In this document: one piece after another, positions 1 through 49,916 of the stretch
How the letters are laid out: each line of letters opens with the position of its first letter
Numbering within the stretch: position 1 is the first letter of the stretch
NCBI GenBank assembly: GCA_021847795.1
Contig: JAJZPZ010000006.1
Coordinates: 1-49,916 of the forward strand
Length of the DNA: 49,916 nt
Reading direction: 5' to 3'
Source: Nitrospirota bacterium
GTDB taxonomy: Bacteria; Nitrospirota; Thermodesulfovibrionia; Thermodesulfovibrionales; Dissulfurispiraceae
Position numbers and translations under genes: made by a program
Notes under the pieces: generated by a model
Databases searched by the model: none
The model's input: the letters and a program-made list of their open reading frames with translations, nothing else
Told to the model about the DNA's origin: nothing

Positions 1-2
1 TG

Positions 3-659
3 GACATGGGTAAGATGGTCACTCCGGATGCCCCGATGAAAACGAGCGGATTTGCAGACACGGAACTGAGGGGGATATACAAGATCAGCAGCTATATTAC
101 CGGCAGCCTTGGTTTCAGCCTTCCAACCGGCGACATCAACAAGACTACAATAGCAATGAACAAGGAATATCGCGCACCGTATGATATGCAACTCGGGTCA
201 GGCACCTACGACCTCAAACCTGCGCTGACCTATGCCGGTCTCAGCGATGACGCTAAATGGAACTGGGGGGGCCAGGCTATGTACACCTATCACATGGGTA
301 AAAACGACAACGGCTACAGTCTCGGGGACAGCTTTAAAGCTACCGGCTGGCTCCAGCGCGCTTTAGGCCCTGCCACTTCCTGGCTGCGCCTGGCCTTCAG
401 CGACACGGGACGGATCAAGGGGCAGGACCCGGAGATCGACAAACTCATCCACCCTTTGACTGGGATGGGGGCGCCGATGCCCGATGCTGATCCTGCAAAC
501 TATGGCGGACAGCGGCTCGACGCCCTGCTTGGCCTGAGCCTCCAAAAGGGCGCTTTCGGTGTCGGCCTGGAAGTCGGCGTGCCGGTCTATCAATACCTGA
601 ACGGCCTCCAGATGAAAGCCACCCGGTTTCTCACTGTCGGGCTGCAGGTAATGTTTTAG
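3..659 (+). CDS. Outer-membrane beta-barrel protein, C-terminal part (partial)
   Basis: The reading frame is open to the left edge of the window, so the gene begins outside and only about 219 residues are seen. The visible part alternates polar and aromatic residues in strand-like segments (for example ITGSLGFSLPTGD and GVGLEVGVPVYQYL) and ends in VGLQVMF; a terminal Phe is the usual recognition signal for outer-membrane assembly. It resembles the transporter-like barrels related to the phenol-degradation MetA family, often next to metal or efflux genes. That family call is inference. Substrate and partners cannot be read from this fragment. It is followed by 245 bases without a recognisable gene and converges on the M48 protease gene. 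Confidence 0.6.
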   Translation, partial: DMGKMVTPDAPMKTSGFADTELRGIYKISSYITGSLGFSLPTGDINKTTIAMNKEYRAPYDMQLGSGTYDLKPALTYAGLSDDAKWNWGGQAMYTYHMGKNDNGYSLGDSFKATGWLQRALGPATSWLRLAFSDTGRIKGQDPEIDKLIHPLTGMGAPMPDADPANYGGQRLDALLGLSLQKGAFGVGLEVGVPVYQYLNGLQMKATRFLTVGLQVMF

Positions 660-904
660 GCGCTGGATTGGTCCGGGCTTTGCAGCAGGGCCCAAACTCT
701 GAGAGTTCTTTCTGCGGGGTGGCCTTGTGGTTTTGAGAAACAAGCGCGGCGGGCCGTTTTCGTTGCGCAACCAGATGCTTTAACATGACAGATTAAATAA
801 GACTATGCGGAGAAAGTCTTCCCGTCCGGAAGAAGGGCCGGCGCCAAGCTTCAGCAGGAGCTGGTACCAGTCCTTTCCTTTTTCCTGGAGCTCCGGCAGG
901 CCTG

Positions 905-2512
905 CTATCTTCTCAGCTGATTGTTTTCGAACATGGACCTCAGCAGGATGGCCCTTGTTGCGGCATGCCTGCCCATTTCACTGTCAGGGGCGACCTTCAT
1001 CTGCAGGATATATTCATTATAAGCCGCAGGGAGATTGTTGAGATGCTCATAGGCAGTTCCGAGCACGCCGTGCACCCCGGGATGCTTCGGTTGCGCATCG
1101 GCAAAGGGCTTTAAATACCGGACGGCATTGTTGTAAGATCTTGTCCTGAAATACACCATGCCCAGATAGTATGAGGCCGGCAGGTCCTGGGGGAAAACGG
1201 AAAGGGCGCGCGTCAAAGTCCTCAGGCTCTCGTCGTAATTTCCCTTTTCATACTGGAGAGCGCCTAACCCTCTGAGGGCCGGTTCGTAGCCGGAGTCAAT
1301 GGACAGGGCAGCATTAAAATTGCGCTCCGCCTCGAAGTATTCCTTTTTCTTCAGATGTATAAACCCCCTGAGCGCGTGGAATGAGGGCTGGTCCTTGTTA
1401 AGGGTTATGGCTTCGGATATAAGAGAGCCGGCGCCATCAAGATTGTCCTTACGGAACGCCTGCACTGCCTTATCATAGAACCCGAGATATATCTCATTGA
1501 CCTTTTTCAATTCCGCGATCTTTTCCTGAAAGCGCTCACGGAATTTTCCGTCGCCTGTAACGAATACCGGGGACACGCTCCTGATGATCTGCTCTATCTC
1601 CCCGATCCTTACCGAAGTCCTGGGGTGTGTTGCGAGCAGGTCCGCAAAAAGGCCTTGTTCGCGCTTGTCCTTCCCCAATGCCTTCATGTATTCCTGGGAC
1701 ACCCTTTCGAGATCCCGGTGAGCATTCACAGCGTTCCAGGGATCATACCCGAGCCTGGCCATGTAGAGGACACCGAGCCGGTCAGCTTCAAGCTCATGGC
1801 GCCTGCTGTATTTCAGGAGCAAAAGACTGCCTCCCGCAGAACCGACATTCATTGCAAGGTCAGAATAGCCTCCCCCGCCCAGACCGAGTCCCAGACCCGC
1901 CAGTCCCGCCTGCATCACCATCGAGGAGGTCAGCTGCTCAGCGGTATGCCGTGCAGACACATGGCCCATTTCATGGCCCATGACAAAGGCAAATTCCGCC
2001 TCGTTGTCGAGCCCTGCAAGCAATCCCCGTGTGATCACGACATAGCCGGGGACGGCCCAGGCATTGGGCACAGAGCTGTTCTGGATTGCGAAGGAAACAG
2101 GCAGGTTAGGCCGGTGCGATACCCCGTGAATCCTGAAAATAACAGCTCCCAGGTATTCCTTTAATCTTTCGTCCTTATATTCACCGCCTCCGCCCTCCTC
2201 TCCCCAGAGGGCGTTCGGGTAAAACTCCTGCCCCATCTTCACTTCCCGGGACTCGGAGACCAACATCAGCTCCCGCCGTCCTGTTACAGGATTGATTGCG
2301 CACCCAACCAGTAACACTAAAAACAGTAACGAGTAACAAGTGACCTTAAAGACAGTAACGAGTGACGAGTGACGAGTAACCTCTTTAGTAACAAGTAACA
2401 AGTGACGAGTAACAAGTAAAGGATCCGAAGACAGTGACAAGTCTTTGCCGTTAGTCTTTAACTCGTTACTTGTTACTTGTAACTCGTTACTGTCGTTAGA
2501 GTTACTTGTCAC
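905..2512 (-). CDS. M48 family metalloprotease with TPR repeats (BepA-like lipoprotein)
   Basis: This 535-residue protein is a predicted zinc metallopeptidase of the periplasm or inner face of the outer membrane, where BepA/YfgC relatives degrade or help assemble outer-membrane proteins. The HEMGH zinc site lies at residues 180-184 and the third ligand in HELEAD near residue 242. TPR repeats fill about residues 340-510. A lipobox LVGC with Cys71 follows a hydrophobic stretch. The N-terminal 65 residues, including part of that hydrophobic stretch, are encoded by a TAAC/AAGT-rich repeat. The listed start is GTG, overlapping the 3' end of nagA by 11 bases; TTG codons nearer the lipobox are possible alternatives, so the true start is uncertain. 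Confidence 0.85.
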   Translation of the reverse strand: MTSNSNDSNELQVTSNELKTNGKDLSLSSDPLLVTRHLLLVTKEVTRHSSLVTVFKVTCYSLLFLVLLVGCAINPVTGRRELMLVSESREVKMGQEFYPNALWGEEGGGGEYKDERLKEYLGAVIFRIHGVSHRPNLPVSFAIQNSSVPNAWAVPGYVVITRGLLAGLDNEAEFAFVMGHEMGHVSARHTAEQLTSSMVMQAGLAGLGLGLGGGGYSDLAMNVGSAGGSLLLLKYSRRHELEADRLGVLYMARLGYDPWNAVNAHRDLERVSQEYMKALGKDKREQGLFADLLATHPRTSVRIGEIEQIIRSVSPVFVTGDGKFRERFQEKIAELKKVNEIYLGFYDKAVQAFRKDNLDGAGSLISEAITLNKDQPSFHALRGFIHLKKKEYFEAERNFNAALSIDSGYEPALRGLGALQYEKGNYDESLRTLTRALSVFPQDLPASYYLGMVYFRTRSYNNAVRYLKPFADAQPKHPGVHGVLGTAYEHLNNLPAAYNEYILQMKVAPDSEMGRHAATRAILLRSMFENNQLRR

Positions 2513-2517
2513 TGTTT
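2312..2517. repeat. TAAC/AAGT-rich repeat (family C), copy 1, translated
   Basis: The stretch is built from variants of GAGTAACAAGTAAC and its complement. It covers the first codons and hydrophobic leader of the M48 protease gene and the last codons of nagA. A core including AAAGGATCCGAAGACAGTG is shared almost exactly with copy 2 inside nagA. It is not a CRISPR: the unit is short, degenerate and lacks regular spacers. Confidence 0.85.
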
Positions 2518-3503
2518 TTAAGGTATCTTTCGGGGTTCTCGGTTAGGCACTTCATGACAGTCCCTCTGTCGAAACCAGCTTCAATCAACAGTTCCGCAGC
2601 TTCAGGAATAGTCAGTGCGCCCCCCAAAAGCCTGCCGTGCATATCAGCCACCCCCTGCCCTTTTGTGAATGGGGTGGTCTCCTTGACGGTATCGGAAATA
2701 ATGATGACCCTGTCGGGATTTTTTGCGCTAAAAATAAGCTCCAGTGTCTTAGGGTGAAGATGATAGGGATCTGCAATGACCTCGATGTAAATATCCTGGT
2801 TCGTGAGCCCGAAGCCGGCAAGCCCGGGTTCCCGGTGATGGAAACTGCGCATTGCATTGAAGATGTGGGTTATCCCTTTTGCCCCGGAGTGAAAGCCCCT
2901 CTCTGCCTCACTAAAGGTCGCATCGGAATGTCCCATGCTCGCAACAATTCCTTTATCTGCCATTTTCCTGATAAGTCCGGCCGCCCCATTCAACTCCGGC
3001 GCAATGGTGATGATCTTCACCATATCTTCAAAGCCCTCTATAAGCTCGCTCAGATGGTATTCGGTGGGCTCAAGAAAGGTCATGGCATTCAGCGATCCGC
3101 ACCTGGAAAAATTCAGGAACGGACCTTCCAGGTGAACACCGAGAATAAATGATGAGTGACGAGTAACCTCTTTAGTAACGAGTAACGAGTTGCGAGTAAC
3201 AAGTAAAGGATCCGAAGACAGTGACAAGTCTTTGTCGTTAGTCTTTAACTCGTTACTCGTTACTTGTAGCTTGTTACTGTCTTTAGTCTTTAACTTGTTA
3301 CTGTCTTTCTGGCGTTCCATGGCCTCTCTGACCATCATCATGTTTTCTCTCATGATCCTGATCTTGGCCGGATATATCGTAGGAATTATCTCTGAAACTC
3401 CCTGTGCCCCCTGTATCCGGGCCATCTCAAGGATATGCTCTGCAACAGTAGTCCTTGTATCATAGCCGTTTATGCCGTGGGTATGAACATCGATGATTTT
3501 CAT
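2502..3503 (-). CDS. nagA: N-acetylglucosamine-6-phosphate deacetylase, with an in-frame repeat insertion
   Basis: The enzyme removes acetate from GlcNAc-6-phosphate in amino-sugar and cell-wall recycling. Amidohydrolase signatures are present in order: DVHTHG at residues 5-10, LEGPF (metal-binding Glu), GHSDAT (His), THIFNAM (His) and IISDTVK (catalytic Asp). The ATG at 3503 is preferred over an upstream in-frame ATG because the protein then begins MKIIDVHTHG. The N-terminal strands of the usual beta-sandwich are missing, so it is shorter than typical NagA even though residues 67-118 are an extra insert encoded by a repeat. All visible catalytic residues survive, so the gene may be functional. 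It overlaps the downstream M48 gene and diverges from the DUF1460 gene. Confidence 0.85.
   Translation of the reverse strand: MKIIDVHTHGINGYDTRTTVAEHILEMARIQGAQGVSEIIPTIYPAKIRIMRENMMMVREAMERQKDSNKLKTKDSNKLQVTSNELKTNDKDLSLSSDPLLVTRNSLLVTKEVTRHSSFILGVHLEGPFLNFSRCGSLNAMTFLEPTEYHLSELIEGFEDMVKIITIAPELNGAAGLIRKMADKGIVASMGHSDATFSEAERGFHSGAKGITHIFNAMRSFHHREPGLAGFGLTNQDIYIEVIADPYHLHPKTLELIFSAKNPDRVIIISDTVKETTPFTKGQGVADMHGRLLGGALTIPEAAELLIEAGFDRGTVMKCLTENPERYLKNSDK
3150..3305. repeat. TAAC/AAGT-rich repeat (family C), copy 2, inside nagA
   Basis: These 156 bases equal 52 codons and interrupt nagA between ...AMERQK and FILGVHLEGPF without breaking the frame. The encoded peptide includes TSNELKTNDKDLSLSSDPLL, which matches the peptide encoded by copy 1 at the start of the M48 protease except for one residue in that segment. 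Confidence 0.9.
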
Positions 3504-3544
3504 GAACCTATGATATAACACCGGGGACCCGCATGGCAAAGGTT

Positions 3545-3573
3545 TTGAAACTCCCGGTATGTTTTGCTATAGT
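3545..3573 (+). promoter_or_regulatory. Sigma70-type promoter for the DUF1460 gene
   Basis: A -35 box TTGAAA (3545-3550) and a -10 box TATAGT (3568-3573) are 17 bases apart. They lie about 30 bases upstream of the ATG at 3604, giving a short leader with a GAGAGA ribosome-binding site. The call is from pattern only. Confidence 0.6.
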
Positions 3574-3603
3574 TAATCTTATGCATGCTTTCCTGAGAGA
3601 AAA

Positions 3604-4320
3604 ATGACATATTCAGGCGCCTGGGATGAAACAACGCTGGACAGAATCCTGCTCAAGGCATCGGGGCTCAGGGATATTGGGAAACGGATGGATTTCCTTT
3701 CCGGACATTTCCTCAGTGTCCCCTATAAAGAGTCCACCCTCATCGGCAGCTTCCATGTCCCGGAAGAGTTTGTCATAAACCTTGAGGGGGTAGACTGTTT
3801 TACCTTCATCGATTATATCGAGGCAATGAGGATGTCGGCATCTGTTAATGAATTCCGGGAGCAGTTGAAAAAAGTGCGCTACCAGTCAGGAAAGGTGTCC
3901 TACGAGAACAGGAACCATTTCTTCACCGATTGGGCTGCCTTCAACTCCGGCTTTGTACAAGACGTGACCGCACAGATCGGAAACCAAAGGGCAGTGCCGG
4001 TGAAAAAAGCGCTGAACAAAAAGGAGGACGGGGCTTTATTCCTTGAAGGCATTCAGGCAAGAGAGCGGGCGCTGCACTACATTCCCTCTGAGTCCGTTGA
4101 CAAGGGTGTCGTAGATGCCCTTGAGACAGGAGATTACATCGGCATCTATTCAAAAATTCAGGGGCTGGATGTTTCCCATGTAGGCATTTTTATTCAGCGC
4201 AGAGATGAAACGCACCTGAGGCACGCTTCATCCGTTAAAGAGCACAGGAAAGTCGTTGACCAGGACTTTATGGAATACCTGGAAGGCAAACCCGGGATCA
4301 TAGTGCTCAGGCCGAAGTAA
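3604..4320 (+). CDS. DUF1460 family N-acetylmuramoyl-L-alanine amidase-like protein
   Basis: The 238-residue protein matches the DUF1460 family, whose fold is related to NlpC/P60 cysteine peptidases and which is linked to peptidoglycan fragment cleavage. The probable catalytic Cys65 sits in GVDCFTF, the conserved RNHFFTDW block is near residue 105, and the probable catalytic His192 lies in SHVGIF. No signal peptide or lipobox is seen with this start, so its location is unclear. The short leader and a good promoter directly upstream support the ATG chosen. It is divergent from nagA, and both act on cell-wall or amino-sugar material, which may be more than chance. The exact substrate is unknown. 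Confidence 0.8.
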   Translation: MTYSGAWDETTLDRILLKASGLRDIGKRMDFLSGHFLSVPYKESTLIGSFHVPEEFVINLEGVDCFTFIDYIEAMRMSASVNEFREQLKKVRYQSGKVSYENRNHFFTDWAAFNSGFVQDVTAQIGNQRAVPVKKALNKKEDGALFLEGIQARERALHYIPSESVDKGVVDALETGDYIGIYSKIQGLDVSHVGIFIQRRDETHLRHASSVKEHRKVVDQDFMEYLEGKPGIIVLRPK

Positions 4321-4383
4321 GTATCTTAAAGCGTAAAAACCAGGGCAATTGCATGATAAGGTCGGGTGAACTTATAAGTCCTT

Positions 4384-4481
4384 GAGATTGCCGCGCGGAG
4401 TTTATCCCGGTGCGTGTCGGGACTCGCAATGACTGTCATTCCACCCCGTCATTGCGAAGGGTCGTATCCTGAAGCAATCTC
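4384..4481. repeat. Palindromic intergenic repeat of the CATTGCGA / GCAATCTC type
   Basis: Nested inverted repeats are visible: GAGATTGC pairs with GCAATCTC at the outer ends, and TCGCAATGAC pairs with GTCATTGCGA inside. Similar palindromes are widespread in bacterial intergenic regions. With the promoter and palindrome listed next, it fills the 381-base gap between the DUF1460 gene and tsaB. Confidence 0.7.
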
Positions 4482-4551
4482 GTTGTTTTTTATTGAATTG
4501 CTGTTTTGATGCAATTGCCCTGCTTCGGCGCCATGATCTCTTTAAAGATTT

Positions 4552-4582
4552 TTGCAATAATATGCATAGGAGATAGTATAAT
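4552..4582 (+). promoter_or_regulatory. Candidate promoter for tsaB-rimI
   Basis: TTGCAA (4552-4557) is followed after 19 bases by a perfect TATAAT (4577-4582). The spacing is longer than ideal. The predicted leader of about 110 bases contains the palindrome at 4616-4692. Confidence 0.4.
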
Positions 4583-4615
4583 TTTCTATAAGGTCTTCAG
4601 GAAGGAGGCGAAAGA

Positions 4616-4692
4616 CCGTGAGGCGTAAGGCGTGATGCGTAAAGAGCAAAAGACGCTGTTGCTCATCACGCATTACGCATCACGCTTCACGG
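4616..4692. repeat. GCGTGATGCGT-type palindrome (family D), copy 1
   Basis: The left arm contains GTGAGGCGTAAGGCGTGATGCGT and the right arm ACGCATTACGCATCACGCTTCACGG in complementary sense, with a short loop. It ends 9 bases before the tsaB start codon, so it occupies the place where a ribosome-binding site would be expected. A second copy lies at 36528-36646. Confidence 0.75.
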
Positions 4693-4701
4693 CCGTTTAC
4701 T

Positions 4702-5391
4702 ATGAAAATTCTTGCAATAGACACATCAACCATGCTGGGCGGCGTAGCGCTGATGGACAACAATGTTCTTGTTGCCGAGGCGCGGATGAACGTCAGGCTC
4801 ACTCACTCGGAGCGCCTTATGCCCGGGATCAGCCATGTGCTTGATTCCTCAGGCCTCCGGCTCGGGGACATAGATGTCTTTGCCGTTGCTGTCGGACCCG
4901 GGTCGTTTACCGGCCTCAGGGTGGGGCTCAGCACAGTAAAGGGACTTGTTTATGCAACCGGTAAAAGGCTGGTTACCGTCCCTACGCTTGAAGCGTTTGC
5001 GTGGAACGTCCCGTTCAGCAGGCACCTGGTTTGTCCCCTGCTTGATGCCAGGAGAAAAGAGGTGTACGCAGGACTGTTCCGATGGACCGGCAGTGATTTC
5101 AGCAGGGTCGTGAATGAACAGGCAATCAAGCTGGAGGACCTCCTTTCACGCATAAAGGAGCCGGCCGTTTTTCTCGGCGAGGCCGCAATTCTCTACAGGG
5201 AAAGCATTCAGGGCGCGCTGGGCGACAAGGCCCTTTTCGCCCAGCCCCAGGTCATGGTGCCTTTTCCCTCGAACGTTGCGTATCTGGGCATGAGGAAGGC
5301 AGAAAGGGGAGAGTTCGACGACCCGATCAACCTGGTCCCCCTGTATCTCAGGCGGTCTGAAGCGGAAGTAAAGAAGGGCCGGGGCCTCTAG
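4702..5391 (+). CDS. tsaB: tRNA threonylcarbamoyladenosine biosynthesis protein TsaB
   Basis: TsaB (YeaZ) is the partner of TsaD in the cytoplasmic complex that makes the t6A37 modification of tRNAs reading ANN codons. The 229-residue length is normal. It opens MKILAIDTSTMLGGVAL, the ASKHA-type phosphate loop, and has the family block VGPGSFTGLRVGLSTVKGL near residues 69-86. Only a poor ribosome-binding site is visible because a palindromic repeat ends 9 bases before the ATG; local RNA structure could therefore affect its translation. rimI follows 79 bases downstream on the same strand, a common tsaB-rimI pairing. Confidence 0.93.
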   Translation: MKILAIDTSTMLGGVALMDNNVLVAEARMNVRLTHSERLMPGISHVLDSSGLRLGDIDVFAVAVGPGSFTGLRVGLSTVKGLVYATGKRLVTVPTLEAFAWNVPFSRHLVCPLLDARRKEVYAGLFRWTGSDFSRVVNEQAIKLEDLLSRIKEPAVFLGEAAILYRESIQGALGDKALFAQPQVMVPFPSNVAYLGMRKAERGEFDDPINLVPLYLRRSEAEVKKGRGL

Positions 5392-5470
5392 GCAATGAGC
5401 CCCAAAGGCTTAATAATTCTTTTCACTGTACCTTCCGGGCCCTCGCCCGCTGCCTATTGCCAGGACTGAG

Positions 5471-5950
5471 ATGAAGATGAAGACCATAGCTATCCGTGAA
5501 ATGCTGCCCGAAGACGTCCCTGAAATTGCGATGATAGAGAGATCGTCCTTCAGCGCCCCCTGGTCTGAGACCTCTTTCTACAGCGAAGTGTACAACAGGC
5601 ATTCCATAACACGGATTGCCGAACTCGACGGCATGATCGTAGGGTATATCTGCGTAAAGCAGATAATAGATGAATGTCACCTCATGGACCTGGCAGCACA
5701 TCCCGATCACCGCAAGCAGGGGATCGCGACAATGCTCCTCAACAACGTGATTGCTGATCTGAGGTCGGACTGCAGGCGCATGTACCTTGAAGTGCGGGCA
5801 TCCAATGCGGCTGCCGTAAAGCTCTACGGGAAATTCGGGTTCAAGACCGTGGGGATAAGAAAGAACTACTATATGCACCCGGAAGAGGACGCGATCATCA
5901 TGATGCTCACAATCGAAGCCGATGCGCCGGCCCAGGCGCGACCTAAGTGA
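5471..5950 (+). CDS. rimI: Ribosomal protein S18-alanine N-acetyltransferase
   Basis: This 159-residue GNAT acetyltransferase matches RimI, which acetylates the N-terminal alanine of ribosomal protein S18. The acetyl-CoA site is seen in HPDHRKQGIATMLL (R/Q-x-x-G-x-A pattern), followed by the family's EVRASNAAAVKLYGKFGF block. The C-terminus is slightly extended. The gene follows tsaB and ends tail-to-tail with rfbB, overlapping it by 8 bases. No terminator separates the two convergent genes. Other GNAT substrates cannot be excluded, but the neighbour and sequence blocks favour RimI. Confidence 0.88.
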   Translation: MKMKTIAIREMLPEDVPEIAMIERSSFSAPWSETSFYSEVYNRHSITRIAELDGMIVGYICVKQIIDECHLMDLAAHPDHRKQGIATMLLNNVIADLRSDCRRMYLEVRASNAAAVKLYGKFGFKTVGIRKNYYMHPEEDAIIMMLTIEADAPAQARPK

Positions 5951-7076
5951 CGTCCCGTGCCCCGTAATTTTTCCCGATCCACTTCAGATACTCTCCGCTC
6001 CTGATGCTCTCAGCCCACTCCATGTTCTGAAGGTACCACTGCACCGTATGCTTCAGTGCAGCTTCATAGGAGCAGGCCCTGCTCCAGCCAAGCTCATTCT
6101 TGATCTTGTCGCAATTAACGGCGTACCTTCTGTCATGGCCCGGACGGTCACCCACGAATTTTACGAGTTCACTGTAGCGCCGGACGGCAGGAGCTGACTT
6201 TTTCAATTCCCGGTTGTCCTTTGCCGGATACAGTTCCTCTAGAATTTCGCAGATCCCGTTCACCACGTCCAGGTTCTGCTGCTCGCATTCTCCGCCGATG
6301 TTGTAGGTCTCTCCGACCCGGCCCTGCTTCAGGATCTGCCATACTGCAGCGCAGTGGTCATCGACATAGAGCCAGTCCCTTACGTTCCTTCCATCGCCGT
6401 AGACCGGCAGCGGCTTGCCTTCAAGGGCGTTCAAAACGGAAAGGGGGATCAGCTTCTCCGGGAACTGATAGGGGCCGTAGTTGTTCGAGCAGTTGGAGAT
6501 CGTCACCGGCACGCCATAGGTATGGAAATAGGCGCGCACAAGGTGGTCCGATGCCGCCTTTGATGCCGAATAGGGGCTTCGCGGGCTGTAAGGGGTTGTT
6601 TCATAGAAATACCCGCTCTCACCGAGGGAGCCGTAGACCTCATCGGTGCCGACATGATGGAACTTCACATCTTTCCTGCCGCCCCAGGAGTTCCTCGCTG
6701 CTTCAAGGAGATTAAAAGTACCGGTAACATTCGTGCTGATGAAGACCTTCGGCCCGTGTATCGACCTGTCCACATGGCTCTCGGCAGCGAAATGCACTAC
6801 GGCATCCACCTCGTATCTCCTGAAGGTCTCTTCAACTTTTTTGTAGTCACAGATGTCTCCCTTCTCGAAGAAATACCTGCTGCCGCCGAAGCGCTCATCC
6901 ACGTCTCTCAGGCTCATGAGGTTCCCTGCATAAGTCAGGCTGTCGTAATTGATGACCCGGCCTTCGAATCCGGTCTTCTCCAGGAGATACCTGATAAAAT
7001 TAGAGCCGATAAAGCCTGCGCCGCCGGTCACAAGGACAACCGATGGTCCGGATAAAGCAGACGCGCCGTTACTCAT
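5943..7076 (-). CDS. rfbB: dTDP-glucose 4,6-dehydratase
   Basis: The enzyme converts dTDP-glucose to dTDP-4-keto-6-deoxyglucose, the second step of dTDP-L-rhamnose synthesis for surface polysaccharide. It is a 377-residue short-chain dehydrogenase: the NAD-binding GGAGFIGSN is near residues 18-26, the family block HFAAESHVDRSI follows, and the catalytic YSASK is present. The protein has about 12 extra residues before the Rossmann strand. It overlaps the end of rfbD by 8 bases, so the two are probably translationally coupled. It is the last gene of the long minus-strand cluster. Confidence 0.95.
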   Translation of the reverse strand: MSNGASALSGPSVVLVTGGAGFIGSNFIRYLLEKTGFEGRVINYDSLTYAGNLMSLRDVDERFGGSRYFFEKGDICDYKKVEETFRRYEVDAVVHFAAESHVDRSIHGPKVFISTNVTGTFNLLEAARNSWGGRKDVKFHHVGTDEVYGSLGESGYFYETTPYSPRSPYSASKAASDHLVRAYFHTYGVPVTISNCSNNYGPYQFPEKLIPLSVLNALEGKPLPVYGDGRNVRDWLYVDDHCAAVWQILKQGRVGETYNIGGECEQQNLDVVNGICEILEELYPAKDNRELKKSAPAVRRYSELVKFVGDRPGHDRRYAVNCDKIKNELGWSRACSYEAALKHTVQWYLQNMEWAESIRSGEYLKWIGKNYGARDVT

Positions 7077-7923
7077 GAGGGAATGTCTCCTTAAAAAACA
7101 ATTTCACTCCTTCCTCCCACCCCGGTATCTTCACCTTAAGTTCCCGTGAAAGCCTCTCATTGCTCATTGCAGAGAACCCGGGTCTTTCTGCAGGAAGCTT
7201 AAAGGTTTGCATCGGCACAGGCCGCATGGCCTTTTTTATGCCGGACATCTTCATGACCAGGGCCGCCCATTCAAAGCGCGAACAGGAACCGCTGCTGGTC
7301 AGATGGTACAACCCCCGGAGGTCATGGTCCAGGGCCATCAGCGTTGTGTCGGCTATGGTATAAGTGTATGTCGGGACCGAGATCTCGTTATCAGCGATCT
7401 GCAGGACATCACTCTTTTCCGACCAGCCTATGAGTTTGGAGATAAAGTTCTGTTTTCCCTCCCCGAATACCCAGCTCACTCTGAAAACAAGGGATCTGCC
7501 GGCGCTCTCCAGAACAGCACGCTCTCCGTCCAGTTTGCTTTTGCCGTACCGGTTCAGCGGGTTCGGCACATCCGCTTCCGTGTAGAGGCCGTCACTCTTC
7601 TTCCCGTCAAAAACATAATCGCTGCTGAAATGCACCAGGAGCGCCTTATGTTCCCCGGCAGCGTCGGCAAGAAGCGCAGGACCCGAGGCATTCACCGCAA
7701 AGGCATTGCCGGGCTCCTCTTCGGCCTTGTCCACCAGGTTATATGCCGCGCAATTGATAATAACATCCGGCCCGTATGATTCACAGATGCTTCTAATCTT
7801 TTGCGGGTCGGTAATATCAAGATCGGCTTTTTCAGGCGCCAGGAAGTCCGCTCCCCTTTCCCCGAGCCTCCTGATAAAGGCCTTTGCAAGCTGGCCGTTC
7901 TTTCCAGCGATGAGATATTTCAT
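7069..7923 (-). CDS. rfbD: dTDP-4-dehydrorhamnose reductase
   Basis: The 284-residue reductase carries out the last step to dTDP-L-rhamnose. The NAD(P)-binding motif GKNGQLAKAF is at the N-terminus and the catalytic YGKSK near the middle (after DVPNPLNR). The usual family length is about 290 residues. It follows rfbC after a 148-base gap filled by an interspersed repeat, and overlaps rfbB. The order rfbA-rfbC-rfbD-rfbB gives a complete rhamnose nucleotide pathway. Confidence 0.95.
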   Translation of the reverse strand: MKYLIAGKNGQLAKAFIRRLGERGADFLAPEKADLDITDPQKIRSICESYGPDVIINCAAYNLVDKAEEEPGNAFAVNASGPALLADAAGEHKALLVHFSSDYVFDGKKSDGLYTEADVPNPLNRYGKSKLDGERAVLESAGRSLVFRVSWVFGEGKQNFISKLIGWSEKSDVLQIADNEISVPTYTYTIADTTLMALDHDLRGLYHLTSSGSCSRFEWAALVMKMSGIKKAMRPVPMQTFKLPAERPGFSAMSNERLSRELKVKIPGWEEGVKLFFKETFPHE

Positions 7924-7943
7924 AATTTAACCATAGCGAATAA

Positions 7944-8092
7944 ATGAGAAATCCCAAATCCGAATATCGAAATCCTAAACAACATCTGAATTCAAAATCC
8001 AAATGCTCCAAACAGGTTCAGAATCCGGGTCATTGGGACTTCGAATTTGTTTCGGATTTAGAGTTTGCCGTTTATTTGGGATTTTCCTTTCC
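7944..8092. repeat. Interspersed AT-rich repeat (family A), copy 1
   Basis: The element starts with AATCC/AAATCC direct blocks, has the centre AAATGCTCCAAACAGGTTC and ends with GAATTTG...GGATTTAGAGTTTG blocks complementary to the start. It lies between rfbC and rfbD. It overlaps the 3' end of rfbC, whose last residues (KENPK) and stop codon come from the repeat. Confidence 0.85.
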
Positions 8093-8650
8093 TTCCCGGT
8101 ATTCAAAATCATTGTCCGCATCCCGCAAGCACGGCAGCAGCCTGTCTTTTGCCGACAGGACCGGCGCTTCAACAGGCCAGTTGATGCCGATAGCAGGGTC
8201 GTTCCAGATGATTCCCCTGTCATGCTGAGGAGAGTATTCCCCGGTACACTTGTATATGATCTCCGCCGATTCGCTCAGCACGAGAAACCCGTGGGCAAAG
8301 ACAGGGGGGACATAGAGCATGCTGCGGTTTTCTGCGGACAGTTCAATGCCGGACCACTGCGCGTAGGTCGGAGAGCCTTTCCTGATATCAACCGCCACAT
8401 CAAAGATCCTTCCCCTGATGCACCTCACCAGTTTGCCCTGCGCATACGGGCCCTTCTGGTAATGAAGTCCCCGCAGCACTCCCCTGTCGGATTCCGAATG
8501 GTTGTCCTGGACAAAATATTCCTTAATTCCTGCAGCCGCAAAATCGGAATGCTTGTATGTCTCCATAAAAAATCCCCTGCCGTCCTGAAAGGCCTTCGGC
8601 CGGACAACAATCAATTCAGGGATTCCCAGTGTTTTGAATTCAAAAGGCAT
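8072..8650 (-). CDS. rfbC: dTDP-4-dehydrorhamnose 3,5-epimerase
   Basis: The cupin-fold epimerase converts dTDP-4-keto-6-deoxyglucose to dTDP-4-keto-rhamnose. Family blocks are visible: FVQDNHSESDRGVLRGLHYQ near residues 46-65, VDIRKGSPTYAQW and VPPVFAHGFLVLSE. Length is 192 residues, slightly more than the usual 180-185. The extra C-terminal residues are encoded by the start of a family A repeat, so the repeat has replaced or extended the original gene end. It begins 19 bases after rfbA. Confidence 0.95.
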   Translation of the reverse strand: MPFEFKTLGIPELIVVRPKAFQDGRGFFMETYKHSDFAAAGIKEYFVQDNHSESDRGVLRGLHYQKGPYAQGKLVRCIRGRIFDVAVDIRKGSPTYAQWSGIELSAENRSMLYVPPVFAHGFLVLSESAEIIYKCTGEYSPQHDRGIIWNDPAIGINWPVEAPVLSAKDRLLPCLRDADNDFEYREGKENPK

Positions 8651-8669
8651 CGGTCCTTGTCGCCTCCCC

Positions 8670-9542
8670 TCAGCTCAAAAGATCCAGCAGGTATGTCCCG
8701 TATCCGCTCTTCTCAAGGGGCCGGGCAAGTTTCAACAGCTGGGCCTTCTCAATGTACCCCAGTTTATATGCTATCTCTTCAATACAGGCGATTTTCAGGC
8801 CCTGTCTCTTTTCAACGGTGGCGATAAATTCCCCGGCTTCCAGGAGGCTCTCATGGGTGCCGGTATCGACCCATGCATAGCCCCTTCCCATGAGTTCGGC
8901 CCTGAGCTTTCCCTGCCGGAGATATTCTTTATTGACGTCGGTTATCTCCAGTTCCCCGCGCTCCGATGGTTTTATCTCTTTCGCAACTTCCACGACGCCT
9001 TTGTCGTAAAAGTAGGCGCCGATTACCGCATACTTCGATCTGGGGGCCTTCGGTTTCTCCTCCAGGGACAGAACATTGCCGGAATTGTCGAATTCAATAA
9101 TACCATATCGTTCGGGATCATTTACATGGTAGCCGAAGATAGTGGCGCCTCCTTTTGTCTTAACATCGACAACGGCCTTATGCAGCAGTTCAGTAAGGCC
9201 GTGTCCATAGAAAATATTATCGCCGAGAATAAGACAGACATTATCATTGCCGATAAACTCCTCCCCGAGAAGAAAGGCCTCGGCAAGGCCGTTCGGGCTC
9301 GGCTGTTCCTTGTATGAGAAGCTGAGCCCCAGATGGGAGCCGTCATGAAACATATCCTTAAAGCGCGGCAAGTCCTGGGGAGTGGATATGATCAGGATGT
9401 CCCGTATCCCGGCAAGCATCAGCACGGACAGTGGATAATAGACCATCGGCTTGTCATAAATGGGCAGCAGCTGTTTGCAGACAGCCCTCGTGATCGGATA
9501 AAGTCTTGTGCCGCTCCCGCCTGCCAGGATTATACCCTTCAT
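8670..9542 (-). CDS. rfbA: Glucose-1-phosphate thymidylyltransferase
   Basis: The enzyme makes dTDP-glucose from dTTP and glucose-1-phosphate, the first step of the rhamnose pathway. The nucleotide-binding signature [11 protein letters not shown] is at residues 8-18, and the blocks [21 protein letters not shown] and EEKPKAPRS follow. The ATG at 9542 is chosen over one 12 codons upstream because the protein then begins MKGIILAGG, as in the family, with a GGGGGT ribosome-binding site about 6 bases before it. A family A repeat separates it from the upstream oxidoreductase gene. Confidence 0.95.
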
Positions 9543-9561
9543 CGGATACCCCCGATATAAT

Positions 9562-9690
9562 TTCCAAATCCTAAGCACGAAATTCCAAACAAATTAAAAA
9601 CTCTAAATTCAAAGGCCTCAAACAGGTTTTGGATTTTGAGCCTTCGGATTTGCCTGGAACTTGGAATTTTGAATTCAGGATTTTTCCTCA
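9562..9690. repeat. Interspersed AT-rich repeat (family A), copy 2
   Basis: It has the same layout as copy 1, with centre AGGCCTCAAACAGGTTTTGG flanked by complementary AATCC/GGATTT-like blocks. It lies between the oxidoreductase gene and rfbA, inside a minus-strand gene run. Confidence 0.85.
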
Positions 9691-10773
9691 CTTGTTCACC
9701 TGCGTGCATTTTACCATATCGAGCTTCATGAATCTCATGCAGCTGTTGCAGGATATGCAGTCCGCCTTTTCCTTGCCGTTGAGGAATTTCAGGGGCAGAT
9801 CAGGCTCCCTTATGAGCGGCCGGGCCAAAGAGATGAGGTCGGCATCTCCCTTCATAAGGATATCCTCGGCAAGCGACTGTGAGCGTATGCCGCCCACAAG
9901 TATGACCGGGACGCCCAGCTCACCCTTAAACAGCCTTGCGGCGCCCCTGAAATACGCCTCCTGCTCAGTGTTCATTATATTTACCTGCGCCGTCTTGCTG
10001 CCGGACTCGTACATTCCGCCGCTCACTTCGATGGCGCTGATCCCGAGATGCTCAAGGCGCCGGGCAGTCCTGACACTGTCCACGGCTTTCAGCCCGCCTT
10101 CGATGAAGTCGTCGGCATTCATCTTTATCATGATCGGGTAGCTGTCTCCAACCTCTTTCCTGATATCCTTATATATCTCTTCGAGGAAATGGAACCTCCG
10201 CTCCTCATCGCCTCCCCAGTAGTCATTCCGTTTGTTCGTATGGGGTGATAAAAATTCATTGATCAGGTAGCCATGTGCCCCGTGCAACTGCACGCCGTCA
10301 AACCCGGCATACAGCGCCCTTCGCGCAGCATCCCCGAAAGCCTCTATGATCTCCCATATCTCCTCGTTGGACAATTCCCGGGGGGTAATTTTTGTAGAAG
10401 GGTCGTATACCGCGGAAGGGGCGACAGGATTTTCCCCGCCGAGGAGCGCGGGAAAGCACTGCCTTCCGCCATGCACAAGCTGGATGATTATCTTTCCGTC
10501 AAGCCTGTGCACTGCTTCCGTGAGGTCCCTGAGCTTATCTATATAGTGGTCATTATGGATGCAGATCATCTGCGGGACCGATCTTCCCGATACATGGACA
10601 AGGGCGTTCCCGGTTATGATCAGGCCGGTCCCTCCCCTGGCAAGGTCTTCATAGAATTCCATCAGCGACCCCGTTACGAAACCGTCCACGTCCGCCCTTT
10701 TTTCGTAAGTGGCGGAACGGACTATGCGGTTTTTCACATCAAATTTTGCAAAAGAAAAAGGTTCAAAGAGCAC
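9688..10773 (-). CDS. NADH:flavin oxidoreductase of the old yellow enzyme family
   Basis: The 361-residue protein is an FMN-binding TIM barrel of the OYE type, using NAD(P)H to reduce an activated C=C or similar bond. Visible blocks are NRIVRSATYE at the N-terminus, QLVHGGRQ, HGAHGYLINEFLSPHTNKR with the substrate-binding histidines, and the phosphate-binding LVGGIRS. The C-terminus has CISCNSC plus a later Cys, the pattern that holds an iron-sulfur cluster in the dienoyl-CoA reductase branch. However, the C-terminal NAD(P)H-binding domains of that branch are absent, so it is a short single-domain form. It overlaps pdxA by 11 bases. The physiological substrate is unknown. Confidence 0.85.
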   Translation of the reverse strand: MLFEPFSFAKFDVKNRIVRSATYEKRADVDGFVTGSLMEFYEDLARGGTGLIITGNALVHVSGRSVPQMICIHNDHYIDKLRDLTEAVHRLDGKIIIQLVHGGRQCFPALLGGENPVAPSAVYDPSTKITPRELSNEEIWEIIEAFGDAARRALYAGFDGVQLHGAHGYLINEFLSPHTNKRNDYWGGDEERRFHFLEEIYKDIRKEVGDSYPIMIKMNADDFIEGGLKAVDSVRTARRLEHLGISAIEVSGGMYESGSKTAQVNIMNTEQEAYFRGAARLFKGELGVPVILVGGIRSQSLAEDILMKGDADLISLARPLIREPDLPLKFLNGKEKADCISCNSCMRFMKLDMVKCTQVNK

Positions 10774-11725
10774 CGTTCCCCCCCAGCAGGACCGCCGTTT
10801 TAATTGCCTCTATCATGCTCGATGGCTCGGCAATCCCTTTCCACGCAATGTCATAGGCTGTGCCGTGGTCGGGAGAAGTCCGGATGATCGGCAGGCCGAT
10901 AGTTGCATTGACCCCTTTATCGAAAGCTATCATTTTCAGCGGTATCAATCCCTGGTCATGGTACATGCAGACTATTATATCAAATTCACCTTTATAGGCT
11001 TTATGGAAAAGCGCATCAGCCGGATAGGGGCCTGATACCGGGATGCCGGCCGCCTGCGCCTCACGGACCGCCGGGGATATTTCCCGGAGTTCTTCCTCCC
11101 CGAAAAGCCCCGCCTCCCCTGCATGGGGATTCAACCCGGCAACGGCAATTTTCGGGTTCCTGATGCCCATCATGCCGCATGCCCTTTGTGCCAGGACGAT
11201 TGTCTTTGCAACACGTTCCCTTGTTATCATCCCGGGAACATTTCCCAGGGCTGTATGAATAGTTACAAGGATGACCCTCAAAGGGCCCCCCGCGAGCATC
11301 ATTGCATAGTCGCCGGTATTGGTAAGTTCGGCGAGCATTTCCGTATGTCCCGGCCAGGGGAAACGCGCCATTTTCAGCGCCTCTTTCGATATCGGCGCAG
11401 TCACCATTGCATCAACCGTCCGGTCCAGCGCAAGTTCGGCGGCCTTTTTAATATATGCAACAGAGGCCCTGCCGCCTGCCGCAGAAGGGCACCCTCTCTC
11501 AAAGCCACGGTAAGTGACCGCCCCGATATCGATAAAGTCGATGTCGTTCAGAGTGGCAGGTATGCCGAGTTTCTCAATAACCTCTTCCAGCACAGTCCTG
11601 TCCCCTACAAGCACCGGACGGCAGATTTCGGAAATCTCTTTCGCAAGGATTGCCTTGAGTGCTATTTCAGGGCCTATCCCTGCGGGATCACCCAGTGTTA
11701 TAGCGATGCGCTTCAGCAGGGCCAT
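10763..11725 (-). CDS. pdxA: 4-hydroxythreonine-4-phosphate dehydrogenase
   Basis: PdxA oxidises 4-phosphohydroxy-L-threonine in pyridoxal phosphate synthesis. The 320-residue protein opens with the family block ITLGDPAGIGPEI, and metal-binding histidines are visible in PGHTEMLAEL, DALFHKAYKGEFD and CMYHDQGLIPLK, with GLPIIRTSPDHGTAYDIA near the end. The gene starts one base after the lolA stop codon and overlaps the oxidoreductase gene, so these three are likely one transcript. PdxA-like enzymes can act on other hydroxy acids, but the match to the biosynthetic form is good. Confidence 0.93.
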   Translation of the reverse strand: MALLKRIAITLGDPAGIGPEIALKAILAKEISEICRPVLVGDRTVLEEVIEKLGIPATLNDIDFIDIGAVTYRGFERGCPSAAGGRASVAYIKKAAELALDRTVDAMVTAPISKEALKMARFPWPGHTEMLAELTNTGDYAMMLAGGPLRVILVTIHTALGNVPGMITRERVAKTIVLAQRACGMMGIRNPKIAVAGLNPHAGEAGLFGEEELREISPAVREAQAAGIPVSGPYPADALFHKAYKGEFDIIVCMYHDQGLIPLKMIAFDKGVNATIGLPIIRTSPDHGTAYDIAWKGIAEPSSMIEAIKTAVLLGGNGAL

Positions 11726-11726
11726 C

Positions 11727-12359
11727 TCACTGCTGAAGAATGTTCACGCCTTCAGGCGGATAGAATTCGAACACTTTTTCTCTGATGCCGGTATTGATCT
11801 GTACATCCTTGAGGGATATCTCGATCTTGTTCGCAAGATTGTCGGTAATAGTCATGCCCCCGATAGGGAAGCTGCCGGATGAGACAATAAGTTCGATGTA
11901 TGCAATGTTGCCCATGGGCTTTTTCGGCTTCAGGACAAGCCCTCCCTTGTTTGCCGACACCGCGAATTCTTTTTTGACGTTTCCCAACCCGCTCAAAAGG
12001 GCCAGGGGCGCCTGTCCGTAGGTCGCCCTGTCGAACTTTGCCGTAAAGACCTGCTTCTCATTCTTCTGGTAAATGATAATATCCTCGCCGGTAACATAGA
12101 TGACCTGCGGCTTGTTTCCCCCGTATTCCCATTTCATCTTCGGGGGTTTTATGAAAAACCGGCCCTTGTAGGCGTCGGTCCTTTTCAAATCTTTGATAAA
12201 GCTCTTCTGGGTAAAATTTCCCTTGATGTCCTTTATGTGCTCATACGCCTTCTGGATCCGCGCAACCTCATCATCGGCAGAAGCAGCAGCAGCGAGCAGC
12301 GGGTAACAAGCGACAAAGAAAAGAGATATGAGCAAAACCTTAAAAGCGCGTGTTTTCAT
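11727..12359 (-). CDS. lolA: Outer-membrane lipoprotein carrier protein LolA
   Basis: LolA carries lipoproteins through the periplasm from LolCDE to the outer membrane. The start at 12359 is supported by an AGGAGG site 4-5 bases upstream and gives a signal peptide (MKTRAFKVLLISLFF...ACYPLLAAAAS). The mature part shows the LolA blocks IKGNFTQKSFIK, GRFFIKPPKMKWEY and GGMTITDNLANKIEI. Length is 210 residues, close to the family norm. It lies between ftsK and pdxA in the same direction, a neighbourhood seen in several Gram-negative phyla. Confidence 0.9.
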   Translation of the reverse strand: MKTRAFKVLLISLFFVACYPLLAAAASADDEVARIQKAYEHIKDIKGNFTQKSFIKDLKRTDAYKGRFFIKPPKMKWEYGGNKPQVIYVTGEDIIIYQKNEKQVFTAKFDRATYGQAPLALLSGLGNVKKEFAVSANKGGLVLKPKKPMGNIAYIELIVSSGSFPIGGMTITDNLANKIEISLKDVQINTGIREKVFEFYPPEGVNILQQ

Positions 12360-12402
12360 CCTATCCTCCTGTAACACCTTGAAAGCCGGTACAGTTATTA
12401 TA

Positions 12403-14523
12403 TTACCTTCTCCCTAAAAAGTCCCTCGGTTTTCCCGCGCCCTTTGGCGGCCCGACGAACCCGTCCTCGGCGAGAAGTTCCATCATTGATGCGGCCCTGT
12501 TGTACCCGATCTTGAACCTCCTCTGTATTGAAGATATGGAGACCTCCCCTGCGGATTCCGCGAAATCGATCACCTTCTGATACATCTCATCACGTTCGTC
12601 CGCCTCGCCTGCCGCCTTTTCCTGGGCTTCCAGCACAACGAGTTGTTCAAAGATCGAGTAGTCCGGCCTGCCCTGCGATTTCACAAATCCGGTTATATCG
12701 TTTACTTCTGTTTCACTGATATATGCGCCGTGAATTCTTACGATCTTTACCCCGGGCACCATGAAGAGCATGTCTCCCATGCCGAGCAGTTTCTCCGCTC
12801 CCTGGCCGTCAAGGATTGTCCTTGAGTCTATTTTTGATGTTACCTGGAAAGATATCCTCGCAGGAAAATTCGCCTTTATCAGTCCGGTAATGACATCCAC
12901 AGAGGGCCTCTGCGTAGCCAGGATGAGGTGTATGCCCGAAGCCCGCGCCATCTGCGCAAGCCGCGCAATGGCGGTCTCCACATCGTTGGGAGCAGTGAAC
13001 ATGAGGTCCGCCAGTTCATCGATAAACACCACGATGTAGGGCAGCCTTTCTTCTTTGGGCGCCTGCCTGTTGTAGGTATCGATATTCCTGGACCCCTTTG
13101 CAGCAAGAAGCCTGTAGCGCCTTTCCATCTCGAAGACCATTTTCTTCAGGGCATCGGAGGCCTCCTTGGGATTGGTGATGACCGGGGAGATCAGGTGCGG
13201 GATGTCTGCGTAGGAGGACAATTCCAGCAGCTTGGGGTCGATCATCAGCATCTTCACTTCATCGGGCGAGGCCTTATACAAAAGGCTGACGATCATGGCA
13301 TTCACCGAAACGCTTTTCCCGGAGCCCGTGGCGCCTGCGACCAGCAGGTGCGGCATCCTCGCAAGGTCCGTAGCAACCGGGTTGCCGAAGATGTCCTTGC
13401 CCAGTGCAAGGGTAAGCAGAGAACTGCTCTTTTGGAAGTTGTCGGATGAGATTATTTCCTTGAGGACAACGGTTGCGCGCTGCCTGTTCGGCACCTCGAT
13501 GCCGAGGGTCGACTTGCCTGCAATGGGGTATACCCTGATGCTCGGGGCCTTCAGGGAAAGAGCGAGATCATCGGAAAGAGAGACGATCCTGTTTATCTTT
13601 ACGCCTGCGGCAGGCTCGAACTCGTACATGGTCACCACAGGGCCTGGATTGGCGCCCCGCACCTTGCCGAGGACCCCGAAATCGGCAAGCTTTCTTTCGA
13701 GCCCGGAGGCCGCTGCATTCAGCTCCTCTTTTGCCGGTCCCGATACCCCGGCGCCGGCCGCCAGGAAATCCAGCGGCGGGGTCCTGTACCCGTTTTCGCT
13801 GCGCGGCTCTTTCGGGGCAGGGACTTTTTCCCTGGGGGTTTTCTCCCTGGGCGGCTTTTTCGGAAGCGGCAGCAATGAGCCTTCGGCATCGACCACCTCG
13901 CCTTCAGGCACAGTGATGATGATGCCGGAATCACTGTCTTCAGGTCCCTGCGCCTTTAACGGTTGCGGCGCCTTTTTCCTCTCCAGGAAGTACGCGAACA
14001 GGGAGACGGGGCTCATCAGGATAAGAGATACGAGGATCAGGGTAATGCTGAAAATATATGCCCCGAGGTTCGAGAGCAATCCTGCGCAGGAGCTTGCCAG
14101 GAGCAGGCCGGAAATTCCTCCGGGAGGATCGATATGCAGGTGAATAACCTTTGCTGTAAGCTGGAAGAGCATGGAGAGGGCCGGCAGTAAAAGGATGGCG
14201 CCGAGCAGGTGTACCCTGCTTTTGCCCTTTCCCAGTATTCTCCTTATGCCGTAGAGGGAGAACAGCACAGGCGCCAGGTAACCGGACAACCCGAAACCTG
14301 AAAAGACGGCATCCGATATGTATGCCCCTGCAATGCCGCCGTAATTTCCCGGCCGGGCATTCGAAAAGGTGAAGAGAGAGGTCTCCCACCTGTTGTAGGT
14401 GACAAGGGAGACGGCAAGATAGATGCTGCCGAGCACCGCAATGACCCCTGCTACCTCTTCCATTCTCCTGTTGCCGGCAGGAGGTGTTTCCGGCACGCCC
14501 TGAGAGTTTATTGCTTCAGCCAT
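12403..14523 (-). CDS. ftsK: DNA translocase FtsK
   Basis: FtsK pumps DNA at the division septum and activates XerCD at dif during chromosome segregation. The 706-residue protein has about four N-terminal membrane segments (residues 25-190), a short proline/lysine-rich linker (about 195-250), then the motor. The Walker A motif AGATGSGKSVSVN, the Walker B-like YIVVFIDELADL and the block QGAEKLLGMGDMLFMVPG are visible. The C-terminal gamma winged helix (about residues 640-700) with GEVSISSIQRRFKIGYNRA reads KOPS signals. It overlaps the end of uppP by 16 bases and is followed by lolA after 43 bases. Confidence 0.95.
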   Translation of the reverse strand: MAEAINSQGVPETPPAGNRRMEEVAGVIAVLGSIYLAVSLVTYNRWETSLFTFSNARPGNYGGIAGAYISDAVFSGFGLSGYLAPVLFSLYGIRRILGKGKSRVHLLGAILLLPALSMLFQLTAKVIHLHIDPPGGISGLLLASSCAGLLSNLGAYIFSITLILVSLILMSPVSLFAYFLERKKAPQPLKAQGPEDSDSGIIITVPEGEVVDAEGSLLPLPKKPPREKTPREKVPAPKEPRSENGYRTPPLDFLAAGAGVSGPAKEELNAAASGLERKLADFGVLGKVRGANPGPVVTMYEFEPAAGVKINRIVSLSDDLALSLKAPSIRVYPIAGKSTLGIEVPNRQRATVVLKEIISSDNFQKSSSLLTLALGKDIFGNPVATDLARMPHLLVAGATGSGKSVSVNAMIVSLLYKASPDEVKMLMIDPKLLELSSYADIPHLISPVITNPKEASDALKKMVFEMERRYRLLAAKGSRNIDTYNRQAPKEERLPYIVVFIDELADLMFTAPNDVETAIARLAQMARASGIHLILATQRPSVDVITGLIKANFPARISFQVTSKIDSRTILDGQGAEKLLGMGDMLFMVPGVKIVRIHGAYISETEVNDITGFVKSQGRPDYSIFEQLVVLEAQEKAAGEADERDEMYQKVIDFAESAGEVSISSIQRRFKIGYNRAASMMELLAEDGFVGPPKGAGKPRDFLGRR

Positions 14524-15281
14524 ACTCCCATTATTATAACAGCAAGGAGAAATCTATAGTAGGCAAAAACATCCAGGGGGTGTTTCCTCAGGAAACTGAG
14601 GAGGAACTTAATGGCAAGGACACCGAAGATGAAAGATGCCGCAACCCCTGCAAAAATCACGTCGGCATGGAAGAATTCCGGGCTTTTCAGCAGTTTTCTC
14701 CCTTCCAGCAGCATTGCTCCACCTATTACCGGCGTGGAAAGGAGAAACGAGAACCGTGCAGCCGATTCACGGGAGAGGTCCCTGTAAAGGCCTGCAGTTA
14801 TCGTGATGCCCGACCTCGATACTCCGGGTATAAGCGCCAGGGCCTGCGCAATGCCGATAAAGATCGAGTCACCCGGGGAGACACGTTCCTTGCCTTTCCT
14901 GCTGTGCTTTTCCGCAACAAGCATGACCACCCCGACAAGCACCAGCGAGGCGACAATCACCAGCGGACTCCTCAGCGCGTGCTCCACTATCTTCTGCAGC
15001 AATATGCCTGCAACCCCAGCGGGCACTATTGCAATCGCCAGGTACAGCAGCATCCGCCTGTCCCGGATAAAGAGGTCCATCCAATCTTTATAGAAGCACA
15101 CCAGCAGGGCCAGAAGCGTGCCTCCGTGCAGCGCCACATCAAAAGGAAGGGTGTCAAGCTCTCCTCCCCACCCGAAAAACCAGGGGAAAAGGATCAGGTG
15201 TGCAGTGCTGCTTACCGGGAAAAATTCGGTAATCCCCTGTACAATGCCGAGAATGATTGCTTTGAAGATTTCAGTATCCAA
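14508..15281 (-). CDS. uppP: Undecaprenyl-diphosphatase
   Basis: UppP (BacA) dephosphorylates undecaprenyl diphosphate to recycle the lipid carrier for peptidoglycan and O-antigen, and confers bacitracin tolerance. This 257-residue polytopic protein has the catalytic block QGITEFFPVSSTAHL near residues 15-29 and the second block PGVSRSGITI. About eight hydrophobic segments are visible. Its 3' end overlaps ftsK. The pairing of a lipid-carrier enzyme, rhamnose nucleotide genes, lolA and ftsK in one direction points to an envelope gene run. Confidence 0.95.
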   Translation of the reverse strand: MDTEIFKAIILGIVQGITEFFPVSSTAHLILFPWFFGWGGELDTLPFDVALHGGTLLALLVCFYKDWMDLFIRDRRMLLYLAIAIVPAGVAGILLQKIVEHALRSPLVIVASLVLVGVVMLVAEKHSRKGKERVSPGDSIFIGIAQALALIPGVSRSGITITAGLYRDLSRESAARFSFLLSTPVIGGAMLLEGRKLLKSPEFFHADVIFAGVAASFIFGVLAIKFLLSFLRKHPLDVFAYYRFLLAVIIMGVWLKQ

Positions 15282-15297
15282 AAAACTCCCCTCTCAG

Positions 15298-15410
15298 AAA
15301 CAAATTCTAAATCCTAATATCTAAATTCTAAACAAATCAGAAACCATTTTGAATATTTGAATTTCGGCATTGTTTAGGATTTCGGATTTAGAATTTAGGA
15401 TTTCTCTTCA
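15298..15410. repeat. Interspersed AT-rich repeat (family A), copy 3
   Basis: Blocks such as CTAAATCCTAATATCTAAATT on one side and GGATTTCGGATTTAGAATTT on the other are complementary. It fills the gap between the TPR response regulator and uppP and touches the stop region of the regulator gene. Confidence 0.8.
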
Positions 15411-16589
15411 GATATCGAATTTGTCCTTTTCAGCAAGGGCCTTGAGGTCGGCAAAAATTTCCTTTGAAAAGGGGTTCAGCTCCCAGGCCTTCTTAATGGC
15501 CTCGATTGCCTTGCTCTTGTCGCCCATCTCCAGATAGGTTTTCCCCATATGGTAGCAAGCCTGGGCATTGCTCTCGTTTATTTTAAGGATTTCGCCATAC
15601 AACCCCAGGGCCTTTTCCGGCTGGCCCACTTTCCGGTATGCCTCTGCAAGGCTCTGCATGATCGAGGTGTCGGACTGGTTCTTGCTGTGGGTCTTGATCA
15701 GCACCTCCAGCGCCTTTTCGTTCTCGTTCTTCGACAGGTACATCTCCCCGAGCAGGTGCCCTGAAGTAGAAACGTCCCCCCTGATATCGGAATGCGCCTC
15801 TTTCAGCATGCCCTCTGCCTTGTCCGCTTCGCCGGATTTATAATAGAGCTTGCTCAGCGCAATGAGCCTCTCCGAGTTGGCGGGGCTTATGTTATGCGCC
15901 ATTTCGTAATATTTGATCGCGGACTCCATATCCCCGAGTCCTTCGTGTATTTCGCCGATGGCATTGTACGCTTTTACGAACATGGGCTTCTTGTCGATGG
16001 CCTCTTTATAATATTCGATGGCCTTGATCGTATCCCCCCTGGCTGCGGCCAACTGTCCGAAGCAGTACAGGATTGCAGGGGAACCGGGGACGATTTCCGA
16101 GGCCTTTGTAAGTTCCTCTTCCGCCGCCGGAAGGTCCCTGCTTTCGAAAGCCTTTTTGAAATTCTGCATATGGAGGTCCACCGAGGAGGGATTGAAGCGT
16201 TTGCTCAACACCTTCGCAATCTTGTCCTCAAGGGCGCCCATAATGAAGGGTTTTATAAGGTATTCGTTTGCCCCGCCCTCCGCTGCTCTCGCAACGGTCT
16301 CCTTCCTTGCTTCAGCAGTAACGAATACGAAACTGATATTATCGTATTTTGTATTTTCCCGCACGGTCTTAAAGAGCTCCAGCCCGGTCATTTCAGGCAT
16401 ATTCACGTCAGCGATAACCAGGTCGATCTTCACCGTCTTGATGATTTCCCAGGCCCTTTTGCCGTTTTCAGCCAGGACAACGCTGGTAAAGCCGAGCTTT
16501 GACATCATGCTGTTGATCGTTGCGCGCATGGACGCCTCATCATCCACGACAAGGCAATTTATTTTGAGATGTTCCATCGGGACTGACAT
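15408..16589 (-). CDS. Response regulator with C-terminal TPR repeats
   Basis: The 393-residue protein has an N-terminal receiver domain (about residues 8-130): acidic pair in VVDDEASMR, phosphoacceptor Asp in LVIADVNMPEMTG, Thr in FVTAEA and Lys in LIKPF. The rest is a helical TPR array (about 140-385) with repeated motifs such as AIEYYKEAIDKKP and AIKYYEMAHNISP. There is no DNA-binding output domain, so it probably acts by protein-protein contact. It overlaps the histidine kinase stop codon by one base (TAATG), which marks it as the cognate partner. A second Met at residue 5 is an alternative start. Confidence 0.88.
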   Translation of the reverse strand: MSVPMEHLKINCLVVDDEASMRATINSMMSKLGFTSVVLAENGKRAWEIIKTVKIDLVIADVNMPEMTGLELFKTVRENTKYDNISFVFVTAEARKETVARAAEGGANEYLIKPFIMGALEDKIAKVLSKRFNPSSVDLHMQNFKKAFESRDLPAAEEELTKASEIVPGSPAILYCFGQLAAARGDTIKAIEYYKEAIDKKPMFVKAYNAIGEIHEGLGDMESAIKYYEMAHNISPANSERLIALSKLYYKSGEADKAEGMLKEAHSDIRGDVSTSGHLLGEMYLSKNENEKALEVLIKTHSKNQSDTSIMQSLAEAYRKVGQPEKALGLYGEILKINESNAQACYHMGKTYLEMGDKSKAIEAIKKAWELNPFSKEIFADLKALAEKDKFDI

Positions 16590-17833
16590 TACGGTACGAC
16601 CTCCTCCAACGTTTCAGGCAAGTTGAATACAAATCTTGCCCCTCCCTCCCCGGAATCTTCAAGCCGGATACTGCCCCCGTGGGCCTGGACAACAAGCTTG
16701 CAGAATGTCAGCCCCAGTCCCGTAGTCACCTTTCTCAGCCTGGCGCCGCCTTCTGCCTGGAAGAACTTGTCGAATATTTTTTCCTTGAGTTCATCCGGCA
16801 CGCCCGGGCCCTGGTCGGTAATACTGACCACCAGCTCTCTTTTGTCCTCATCGTGCCCGATCCCGAGGGTGATCTTCGCAGCATCAGGGGAATGTTCAAT
16901 GGCGTTTATCAGGAGGTTCGAGATCGTCCGGCCTATCAGGTTCTCATCTATATAGCAGAGGTGCGGGCCGCCTTCCAATGCTGCTTCTATATTTCTCATG
17001 GAGAGGATATTCTTGAATGAGGCAACCTCCCGTTTCGCCAATTCATAAATGTCGGTTTCTTCCCTGAATATCTTTATTTTGCCCTCTTCCAGCTTCATTA
17101 CATCTAGGATGTTCATGACCATCCTCTGCATCTTATAGACATCATCAAGAGCGAGGTTCACGGATTCAAGCTGCTGCGGGGCAAGCGCATCGTAGCTCAG
17201 CATATCAAGATTGGCCATGATGGTGCTGATCGGCCCTTTCAGGTCATGCACTATAAAACTCGTCAGGTTCGTCTTCAACTCATCGGTCTTCACAAGCCTC
17301 ATGATCGTGTCCTCAAGCCTCTGGAGCTTGGCTTCCAGCAAGCCCTTGGTCTGTGCCGCATAGAGATAGATGGCGAGATGCCCGACCACCTCCACCGCTG
17401 TTTCCTGCTGCTTTTTCGTAAGCTGCCTGCCGCTCTTCGAGTCGGTAAGGTTCAGCACACCGATTTTCCTGTCGCAGTACTTAACAGGAAGGCTCAGGGA
17501 AAATTCAGAGGAATACCTGGTGGCGTCCAAAGGAATAAAGTAGGAGAGCCTCTTCTTGTCCGCATAGAACGGGGCGTCATCAATAAGCGCCCGGGTGGCT
17601 ATGGTCACATCCGAAAGCTTTCTCTTGAAACCGATGATGGCGGGGTTTGTCGCGGCCCTGACCTCAAGGGTAAGGTCCTCCTGATTGATAAGCATGAGCG
17701 AACATTTCTCAACCCTGAAATAGCCTGCCAGGAGGCTGACGATATCCTGCAGCTTGCTGTCGAACACCACAGCCTCCTGCAGCAAGATACTTCCTATCCG
17801 GTAAATCAGCCTCTCAATAGTAACGTTCGACAT
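16589..17833 (-). CDS. GAF-domain sensor histidine kinase
   Basis: The 414-residue cytoplasmic kinase has an N-terminal GAF-like sensor (about residues 10-165), then a dimerisation domain with the phosphoacceptor in FIVHDLKGPIS (near residue 193), and an HATPase domain with the N box LLINAIEHSP, G1 box DQGPGVPDEL and G2 box TTGLGLTFCK. No membrane segment is seen, so it senses an internal signal. It starts 34 bases after the RNase J gene and is coupled by a one-base overlap to the TPR response regulator. The ligand is unknown. Confidence 0.9.
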   Translation of the reverse strand: MSNVTIERLIYRIGSILLQEAVVFDSKLQDIVSLLAGYFRVEKCSLMLINQEDLTLEVRAATNPAIIGFKRKLSDVTIATRALIDDAPFYADKKRLSYFIPLDATRYSSEFSLSLPVKYCDRKIGVLNLTDSKSGRQLTKKQQETAVEVVGHLAIYLYAAQTKGLLEAKLQRLEDTIMRLVKTDELKTNLTSFIVHDLKGPISTIMANLDMLSYDALAPQQLESVNLALDDVYKMQRMVMNILDVMKLEEGKIKIFREETDIYELAKREVASFKNILSMRNIEAALEGGPHLCYIDENLIGRTISNLLINAIEHSPDAAKITLGIGHDEDKRELVVSITDQGPGVPDELKEKIFDKFFQAEGGARLRKVTTGLGLTFCKLVVQAHGGSIRLEDSGEGGARFVFNLPETLEEVVP

Positions 17834-17867
17834 AGGGTACTATAGCAAATTTCATATAACTTATCAC

Positions 17868-19538
17868 TTAGAGTTCCATGATTATCGGCATGATCATCGG
17901 CCTCCGGTCCATGGTGTTCCTCAGGTACTTCTTGAGCGTGGAGCGAAGCTTTGCCTGTATAAGTGCGGAATCGGACAGCGCATCGTCCTGAAGGCCCGCC
18001 AGGGCGCCGACCATCAGTTCCCGGACCTCGTTAATGATGTCCGGCGATGCGTCCTCGAAGATAAAGCCCCTTGATATGATCTCCGGCCCCGATACAATCC
18101 TCTTGGTAAGCTTCTCTATGCCCACCAGGACGATGACGATCCCGTCATGTGCAAGCCTCCGCCTGTCCCTGAGCACGATGTCTTCCACCCCGCCCGAATC
18201 CTTGCCGTCGATAAATATCCTTCCGGCAGTCACCTTGCCGTTCTGGTTAATGCCGCCTTCCGTGATTTCGAGGACCGTGCCGTTTTCCAGAATGAATATA
18301 TTCTCTTTGCTCACTCCCGACTTTTCGGCAAGCTTTGTGTGGTACTTCAGGTGCCGGTATTCCCCGTGGATCGGCACGAAGTACTTGGGTTTCACCAGGT
18401 TGATCATCAATTTCAATTCTTCCTTGGAGGCATGCCCTGACACATGGATTTCAGAAACCTTTTCATATATCACGTCGGCGCCCCTGCGCATCAGGTGGTT
18501 GATGATTTTCCCGATCGAGCGCTCGTTGCCGGGGATCATTTTCGCGGAAAGGATGACCGTGTCTCCTTCTTTAACCTTTATATGTTTATGCTCATCCATG
18601 GCGATCCGGGACAGCACGCTCATAGGCTCTCCCTGGCTGCCGGTCGTTATGATCACCACCTCGCGGTCGAGCAGGTCTTTCAGGTCTTCCAGCCTGACCC
18701 AGGTGCTCTCGGGCATCTTCAGGTAGCCGAGATCCAGGGCAATCTGCGAATTGGCGACAACGCTCCTGCCGCACATGATCACATGCCTTCCATGCTGGAC
18801 GGCAACATCGATCGCCTGCTGTATCCTGTGGATGTTCGAGGCAAATGTGGAGATAATTATCCTCCCCTTTGCCTTTGAAAATATATCATCAAACGCCCTC
18901 CGCACCTCTTTTTCCGAAAAGGTGAAGCCGCCTTTTTCCGCATTGGTGCTGTCGGAGAGCATGAGCAGCGTGCCCTCTTCCCCGTATTCAGCGAATTTGC
19001 GGAAATCCATAAGCTCCCCGTCGACCGGCGTCGGGTCCAGTTTGAAATCACCTGTATGGATAATATTGCCGAGAGGGGTCCTGATCCCGAGGCCTACGCC
19101 GTCCACAATACTGTGCGTGACCCTGATGAATTCAACGGTAAAGCTCCCGAGGGTGACCACATCCCTCGGCTTGACGGAAATGAGGGGGATATCGAGCAGT
19201 TCATACTCCTTCAGTTTCTCCCTGACCAGCGCGAGGGTAAGCGGGGTCCCGTAGATGGGCACCCGGACCTCTCTGAGCAGGAACGGCAGGGCGCCTGTGT
19301 GGTCCTCGTGTCCATGGGTAAGGATAATGCCCCTCAGTTTGTCCTTGTTTTCCACGATATACGAGAAGTCCGGGATGACAAAGTCCACACCCAGCATGTC
19401 CTCTTCCGGAAACATCAAACCTGCATCAACGATGATCAGGTCTTCTCCTGAAGCAGATGAGCATTGGAATGCAGTCATATTAAGGCCGATCTCTTCAAGA
19501 CCGCCCAGGGGAATTACCAGGAGGGAATTATTATTCAT
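17868..19538 (-). CDS. rnj: Ribonuclease J
   Basis: RNase J is a 5'-to-3' exonuclease and endonuclease for mRNA decay and rRNA maturation. The 556-residue protein has the metallo-beta-lactamase core with ILTHGHEDHTGALPF near residues 73-87, the beta-CASP domain with FASNIHRIQQAIDVA and TTGSQGEPMSVLSRIA, and the late HVSGHAS motif. The C-terminal domain is complete. It starts 18 bases after the HD-GYP regulator gene in the same direction, so RNA decay and signalling genes are probably co-transcribed. Confidence 0.93.
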   Translation of the reverse strand: MNNNSLLVIPLGGLEEIGLNMTAFQCSSASGEDLIIVDAGLMFPEEDMLGVDFVIPDFSYIVENKDKLRGIILTHGHEDHTGALPFLLREVRVPIYGTPLTLALVREKLKEYELLDIPLISVKPRDVVTLGSFTVEFIRVTHSIVDGVGLGIRTPLGNIIHTGDFKLDPTPVDGELMDFRKFAEYGEEGTLLMLSDSTNAEKGGFTFSEKEVRRAFDDIFSKAKGRIIISTFASNIHRIQQAIDVAVQHGRHVIMCGRSVVANSQIALDLGYLKMPESTWVRLEDLKDLLDREVVIITTGSQGEPMSVLSRIAMDEHKHIKVKEGDTVILSAKMIPGNERSIGKIINHLMRRGADVIYEKVSEIHVSGHASKEELKLMINLVKPKYFVPIHGEYRHLKYHTKLAEKSGVSKENIFILENGTVLEITEGGINQNGKVTAGRIFIDGKDSGGVEDIVLRDRRRLAHDGIVIVLVGIEKLTKRIVSGPEIISRGFIFEDASPDIINEVRELMVGALAGLQDDALSDSALIQAKLRSTLKKYLRNTMDRRPMIMPIIMEL

Positions 19539-19556
19539 TTCAGCAGGGTTCGCCTT

Positions 19557-20675
19557 TTATCTCCACCGTTCTATCAACTGCTCGATGCTGATGTCCCCGT
19601 CGATAATCTGGAGGATCATCGGCTTGGTTGTAGGCGCATCGGTTTTGGATTGCCGGATCTCGATCACCTTTTCCTGCACACTGAAGAAAGCATCCACTGC
19701 TTCGGGATCAAACTGCTTCTCACGGTGCTCTTTAATATAACTCAAAGCCTGCTCGATAGGCCATGCCGCCTTGTACACCCTTTCGGAGGTTATCGCGTCG
19801 AAAACATCAGCAACAGCGACGATCCTCCCGGACATCGGGATATCCTTTCCCTTCAGCCCCAGCGGATAGCCATTGCCGTCCCACCGTTCGTGGTGGGTAA
19901 TCGCGATCTCCCTGGCAAGCTCAAGAAGCGGCAGCGTCGTTCCGCCCAGGATCTTGCCGCCGATGACCGTATGGAGCTGTATTATCTTGAACTCGTCCGC
20001 CGTCAATTTGCCGGGTTTGAGCAGGACGCCGTCAGGGATGCCGATCTTGCCGACATCGTGCATCGGCGATGCGTACTTCATCATCATCCGCTGCTCCCGG
20101 TTCAACCCCATCTCTTCCGTCATAAGCTTGATGTAATCCGCTATGCGTTCGATATGCCTTCCGGTTTCGTCATCCCTGAATTCAGCGGCCTTGCCCAGCC
20201 TGATGATGACCTCCACCTGGGTGTGCTCGAGCATCTGGAGCTTTTCCAGCAGGTTCGATTCCATGACATCCAGGGAGGTGTTGAGAAACTCATCACGCTC
20301 TTTCAGCTTGAGCATGTTGCCTACCCTGGCCTTGAGTTCTTCAACAAAGAAGGGTTTCGTTACATAATCATCCGCTCCCATGGACAGGGCCTTGACAATG
20401 CTCTGCTTGTCCGTAAGCGCGGAAAGGACAATCACAGGGAAGTAATTTTTCTCCCTTACGTCTTTCAGACTCTCAAGGACATCAAAGCCGTCCATTATCG
20501 GCATCATAAGATCGAGGATCAGCAGGTCAGGCATCCCGTTTTTTGAAATGGATTCGATAAGTTCCTTTCCATTCTCAGCCTTTCTGATGACCATGTTCGG
20601 GTCATTTCTGAAAACAGACTCTACGAGTTCGATATTGATGGGAACATCATCAGCTACGTATACGGTCCTTTGCAT
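19557..20675 (-). CDS. Response regulator with HD-GYP output domain
   Basis: The 372-residue protein joins a receiver domain (about residues 3-120; YVADDVPIN, LLILDLMMPIMDG, VTKPFF) to an HD-GYP phosphodiesterase domain (about 155-365). Metal and signature residues are intact: HDVGKIGIPD, ITHHERWDGNGYPLGL and RIVAVADVFDAITS. HD-GYP proteins hydrolyse c-di-GMP, linearising it to pGpG or GMP. A short coiled coil connects the domains. The start is supported by a GGGGAGAGGG site. It is the first gene of the minus-strand cluster; no kinase lies directly beside it, though the GAF kinase is two genes away. Confidence 0.92.
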   Translation of the reverse strand: MQRTVYVADDVPINIELVESVFRNDPNMVIRKAENGKELIESISKNGMPDLLILDLMMPIMDGFDVLESLKDVREKNYFPVIVLSALTDKQSIVKALSMGADDYVTKPFFVEELKARVGNMLKLKERDEFLNTSLDVMESNLLEKLQMLEHTQVEVIIRLGKAAEFRDDETGRHIERIADYIKLMTEEMGLNREQRMMMKYASPMHDVGKIGIPDGVLLKPGKLTADEFKIIQLHTVIGGKILGGTTLPLLELAREIAITHHERWDGNGYPLGLKGKDIPMSGRIVAVADVFDAITSERVYKAAWPIEQALSYIKEHREKQFDPEAVDAFFSVQEKVIEIRQSKTDAPTTKPMILQIIDGDISIEQLIERWR

Positions 20676-20709
20676 TACCCTCTCCCCAAAAAATTTTGCA
20701 GATACTCAG

Positions 20710-20925
20710 CTATCCACGGCACGCCACAGCGCTACTCCCCTCAGCAGAAAGCCTAAGGATTCCAACAACTTCAGCAATCACCGGCATCATATTCCCGTGG
20801 TCGCCGGTACGCATTATAACATCTATACCCCTAGAATGTAACTCCTTTATTGCGCCACGGAACCACCCCGGGAATGCCCCCTGTTTGCCGTAATACATTT
20901 CAACAGCGGAAGGAGCAGGCGGCAC
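20710..20925 (-). pseudogene. Possible P-type ATPase phosphorylation-domain remnant
   Basis: The short frame contains GAIKELHSRGIDVIMRTGDH and then IAEVVGIL, which resembles the P domain of cation-pumping P-type ATPases (AI..L...GI.VIM.TGDH....IA..VGI). No start, DKTGT site or membrane segment is attached, so it is at most a remnant. The frame closes shortly after this block. The rest of the 497-base gap before the AlbA_2 gene (20926-21172) is AT-rich and shows no gene I can support. The call rests on one motif and may be wrong. Confidence 0.35.
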
Positions 20926-21172
20926 AGGCAGTGCCCGTTACCGGCAGGTCAATCTTGCAAGCCATTATTTATTTTAGTAAAGAGAGGGTTTAAAATGCAA
21001 AAAACGGCGAGGGCCATTGCAAAGCCCCTATTTACCTTCAGGGCTGAAATATAATAGTTGTTTAGTATAAAATGTGTCTTATTATTAATACGTTTTGGCA
21101 GTGGAAATAAAACGTGCCGGAATTGAACGAAGATAAAGACAGAGGCGCACAAAAGAAAAGGTCATTGTTTTA

Positions 21173-22537
21173 ATGATTGATGCAAACAAAATAAACATTT
21201 TCATTAAAGAGGGCGAAGGTCTTACCATTGAATTCAAGGAGCATTTTACCCCGCGAATTGATGAAGACATGGTCGCATTTGCAAATACTAAAGGAGGGGC
21301 CATTCTTCTGGGAGTCAGGGATGACCGGACTGTAAGCGGAGAAAAACTGACGAATGATCTTAAAGCCCGCATCAATTCTGTTGCAAGAAACTGCAATCCG
21401 CCGGTCCAGGTAAAGATAAAGCAATTACATAACATTATAGCCATAGAAGTGCCGGGTGGCGAGGAAAAGCCCTATAGTTGCAGTTCAGGATATTTCAGAA
21501 GACTTGACGGCACAACACAGAAGATGACCAACCATGAGCTGCGGATAATGTTCCAGGAACATGGGACAGCTCCATTTGAAGAAAAGATCAATAAGGATGT
21601 TTCATGGAAGAATATATCAAAGGAAAAGATACGAAAGTTCCTCAAAGAAGCGGGGATAAGCATCGGGAAGGTAGCTCCGCGGGACATTCTGACAAGTCTA
21701 AGCATAGCCCTGGACGACAAAATTACAAATGCAGCCGTGCTTTTCTTCGCTGAAAATCCACGCAAGTTTATTCTTCAATCGCAAATGACCCTGATTGCCT
21801 TCAAGGGGAAAAGCCGTGTACATATATATGACAGGCAGGATGTACAGGACGATCTTCTTACCCAGTTCAATGCCGCCGTGCTCTTCCTGATGAGACATTT
21901 AAACCGCCGCAGCGAGATAAAGGGTGTGAATCGCAAGGACAGCTATGAGATCCCCTTTGAAGCATTGCGTGAGGCGATCGCCAACGCGATAATCCACCGT
22001 GATTACAGTATCCGGGGCACGAGCCTCATGGTCGAGGTGTACGATGATAGAGTTGAAATAATCAACCCCGGCGTATTCCCCGGAGAGCGGAAGAAGGACT
22101 TCGGCAAAATATCCGTAAGAAGAAACGAACGCATCGCCGATCTCTTTTTCCGTATGGACAAAGCAGAGCGGGCAGGAACAGGAATAAGGAGAATGAAGGA
22201 AGCAATGGCTGCAGCAGAACTGCCTGCGCCCCGCATCCTTCAGACAGGGTTTTATACCATTGCATTTAAACGGCCCTTGGTGACAGGAACAGAAGCAATG
22301 GAAGAGAGGTTGGGTGAAAAGTTGGGTGAAAAGTTGGGTGAAAAGTTGGGTGAAAATGAAATAATGATTTTAGAAATTATAAACCAAAATAAATTTGTTA
22401 CGATACCGGAGCTTTCAAAATCGCTGAAGGTAAGCACCACTGCCGTAGAAAACAATATCGCAAAACTGAAGCAAAGGCATCTATTGAAACGCATCGGTCC
22501 CGCTAAAGGCGGGCACTGGGAGATCATAAATGACTGA
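21173..22537 (+). CDS. AlbA_2 (Schlafen-type) ATP-binding regulator with C-terminal winged helix
   Basis: The 454-residue protein has an N-terminal AlbA_2 domain (about residues 12-125; LTIEFKEHF, FANTKGGAILLGV), a central HATPase_c_4-type region (about 260-365; EALREAIANAIIHRDYS, ERAGTGIRRMKEAM), a tandem LGEK repeat (about 380-395) and a winged helix (about 400-450; FVTIPELSKSLKVSTTAVEN). Such proteins are often described as transcriptional regulators or defence-associated ATP-binding proteins. It ends 48 bases before the mod gene, so it may regulate or belong to the restriction locus. The start has only a weak AAAGG site. Base composition here is more AT-rich than on both sides. Confidence 0.8.
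   Translation: MIDANKINIFIKEGEGLTIEFKEHFTPRIDEDMVAFANTKGGAILLGVRDDRTVSGEKLTNDLKARINSVARNCNPPVQVKIKQLHNIIAIEVPGGEEKPYSCSSGYFRRLDGTTQKMTNHELRIMFQEHGTAPFEEKINKDVSWKNISKEKIRKFLKEAGISIGKVAPRDILTSLSIALDDKITNAAVLFFAENPRKFILQSQMTLIAFKGKSRVHIYDRQDVQDDLLTQFNAAVLFLMRHLNRRSEIKGVNRKDSYEIPFEALREAIANAIIHRDYSIRGTSLMVEVYDDRVEIINPGVFPGERKKDFGKISVRRNERIADLFFRMDKAERAGTGIRRMKEAMAAAELPAPRILQTGFYTIAFKRPLVTGTEAMEERLGEKLGEKLGEKLGENEIMILEIINQNKFVTIPELSKSLKVSTTAVENNIAKLKQRHLLKRIGPAKGGHWEIIND
22309..22356 (+). repeat. Four perfect copies of a 12-base tandem repeat
   Basis: The unit GTTGGGTGAAAA is repeated four times without a mismatch inside the AlbA_2 gene, encoding LGEK units between the ATPase region and the winged helix. 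Because the unit is four codons, gain or loss changes linker length and not frame. Confidence 0.95.
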
Positions 22538-22585
22538 ATTTCAGCAGATTACTACGGCAGCACCTTTGCAAAATAAAGGAGAGGA

Positions 22586-24094
22586 ATGCCGACTTTAACA
22601 TGGCTGACACGCGAAGCTGATATCAGGCTTGCTCAGAAGGCACCCTATCGTCTATTGGAATCCGTGCCTGAATTGTCATATGGCGAACAGCAGACGGAAA
22701 ACATGCTGATTCAGGGGGACAACCTCGATGCTCTCAAAGCCCTGCTCCCTTATTATGCCGGAAGAGTAAAATGCATCTATATCGACCCTCCGTATAACAC
22801 CAAGAGCGCTTTTGAGCATTACGACGATAATCTCGAACATTCCCAATGGCTTTCCCTGATCTATCCTCGTCTTGAGCTTTTGAGGGAGTTTTTATCAGAA
22901 GACGGCAGCATCTGGGTATCGATAGATGACAATGAAGGACACTATCTCAAAGTTATTATGGATGAAATATTTGGGAGAAAAAATTTTGTTGCCAATGCGT
23001 TATGGCAGAAGCGCACTTCTCCTGACGCAAGATTGGGACTTGGAGCGGCCCATGACCATATTCTTGTTTACGGAAAGAGTCCTGACATGATGAAGATGAA
23101 TAAGCTTTCATTAACGGAAGCACAGGCAGCTAACTATAAAAATCCCGATAATGATTCAAGAGGGGCATGGGTTTCGACTGATTTCACCGCACAGGGGTGG
23201 CGTCCAAATCAAATGTATAAGATCATTGCACCATCGGGCACAAAATATGAGCCGCCCGGAGGTAGGTGTTGGGCTAATATAGAATCGGAGTTCCATCGAC
23301 TTAATAGTGACGGGAGAATCTGGTTCGGCAAACATGGCAAGGCGCGACCGCGAGTAAAGAGTTTTCTCTCCGAAGCTCAAGGGGTAAGTGCTTGGACATG
23401 GTGGCCCAACACTGAAGTAGGGCATAACCAAGAATCAAAAAAGGAAATCAACAGCCTATTTGGTACCGATGAAGCGTTTGACACACCAAAACCCGAGCGT
23501 CTGATAAAACGTATCTTCGGGATCGCCACCAACCCTGGCGACCTCGTTCTCGACTCCTTCCTCGGCTCCGGCACAACATGCGCAGTTGCTCATAAGATGG
23601 GGCGCAAATACATCGGCATTGAAATGGGCGAACATGCCGTTACGCATTGCGTGCCTCGTTTGAAGAAGGTTATTGACGGCGAACAGGGCGGCATTTCAAA
23701 AGCAGTCAACTGGCAGGGCGGCGGAGGGTTCCGCTTTTATCGATTGGGCGACGCTGTTTTCGATGAAACCGGGAAGATCAATTCAAGCATACGATTCTCC
23801 ACTCTTGCTGCGCACATATGGTTTTGCGAGGCAAAGGCTCCTCTCGGAAGACAAGCCGACTCTCCTTTACTGGGAGTTCATAACGAAACAGCTTATTATC
23901 TCCTTTTCAACGGGATTCTCGGTGATAAGCGACCGGCCGGGGGAAATGTCCTGACAAGCAGGGTCTTGAAAGACCTGCCGCCCTTTGAGGGGCCGAAAGT
24001 TATTTATGGCGAAACAACGCGGCTGGGTGCCGAGCGCCTGCGCTTTGAAGGCATTACATTCAAACAGATTCCCTATGACATAAAGGCACGGTGA
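22586..24094 (+). CDS. mod: Type III restriction-modification DNA methyltransferase (Mod)
   Basis: The 502-residue protein is a DNA adenine-type methyltransferase that supplies both modification and target recognition to a type III system. The catalytic motif DPPYNT is at residues 67-72, and the S-adenosylmethionine motif LDSFLGSGTT comes later, near residue 320, the order of the beta class. The region between them is probably the target-recognition domain and gives the unknown specificity. It is shorter than many Mod proteins (600 or more residues). GGAGAGG lies 5 bases before the ATG. The res gene overlaps its stop codon. No simple repeat for phase variation is seen in the gene. Confidence 0.9.
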   Translation: MPTLTWLTREADIRLAQKAPYRLLESVPELSYGEQQTENMLIQGDNLDALKALLPYYAGRVKCIYIDPPYNTKSAFEHYDDNLEHSQWLSLIYPRLELLREFLSEDGSIWVSIDDNEGHYLKVIMDEIFGRKNFVANALWQKRTSPDARLGLGAAHDHILVYGKSPDMMKMNKLSLTEAQAANYKNPDNDSRGAWVSTDFTAQGWRPNQMYKIIAPSGTKYEPPGGRCWANIESEFHRLNSDGRIWFGKHGKARPRVKSFLSEAQGVSAWTWWPNTEVGHNQESKKEINSLFGTDEAFDTPKPERLIKRIFGIATNPGDLVLDSFLGSGTTCAVAHKMGRKYIGIEMGEHAVTHCVPRLKKVIDGEQGGISKAVNWQGGGGFRFYRLGDAVFDETGKINSSIRFSTLAAHIWFCEAKAPLGRQADSPLLGVHNETAYYLLFNGILGDKRPAGGNVLTSRVLKDLPPFEGPKVIYGETTRLGAERLRFEGITFKQIPYDIKAR

Positions 24095-26748
24095 CCATGG
24101 ACTTTGAGCTGAAGGATTACCAGAAGACATCGCTGAAGGTTTTACGAAAATTCCTTGAAGAAGCGCGTATTGTCGGACCGGAGCAGGCTTTCAATGATAC
24201 CCTGAAGGAAAGAGAACCTGATAGTATCCATCCTCGATACCGCAAGGTAGAGGGACTTGAAGGAGTCCCTTACGTCTGTTTAAGACTTCCAACAGGCGGC
24301 GGCAAAACCGTTCTTGCCGCATATAGCATTGAGGTAGCAGCCCGAAGCTATCTTGAACAAGATTATCCTGTGGTCCTCTGGCTCGTGCCTTCAAATACCA
24401 TCAGGGAGCAGACCCTGGAGGTATTGAAAAGGCCTTCTCATCCCTGCCGGGAAGCGATTAATGATGCGTTTGAAGGAAGAGTGGCTGTATTTGATATCTC
24501 CGAGATAGAGCAGATTCGGCCTAAGGATATAACTGAAAAGGTTTGCCTAATCGTCGGAACTCTGGCTACGCTTAGGATGAAGAGCACCGAGGGACGAAAA
24601 ATATATGCTCATAATGAAAACTTTGAAGCGCATTTCTCGCGTGTCTCTCAAACCAGGCCCGGTCTTGAACGCATAGAGAAAGGTCCCGATGCCGGTAAGA
24701 TAAAATTCTCTTTTGCGAATCTTTTGCATATTCGCCAGCCCCTTATCATTATGGATGAGGCCCACAACGCCCGAACCTCTTTGACCTTTGAAGTGTTGCA
24801 GCGCGTTCGTCCGGCCTGCATCATTGAGTATACTGCAACTCCCGATACCGGCAAGGCAAGCGCCAGCAATGTGTTATTCCGCGTTTCCGCCTCCGAGTTG
24901 AAGGCTGAGGATATGATCAAGCTTCCAATAATGCTTACTGAACACAATAATTGGCAGGAGGCGCTTCGCGATACCATATTGACCCGCAAGAAGCTTGAAC
25001 TGAAAGCAAAAGAAGACAAAGCTTATATCCGGCCTATTGCACTGATACAGGCCGAGAGCAAAGATAAAGAAGTAACCGTGGAAGTGCTGAGGCAGCACTT
25101 GATTGAAAATGAAAAGATAGATACTGAAAAAATCGCTATTGCAACAGGAAACCAGCGTGACCTTGACGGGATTGACCTTTTTGATCCTAAATGCAAAATA
25201 GAATATGTAATCACCATGGAGGCCCTTAAGGAAGGTTGGGACTGTTCTTTTGCATATGTCTTCTGTTCAGTGGCGAATATTCACTCCAGTAAAGATGTAG
25301 AGCAATTGCTTGGAAGGGTGCTGAGGATGCCCTATGCAAAAAAACGCTTGCATGATGAACTGAACCGGGCATATGCACACATATCGTCCCCTGATTTTGC
25401 CCAGGCAGCAAGTCAATTGCATGATCGTCTTGTGTCCATGGGTTTTGAAGAAGAGGAGATAGACGCATACGTCCAACACGCACAACCTGCTCTCATTGAA
25501 GAAGACGATGGCCCCTTACTCTCTTACAAGCCCCCCGTCCCCTTGATCTTGACAGTTCAGGAAGAACCGGACCTTACCTACATGACCTCAGAAGAAAAAG
25601 CCCGGATCGATGTGACAAGAGATGAAACCGGCCAGGTGCAAGTTTCAGTTAAGGGGGCTATTAGTGATGAAATGGCTGAAAAACTCATCAATGCAATTCC
25701 GGCGACGCAGCTTGAAAATGTCAAAAAACTGGTACATGTTTACCGCACCGCTCAAAAACGCAATCTGACTCCAGCCGAGAAAGGAGAAACGTTTACTGTT
25801 CCCAGACTCTGCGTATGGATTCAAGGCGAATTGGAACTTGTCGAAAAAGAGCTGTTTCTCGATGCAAAAGGATGGAATATTCTTGACTATCCTGCTGAAC
25901 TTTCAGATGCTGAATTCTCGATCAATGAAGCTGCACGAACTTTCGAAGTGGATGTCCAGGGCAAACGGGTGGTTTACGGGCTTGTTGATGATTCGCGGCA
26001 ATTGGATTTAAGCGATGTTCCTACTGCATTAACAGCCTTAGACCTGTCCCGCTTACTCGATAAGCAGGTGCGCCAGCAGTTTGTGCGACAAGAAACAATG
26101 TTGGAGTTCCTGCGGCGTACAATTGCTTATTTAATGGACAAGAGAAAATTTGAACTTGCTGCTTTGGTAAGGAGCCAGTATCCACTGGCAAAAGTACTTG
26201 CCGGAAAAATCAGGGCTTATTATCAGCAAGCACATGAAAAAGGCTATCAGGCAACTCTTTTCAGTTCTGCGGCAGCAGTTGAAACAAGTTATCATTTCCC
26301 GGTTATTTTCACTTTGGACAATTATTGCGCCAATTCTTACTATAAACAGGCTCCTTACAAGTTTCGCAAACACTTCCATCCTCTCATCGGTGAGCTTGAG
26401 TCAGCAGGAGAAGAATTCGAATGCGCAAAAATATTGGACAGCATCCCACAGGTAAAGCATTGGATCAGAAACATTCCCAAATCAAAATATTCCTTCGGTC
26501 TTCCTACATCAACAGATATGTTTTATCCTGATTTTGTCGCAGAGTTATCGGACGGACGTATTTTTGTAGTTGAGTATAAAGGCAAACAATACATATCCAA
26601 TGATGATTCTAAAGAAAAGCTTAATCTGGGCCAATTATGGGAAGATAAGAGCAGCGGCAAAGGGCTTTTCCTGATGGCGGAAAAGAAAGATGCTTTGGGT
26701 AGAAATGTTCATAAACAGTTGATGGACAAGATTGAAACTACTGGGTGA
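24091..26748 (+). CDS. res: Type III restriction enzyme, Res subunit
   Basis: The 885-residue protein is an SF2 helicase-nuclease that cleaves DNA after ATP-driven communication between two unmodified sites. Walker A PTGGGKT is at residues 67-73, the DEAH box in IIMDEAHNARTS near residue 222, and the helicase motif VI region in QLLGRVLRMPYA near residue 410. The C-terminal nuclease has YPDFVAEL followed by VVEYKG (residues about 812-831), a PD-(D/E)XK arrangement. The frame can start at GTG 24091, overlapping the mod stop (GTGA), or at ATG 24097 with AAAGG in front. The gene appears intact, so the system is probably active. Confidence 0.92.
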   Translation: MTMDFELKDYQKTSLKVLRKFLEEARIVGPEQAFNDTLKEREPDSIHPRYRKVEGLEGVPYVCLRLPTGGGKTVLAAYSIEVAARSYLEQDYPVVLWLVPSNTIREQTLEVLKRPSHPCREAINDAFEGRVAVFDISEIEQIRPKDITEKVCLIVGTLATLRMKSTEGRKIYAHNENFEAHFSRVSQTRPGLERIEKGPDAGKIKFSFANLLHIRQPLIIMDEAHNARTSLTFEVLQRVRPACIIEYTATPDTGKASASNVLFRVSASELKAEDMIKLPIMLTEHNNWQEALRDTILTRKKLELKAKEDKAYIRPIALIQAESKDKEVTVEVLRQHLIENEKIDTEKIAIATGNQRDLDGIDLFDPKCKIEYVITMEALKEGWDCSFAYVFCSVANIHSSKDVEQLLGRVLRMPYAKKRLHDELNRAYAHISSPDFAQAASQLHDRLVSMGFEEEEIDAYVQHAQPALIEEDDGPLLSYKPPVPLILTVQEEPDLTYMTSEEKARIDVTRDETGQVQVSVKGAISDEMAEKLINAIPATQLENVKKLVHVYRTAQKRNLTPAEKGETFTVPRLCVWIQGELELVEKELFLDAKGWNILDYPAELSDAEFSINEAARTFEVDVQGKRVVYGLVDDSRQLDLSDVPTALTALDLSRLLDKQVRQQFVRQETMLEFLRRTIAYLMDKRKFELAALVRSQYPLAKVLAGKIRAYYQQAHEKGYQATLFSSAAAVETSYHFPVIFTLDNYCANSYYKQAPYKFRKHFHPLIGELESAGEEFECAKILDSIPQVKHWIRNIPKSKYSFGLPTSTDMFYPDFVAELSDGRIFVVEYKGKQYISNDDSKEKLNLGQLWEDKSSGKGLFLMAEKKDALGRNVHKQLMDKIETTG

Positions 26749-26930
26749 AAAAACTGGAACTTTTTACCAGCGATTATCACTAAGTCTTCTAAAGCAATAA
26801 AATCGCGCACAGCATAAAAACCGTCCGTGACCAAACACAATAAAGGGGACGGGTACATTAAAGTAGTCGCCTGGAAAGCAAAATACCGTTCCACACATAA
26901 ACCCGGGCCACAAGCCATACGGGCTTTTAT
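26749..26930. other. Non-coding stretch between res and the fluoride locus
   Basis: No gene is supported here. A weak plus-strand hairpin AAGCC/GGCTT followed by TTTTATTT near 26911-26930 could end res transcription. The short sequence AAAGGGGACGGGTACATTAAAG resembles ends of palindromes linked to IS200-like elements, but no transposase is present. Confidence 0.3.
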
Positions 26931-26958
26931 TTGACTTGCAGCCGTCCTTTCTGATACT
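26931..26958 (+). promoter_or_regulatory. Promoter of the fluoride locus
   Basis: TTGACT (26931-26936) and GATACT (26953-26958) are 16 bases apart. Transcription would start near 26965, a few bases before the riboswitch at 26975, which is the expected spacing for a riboswitch-led transcript. Confidence 0.6.
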
Positions 26959-26974
26959 TTATTGATAAATACGG

Positions 26975-27051
26975 GGCGATGGAGTTCGCCGTTAACCGTC
27001 CGGTTCGGACTGATGACTCCTACTCTTAACAGTAAAGGGTAGGAGTTTTTT
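26975..27051 (+). promoter_or_regulatory. Fluoride riboswitch (crcB motif) with terminator, copy 1
   Basis: The aptamer begins GGCGATGGAGTTCGCC (a closed stem-loop), continues GTTAACC, a GTCC/GGAC stem and CTGATGACTCCT, which is the conserved fluoride (crcB) RNA pattern. It is followed by an intrinsic terminator: ACTCCTAC (27016-27023) pairs with GTAGGAGT (27039-27046) and runs into TTTTTT. The ACTCCT segment is shared between aptamer and terminator, so fluoride binding should prevent termination and switch on crcB, 45 bases downstream. Confidence 0.93.
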
Positions 27052-27095
27052 AATGTCCGCAATAGCGCAATAAGTAAGCCATGGAGATGTTGTAA

Positions 27096-27473
27096 ATGAT
27101 CAAAAACTACTTGATAATAGGAGCAGGCGGGTTTATCGGCGCAATCACCCGGTATGGAATGGGGGTATGGATAGGAGAGAAATGGGGGAGGACCTTTCCC
27201 CTCGGCACTCTCATTATCAACGTGAGCGGCAGCTTTTTCATCGGGCTCCTGATGACCCTGTTTACCGAGAGGTTCATGGTCAACCCTTATTGGAGACTCT
27301 TGCTCGTTGTCGGCTTTCTCGGGGCTTACACCACCTTTTCTACTTTTGAATACGAGACGGGCAAGCTCTTTAAAGACAGTGAATTTGTGCTTGCATCGTT
27401 TAATGTGATACTCAGTGTTCTTTTGGGATTTGTTGCATTAAAAACCGGGGAAATGCTCGCAAAAATATTATAG
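27096..27473 (+). CDS. crcB: Fluoride efflux channel CrcB/FluC
   Basis: FluC exports fluoride through dual-topology dimers in the inner membrane. The 125-residue length and four hydrophobic segments are normal. The family blocks GGFIGAITRYG, LIINVSGSFFIG (with the pore Asn) and FLGAYTTFSTFEYE (with the phenylalanine box and the sodium-site region) are present. It is a single gene, so the protein should work as a homodimer. It is expressed from the promoter at 26931 through fluoride riboswitch 1. The DUF190 gene follows after 9 bases. Confidence 0.96.
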   Translation: MIKNYLIIGAGGFIGAITRYGMGVWIGEKWGRTFPLGTLIINVSGSFFIGLLMTLFTERFMVNPYWRLLLVVGFLGAYTTFSTFEYETGKLFKDSEFVLASFNVILSVLLGFVALKTGEMLAKIL

Positions 27474-27482
27474 GAGAAATCA

Positions 27483-28199
27483 ATGGTAACAGAAGGCCCT
27501 GCAAAAAAGCTTACCGTGTACGTGGACGAAGCGGACCATTTCGGGGGGAAGCCGGTCTACGAGGTCTTGCTGGATATCTTTTACAAAAAGAGGATTGCCG
27601 GAGTGAGCGCATTCAGGGGCGTGGCAGGATACGGTACCGACGGGGTTTTCCACACGGCCAAAATGCTCGAACTGTCTACAAGCCTCCCGGTAAAGATTGA
27701 GGCCGTGGATTCCGAGGAGATGATCAACAAAGTGCTGCCCGACGTCTACCATGTGGTGGAAAAGGGGCTTGTCGAGGTGACCGATACGACCATTGTCAAA
27801 AGCCGTCCGATGTCGCTGAAGAAAGAGCAGGAAAAAGGAGAGCATATGAAACTCGAAGGCAAGGCAAAGATGCTCAGGATAATCATAAGTGAAGACGACA
27901 AATGGGAAGGCGAGCCCCTGTACGAGGCGATTGTCAAGAGGCTCATCATGAACGATATTGCCGGGGCGACTGTTTATAAGGCTATCGCGGGCTATGGTCC
28001 GCACAAGAGATATCACAAAAAGAAAACGCTTGCCGTTCACGGGGAATTACCCGTACTTATTACGGTGATGGACACGGAGGAGAGCCTCAACAAAGTCATT
28101 CCCATCCTTGATGATATGGTGAATGAAGGAATAGTCGTACTGTCGGACGTAAATGTCATAAAATATACTCATAGGGATGCAAATCCCGAAACATTCTAA
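27483..28199 (+). CDS. Protein with two fused DUF190 domains
   Basis: DUF190 proteins resemble PII-like ferredoxin-fold signalling proteins and are frequent neighbours of crcB. This 238-residue protein contains two copies: residues about 8-105 (KKLTVYVDEADHFGGKPVYE ... GVAGYGTDG) and about 125-230 (KMLRIIISEDDKWEGEPLYE ... AIAGYGPHK). The two halves are clearly homologous, so it arose by duplication and fusion. Function is not known; a regulatory role for the fluoride channel is inferred from linkage. Translation is likely coupled to crcB. Its stop codon lies only 3 bases before the second riboswitch. Confidence 0.88.
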   Translation: MVTEGPAKKLTVYVDEADHFGGKPVYEVLLDIFYKKRIAGVSAFRGVAGYGTDGVFHTAKMLELSTSLPVKIEAVDSEEMINKVLPDVYHVVEKGLVEVTDTTIVKSRPMSLKKEQEKGEHMKLEGKAKMLRIIISEDDKWEGEPLYEAIVKRLIMNDIAGATVYKAIAGYGPHKRYHKKKTLAVHGELPVLITVMDTEESLNKVIPILDDMVNEGIVVLSDVNVIKYTHRDANPETF

Positions 28200-28202
28200 G
28201 CA

Positions 28203-28282
28203 GGCGATGGAGTTCGCCGTTAACCGTCCGCATCAGGCGGACTGATGACTCCTGCTCTCGGAAGTGAGGGTAGGAGTTTTTT
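28203..28282 (+). promoter_or_regulatory. Fluoride riboswitch with terminator, copy 2, before the dynamin-like gene
   Basis: The first 28 bases of the aptamer are identical to copy 1, then the stem differs in length but keeps pairing (GTCCGC with GCGGAC), and CTGATGACTCCT is again identical. The terminator pairs ACTCCT (28248-28253) with AGGAGT (28272-28277) and ends in TTTTTT. It begins 3 bases after the DUF190 stop codon. No promoter lies between, so transcripts reading through from crcB meet this second fluoride gate. Confidence 0.92.
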
Positions 28283-28309
28283 ATATCCGGGCAAAGGAGG
28301 ATGCCGACC

Positions 28310-30091
28310 ATGGATTTTACAGGAGTTGAACCCTCTGCGATATCATCGAAATATACTCACCTGAAGAATGAGCTTCTGGCCTGTATCGATGATATGCTTA
28401 CTATTCAGGATATCCGTGGGTGTCCCTGTGAGGAATTGCGTGAAAAGGTTCGGACAAATACCTTTAACCTCGTGGTGGTGGGCCAGTTCAAGCGAGGGAA
28501 AACAAGCCTCATCAACGCGCTCTTAGGGGCCGACATATTGCCTGTAGCCGTAGTGCCTCTTACTTCCATAGTTACAATCATGGCTTACGGCGAGGCGTTG
28601 AGGGTCAAGGTTTATTTCAACGACGGCAAGGATGCCGAAATCAAGCCGGAAAATCTGCCGGAATATGTCACGGAAAAAGGGAACCCGAAAAACGTTAAGG
28701 ATGTGAGCGAAGTGGTCATTGCCTATCCTTCATCCTATCTCAAAGAGGGTGTCCGGCTCATTGACACGCCGGGCGTGGGTTCCATCTACCAGCATAACAC
28801 GGACGTGGCTTACCAATACCTGCCGAAATCCGATGCGGTTATCTTCCTCCTGTCCGTTGATCAGCCCATGGGAAAAGCCGAGCTGGACTTCCTCAAAGAT
28901 GTGAAGGAATATTCGAATAAAATCTTTTTCCTGCTCAACAAGGCCGATTATCTCTCGGAAAGCGACTTGAAAGAGTCCGTCGATTTCTCCAGAGGCGTGC
29001 TCAAAGAGGCGATGGGTGCAGATGTCGGAATATTCCCCATATCCGCGAAACTCGCCCTGAACGGTAAACTTTCCGCTTCGGAAGAGATGCTTCAAAAGAG
29101 CCTCCTTCCCCAGTTCTCGGAAATGCTCAACACCTTTCTTATGAATGAGAAAGGAAAGGTACTGATACTCTCCGTTGCCGACAACCTCCTGAGGTTCCTC
29201 TCCCATGCAAAATTCGAGCTGGAGCTTGAGATGAAATCCCTTACAACACCCCTTGACGAGCTCCAGCAAAAGATCGGGGCATTTGAGGCGAAGAAACAGG
29301 GAGTGCTCCTTGAAAAGCAGGATTTCGATATTCTCCTCGACGGCGAAACAAAGAGGCTGGCCAGGGACATCCTCGACGAGGATCTGACGATGTTCAGGAA
29401 GGACCTGCTTGCACATGAGCAAGTCCGTCTGGAGGAAACGTTCGCCCGGGCGAAAGCGCTTCCGTCCAGAGAACTGAAAGGCGCTCTTGAAGAGATGGTC
29501 ATAGATCATGTTAGACAGGCGTTCAACACCTGGAGGGTCATGGAAGACGACAGGCTCGCAAAAGCGTTTGAGGCGATTTGCAGGAGATTCGTGGTAAAGA
29601 TAAATGACGCTGTTGATACGCTCCTGAAATTTTCTTCGGATCTCTTTGAGATCCCCTTTGAAGCGGTCAGGACCGAGGCGCTCTGGTCCGCAAAATCACG
29701 GTTTTACTATAAATTCAAGGAGCAGCCCGGCGGGATTGAGATAGTCTCCTCTTCATTGACGCTCGCGCTGCCCAAATTTATCGGCGACAGGATTATCCTT
29801 AAAAAGATGCAGGAGTACCTTATCCGGGCCATTGATCTGCAATTGGGAAGGTCGGGGAATGATTTCGAGGAGCGGATACAGAAAAGCAAACTGGACTTCA
29901 GATGGGAGATGCTCCAGAGGATCGAGGCTACAATAGGAGGGATCAGCGCCGCTATAGAGAAAGGAATAACCCGGAGGAACAGAGGGGGAACAGAGGTTGA
30001 GGAAAGGCAGAAGTTACTGTCAGAGGCAGCAGATAAACTGGAGGGCGTTAAGAATAAGTTGATGCATATAAAGGCCGGGGCAATGGAATGA
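28310..30091 (+). CDS. Bacterial dynamin-like GTPase under fluoride riboswitch control
   Basis: The 593-residue protein has a dynamin-type GTPase domain: G1 GQFKRGKT at residues 59-66, G2 Thr in VPLTS near 85, G3 DTPG at 152-155 and G4 NKAD at 210-213. The remaining 300 or more residues are predicted helical with coiled-coil stretches, as in the stalk of bacterial dynamins that bend, fuse or repair membranes. No clear transmembrane hairpin is seen. The ATG at 28310 is preferred: AAAGGAGG ends at 28300, directly touching an alternative ATG at 28301 and leaving proper spacing only for 28310. The riboswitch directly upstream links it to fluoride stress. A 17-codon frame overlaps its stop codon. 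Confidence 0.9.
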   Translation: MDFTGVEPSAISSKYTHLKNELLACIDDMLTIQDIRGCPCEELREKVRTNTFNLVVVGQFKRGKTSLINALLGADILPVAVVPLTSIVTIMAYGEALRVKVYFNDGKDAEIKPENLPEYVTEKGNPKNVKDVSEVVIAYPSSYLKEGVRLIDTPGVGSIYQHNTDVAYQYLPKSDAVIFLLSVDQPMGKAELDFLKDVKEYSNKIFFLLNKADYLSESDLKESVDFSRGVLKEAMGADVGIFPISAKLALNGKLSASEEMLQKSLLPQFSEMLNTFLMNEKGKVLILSVADNLLRFLSHAKFELELEMKSLTTPLDELQQKIGAFEAKKQGVLLEKQDFDILLDGETKRLARDILDEDLTMFRKDLLAHEQVRLEETFARAKALPSRELKGALEEMVIDHVRQAFNTWRVMEDDRLAKAFEAICRRFVVKINDAVDTLLKFSSDLFEIPFEAVRTEALWSAKSRFYYKFKEQPGGIEIVSSSLTLALPKFIGDRIILKKMQEYLIRAIDLQLGRSGNDFEERIQKSKLDFRWEMLQRIEATIGGISAAIEKGITRRNRGGTEVEERQKLLSEAADKLEGVKNKLMHIKAGAME

Positions 30092-30141
30092 ATAAGGGCG
30101 GAAAGACATTCGGGTTCGGGGAAATACCGGATAAACAATAA
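30088..30141 (+). pseudogene. Short frame coupled to the dynamin-like gene, probably a truncated gene start
   Basis: ATGA overlaps the stop codon of the GTPase gene and opens a 17-codon frame (MNKGGKTFGFGEIPDKQ) that ends immediately before the enolase fragment. The start looks like that of a translationally coupled gene whose body has been lost. Confidence 0.35.
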
Positions 30142-30312
<171 letters not shown>

Positions 30313-30330
30313 GGAAGAGAGGTACTCATT

Positions 30331-30474
30331 ATGCTTGAAGTGGATATCCCCGGATTCGGGTTTGTGAGACTCCATCATTAGGTATCCGATTTCACGGGCG
30401 CTCACGCCTCGACGATTGATGCTCTTGAATTGCTCCTGAATCGGAAAAGGTTGAAAGCAACGCTGCGATTTTAA
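30331..30474 (+). pseudogene. Decayed HAD-family (soluble P-type ATPase-like) gene
   Basis: From ATG 30331 the frame reads MLEVDIPGFGFVRLHH, then TAG, then VSDFTGAHASTIDALELLLN to TAA at 30472. Soluble P-type-ATPase-like HAD phosphatases begin in a similar way (IPG.G...L.HLV.D.NGTLA.DG.LL), so the TAG interrupts a recognisable start and the catalytic Asp motif is degraded. The identification is moderate. Confidence 0.45.
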
Positions 30475-30487
30475 ACGGCAGGGCGCG

Positions 30488-30793
30488 TCAGGGTTTAGTA
30501 TTCTGCTCTCTTTCGATGGCCAGGGCCTTGTTCTCGACAATAGCCCGCACCACCTTCGCCCTGGCGCTGGTAAGGAGCCTCTGGATGGTGCCCCGGGAGA
30601 TTCCCATCTTTTCTCCTGCCTTCTGCTGCGTCAGCCCGGTCAGGTCGCACAGTCTCATAGCCTCCAGCTCGTCACGGTAGATGGTAATCCGTTGTAATTC
30701 CAGGGCAGGAATGCCGACAGGTTTGTAGATTATGCCTTTGTATCCTTCAAAAGGACAATTGCATTTTCTCGGTTTCTTGTAACGCGGTGACAT
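30488..30793 (-). CDS. DUF134 family predicted DNA-binding protein
   Basis: The 101-residue protein matches the DUF134 family, usually found next to NifX/NifB-like or Mrp-type genes and predicted to be a sigma-like helix-turn-helix regulator. Visible parts are the N-terminal PRKCNCPFEGY, KPVGIPALEL and the helix-turn-helix block LCDLTGLTQQKAGEKMGISR at residues 48-67 followed by GTIQRLLTSARAKV. The two N-terminal Cys residues may bind metal. It follows the NifX-like gene on the same strand after 130 bases and could control it. No strong ribosome-binding site is seen. Confidence 0.85.
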   Translation of the reverse strand: MSPRYKKPRKCNCPFEGYKGIIYKPVGIPALELQRITIYRDELEAMRLCDLTGLTQQKAGEKMGISRGTIQRLLTSARAKVVRAIVENKALAIEREQNTKP

Positions 30794-30923
30794 ACGTTGC
30801 TATTTTAATCATTGTATGCCCTTTTAATCAAAGCCCCCCAATGCCCTGCCGGACTATGAGCTTTTGCCGCCCATGGGCAATCTGATCACCTCACTGATAC
30901 TCGCCTTCTCCGGACGTATAAGA

Positions 30924-31307
30924 TCAGTGGTGCGCGCAGCCGCCCTCTGAACTGTGGCCTCCGCAGCACTGCTGCATGGTAAGCTCCCGAAGTTCCCGTG
31001 ACTGCAGCAGGTTTATGTTCTCCCTTATGCTCGCCGCCTGCGCCTGAAAGGCCTTTATCCCAAGCTGATTGAGCCTGCTGAGCGCTCCTGCGCCGATCCC
31101 GCCGACAACAAGGACATCGATCTGCTGCCCGTCGATTGCCTTCATCGGATTGCATGCTCCGTGTGCGTGATGCAAGTCCTTGTTTACTACCGTGGTTACA
31201 TCATCCGTTTCCGTATTGATAACCACAAAGAAAGGCGCTGACCCGAAATGGTTGTACACCCTGCTCTCAAGACCCTCATTGTTTTGAACCGGGAAACATA
31301 TTTTCAT
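30924..31307 (-). CDS. NifX/NifB-like dinitrogenase iron-molybdenum cofactor-binding family protein
   Basis: The 127-residue protein matches the small MTH1175-like branch of the iron-molybdenum cofactor-binding family, thought to bind or carry metal clusters. It begins MKICFPVQNNEGLESRV, has HFGSAPFFVV and the VVGGIGAGAL block, and ends with a Cys/His-rich tail (QQCCGGHSSEGGCAHH). The start at 31307 is set by AGGAGGT seven bases upstream; the frame is open further upstream but without support. A strong promoter and a palindromic operator are directly in front. No nitrogenase genes are in the window, so a nitrogen-fixation role is not implied. Confidence 0.88.
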   Translation of the reverse strand: MKICFPVQNNEGLESRVYNHFGSAPFFVVINTETDDVTTVVNKDLHHAHGACNPMKAIDGQQIDVLVVGGIGAGALSRLNQLGIKAFQAQAASIRENINLLQSRELRELTMQQCCGGHSSEGGCAHH

Positions 31308-31328
31308 ATCACTACCTCCTGATATTTT

Positions 31329-31340
31329 GTGCATATGCAC
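31329..31340. promoter_or_regulatory. Palindromic operator GTGCATATGCAC
   Basis: A perfect 12-base palindrome lies immediately downstream of the -10 box of the NifX-like gene promoter, over the expected transcription start. A repressor bound here would block initiation. The regulator is unknown. Confidence 0.5.
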
Positions 31341-31370
31341 ATTATATGAGAGATTGCCGGCAAAGGTCAA
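31341..31370 (-). promoter_or_regulatory. Strong sigma70-type promoter of the NifX-like gene
   Basis: On the minus strand, TTGACC (31370-31365) and a perfect TATAAT (31346-31341) are 18 bases apart. The leader of about 30 bases carries the operator and the AGGAGGT ribosome-binding site. Confidence 0.75.
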
Positions 31371-31672
31371 GTAAAAACTGAGGGGGTGAATGGCGGCCGC
31401 TCTTCTTCCTAAAGTTTCCCTCACGAAAAAACGATAATAAGATGAACGATGCGTTACAGCAAACGCCATAAAAAAGGATACAAACAGATGAACAGCTTTA
31501 CAACCCCCGGCCCGCCAACTTCAGCGCTCCGGATAACAATCCCTGCTTTGGGACCTCCGGGAATTTTGTATGGACAGACCCCTTAATTTGTGCTATGAGG
31601 TTAGTAGATGCACCCATCAGACAGCACGGGGCTGCCCGTGCTTATACCCTGTCGTTTAACAAGGAGCCTGAG
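31371..31672. other. Intergenic stretch between the NifX-like gene and sppA
   Basis: No gene is supported. A 32-codon frame at 31488-31586 with AAGGA in front is possible but has no recognisable features. I see no clear promoter for sppA. Confidence 0.3.
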
Positions 31673-32644
31673 ATGAAAAGAACCGTATTTCTCTTTGCCC
31701 TTCTCTTCTTTGTCCTGCCGGGATGTGCGCTTGTAAACCTGTCGCTCGTGCCCGAGACAAAGAACCTTGAGGAAAAAGTGCTCGGGGGCGAGGGCAAGCC
31801 CAAAATACTTCTCATCGACCTGGACGGCATGATCTCCTTCAAGGAAGAAACAGGAGGCCTGAAGCTCAGGACAAGACCCTCGAAAGTAGCAGTATTCAAG
31901 GAAGCGCTCCGCAAAGCAGAAGGAGACCCGGATATCGCGGGCGTGATAGTGAGGATAAATTCGCCGGGCGGAGGCGTTACTGCAAGCGACACCATATACC
32001 ACGAACTCATGAGCTTCAAACAGAAAAGGAAAATACCTGTTTACGCATACATCATGGAACTCGGCGCATCCGGAGGATATTATATAGCCGCTGCCTCGGA
32101 CCGAATCATCGCAAGCCCCACCGCAATTACGGGAAGCATAGGCGTTATCGCCATGAAATTCGATGCGGAAGATCTCTTTTCCAAGCTGGGGGTTTCCAAT
32201 GAGACTTACAAGTCGGGCTCGAAAAAGGATTTCTGGTCGCCCTTTCGCCCGAGCACACCCGAAGAACAGAAGATGCTCCAGGACATAGTAAACAGGCTCT
32301 TCCTGCGCTTTGTCCGGGTGGTTTCCGCAAACAGGCAGAACCGCCTGACGGAACAAGAGGTCAGATCCCTTGCCGATGGCCGCATACTTACAGCAAGCGA
32401 AGCCCTCGAGGCAAAGCTCATCGACCAGGTGGCTTACTTTGACGAGGCAATCGACACCATGAAAAAATCGCTCAATGTCGTGCAGGCCAGGGTGATAACC
32501 TATGCCCGGCCCGAGGAATTCAAATCAAATATATATTCCGACATGCCGCTGCCGGGTCCGCAGGTCATCAACCTCATCTCAATAAATGCGGAGGAGCTTT
32601 CGGTTTTTTCAGGGGTGAAATTCCTGTATCTCTGGGCCCCATAG
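31673..32644 (+). CDS. sppA: Signal peptide peptidase SppA (short, lipoprotein form)
   Basis: SppA is a membrane-bound serine protease of the Clp/crotonase fold that degrades cleaved signal peptides. The start at 31673 is set by AAGGAG 7 bases upstream and gives a lipoprotein signal ending in the lipobox LPGC. Family blocks are NSPGGGVTASDTIYHEL and the nucleophile region ELGASGGYYIAAASDRI, followed by GSIGVIAMKFD and the probable catalytic Lys in TYKSGSKKD. At 323 residues it is the single-domain form. A lipid anchor in place of a transmembrane helix is less usual. Confidence 0.88.
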   Translation: MKRTVFLFALLFFVLPGCALVNLSLVPETKNLEEKVLGGEGKPKILLIDLDGMISFKEETGGLKLRTRPSKVAVFKEALRKAEGDPDIAGVIVRINSPGGGVTASDTIYHELMSFKQKRKIPVYAYIMELGASGGYYIAAASDRIIASPTAITGSIGVIAMKFDAEDLFSKLGVSNETYKSGSKKDFWSPFRPSTPEEQKMLQDIVNRLFLRFVRVVSANRQNRLTEQEVRSLADGRILTASEALEAKLIDQVAYFDEAIDTMKKSLNVVQARVITYARPEEFKSNIYSDMPLPGPQVINLISINAEELSVFSGVKFLYLWAP

Positions 32645-32747
32645 GCAGCAAGGGCCGGGGAGAATGCAGGGAACACGGACGCGTTTTATCCGTGAAAAAA
32701 CCGCGGCTTGGCAGGTATTTAATTTTTGCCTGCAGGATTTATTTTTA

Positions 32748-32776
32748 TTGCTAATTATCCGCCGACGTGCTAATAT
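32748..32776 (+). promoter_or_regulatory. Candidate promoter of the cold-shock gene
   Basis: TTGCTA (32748-32753) and TAATAT (32771-32776) are 17 bases apart, giving a leader of about 110 bases, a length typical of cold-shock mRNAs. Confidence 0.45.
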
Positions 32777-32811
32777 ATAAATAGAGTTTCAGAAGTTTTT
32801 TGACCATATAA

Positions 32812-32844
32812 GGCCACAAAGACTTTAGCTTTGTGGCCTTTTTA
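32812..32844 (+). terminator. Terminator-like hairpin in the cold-shock leader
   Basis: GGCCACAAAG pairs with CTTTGTGGCC around a short loop and is followed by TTTTTA. It lies after the candidate promoter and about 48 bases before the start codon, so it may be an attenuator; it could instead end transcription from further upstream. Confidence 0.7.
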
Positions 32845-32891
32845 TTTGTGCCCTTCTGAAAGTTCAAATAACAAGTAAGGAGGTACGCACA

Positions 32892-33092
32892 ATGACAGAA
32901 GGAACAGTAAAGTGGTTCAATGATTCCAAAGGCTTTGGCTTTATTACCAGCCAGGACGGCGGCGATGTATTTGTCCACCACACTTCCATTCAAGGCAATG
33001 GCTTCAAGTCCCTTGCCGAGGGTGACAGGGTCAGCTTTGACATCGAAAAAGGCCCCAAGGGCCCCAAAGCGATCAACGTTGTAAAACAGTAA
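32892..33092 (+). CDS. Cold-shock protein
   Basis: The 66-residue protein is a CspA-type single-stranded nucleic acid chaperone. The RNA-binding motifs KGFGFI (RNP1) and VFVHHTS (RNP2) are present, and the length is standard. AAGGAGG lies 9 bases before the ATG. A strong terminator follows 7 bases after the stop. The leader contains a terminator-like hairpin that suggests control after transcription start. Confidence 0.96.
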
Positions 33093-33099
33093 AAACCCC

Positions 33100-33137
33100 G
33101 AATCCCCCTGTGACAAGCAGGGGGATTCCCTTTTTTT
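33100..33137 (+). terminator. Intrinsic terminator of the cold-shock gene
   Basis: GAATCCCCCTG (33100-33110) pairs with CAGGGGGATTC (33118-33128) around a 7-base loop and is followed by CCTTTTTTT. It is a strong bacterial terminator. Confidence 0.93.
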
Positions 33138-33149
33138 GAGGAGGCACAG

Positions 33150-33515
33150 ATGGGCAGAAAGGAAAAGGACGCCGAAAGGCTCGAAAGAAAGCAGCAGAAG
33201 CTTGAAGCAAGTCCGATATCCGCAAAATATCCCGATGTTTCCTCTGTTGTTATTTCCATGAACTACTACCAGAGAAATTCAACCCTGGTATTCATGCAGC
33301 GCACAGTCAACTTCTTCCCCGGCAGTCCTGCCTATTTCCTCATGGAATGCGTGAAACACGATTGCATGGGAGGCGGCTTTGACCTTGATCCGGTTGTTAC
33401 GGGCATGATGAAAGACCACCTGGAGTCAGGGAAAGGCGAGCTTGTCTGTCCCGGGAACAATGCCTCGGGCCATGCGCGGGTCGACTACACGATCTCCATT
33501 CAATACACCAAATAA
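33150..33515 (+). CDS. Conserved-looking hypothetical protein with paired cysteines
   Basis: I do not recognise this 121-residue protein. It begins with a charged helical stretch (KEKDAERLERKQQKLEA), then a mixed region with beta-strand character, CVKHDCMGGGFDL and a later ELVCPGNN. The three cysteines could bind metal. GAGGAGG lies 6 bases before the ATG, so it is probably translated. It lies just after the cold-shock terminator and may have its own promoter. No signal peptide or membrane segment is seen. Confidence 0.65.
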   Translation: MGRKEKDAERLERKQQKLEASPISAKYPDVSSVVISMNYYQRNSTLVFMQRTVNFFPGSPAYFLMECVKHDCMGGGFDLDPVVTGMMKDHLESGKGELVCPGNNASGHARVDYTISIQYTK

Positions 33516-33764
33516 CGGCTGCGGGCCAACCCCGTGGCATTACCTTCAACCCTCCCCGGAACAGGTGAACAATCAGGGAGAACTGACAGCGCTGTTGCCC
33601 CGTTTGCCATCATCAAACCCGATTTTCCAGCGCAATAGCTTTGCCCTTCCCCTGCCTGCGTACCGCTTCCTAAAATATATGATTTACGCTATCATTAGAT
33701 AGTACATGCTCTCATCTTGTCCGCGGCAGCACCCATCATAACTCTCTTTACAACAACGGTGAAC

Positions 33765-34040
33765 ATGCTGGGCAAAGAACTCGATATCGGCACTGTCTCA
33801 GGTCTTTCAGAGCCGGAAGCTGCACGGAGATTGAGCGCGGAGGACTTCAACGAACTCCCTTCTTCCAGGAAGAGGAACATCCTCGCCATTGCATTCGAAG
33901 TCGTCCGGGAGCCGATGTTCCTGCTCTTGATTGCAGGCGGTGTTATTTATCTCCTGCTGGGTGACATCCAGGAAGCAATAATGCTTCTCGGCTTTGTCTT
34001 TAAGGGTAATACGGCACCGGGCCTGCGTTTATGCATTTAG
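33765..34040 (+). pseudogene. P-type ATPase N-terminal fragment
   Basis: The frame reads GLSEPEAARRLSAEDFNELP, then SRKRNILAIAFEVVREPMFL and a hydrophobic segment LLLIAGGVIYLLLGDIQEAI, which is the N-terminal cation-ATPase domain and first membrane hairpin. It then runs into unrelated FKGNTAPGLRLCI and stops after about 90 residues. The remaining 700 or so residues are missing, and LemA begins convergently 47 bases later. It is a truncated gene. Confidence 0.8.
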
Positions 34041-34086
34041 TTCAGCTTCTACAGATGCATAGATACCAGTCCGGCGCCATTTGCGA

Positions 34087-34662
34087 TTAGAACTTCACCT
34101 TCGGCGCTTCGCGCTCTGCTGCGGGGGTCTCGAAGTATTTAGCTTCGCCCACGCCTGCCAGCGCGGCAATGAATCTGCCGGCAAAGGTCCTCCGGTAGGA
34201 ATTCAGGGTCTGCACATCCTCGTTATACCGCTTTCTCTCGACGGAGATCCTGTTTTCCGTGCCCTCCAGGCTGTCCTGCAGTTTCAGGAACGATTCACTA
34301 GCCTTCAGCTGCGGGTAGGATTCCCTGAGCACAAGCAGCCGGGACAATACCCCTTCCAGCTGCTGAGACGCCTGTATCTTTTCAGCAGGCGTCTTTGCCT
34401 GGAAATATTGCGTCCTGGCCTGTGCGATGTTCTCGAATACTTCTTTCTCATGTGTTGCGTATCCCTTTACGGTCTCAACGAGATTCGGGATAAGGTCGTA
34501 TCTTCTTTTCAACTGGTTGTCGACCTGCGCCCACTGCGCCTTCACCTGCTCATCCATGGAGATGGCCTTGTTGTACTGGCCGATCACCCAGCTGCCGATC
34601 CCGGCGCCGATGAGCACAATAATACCAAGGACTACAAGTGCTGTTTTCAATCCGCTGTTCAT
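34087..34662 (-). CDS. LemA family protein
   Basis: The 191-residue protein has one N-terminal membrane segment (LKTALVVLGIIVLIGAGIGSW region) and a periplasm- or cytoplasm-facing helical domain with family blocks QVDNQLKRRYDLIPNLVETV and SFLKLQDSLEGTENRISVER. GGGAGG 6 bases upstream fixes the ATG at 34662. LemA proteins are commonly paired with TPM-domain proteins, as here (upstream gene at 34870). Their function is unclear; some are antigens, and some are tied to envelope homeostasis. Confidence 0.92.
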   Translation of the reverse strand: MNSGLKTALVVLGIIVLIGAGIGSWVIGQYNKAISMDEQVKAQWAQVDNQLKRRYDLIPNLVETVKGYATHEKEVFENIAQARTQYFQAKTPAEKIQASQQLEGVLSRLLVLRESYPQLKASESFLKLQDSLEGTENRISVERKRYNEDVQTLNSYRRTFAGRFIAALAGVGEAKYFETPAAEREAPKVKF

Positions 34663-34682
34663 AAAAACCTCCCGTGTATAAA

Positions 34683-34858
34683 TACGAAATAAACACAAAC
34701 TCTAAATCCTAAATCCTAAACAAATCCCAAGCACCAAATTCCAAACAATATCTAAATTCAAAATTCAAATGCTCCAAACACGTTTCGAATTTCGGTCATT
34801 CGAATTTCAAATTTGTTTAGAATTTGGATATCCGGATTTAGGATTTGCCGTTCTAGTG
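34683..34858. repeat. Interspersed AT-rich repeat (family A), copy 4
   Basis: The element contains CTAAATCCTAAATCCTAAAC, a centre AATGCTCCAAACACGTTTCG and complementary GGATTTAGGATTTG blocks. It separates the TPM-domain gene from lemA. Confidence 0.85.
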
Positions 34859-34869
34859 TTTGTCGTGCG

Positions 34870-35664
34870 TTACCAGCCTCCTGATGCGCCGCCGCCGCCG
34901 AACCCTCCTCCTCCGCCGCCGCCGAAGCCGCCATCACCACCACCGCCGAAGCCGCCGCCCCCTGACCAACCCCCTCCCCCCCTGCCGGAAGAGAAGAAGA
35001 GGAGGATGCAGATCCCGGGATGCTTGATCGCGAAGATCATCACCACAATGAGGACTGCCAGGAGTATGATGCCTCGAAGAGGACTGATCCGGTACTCTGC
35101 GCCGCCCCCGTACTGCTCATAGTTTTCGCCCCGGTCAGGCAGCCCTGTGATGGCAACTCCCTCGTTGGAGGCGATGGTCCTGACAATGGCGAGGGCAGCT
35201 TCAGATATGCCGGCGCTGTAGTCGCCCTTTCTGAAATTTGGGACCAGGTACGCCCTTCCCAGGGAGCCGACAAAACTGTCAGGCAGGACCCCTTCAAGTC
35301 CATACCCCACCTCAAAGCGGTATTTCCGCTCCTGAATTGCCACAACCATCAGTACCCCGTTGTCTTTTTTCTTTTGCCCGAGCTTCCATTTTTCTGCGGT
35401 CCTGAGGGTAAACTCATCGATGCCTTCGCCATCAAGGCTCCGGACAGTGAGAATGACCATCTGGGCTGTGGTCTTCTGCTCAAGCTCCCCGAGATACCCG
35501 TTCAACTGTGCTCTCGCGTCATCTTTTATGACACCTGCAAGGTCGACCACATAGTCGGGAGGAACCGCAGGGGGCTCAGGAGTGGAGGCATAGGCTGCAA
35601 CAGGAAAAAAAGGGAGCAGGAGAACGATAAGCAGTAACACGTGGCGAATAACAAGTAACGGCAT
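34870..35664 (-). CDS. TPM-domain protein (YgcG type) with glycine-rich tail
   Basis: The protein has a signal peptide (MPLLVIRHVLLLIVLLLPFF... AAYA), a TPM domain (about residues 35-165; DYVVDLAGVI, WKLGQKKKDNGVLMVVA, YGLEGVLPD), a transmembrane segment near residue 205 (GIILLAVLIVVMIFAIK) and a glycine-rich tail ending GGGGASGGW. The frame is open 41 codons further upstream, overlapping the next gene, but ATG 35664 starts a clean signal peptide. No good ribosome-binding site is visible for it because the sequence just upstream is a TAAC-type repeat. TPM proteins are often linked with LemA. Confidence 0.85.
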   Translation of the reverse strand: MPLLVIRHVLLLIVLLLPFFPVAAYASTPEPPAVPPDYVVDLAGVIKDDARAQLNGYLGELEQKTTAQMVILTVRSLDGEGIDEFTLRTAEKWKLGQKKKDNGVLMVVAIQERKYRFEVGYGLEGVLPDSFVGSLGRAYLVPNFRKGDYSAGISEAALAIVRTIASNEGVAITGLPDRGENYEQYGGGAEYRISPLRGIILLAVLIVVMIFAIKHPGICILLFFSSGRGGGGWSGGGGFGGGGDGGFGGGGGGGFGGGGASGGW

Positions 35665-35730
35665 GTTATCTTTTAACTTGTTGCTTGTTACTGATGGCTT
35701 GTTACTGCCTTTAGCGTTACTGTCTTTATA
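35632..35730. repeat. TAAC/AAGT-rich repeat (family C), copy 3
   Basis: Units such as AATAACAAGTAACGG, TTTAACTTGTTGCTTGTTACTG and GGCTTGTTACTGCC overlap the start codon, the ribosome-binding position and the beginning of the signal peptide of the TPM-domain gene, and reach the 3' end of the upstream gene. Confidence 0.75.
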
Positions 35731-36472
35731 TCTGAAGATCTTCAATAGTCCTGTCCACATCTTCAAGCACCGCATAGTAATCCTCAAAAATGCGGTGGAT
35801 CTCCTCGCCCGAGGGCTTCTTAACCCCGGATCTCACCATAAGCAATCTTTCGAAAACACCCGCATCTATGGACGTCAGCTCCTGGAGTGTCCTGATTGCT
35901 TCATGCCGCTTGACCGGGGACTCCTTGCCGAGGAGATAAATGAGCGCCCTGATTAAAGGCATGCACCCGACGATAGACCGGGAAAGGATATCGGCGAGCG
36001 CCCCCTTCTCTCCGAGCGATGAGATATAACTCTGCCTCAGGCCGATGAGTTTCACCTTTATCTCCCGTTCGCACTGGAGCCTCAGGTGGCCCTTTTCAAT
36101 GGGGAGATTGCCGAATATGTCATCTCCCATAATGGTCTTGTGGATCAGCCTGAAATCGTGGAACTCCATGGGAAAGGCATCGAGAGAATTACGAATATGC
36201 TCAGGTGTCATGATCAGGGGGGCGGCAATTCCCTTTTTCCTGTATTTTTTCCCCAGGGAGGCGATAAACCTGAGAAAACCGAAATCAACTTTCTCAAGGA
36301 CAATTACGGAATGGATGACGGAAGTCTTTTCCTTAAAATCAGGGGTGACGGCGCTCCCCACAAGGTGAATGGAATGTATGCTTTCAGGACACTCCTTCAG
36401 CATCTCTCCGAAAAAGGGGGTTATACGGTCCGCTACAACCGGGTTGAGGCCGACAAGATGCATTTCTTTCAT
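35726..36472 (-). CDS. Hypothetical protein with a nucleotidyltransferase-like N-terminus
   Basis: The 248-residue protein is not firmly identified. Residues about 20-75 (SIHLVGSAVTPDFKEKTSVI) look like a degenerate nucleotidyltransferase fold (GS motif followed by acidic residues), and the C-terminal part (about 140-245) is helical. Catalytic acidic pairs are not clear, so it may be inactive or regulatory. It is upstream of, and overlaps the possible longer form of, the TPM-domain gene. The LemA, TPM and this protein may form one unit. Confidence 0.65.
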   Translation of the reverse strand: MKEMHLVGLNPVVADRITPFFGEMLKECPESIHSIHLVGSAVTPDFKEKTSVIHSVIVLEKVDFGFLRFIASLGKKYRKKGIAAPLIMTPEHIRNSLDAFPMEFHDFRLIHKTIMGDDIFGNLPIEKGHLRLQCEREIKVKLIGLRQSYISSLGEKGALADILSRSIVGCMPLIRALIYLLGKESPVKRHEAIRTLQELTSIDAGVFERLLMVRSGVKKPSGEEIHRIFEDYYAVLEDVDRTIEDLQI

Positions 36473-36527
36473 ATCTCAGAATTATACCAGGTGACGCCTG
36501 TTTTTGCATACACGATCTATAAAGACC

Positions 36528-36646
36528 GTGATGCGTGATGAGTGATGCGTGATGAGTGATGAGTTGAAGGATAAAAGCCCGTTACATCTTACGTCTCACG
36601 TCTCAGGGTCTTTCTACTCATCACCCATTACGCATCACTCATCACT
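36528..36646. repeat. GATGCGTGATGAGT-type palindrome (family D), copy 2
   Basis: The left arm (GTGATGCGTGATGAGTGATG...) and the right arm (CATCACCCATTACGCATCACTC) are complementary and separated by about 40 bases. The same motif occurs before tsaB at 4616-4692. It lies between two minus-strand genes. Confidence 0.75.
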
Positions 36647-36659
36647 GCCTTTAAGCTCT

Positions 36660-37103
36660 TCACATCTTGAACAGCGTGAGCGGCTCGGGCGCCTTCTTGC
36701 CGTCCTTCCGCCTCCCGTTTTTCTTTGCAGCGGGCGCCGCCGTTGCAGGCCTCTTTCCCACGGGCGCGGCCGCCTTTTTTTTCGGCTTTTTTGCTGTTTC
36801 CTTTTTTACCGCCTTTTTTGCCGCTTTTTTTGCGGCCTGTTCTGCTGCAGGCTTTCCGGCTGAGGGCTTCTTTGCTCCGGTCTTCTTTTTCCGCCTTGTA
36901 TTACGGTAGGGCATGAAAACATAGAGCGGGCATTCAGTGGTCCTGCAGTCTGAAATGCCGTCTGCATAATAGGACATGCAGTCATAGCACCGCGCAAGAA
37001 TTGCATCCTTCATTGCCAGGTCTTTCCCTTTCAGGTAGTTCATAAGCTCTCTTCTGCCGTGAGCAGAAACGCCGTGTTTTCTGATGGACTCAAGTTTTGT
37101 CAT
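36660..37103 (-). CDS. Cysteine-motif protein with a lysine/alanine-rich histone H1-like tail
   Basis: The 147-residue protein has an N-terminal part with RCYDCMSYYADGISDCRTTE followed by CPLYVFMPYR (four Cys, residues about 39-62), a probable metal-binding module, and a tail of about 75 residues of KKAAKKAVKKE-type repeats. The tail resembles bacterial histone H1-like DNA-binding tails. GAGGG six bases before ATG 37103 favours this start over an ATG 7 codons upstream. The function is unknown; nucleic-acid binding is inferred. A low-complexity tail may vary in length between strains. Confidence 0.7.
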   Translation of the reverse strand: MTKLESIRKHGVSAHGRRELMNYLKGKDLAMKDAILARCYDCMSYYADGISDCRTTECPLYVFMPYRNTRRKKKTGAKKPSAGKPAAEQAAKKAAKKAVKKETAKKPKKKAAAPVGKRPATAAPAAKKNGRRKDGKKAPEPLTLFKM

Positions 37104-37445
37104 CTGTTCCCTCGTAGTGTGCATAATAAAAAAGCTTTTTACAACATCCGGATAACCGAAGGGAAGTTATGGAGAAAGAGCATTTCAGGACTACGGCTTT
37201 CAGAGAACCGACTACAGCGTTCCGAAGACAACTGCCTCACTGTCCCCCTGCAGCCGGCTTGCGCCCGGTCTATTGCCGGACCTGTACACATCAATACGTC
37301 AATTAAATTGAACTCTCCCGGTTAACCATGCCGGCCTTTACCAACATTCCGATATAGTATACATTTGTATATCTTATAATTTCAAACAGGACCTTTCAGA
37401 TAACTTTCCAGCCTTGTGTGCGCCGGCGAAAGCACAGAGTGCTCC
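37104..37445. other. Intergenic stretch without a supported gene
   Basis: A 45-codon frame at 37169-37306 with two Cys pairs is possible but weak. Near 37357-37370 the sequence TATACATTTGTATA is a perfect inverted repeat and is followed by CTTATAAT, which may be regulatory. Nothing else is recognised. Confidence 0.3.
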
Positions 37446-38117
37446 TTAGTGCGCCCTGTTGTCGGTTTCCGTTTTCCGGACCTTTGCACAAAACTGCATA
37501 TTGACTGATACCATCTGCTGCTGGACCTTCCGGTAAGAGATGCCGAAGTCCCTCTGCAGCGCCGCAGCGATATCTGCATACCTGCCGAAGACCTCCCCTA
37601 CACGGGAAGCGCTGTACTGGTGGACAAATTTCCTGCATAAGGCATGGGCCTCATCCGTTTCCATATACGGAGTCCCCCGAAGGGCCCTGTCGACCTGGAG
37701 CGCAATCTCCCCCTTCAACTCATCCGATTCATCTCCGTTGACGCGCCTTTGAAAAAGCTCCCCCACCTTAAGGAGATCACCCTCCAGGCACTTGTCGAAT
37801 CCCGTGCAGTTCATGCAGGAGCATTTCAATTCGTCTTTCAGAGTTTCAATGAGATAGGTTTCCAGGATGCCCCTGAACAGCTCGTCCTGCTCAGGGCTCT
37901 TTATCTCCAGGAGCCTTGAAACAAAGTCAGCGCTCTCTTCGGCAACCGCGTCCGGTGTCTCTTTCACTCTTTTTGAATTCTCCGAGCCTATTATGCTGCT
38001 CGCCAGGATGACATAATACCTCAGGTCCTCCGGGAACATACCGAGCTTCTTCCTGAACTCCCTGGCGCTCAGCTCGTAAAGAACGGCCAGAGATGAAAAG
38101 GTCCTCTTGTCCGGCAT
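37446..38117 (-). CDS. Hypothetical protein with a cysteine cluster
   Basis: I do not recognise this 223-residue protein. It is mostly predicted helical and has a central cluster LKCSCMNCTGFDKC (residues about 98-111) that could bind zinc or an iron-sulfur cluster. The C-terminal part (RDFGISYRKVQQQMVSVNMQ) is amphipathic. It lies 15 bases downstream of the PAS-GGDEF-EAL gene on the same strand, so the two are probably co-transcribed and it may be its effector or partner. Confidence 0.6.
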   Translation of the reverse strand: MPDKRTFSSLAVLYELSAREFRKKLGMFPEDLRYYVILASSIIGSENSKRVKETPDAVAEESADFVSRLLEIKSPEQDELFRGILETYLIETLKDELKCSCMNCTGFDKCLEGDLLKVGELFQRRVNGDESDELKGEIALQVDRALRGTPYMETDEAHALCRKFVHQYSASRVGEVFGRYADIAAALQRDFGISYRKVQQQMVSVNMQFCAKVRKTETDNRAH

Positions 38118-38132
38118 TTGCGTATCCCCTTC

Positions 38133-40079
38133 TTATTTATACAGCATTATCATATCGTTAAATTCCTCGGCCCCTGCCGCCTCGCCGAAGAGGAACCCCT
38201 GTATCCCGTCACACCCGCTGCCCTGCAAAAAAGCAAACTGGTCTTCGGTTTCAACGCCTTCGGCAACCACTTCCAGTTTAAGACTATGGGACATGGCTAT
38301 TACCGCCTTGACAATGGCCTGGTCATCCGGGTCCGTTGTAAGTCCGCTTATAAAGGACCGGTCTATCTTGAGCTTCTGGATGGGCAGTTTCTTGAGATAA
38401 CTTAAGGATGAATAGCCCGTGCCGAAGTCGTCTATGGAAAAGCTGACACCCATGTCGTTCAACCTGGTCATATTGAGGACTGCATGCCGCACGTCCTGCA
38501 TGGCAGTGCTTTCGGTTATTTCGAGTTCCAGGAATTCAGGGCGCATGCAGGTATCGCGCAGTATCCGCGAAACCATCTCCACGAAATCAGGCTGCTGGAA
38601 ACGGCCTGCCGAGATATTCACGGTTACTTTGAGGAGAGGATATCCCGCCTCCTGCCATGCCCTGTTCTGGGCGCAGGCAGTGCGCAGCACCCATTCATCA
38701 AGGAGCATGATAAGTCCGGTCTCTTCGGCGAGAGGGACGAACTGCTTTGGACTGAGCAGCCCCCATGCAGGATGCTGCCACCGCACCAACGCCTCTGCAC
38801 AGATTATCTGCCGTGTCCGGGAACACAACTGGGGCTGGTAGCGCACGATGAGCTCACCCCGCTCAAGGGTCTGCCTGAGGCTGCTCTCCATGGCCATTCT
38901 TTCGATGGTCCTGGTGTTCATGGCAGAATTATAAAACTGGTAATTGTTCCTTCCTGTTTCTTTTGCGTAATACATGGCCACATCGGCGCTCTTGAACAGG
39001 GTATCAGCCTGTTCCCCGTCACCGGGATACAGGCTGATGCCGATGCTCACGGTTATATGAAATTGATACCCCTCAATAAGATAAGGCTCCCGGATACGCG
39101 CCTGGAGCTTCCGTGCCGTCCTGTATGCATCCTCTTCTTGGGTGATGTGATGCAGCAGTATGGTATATTCGTCTCCCCCGATACGGGCAACCGTGTCCGA
39201 CTCACGGACACAGGACTTCAGGCGGCCTGCGACCTCTTTCAGCAGCTGGTCACCGGCCTTGTGTCCCAGAGTATCGTTGATGTTCTTAAAGCGGTCAAGG
39301 TCGAGGAAAAGCACGGCAGTCATGCTGCGTGTGCGTTGCGCCTGGGCCAGGGCAAGATTGAGGCGGTCCATGAACAACATTCTGTTGGGCAGCTCTGTAA
39401 CCAAGTCGTAGTAGGCCTGGTATTTAATCGCCTCTTCCATCATTCGTTTCTCTGTAATGTCCAGGCAGGAGATCATGATGCAGAGGGGCAATTCCATTTC
39501 ATCTCTCACCACGTTTGCACAGAACTGGACATCGAAAAGAGAGCCGTCCTTTTTTTTCCCTTTCACTTCTCCGATGTATGTGCCGTTTTCGAGGATACGC
39601 TCGATTATGCCGGCAGCTTCTTCCGGACTTTCCAGGAATTCCGACACATGCCTTCCCAGGATTTCCCCCTCTCCCGCGAAGCCCCACATAGTCAGGCTCG
39701 CGCGGTTTATATAGGTAAGCCTGCCGGCAAGATCGGAGGTGGAAATGCCGTTGATCGAGGTTTCTATGGCTTTGTGTTTTACCATGAGGGATTTCTGTAC
39801 CAGCTTGCGCTCAGCGATCTCCTGTTTCAATTTCTTGTTGATAACCGAGACCCTCCTCATATGGAGCCCCATCCGCTGCGCAAAGAAAACCGCAGCCGCA
39901 AACCCCAGCAGAATAAAACCCAATGCGGTATTGAACTGCATAGGCGCAAATTCCGGATGCGCCAGCACCACAGCCGGGATCTGCGCATACCATCCCGCCA
40001 TTACGGCAAGGCCGAGGACCGCGGAGATTGCTCCCGCCAGCGCCGGCACATAGGTTTTAAGATTATCTCTTCTTTTCAC
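38133..40079 (-). CDS. Membrane PAS-GGDEF-EAL protein (c-di-GMP turnover)
   Basis: The 648-residue protein has two N-terminal membrane segments (about residues 10-70), a short coiled coil, a PAS domain (about 95-215; GISTSDLAGRLTYINRASLT), a GGDEF domain (about 225-385) and an EAL domain (about 395-645). The cyclase signature is RIGGDEYTILL with an I-site RESD five residues before; Tyr replaces the usual Phe. The EAL domain keeps EALVRWQHP, VNISAGRF, LELEITEST, IDDFGTGYSS, LKIDRSFI and AEGVETEDQ, so it should hydrolyse c-di-GMP. Whether the cyclase half is active or a regulator is unclear. The hypothetical gene at 37446 follows it. Confidence 0.93.
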   Translation of the reverse strand: MKRRDNLKTYVPALAGAISAVLGLAVMAGWYAQIPAVVLAHPEFAPMQFNTALGFILLGFAAAVFFAQRMGLHMRRVSVINKKLKQEIAERKLVQKSLMVKHKAIETSINGISTSDLAGRLTYINRASLTMWGFAGEGEILGRHVSEFLESPEEAAGIIERILENGTYIGEVKGKKKDGSLFDVQFCANVVRDEMELPLCIMISCLDITEKRMMEEAIKYQAYYDLVTELPNRMLFMDRLNLALAQAQRTRSMTAVLFLDLDRFKNINDTLGHKAGDQLLKEVAGRLKSCVRESDTVARIGGDEYTILLHHITQEEDAYRTARKLQARIREPYLIEGYQFHITVSIGISLYPGDGEQADTLFKSADVAMYYAKETGRNNYQFYNSAMNTRTIERMAMESSLRQTLERGELIVRYQPQLCSRTRQIICAEALVRWQHPAWGLLSPKQFVPLAEETGLIMLLDEWVLRTACAQNRAWQEAGYPLLKVTVNISAGRFQQPDFVEMVSRILRDTCMRPEFLELEITESTAMQDVRHAVLNMTRLNDMGVSFSIDDFGTGYSSLSYLKKLPIQKLKIDRSFISGLTTDPDDQAIVKAVIAMSHSLKLEVVAEGVETEDQFAFLQGSGCDGIQGFLFGEAAGAEEFNDMIMLYK

Positions 40080-40500
40080 AAAGCCGCCTCTTCATGGGCC
40101 TTCAGCAAAGACCCCTTTGATATCGCGCTACGGTCCGGCTACGGCCGCCCAATTGCGTGGCTGCACCCTTCCGGAAGATGCCTGACAGAGAAAACAGCCG
40201 GCCCTTGCCGTCGGCAGATACAGAAGCTGACATTATACCAAATTGCAGGGCCAAGTTCCAACGCCACCGGGATTCAACTTCAACAGCAATTCCCCGCATG
40301 CGGAGAATTCCACGGGCCTATTTCAAAGCCGGGATTGCCGGAGGCCCCCGCAGTTCATTCATTCAGGTCTTTCGAAACCTCTTTACCAACAGTAGCTTTT
40401 TTTGGAAATAGCGGTATAATACGGGAAAGTTCGGGATGGGCGCGCGTGCAAAAACGCCAGCGCTTGCAAAGACCATCAGTCCGGAACAAAGGAGGCAGAG
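40080..40500. other. Divergent intergenic region
   Basis: It separates the minus-strand GGDEF-EAL gene from the plus-strand hypothetical gene. TATAAT at 40415-40420 points toward the plus-strand gene but no matching -35 box is seen. I find no gene or repeat in it. Confidence 0.35.
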
Positions 40501-40845
40501 ATGAGTCAGGATGATACGTTCAGAACCACATTGAGAGGGTATTATTATGCCGCCGGCATTTTGGGGAACCAGCAGAACGACCCGCTCTGCTGCAATTGCG
40601 CCGCCTTTGCAAGGACAGCAGAGGCCATTATCAACAGCTTCTTCAAATTCCAGAATACCCATGCAGCCGAAAGGAAGAGGCTTCCCGAGGAGTTCTCGAC
40701 GCTTTTCAACGATATATCCGACAGGGTTGCCGTTATCGGGCAGCCCGAAGCCCCCATACGGCAGAAGAAGGCAGGCAACTGCAAGCTTCCGCAGGGAGTC
40801 TGTTTTACAAAAGAAGTCGCTGTTTTTTTGGAGAAGATAAACTGA
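40501..40845 (+). CDS. Small hypothetical protein with CCNC motif
   Basis: I do not recognise this 114-residue soluble protein. It has a CCNC motif at residues 30-33 (QQNDPLCCNCAAFA) and a later KAGNCKLPQGVC, which together could form a metal site. Aromatic and helical segments lie between. AAGGAGG five to six bases before the ATG supports translation. It stands alone on the plus strand between minus-strand genes. Confidence 0.6.
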   Translation: MSQDDTFRTTLRGYYYAAGILGNQQNDPLCCNCAAFARTAEAIINSFFKFQNTHAAERKRLPEEFSTLFNDISDRVAVIGQPEAPIRQKKAGNCKLPQGVCFTKEVAVFLEKIN

Positions 40846-40943
40846 TAGCTGAAAAAAGCGGTATTGGGTTGTTATGGGCGGACATGATCATTTTATGGCC
40901 GGACGGCCTGTATTCCCATAGCCTCATGTACCGCACCCCGGAT

Positions 40944-41492
40944 TCAGAAACTTACGGACATCATGAGATATTGAGAATTGATGCCCTTGTTGCAGTGATA
41001 CAGATGGCCGTTGGAAAGGTGTCTCACCCTGTAAGAGAGGCTTGCCGGCCTTCCCTGGAATGTGAATTCAAGTCCGGCGTTTGCCATGGCGCTGAAAAGG
41101 AATGGACCTTTAAGCCTGTCTCCGTCCAGATAGGTGTGGGTTGAATAGTTGATTCCCCCGCCGATTTCAGCAAAGGGCCTTACCCTGCCCTTGGGTAATA
41201 TAGCCCTGAAAAACGGCGCCACTCCCAGCACAGCATTAAACTTGTCATGAAAATCGATAAATTCCGCATTGCCCTCGATCCGGAACCTCAGGAAGCCAGT
41301 TCCCTTCACCGGGATGGAAACCGCGGGAGCAAGGAGAAGCTGCCTGCTGTCGAGGTTGCTAAGACTTATGCCCGGGCCAAGGGCGAATTCGAAACGATGC
41401 GGACTCTCCGCTGCAGAGCTTTCAACCGGAAAACCGAAAAACAGGACACAGCACAAGAACAGCAATAAAACGCAGCCGGCCCGCCTTCCCAT
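40944..41492 (-). CDS. Lipid A 3-O-deacylase (PagL family)
   Basis: The 182-residue protein has a signal peptide (LLLFLCCVLFFGFPVESSAA) and an eight-stranded outer-membrane barrel pattern with terminal MMSVSF. The family block near the end reads VRHLSNGHLYHCNKGINSQY (about 155-174), which holds the His-Ser catalytic pair of PagL-like enzymes that remove the 3-O acyl chain of lipid A. The terminal Phe supports outer-membrane insertion. It lies next to efflux genes but in its own transcription unit, with a family A repeat between it and emrB. Confidence 0.8.
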   Translation of the reverse strand: MGRRAGCVLLLFLCCVLFFGFPVESSAAESPHRFEFALGPGISLSNLDSRQLLLAPAVSIPVKGTGFLRFRIEGNAEFIDFHDKFNAVLGVAPFFRAILPKGRVRPFAEIGGGINYSTHTYLDGDRLKGPFLFSAMANAGLEFTFQGRPASLSYRVRHLSNGHLYHCNKGINSQYLMMSVSF

Positions 41493-41603
41493 AAGCTTCT
41501 CCTGTTATAAAGTGGAATTCCCGGAACGAATATTAAACGCAGAGCTTTCTTTCTCAAGTGTAGCCGATTTTTTACTCAAGGGGAAGAAGTAAATGATAAG
41601 GGC

Positions 41604-41745
41604 AAGCACGAAATCCTAAACAAAGGAGAAATTCTAAATCCTAAGCACGAAACAAAATGAGAAATTCGAATGCTCAAAACCGGTTTGGACTTTGGTTATT
41701 TGAATTTGTTTAGGGTTTGGTGCTTAGGATTTAGAGCTTGTCTTT
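41604..41745. repeat. Interspersed AT-rich repeat (family A), copy 5
   Basis: It shows CGAAATCCTAAACAAAGG and AATTCTAAATCCTAAGC blocks, a centre AATGCTCAAAACCGGTTTGG and complementary GTTTAGG and GGATTTAGAGC blocks. It lies between emrB and the PagL-like gene. Confidence 0.85.
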
Positions 41746-41748
41746 TAT

Positions 41749-43287
41749 TCAGTGCATCCCCGCAGGAGCGCTGCCTTTGCCTCTCCTCATGATAAGGAGG
41801 AGGGGGAGGATGCAGATCATGATGGCGCTGACTATAAAGAAGGCATCATTAAAAGAGAGCATGGAGGCCTGCCTGATAAGCTGCCGGTAAATATTTCCCA
41901 ATGCCCCATAGTGGGCGGAGGAACTGTCGAATCCCCTGAGCCGGAGCATCTGCGCGCCCTGCTGCGTTGCGATCTGGTATGCCCTGTCAAAAGGCGTCAA
42001 ATGCTCCACAAGGCGTGCCTGATGGAACTGGCTCCGCCTCGCAATAACAGTGGTGACAAAGGCCACTCCGAAGCTGCCCCCGAGGTTTCTCAGGAGATTG
42101 TAAATCGCCGTCGCATTCCCCATATCTTCCTTTTTTATGGTGGAGAGGGTGAGAGTGGTCAGGGGGATAAAGAGAAATCCCATGCCGACCCCGAGCACAA
42201 TCCTCGGCCAGAGCAGGGTGACGAAATCAGCGGAGAGATCAAACCGCGACATCATGTGCGTCGCATAGGCGCATACTATGATCCCGAAGGCCAGAAGCCC
42301 CTTGGGATTGACCTTAGTGACCAGCCTCCCGGCTATAGGCATTGCAAGCAGCGTTGCGATGCCGCCGGGCCCGAGTACCAGCCCCGCAAGGGTTGCGGTG
42401 TATCCCATCAAGGTCTGGAGGTAGATGGGGAGCAGGACGATACTGGCGAAGAGATTAAAAAAGGCAAAGAACATCACGACATTGCCGGTGCTGAAGGAGA
42501 CATTCCTGAATGTCCTGAGGTCGACAACAGGGTGCTCCGCAAAGAGTTCGACGACAACAAAGAGTATCAGGGACACCGCAGAAATGCAGCTCAGCCAGGC
42601 GATGAGGGGCGAAGAGAACCAATTATCCTGCTGCCCCTTGTCGAGGACGATCTGGAGGCAGCCGAGCCCGGTGGCAAGCAGGGCGAGGCCCCAGTAATCT
42701 ATCTTCATCACCTGGCGCTTCATATAGGGCGGGTCAGTGATAAAGAGCATGGCCATGAGGATGGAGATGATGCCTATAGGTATATTGATATAAAAGATCC
42801 AGTGCCATGACCAGTTGTCCGTAATCCATCCCCCGAGCAGGGGCCCGACAATAGGGCCGAACATAATGCCGATCCCGAAGACGGCCATTGCCATGCCGTG
42901 CTGGCGCGGAGGGAAAGATTCGAGGAGGATGGACTGGGAAATGGGCTGCAGCGCGCCGCCGCCGATACCCTGCAGTATCCTGAAGACGATAAGGCTCTGG
43001 AGGTTCCAGGCAGAGCCGCACAGGAAGGAACTGGCGGTAAAAAGGGATATGGAAAAGATCAGGTAGCGTTTTCTGCCGAAGAGCCTGCTCAGCCACCCGG
43101 TAATGGGAATGATGATCGCGTTTGAGACAAGGTAGGAAGTGATCGTCCACGTCGACTCATCGATGCCTGCCGAAAGGCTCCCGCGGATATGGTCGAGCGC
43201 CACATTGACCACGGACGTATCCACGATCTCGATGAGGGTCGGCAGCATGACCGTAAGCGCGATGATCCATTTGCCCCATTTATTCAT
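41749..43287 (-). CDS. emrB: DHA2-family multidrug efflux transporter (EmrB type)
   Basis: The 512-residue protein has 14 predicted membrane segments, as in DHA2 drug:proton antiporters. The block EIVDTSVVNVALDHIRG at residues 22-38 and WLSRLFGRKRYLI (the loop 2-3 signature) are typical of EmrB/QacA. It works with a periplasmic adaptor of the EmrA type and an outer-membrane TolC; both are encoded just upstream on the same strand. The 324-base gap to emrA contains a structured repeat. Substrates cannot be predicted. Confidence 0.9.
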   Translation of the reverse strand: MNKWGKWIIALTVMLPTLIEIVDTSVVNVALDHIRGSLSAGIDESTWTITSYLVSNAIIIPITGWLSRLFGRKRYLIFSISLFTASSFLCGSAWNLQSLIVFRILQGIGGGALQPISQSILLESFPPRQHGMAMAVFGIGIMFGPIVGPLLGGWITDNWSWHWIFYINIPIGIISILMAMLFITDPPYMKRQVMKIDYWGLALLATGLGCLQIVLDKGQQDNWFSSPLIAWLSCISAVSLILFVVVELFAEHPVVDLRTFRNVSFSTGNVVMFFAFFNLFASIVLLPIYLQTLMGYTATLAGLVLGPGGIATLLAMPIAGRLVTKVNPKGLLAFGIIVCAYATHMMSRFDLSADFVTLLWPRIVLGVGMGFLFIPLTTLTLSTIKKEDMGNATAIYNLLRNLGGSFGVAFVTTVIARRSQFHQARLVEHLTPFDRAYQIATQQGAQMLRLRGFDSSSAHYGALGNIYRQLIRQASMLSFNDAFFIVSAIMICILPLLLIMRRGKGSAPAGMH

Positions 43288-43384
43288 TATGACATCCCGT
43301 AGAGGTCAACATCCGGTTCTCCGAGTCTTCTCATTTAACCATTTTCACAATCTAAATCCTAAATCACAGGCACATGCAGAACAG

Positions 43385-43556
43385 GGCAGCGGGGCAGGGT
43401 ACGGAAAAGGCTTTCCCTGCGATACCCTGAAGTATTAGCCAACCACCTCTCAAGCCTTACTGAGAAACCACTTCTCCTGCTCTGGAAGAGAATCGTCGCC
43501 AAGTGATGATAATCTCATCGCATTGGAAAGTTTTTTCCGTACCCTGCCCTGCTGCC
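43385..43556. repeat. 172-bp structured element (family B), copy 1
   Basis: The ends are near-perfect inverted repeats: 43385-43408 pairs with 43533-43556 over 24 bases with a single G-U wobble when read as plus-strand RNA. Inner stems CTTTCC/GGAAAG and TGCGAT/ATCGCA extend the hairpin, leaving a conserved central domain with ACCCTGAAGTATT and AATCGTCGCCAAG. Flanking sequence (AATCTAAATCCTAAATC and TTTGGTGCTCATGG...) looks like the halves of a family A repeat, so this copy may be inserted in one. It lies between emrB and emrA. Confidence 0.8.
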
Positions 43557-43611
43557 GCTCCACATCTCAATTTTCCCACTCCATAAGCTTTATATGCTTT
43601 GGGTTTGGTGC

Positions 43612-44727
43612 TCATGGTTTTGAATTTGTATCTACAACGACCGTGGGCTCGACAGACATGCCGACCCTCAGCACGTGTCCTGAATCAGTGTCTTTGTCCA
43701 GGAGTATCTTCACCGGCACCCTCTGCACTATTTTCACAAAATTGCCCGTAGCGTTTTCAGGGGGGAAAAGAGAAAACGCCGATCCCGTGCCTGCCATTAT
43801 GCTGTCTACCTTGCCGGTGAATTTCTTGCCGGGGTAGGTGTCGACCCGTATCTCAACGCCCTGCCCTGACCTGATCTTTTTCAGTTGCGTTTCTTTGTAG
43901 TTTGCAACGACCCAGATATCGCCGAGGGTGGTAAGGGCCATGAGAGGCTGGCCCGCCTGTATCTGGTTGCCCCTTTCCACGGATTTCTTGGTAACATAGC
44001 CTTCCGCAGGCGCATAAATCTTCGTGTACCCGGCATTCAGCTCCGCCGCTTCAAGCCGCGCGGCCCTCTGCTTTATGGCTGACTGCTGGGAAAGGCCGGC
44101 AGACTCAGCCTGCCTGATCACCGCCTTCTGCGCTTCAACCGCTGTTTCGGCCTGTTTCACCTGCTCTCCCGCAGCTTTTACCCGTGCAAGAACAACGTCA
44201 TAAGCGGTCTTCGTCTTTTCGTACTTCTCCCGGGAAATCGCATCCTTCCGGAAGAGCGCTTCAGCCCTCTTTGCGTCCCTTTCCGCCTGGCGCGCATCGG
44301 CATCCTGGAGCTCAAGATTAGCCCGCGCAGCTTCAACACCGGCCTTCAGCTCTGCCAGCCGCTTCTTTGCGGTCTCCACCCTTGCTTCATCCTCGGACAG
44401 CTTTGCCTGTTCCTCGCCCAGCGCTGATGCCGCATCTTTTACGCTCACGTCATAGTCAACGGGATCTATCTCAACCAGCAGATCACCTTTTTTCACATGC
44501 TGGTTGTCATCCACATATACCGCTTTTACCGTGCCCTGCACTTTTGCGGCAATCGTATGCACCCTGCCGTCGATAAAAGCGTCGTCAGTCGAGATATGGG
44601 TAGCCTTATATCCCAGGTAAAAATAGAGCGCCATTGCCCCGACCACTGCAACAACGGCGAAAATAACGGCAGCGATCTTTTTCTTGCTGTTTTTCTCTCC
44701 GTTATTTTCCGTCTTAGACTCTTCCAT
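43612..44727 (-). CDS. emrA: HlyD-family periplasmic adaptor (EmrA type)
   Basis: The 371-residue membrane-fusion protein has one N-terminal membrane segment (about residues 17-38), the lipoyl half-motif (STDDAFIDGRVHTIAAKVQG and VDDNQHVKKGDLLVEIDP), a long coiled-coil hairpin (about 95-215) and the second lipoyl and barrel part (YAPAEGYVTKKSVERGNQIQ, EIRVDTYPGKKF). This is the EmrA arrangement, linking the MFS pump to a TolC channel. GGAGGAG lies 6 bases before the ATG. TolC lies 123 bases upstream. Confidence 0.92.
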   Translation of the reverse strand: MEESKTENNGEKNSKKKIAAVIFAVVAVVGAMALYFYLGYKATHISTDDAFIDGRVHTIAAKVQGTVKAVYVDDNQHVKKGDLLVEIDPVDYDVSVKDAASALGEEQAKLSEDEARVETAKKRLAELKAGVEAARANLELQDADARQAERDAKRAEALFRKDAISREKYEKTKTAYDVVLARVKAAGEQVKQAETAVEAQKAVIRQAESAGLSQQSAIKQRAARLEAAELNAGYTKIYAPAEGYVTKKSVERGNQIQAGQPLMALTTLGDIWVVANYKETQLKKIRSGQGVEIRVDTYPGKKFTGKVDSIMAGTGSAFSLFPPENATGNFVKIVQRVPVKILLDKDTDSGHVLRVGMSVEPTVVVDTNSKP

Positions 44728-44850
44728 GGCTCTCCTCCATCAACTTTTTCGTTTTCTTTTTTGATGCAAACCCGGAGACGGTTTTTTAAATTCCGTCGCC
44801 CTTTCTCCTGCACCTCTGAGTTCTATGTGGTTTAAATTCCTCTTTCATCG

Positions 44851-46224
44851 TCATTTCCCGCCCATTGCCCTTTCCAGGCTTGACTGCGCGACTTTGTAGT
44901 CGGAGAGGGCCTGTATATATGCCGTTTTCGCATTGCTGTATGCGACCTGCGCATCAGTCACCTCAATAGGGCTCCCAACGCCTGCTGCATACCTGCCGTT
45001 TGCAATTTCGAGATTCTCCGTTGCCTGCCTGACAGCCAGTTCGGATGTAGGCACCCTGTTTTCGGCCTCCTGCAGGTTCAGGTAGGACTGCTGCACATCG
45101 AGCAGCACATTCTGCCTGAGGAGTTCCTCATTTGCCCTGACGACATCAAGGTTCGACTTTGCCTCCCCGACCTGGTGCTTTGTCAGGAACCCGCTGAAGA
45201 CCGGCATGGATACGGTTGCACCCACGTTCCAGCCTTCATTAAGGGGAAATTTCGACCCGCCCCAGTTGTAAGCGGCATCCCCTGTTACGGTCGGGTAATA
45301 GTTTTTCTTTGCCAGTTCCACAGTCTGCTCCGAGACCTTCCTCCGCGCAGCGAGCGCCTGGATGTCGGGCCTGTTGCTGAATGCCTTTGCGAGCGCGGCG
45401 TCAAAGGTCATGCCGTATTTCCTGAATGCAAGGTCGTCTACAATCGTGTAATCAGGGGCATCGGGCACGCCTATGGCATTGTTCAGGTTCACTGCGGCTA
45501 TTTTCACCGCGTTGCCGGCCCTGATCAGGTTCAGCTTCGCATTGCTCAGATCGACTTCCGCCTTTGTGACATCGAACCGCGGCTTTGTGCCCACCTCATA
45601 AAATCCTTTTGCCTGCTCAAGGTGCTGCTCAAACTGCCCCACTGTTTCGGCAGCGACGTCCCTGTTCTTTTTTGCCTGCAGCAACGAGTAATAGGCCTGT
45701 TTGACATTGAAAACGATCTGTTCCGTTACGTTTTCGAGGTCAGAGCGGGTGGCATCCACATTGAACCGCTGGATACTGACCTGGGTCGAGGTCTTCCCGA
45801 AGTCGTAGATATTCTGCGTCAATTGGGCGCTGCTCGTATATTGATCGAAGGAGCCGCCGCCTGCAGAACCCGATAGTCCGCCTACAGGAGAAATCCTGGA
45901 GTACCCGCCTGATACCGACACCTGCGGAAAGTAGTTGGCCTGGGCCTGTCCGACCCTGCTCCGGGCCGCGTCCACCGTATTCATGGCCGCGATGATATTG
46001 GGCTGCCGCTTTTGCGCTATATCAATGCATTGGGCCAGGCTGAGCGTTTCGCCTTTCTTTATGATCCCCTCGTCCGGCGTTTTTGACACGCCTGCGGCCT
46101 TGGGAAGCCCCTTGCCCGGATTCACAGGAGAAGAATCCTGGGCGCCGGAAACCCCACCCGACAATTGAAAAATCACCAAAGCCGTTACTCCCCAAAATGC
46201 CGCCATACGCATAGATTTCATCAT
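44851..46224 (-). CDS. tolC: TolC family outer-membrane efflux protein
   Basis: The 457-residue protein has a signal peptide (about 28 residues) and the two-fold repeated TolC layout of long helices with barrel strands. Family features are LAQCIDIAQKRQPNIIAAMN near residues 64-83, ITEQIVFNVKQAYYSLLQ, KAEVDLSNAKLNL and, in the second repeat, QQSYLNLQEAENR and EVTDAQVAYSNAKTAYIQA. It sits between the MacB-type ABC transporter and EmrAB and may serve both pumps. It is separated from the upstream permease gene by the second structured repeat. Confidence 0.92.
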   Translation of the reverse strand: MMKSMRMAAFWGVTALVIFQLSGGVSGAQDSSPVNPGKGLPKAAGVSKTPDEGIIKKGETLSLAQCIDIAQKRQPNIIAAMNTVDAARSRVGQAQANYFPQVSVSGGYSRISPVGGLSGSAGGGSFDQYTSSAQLTQNIYDFGKTSTQVSIQRFNVDATRSDLENVTEQIVFNVKQAYYSLLQAKKNRDVAAETVGQFEQHLEQAKGFYEVGTKPRFDVTKAEVDLSNAKLNLIRAGNAVKIAAVNLNNAIGVPDAPDYTIVDDLAFRKYGMTFDAALAKAFSNRPDIQALAARRKVSEQTVELAKKNYYPTVTGDAAYNWGGSKFPLNEGWNVGATVSMPVFSGFLTKHQVGEAKSNLDVVRANEELLRQNVLLDVQQSYLNLQEAENRVPTSELAVRQATENLEIANGRYAAGVGSPIEVTDAQVAYSNAKTAYIQALSDYKVAQSSLERAMGGK

Positions 46225-46291
46225 CGTTCCCTTCCTCTTCTATCAAAAGTAATAAATATGAATTTCCAAATTTCAAACATGTGCAAAAATC

Positions 46292-46463
46292 GGCAGCGGG
46301 ACAGGGTACGGGAAAGGCTTTCCGGCGATACCCTGAAGTATTCGCTAACCAGGTCTCTAGCCTTCCTGGGAGGCCTACTTCTCTTCTTCAGAAAGACAAT
46401 CGTCGCCAAGCTGTAATAATCTCATCGCGTTGGAAAGGCTTTCCTGTGCCCTGTCCCGTTGCC
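46292..46463. repeat. 172-bp structured element (family B), copy 2
   Basis: It has exactly the same length as copy 1 and about 75 percent visible identity. The arms 46292-46316 and 46439-46463 pair over 25 bases with three G-U wobbles on the plus strand. Two pairs differ from copy 1 by compensatory changes (GC to AU and AU to GC). The centre shares ACCCTGAAGTATT, CTTCTC, AATCGTCGCCAAG and TAATAATCTC-like segments. It lies between tolC and the MacB permease gene. Confidence 0.8.
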
Positions 46464-46522
46464 GCCCACATCTCAATTTCTCCACCCCATTTATCTTCGT
46501 CTTTTTTGGAGATTTGTCTTTC

Positions 46523-47752
46523 TCATTCGTACCTCAACGCCTCTATGGGGTCGAGGAGTGACGCCTTGTGGGCCGGGTAGTACCCGAAAAATATCCCGGT
46601 CAGTCCCGAAAAGCTGAAGGACATCAGTATTGACGCTGCCGAGACAATGGTGGGCCAGCCCGCAAGCATCGAGAGCACCTGTGAGCCGGTTATCCCGATA
46701 ATGATCCCGAATATACCGCCGATGAGCGAGAGGATCAGCGCCTCGATGATAAACTGCAGCCTTATGTCCCATGTCTTTGCGCCTATGGCCATGCGTATAC
46801 CTATCTCCCTTGTCCTTTCGGTAACGGAAACGAGCATGATATTCATGATCCCGATTCCCCCGACAAGGAGAGAGACCGAGGCGATGGCGCCCAGGAGCAG
46901 GGTCATCACCTTTGTGGATTGCTCCGCTGCCTGCATCATCTGCGTAAGGTTCCTCACCGAGAAATCATCGTCCTGTTTCTGCCCGATGTGGTGCCTCTGC
47001 CTGAGCAGTTCCGTTATCTGTTTCTCCGCCGGCAAGAGATCGTCGGCCCCCTTTGCCTTCACCATAATGATTCTCACCATTCCAGGAAAGGAGGCGCCGA
47101 AAAGCTTTTTCTGCGCCGTTGTCACCGGGATATAAATAGTATCGTCCTGGTCCTGCCCGTTGGGCGACTGCCCCTTTTCACCGAGCACCCCGATAACGGT
47201 AAAGGGGACGTTCTTTATCCTTATGTTCTGCCCTACCGGGTTTACGCTGCCGAAGAGGTTTTCCACAACCGTCTGCCCCAGGAGGGCCACTTTCGAGGCG
47301 CTTCTGACATCCTCGGCGGTAAAGGACCTTCCGGCGGAAAGGGCCCAATCCCTGACCTCCAGCATGTTGGGGGTGGTCCCTACAACTCCTGTAGACCAGT
47401 TCAGGCTGCCGTAGATGATCTGTGCAACGCCATTGTGGATAGGGGCCACACTCTGCACTGCCGGGCACTCCTTCGGGATCGCCTCCGCATCAGCCATGGA
47501 GAGCGTGGGCTGGGTCCCCATTCCCATCCGCACGCCGCCTGAGGTAGTGGCGCCGGGGAGTATGATCATCAGGTTGCTCCCCATGCTCGATATCTGCGCG
47601 GAGATCCTCTGCCGCGCGCCGGAGCCCACTGCAAGCATGGCAATGACCGCGCCGACACCGATGACGATCCCGAGCATGGTGAGGCCCGACCGCATCTTGT
47701 TGACTTTCAGGGACCGAAGTGAAATCTTTATTGTCGAAGGGATATTAATCAT
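46523..47752 (-). CDS. MacB-type ABC transporter permease
   Basis: The 409-residue protein has an N-terminal membrane segment (about residues 20-42), a large periplasmic domain (about 45-280; MacB core) and three C-terminal membrane segments of the FtsX type, with LLVGGIGIMNIMLVSVTERT and REIGIRMAIGAK. In MacB of Escherichia coli the ATPase and permease are fused; here the ATPase is a separate gene (47900-48592) upstream on the same strand. It exports substrates from the periplasm through MacA and TolC. Confidence 0.92.
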   Translation of the reverse strand: MINIPSTIKISLRSLKVNKMRSGLTMLGIVIGVGAVIAMLAVGSGARQRISAQISSMGSNLMIILPGATTSGGVRMGMGTQPTLSMADAEAIPKECPAVQSVAPIHNGVAQIIYGSLNWSTGVVGTTPNMLEVRDWALSAGRSFTAEDVRSASKVALLGQTVVENLFGSVNPVGQNIRIKNVPFTVIGVLGEKGQSPNGQDQDDTIYIPVTTAQKKLFGASFPGMVRIIMVKAKGADDLLPAEKQITELLRQRHHIGQKQDDDFSVRNLTQMMQAAEQSTKVMTLLLGAIASVSLLVGGIGIMNIMLVSVTERTREIGIRMAIGAKTWDIRLQFIIEALILSLIGGIFGIIIGITGSQVLSMLAGWPTIVSAASILMSFSFSGLTGIFFGYYPAHKASLLDPIEALRYE

Positions 47753-47757
47753 AAACC

Positions 47758-47898
47758 ACCCTCAAAATTCCAAACTCTAAGCGCCGAATTCCAAACAAAT
47801 TCCAAATCCGAAACACGAATGTCCGGAACTGTTTTGAATTTAGGTCATTTGAGTTTTGAATTTGTTTAGGATTTAGAGTTTCGGATTTAGTATTTCTT
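47758..47898. repeat. Interspersed AT-rich repeat (family A), copy 6
   Basis: Blocks AATTCCAAACTCTAAGC and CCAAATCCGAAACACGAATG, a centre CGGAACTGTTTTGAATTTAG and complementary TTTGTTTAGGATTTAGAG blocks show the family layout. It separates the permease gene from the ATPase gene of the same transporter. Confidence 0.85.
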
Positions 47899-47899
47899 C

Positions 47900-48592
47900 T
47901 CATGCCTTTGCCACCCTTTCATCACTGATGACGCGCCCGTCCAGGAATTTTATCACCCGTTTGCTGAATGCCGCGATATCGGGCTCATGGGTCACCAGGA
48001 TCACGGTGATTTTGGATTCCGCATTCAGCTTTACAAAGAGCTCCATGATCTCAACGCTCGTCTTGGTATCAAGGTTCCCTGTCGGCTCATCGGCAAAGAT
48101 GATGGGGGCCTCGTTTACAATGGCCCGAGCAATGGCAACTCTCTGCTGCTGTCCGCCCGAAAGCTGGTTGGTGTAATGGTTCTCCCTGCCTGCAAGCCCG
48201 ACCACCTTCAGCGCTTCAGATGCCCTCTGCCTCCTGTCCTTTGCCGGGACACCGCTGTAGAGCATGGGCAACTCCACATTCTCCAGCGCGGAAGTCCTCC
48301 TGAGCAGATTGAATCCCTGGAACACAAAACCTATTTTCCTGTTCCGGATGTCCGCCAGCTCGTCCCTGTCCAGGCGCCCGACGTCAATCCCTTCGAGCAG
48401 GTATTGCCCGCTGCTGGGTTTGTCCAGGCAGCCCAGGATATTCATAAACGTGGATTTGCCCGAGCCCGACTGCCCCATGATCGCAATGAACTCTCCTTTT
48501 TCCATCGAGAGAGACACGGAACTCAGCGCATGCACCGCAATGTCGCCGAGGCTGTACACTTTTGAAATTTCATGCACTTCAATCAACGCCAT
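47900..48592 (-). CDS. MacB-type ABC transporter ATP-binding protein
   Basis: The 230-residue ATPase has Walker A GQSGSGKST near residue 42, Q-loop VFQGFNLL, signature LSGGQQQRVAIARAI, Walker B IIFADEPTGNLD and H-loop VTHEPD. This is the LolD/MacB class that powers FtsX-type permeases. The ATG at 48592 overlaps nothing and lies one base after the stop codon of the adaptor gene, so the start is preferred over an upstream in-frame one (17 codons further). Its permease partner follows after the family A repeat. Confidence 0.95.
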   Translation of the reverse strand: MALIEVHEISKVYSLGDIAVHALSSVSLSMEKGEFIAIMGQSGSGKSTFMNILGCLDKPSSGQYLLEGIDVGRLDRDELADIRNRKIGFVFQGFNLLRRTSALENVELPMLYSGVPAKDRRQRASEALKVVGLAGRENHYTNQLSGGQQQRVAIARAIVNEAPIIFADEPTGNLDTKTSVEIMELFVKLNAESKITVILVTHEPDIAAFSKRVIKFLDGRVISDERVAKA

Positions 48593-48593
48593 C

Positions 48594-49763
48594 TCAGAAC
48601 ATCCTTGGTCCGGACTTGCCTGCCGCGCCCTTAGTTTTTGCAAGGGATTCCACGATCAACTCCTGTCCCTCTTTAAGATCGCCGGTCAGCAACTCGGTGT
48701 ATGCGCCGTCGCTGATCCCGGTGGACACCTTGACGCGTTTCGGGTTTTTATCTCCCAGGACCCAGACGCTCCTGCCCCTTTCCTTCGGATCAGTCGCCGC
48801 TGCCTTGCGGCTCCCCGGCATACTGAACCTCAGCGCGGCATTGGGTATCCGGAGGATGCCTTCCTTATTCGATATGATGACGGAGAGATTCGCCGTCATA
48901 CCGGGTCTGAGTTTGAGGTCGGAGTTGTCCACTTTGACCACCACGTCATAGGTGACGACATTCTGGACGGTTATCGGCGCGTTCCTGACCTGCGACACCC
49001 TTCCTTTAAAGGTAATATCCGGATAGGCGTCTACCGTAAACTCAACCTGCTGCCCCACGCTGATCCTCCCGATGTCCGCTTCTGCGATGTTGCTGTCTAT
49101 CTGCATCTTGGTAAGGTCCTGGGCAATGGTGAAAAGGGTCGGGGTCTGGAAACTCGCGGCAACGGTCTGCCCCACATCCACATTCCTCGAAACAACGGTC
49201 CCGTTGACAGGGGAGATGATCCGCGTATACCGGAGATTGATCTCAGACGTCCTCAATGCCGCCCCGGCCTGGGCCACCTGTGCCTTTGACGCTCCCACCT
49301 GTGCCTTTGACGTATTGTAGTTCGTCTCTGCAGTGTCCAGATCGCTCCGCGCAATCAGGTTCCTTGCAAAGAGTTCCCTGTTCCTCTCCATGGTCCTTTT
49401 TGCGTCTGCAAGCATGGCCTCGGACTTGTCCAGGTTTGCCTTCGCTGAAAGCAGGTTGGCCTGTGCCTGCGCAACCTGTGCTTCGAAAGTGGCGGGGTCT
49501 ATCAGCGCGATCACCTGCCCTTTTTTGACAGGCGAGTTGAAATCAACATACAGGGTCTTTACCGTGCCCGAAACCTGGGTCCCCACAAGGACGTTCACCA
49601 CCGCATTCACCGCGCCCGTGGCAGTTACCGCCGATTGTATCCTTCCCCTGGTGACCTTTTCCGTCCTGAACTTCGGCTCAGTGTCCCTGTTGCCGAACAG
49701 CGCAAATACAGCCGCTGCAAGGACCACTGTAATCACAATACCGTATATCATCTTCTTTTTCAT
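48594..49763 (-). CDS. macA: MacA-type periplasmic adaptor protein
   Basis: The 389-residue membrane-fusion protein has an N-terminal membrane anchor (MIYGIVITVVLAAAVFALFG), the lipoyl halves (VLVGTQVSGTVKTLYVDFNS and YTRIISPVNGTVVSRNVDVG), a coiled-coil hairpin (about residues 80-150) and the barrel and membrane-proximal parts (VEFTVDAYPDITFKGRVSQV, LRPGMTANLSVIISN). This matches MacA, which links the MacB transporter to TolC and stimulates its ATPase. The stop codon adjoins the ATPase start, so both are coupled. KKKM... at the start is typical. Confidence 0.93.
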   Translation of the reverse strand: MKKKMIYGIVITVVLAAAVFALFGNRDTEPKFRTEKVTRGRIQSAVTATGAVNAVVNVLVGTQVSGTVKTLYVDFNSPVKKGQVIALIDPATFEAQVAQAQANLLSAKANLDKSEAMLADAKRTMERNRELFARNLIARSDLDTAETNYNTSKAQVGASKAQVAQAGAALRTSEINLRYTRIISPVNGTVVSRNVDVGQTVAASFQTPTLFTIAQDLTKMQIDSNIAEADIGRISVGQQVEFTVDAYPDITFKGRVSQVRNAPITVQNVVTYDVVVKVDNSDLKLRPGMTANLSVIISNKEGILRIPNAALRFSMPGSRKAAATDPKERGRSVWVLGDKNPKRVKVSTGISDGAYTELLTGDLKEGQELIVESLAKTKGAAGKSGPRMF

Positions 49764-49831
49764 TGTCCGTTCCTCATCTCCCTTTTACCTGCAAACTTCC
49801 GCCGGTTTCGAGTATGTCCGGCCCGCCTCAT

Positions 49832-49916
49832 TTATTTGTATTCCGCAACCAGGTCGAAACCCATCGCATACATATAGCCTGCACGGGCGCGCCTGAGTTC
49901 GTATTCAGCAATATAA
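49832..49916 (-). CDS. C-terminal end of an unidentified protein (partial)
   Basis: The last 27 residues of a gene that begins beyond the right edge are seen: IAEYELRRARAGYMYAMGFD followed by LVAEYK and a stop. The helical ending before macA on the same strand would fit the end of a TolC-like channel, but the fragment is too short to decide. Confidence 0.4.
   Translation of the reverse strand, partial: YIAEYELRRARAGYMYAMGFDLVAEYK

Follow-up and report, generated by a model that had tools for sequence, protein, structure and literature searches.

Two hairpin-forming sequences of equal length lie in the gaps of a minus-strand efflux gene cluster (MFS, HlyD, TolC-type, MacB, ABC ATPase and a second HlyD) of a Nitrospirota bacterium, and they raise the question of what kind of element they are and whether they serve the efflux genes in particular. 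We analyzed the whole 49,916-nt stretch of DNA that carries them, hereafter called the window. The positions of the two copies, their length of 172 nt and the near-perfect hairpin of copy 1, as given by the original prediction, were all reproduced. The copies, the parts of copy 1 and the neighbouring genes are listed below; the bit score is from the covariance model R1, described later, and the gene assignments are from Pfam.

41749..43287, minus strand: MFS efflux gene, neighbour, with its start codon 97 nt to the left of copy 1
43385..43556, plus strand: element copy 1, the whole hairpin unit (subfamily A; 172 nt; R1 168 bits)
43385..43416, plus strand: 5' arm of copy 1, comprising the outer arm and the AAAGGCTTTCC motif (inverted repeat I14)
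43419..43423, plus strand: inner stem P2, 5' strand GCGAT
43424..43516, plus strand: core within the stem of copy 1, A/C-rich and G-poor family-wide
43517..43521, plus strand: inner stem P2, 3' strand ATCGC
43525..43556, plus strand: 3' arm of copy 1 (inverted repeat I14)
43612..44727, minus strand: HlyD-type membrane fusion gene, neighbour, ending 55 nt to the right of copy 1
44851..46224, minus strand: TolC-type outer membrane efflux gene, neighbour, starting 67 nt to the left of copy 2
46292..46463, plus strand: element copy 2 (subfamily A; 172 nt; orientation as copy 1)
46523..47752, minus strand: MacB-type permease gene, neighbour, ending 59 nt to the right of copy 2

The two copies show 81% identity. 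In copy 1, the arms (43385-43416 and 43525-43556) have 91% complementarity over 32 nt, and the helix is carried on by the inner stem GCGAT/ATCGC. Its RNA fold was calculated at -91.3 kcal/mol, whereas shuffled sequences averaged -45.4 (z -12.3), and 0 of 200 shuffles reached the value of copy 1. Two base pairs are changed on both sides between the copies, as had been proposed: G-C is replaced by A-U at alignment column 10, and A-U by G-C at column 23. The accompanying claim that all deviations in the arms are G-U wobbles on the plus strand held for the transitions (7 G-U and 0 A-C) but not strictly, as there are also two non-wobble mismatches. No target duplication is visible at either window copy, and therefore both are probably old insertions.

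The extent of the family was assessed with two covariance models. R1 was built from eight copies of the same genome, themselves obtained by a DNA search of that genome, and R2, a broader model of the core, was built from 25 divergent copies. R1 located approximately 45 places in the own genome, and R2 gave a similar set. When relatives were searched, as the original prediction had suggested, R1 matched 26 of 100 genomes and R2 matched 66 of the 396 genomes in a sample of the phylum, with seven candidates scored per genome. The named records recovered by a scan for the core pattern were MAGs of Thermodesulfovibrionales or Nitrospirae, together with one uncultured bacterium. The family is present across the Thermodesulfovibrionales and in a sister order of the class, the copies of which were read, and weak matches in another class hint that its range may perhaps reach beyond the class. 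A pattern describing the ends of subfamilies A and B gave 0 matches when genomes were scanned with it, copy 1 had no blastn match in the phage and plasmid collections, and the core pattern was without a match in viral contigs. In Rfam 15, no family matched the element above its gathering score, five element loci giving scores far below it. The only Rfam matches in the window are two fluoride riboswitches on the plus strand (26966-27029 and 28194-28261; 60 and 57 bits), approximately 1.2 kb apart. Within the open-access literature, no paper on such a Nitrospirota family was found by title or abstract. Protein coding on the minus strand is disfavoured by the stops that reading by eye revealed in the candidate frame of some copies. 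We conclude that the element is an undescribed, dispersed, non-coding family of hairpin-forming sequences.

A unit is approximately 145-220 bp in length. From the outside inward, it consists of the outer ends, variable arms, CCGAAAAGnCTTT / AAAGGCTTTGAGGC, at which a tandem G.A step is frequent, the stem GCGAy / rTCGC and an A/C-rich core; the conserved inner core reads AAAGnCTTT..GCGAyACCTT / ATCGC..GAAAGGCTTT. The outer ends differ between lineages: subfamilies A and B of the own genome have GGYAGYG.., several orders and families share CCTTACAGTTGCATAA..TTATGCAACrTTAAGG, genome G024 has CCTTAAATTGCCGAT and other lineages have CCATAATCCGTAAT. Some copies have no core, or have other repeats in its place. 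Repeats of the GTAACAAGTAACGAG type are found in the window at 2307-2513 and 3150-3286, and repeats like them replace the core in the copies L075, L014, L098 and L099. Genome G203 contains graded internal deletion derivatives of 48-91 bp (L292-L321) beside full copies of 212-218 bp, and the copy at L071 sits between ends of the subfamily A type, as if nested within another element. A separate dispersed family of inverted repeats, AAATCCTAAATCC / AATTTGTTTAGGATTTGG, occurs in the window at 7949, 9559, 15300, 34715, 41590 and 47765.

The original prediction further suggested that the hairpins might regulate the efflux operon. On reading, the proteins encoded to the left of the element are varied (n=20), and include DNA ligase, malate dehydrogenase, cysteine synthase and a flagellar protein; Pfam was used for the efflux genes of the window, and the other kinds of neighbour were judged by reading. 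Given that the neighbours are of many kinds, the element is not efflux-specific: a dedicated efflux regulator was rejected, and a special tie to this operon is unsupported. The antisense position pointed out for the window copies, on the other hand, turned out to be a tendency of the whole family. With gene neighbours called by the longest ORF, the element lies antisense to co-directional genes in 48 cases and sense in 14 (17:2 in the second set alone), the figures in G203 being 10 and 0, and the left gene reads away from the element in 78 of 98 cases. Sigma-70-like promoters are not enriched on either strand across the family, and neither such a promoter nor an intrinsic terminator is present at copy 1; on these grounds we rejected both as the role of the element. 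Replication direction is unsupported as the sole cause of orientation in genome G005, where orientation follows replication weakly (3:2 for strong matches and 7:3 for all matches, by our own reading).

Evidence for mobility comes from target duplications. In the own subfamily B, 8-bp duplications are perfect in 5 of 11 copies and agree at 7 or more of the 8 positions in 9 of 11, compared with a maximum of 6 in a control with mismatched copies; duplications of approximately 8 bp were also recognized by reading in G024. Copies with CCTTACAG-type ends show duplications of approximately 4 bp, with identical 4-bp flanks in 7 of 19 against 2.6 expected, which is weaker evidence than that for the 8-bp duplications; one copy is inserted into another element and has TTCA at either end. 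G203 alone has 275 matches to the left end. Based on the 8-bp or ~4-bp duplications and the unrelated ends, we conclude that this is a MITE-like mobile element that is carried by more than one transposon system. The transposase gene that was to be looked for with other copies did not appear: none was found with the element's ends, such as GGTAGTGTCTCAG or CCTTACAGTTGCATAA, and single ends in the own genome are apparently remnants of truncated copies or sit where a contig stops. An IS701-like DDE_5 transposase, which we took to be a possible parent, was rejected because no such gene was found in the 8 genomes searched, which are mostly drafts.

The outer 14-nt arms show a complementarity of 0.80-0.96 within a copy, and the left 14-nt arms of different copies are 0.56-0.70 alike (G030, whose copies are near identical, was left out). 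Among the eight own copies, 16 of 43 pairs have changed on both sides, and 0 of 500 shuffles scored as high. Among the 25 divergent copies, 20 of 25 pairs have changed on both sides, with a covariation score of 0.491 compared with 0.166 when shuffled and at most 0.129 when the partner was slid. On both of these alignments, A4 and A1, covariation was above all 500 shuffles and collapsed with the partner slid. In the arms of 166 copies, G.U occurs 332 times and A.C 67 times; the copies are related, so that these are not independent events, and the safer number is that from the 33 arm clusters, of which 30 favour G.U and 2 favour A.C. Further copies that break the pairing, or whose wobbles favour the minus strand, were sought in this same set, and the plus-strand fold withstood the search. 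The arms also contain G.A 341 times against C.T 91 times, and tandem GA/AG 69 times. The ratio of G.U to A.C is the same in sense copies (24:5) as in antisense copies (86:19), and the core is A/C-rich, not G/T-rich. Strand composition is therefore an unlikely cause of the G.U excess, and a strand mutational bias behind it is unsupported. At orthologous insertions, an assignment based mostly on short flank matches, the identity of the element was 0.84-0.98 compared with 0.53-0.78 for the flanks in six comparisons, and 0.96 compared with 0.93 in a seventh, closer pair. Changes in the arm pairs at these loci are mostly G-U or double changes; in the comparisons at L152, we read the broken pairs as arising at least partly from a 10-nt extension into the flanks. 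The plus-strand fold looks selected. If a fold is kept by selection while the sequence of its stem has changed almost wholly, this suggests a job for the folded strand. The proposal of a mobile element with a fold under selection, and with the plus strand's fold as the selected one, is thus supported.

On balance, we lean towards a class-wide family of small, non-autonomous, MITE-like elements with a conserved hairpin domain, the plus strand of which works in folded form, likely as RNA. The element looks to have spread as a MITE and to bear a selected-looking plus-strand fold in addition. Transposases acting in trans would have moved it. After insertion, the plus strand may be transcribed, perhaps through divergent activity of a neighbouring gene's promoter, and would act as a folded RNA with a long stem and, in many copies, the tandem G.A step. 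The A/C-rich apical core would then be a candidate binding surface for a protein or an RNA. Judging from the sequences, RNA is the likeliest carrier of the plus-strand fold; a role as single-stranded DNA would equally yield a plus-strand G.T bias. We also consider, tentatively, that the element may be a portable folded-RNA module, taken up within a bacterial class by several unrelated transposon ends, kept at fixed loci and acting as a multi-copy non-coding RNA in trans or in cis.

It seems unlikely that the plus strand acts instead as folded single-stranded DNA, the substrate of a recombinase or an HUH transposase, by analogy with attC sites and REPs. The element shares with attC sites a preference for one strand and arms that differ but still pair, and of seven genomes searched, five contain Y1 transposase genes. 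However, the 8-bp and ~4-bp duplications fit the staggered cuts of DDE enzymes, and no Y1 gene was found in the two genomes with the most CCTTACAG ends, G203 and G334. In addition, 18 Y1 loci had no clear element copy, with one weak match, in L335; at four of the five own Y1 loci examined, the gene has its own inverted repeats, which are unlike the element's ends; and the weak tracking of replication in G005 also speaks against this role. A RAYT/Y1 partner was rejected, as no association was seen at Y1 loci. Short inverted repeats that begin with GGGGTCAG/TGGGGTCAGG lie on either side of the own-genome Y1 genes L330, L333 and L338; these repeats are similar to GGGGWSAS, a motif reported for TIR-associated tyrosine transposases (PMC3733652).

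We find it rather improbable that the element is an ordinary MITE, in which double-stranded DNA alone matters, a transposase binds the arms as terminal inverted repeats and their pairing is a by-product of the need for two like ends. The target duplications, the multi-copy dispersal and the recurrence of the CCTTACAGTTGCATAA ends across orders would all be expected of one, but the arms vary between copies of a single genome around a conserved core. Double-stranded recognition also predicts no strand bias, whereas G.U exceeds A.C approximately 5:1 and G.A exceeds C.T nearly 4:1, and the fold is kept at orthologous fixed loci. Neutral correction of the palindrome by template switching between the arms, which would give double changes without selection and agrees with the change of adjacent pairs as a block in subfamily A (columns 14-17), is very doubtful, as it is strand-symmetric and should leave no excess of G.U over A.C, the 30:2 cluster count is already contrary to it, and conservation extends beyond the arms to the core.

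Judged by analogy, the closest known kinds are the YPAL, ERIC, NEMIS and bcr repeats, with REPs more distant; YPAL, ERIC, NEMIS and bcr1 are set apart from the element by their descriptions rather than by sequence comparison. The passages on YPAL (RU-2, the Yersinia palindromic sequence) in PMC2229807 describe a palindromic intergenic repeat of similar size (~168 bp) which, like the element, has target duplications of varying length and a suspected effect on transcripts. The element occurs in other bacteria, and those passages do not describe for YPAL arms that change from copy to copy on a fixed core, or a plus-strand wobble bias. In the same passages, ERIC (RU-1) and NEMIS (Correia) are hairpin MITEs that alter the stability or processing of neighbouring mRNA, ERIC in an orientation-dependent manner (PMC2229807); the element has no TA motif at its ends, and the host groups differ. 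The bcr1-bcr3 repeats are MITE-like, high in copy number and located in UTRs or operon gaps as parts of transcripts (PMC3446304, PMC6542083), but they have a TTTAT motif and are confined to the Bacillus cereus group, whereas the element has 8-bp or ~4-bp duplications and occurs in at least two orders. REPs and REPINs, with their RAYTs, are likewise high-copy extragenic palindromes; REPs measure 20-40 bp and are tagged at one end with GTAG or CGTC (PMC3733652). The element differs from them in size and ends, has no RAYT adjoining its copies and is not one of them. Integron attC sites have conserved AAC...GTT ends and form cassette arrays beside intI, whereas the element has varying ends without this motif and dispersed copies, and on reading is not an attC site.

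MITEs in bacteria are commonly regarded as passengers. In the element described here, one core is combined with different ends and duplication lengths, the stem is rewritten from copy to copy but still pairs, and copies have been retained at orthologous loci. Should the plus-strand RNA prove real, the family would be a large and easily tested group of non-coding RNAs in a class that has received little study, and would clearly exemplify selected single-strand structure borne by a mobile element.
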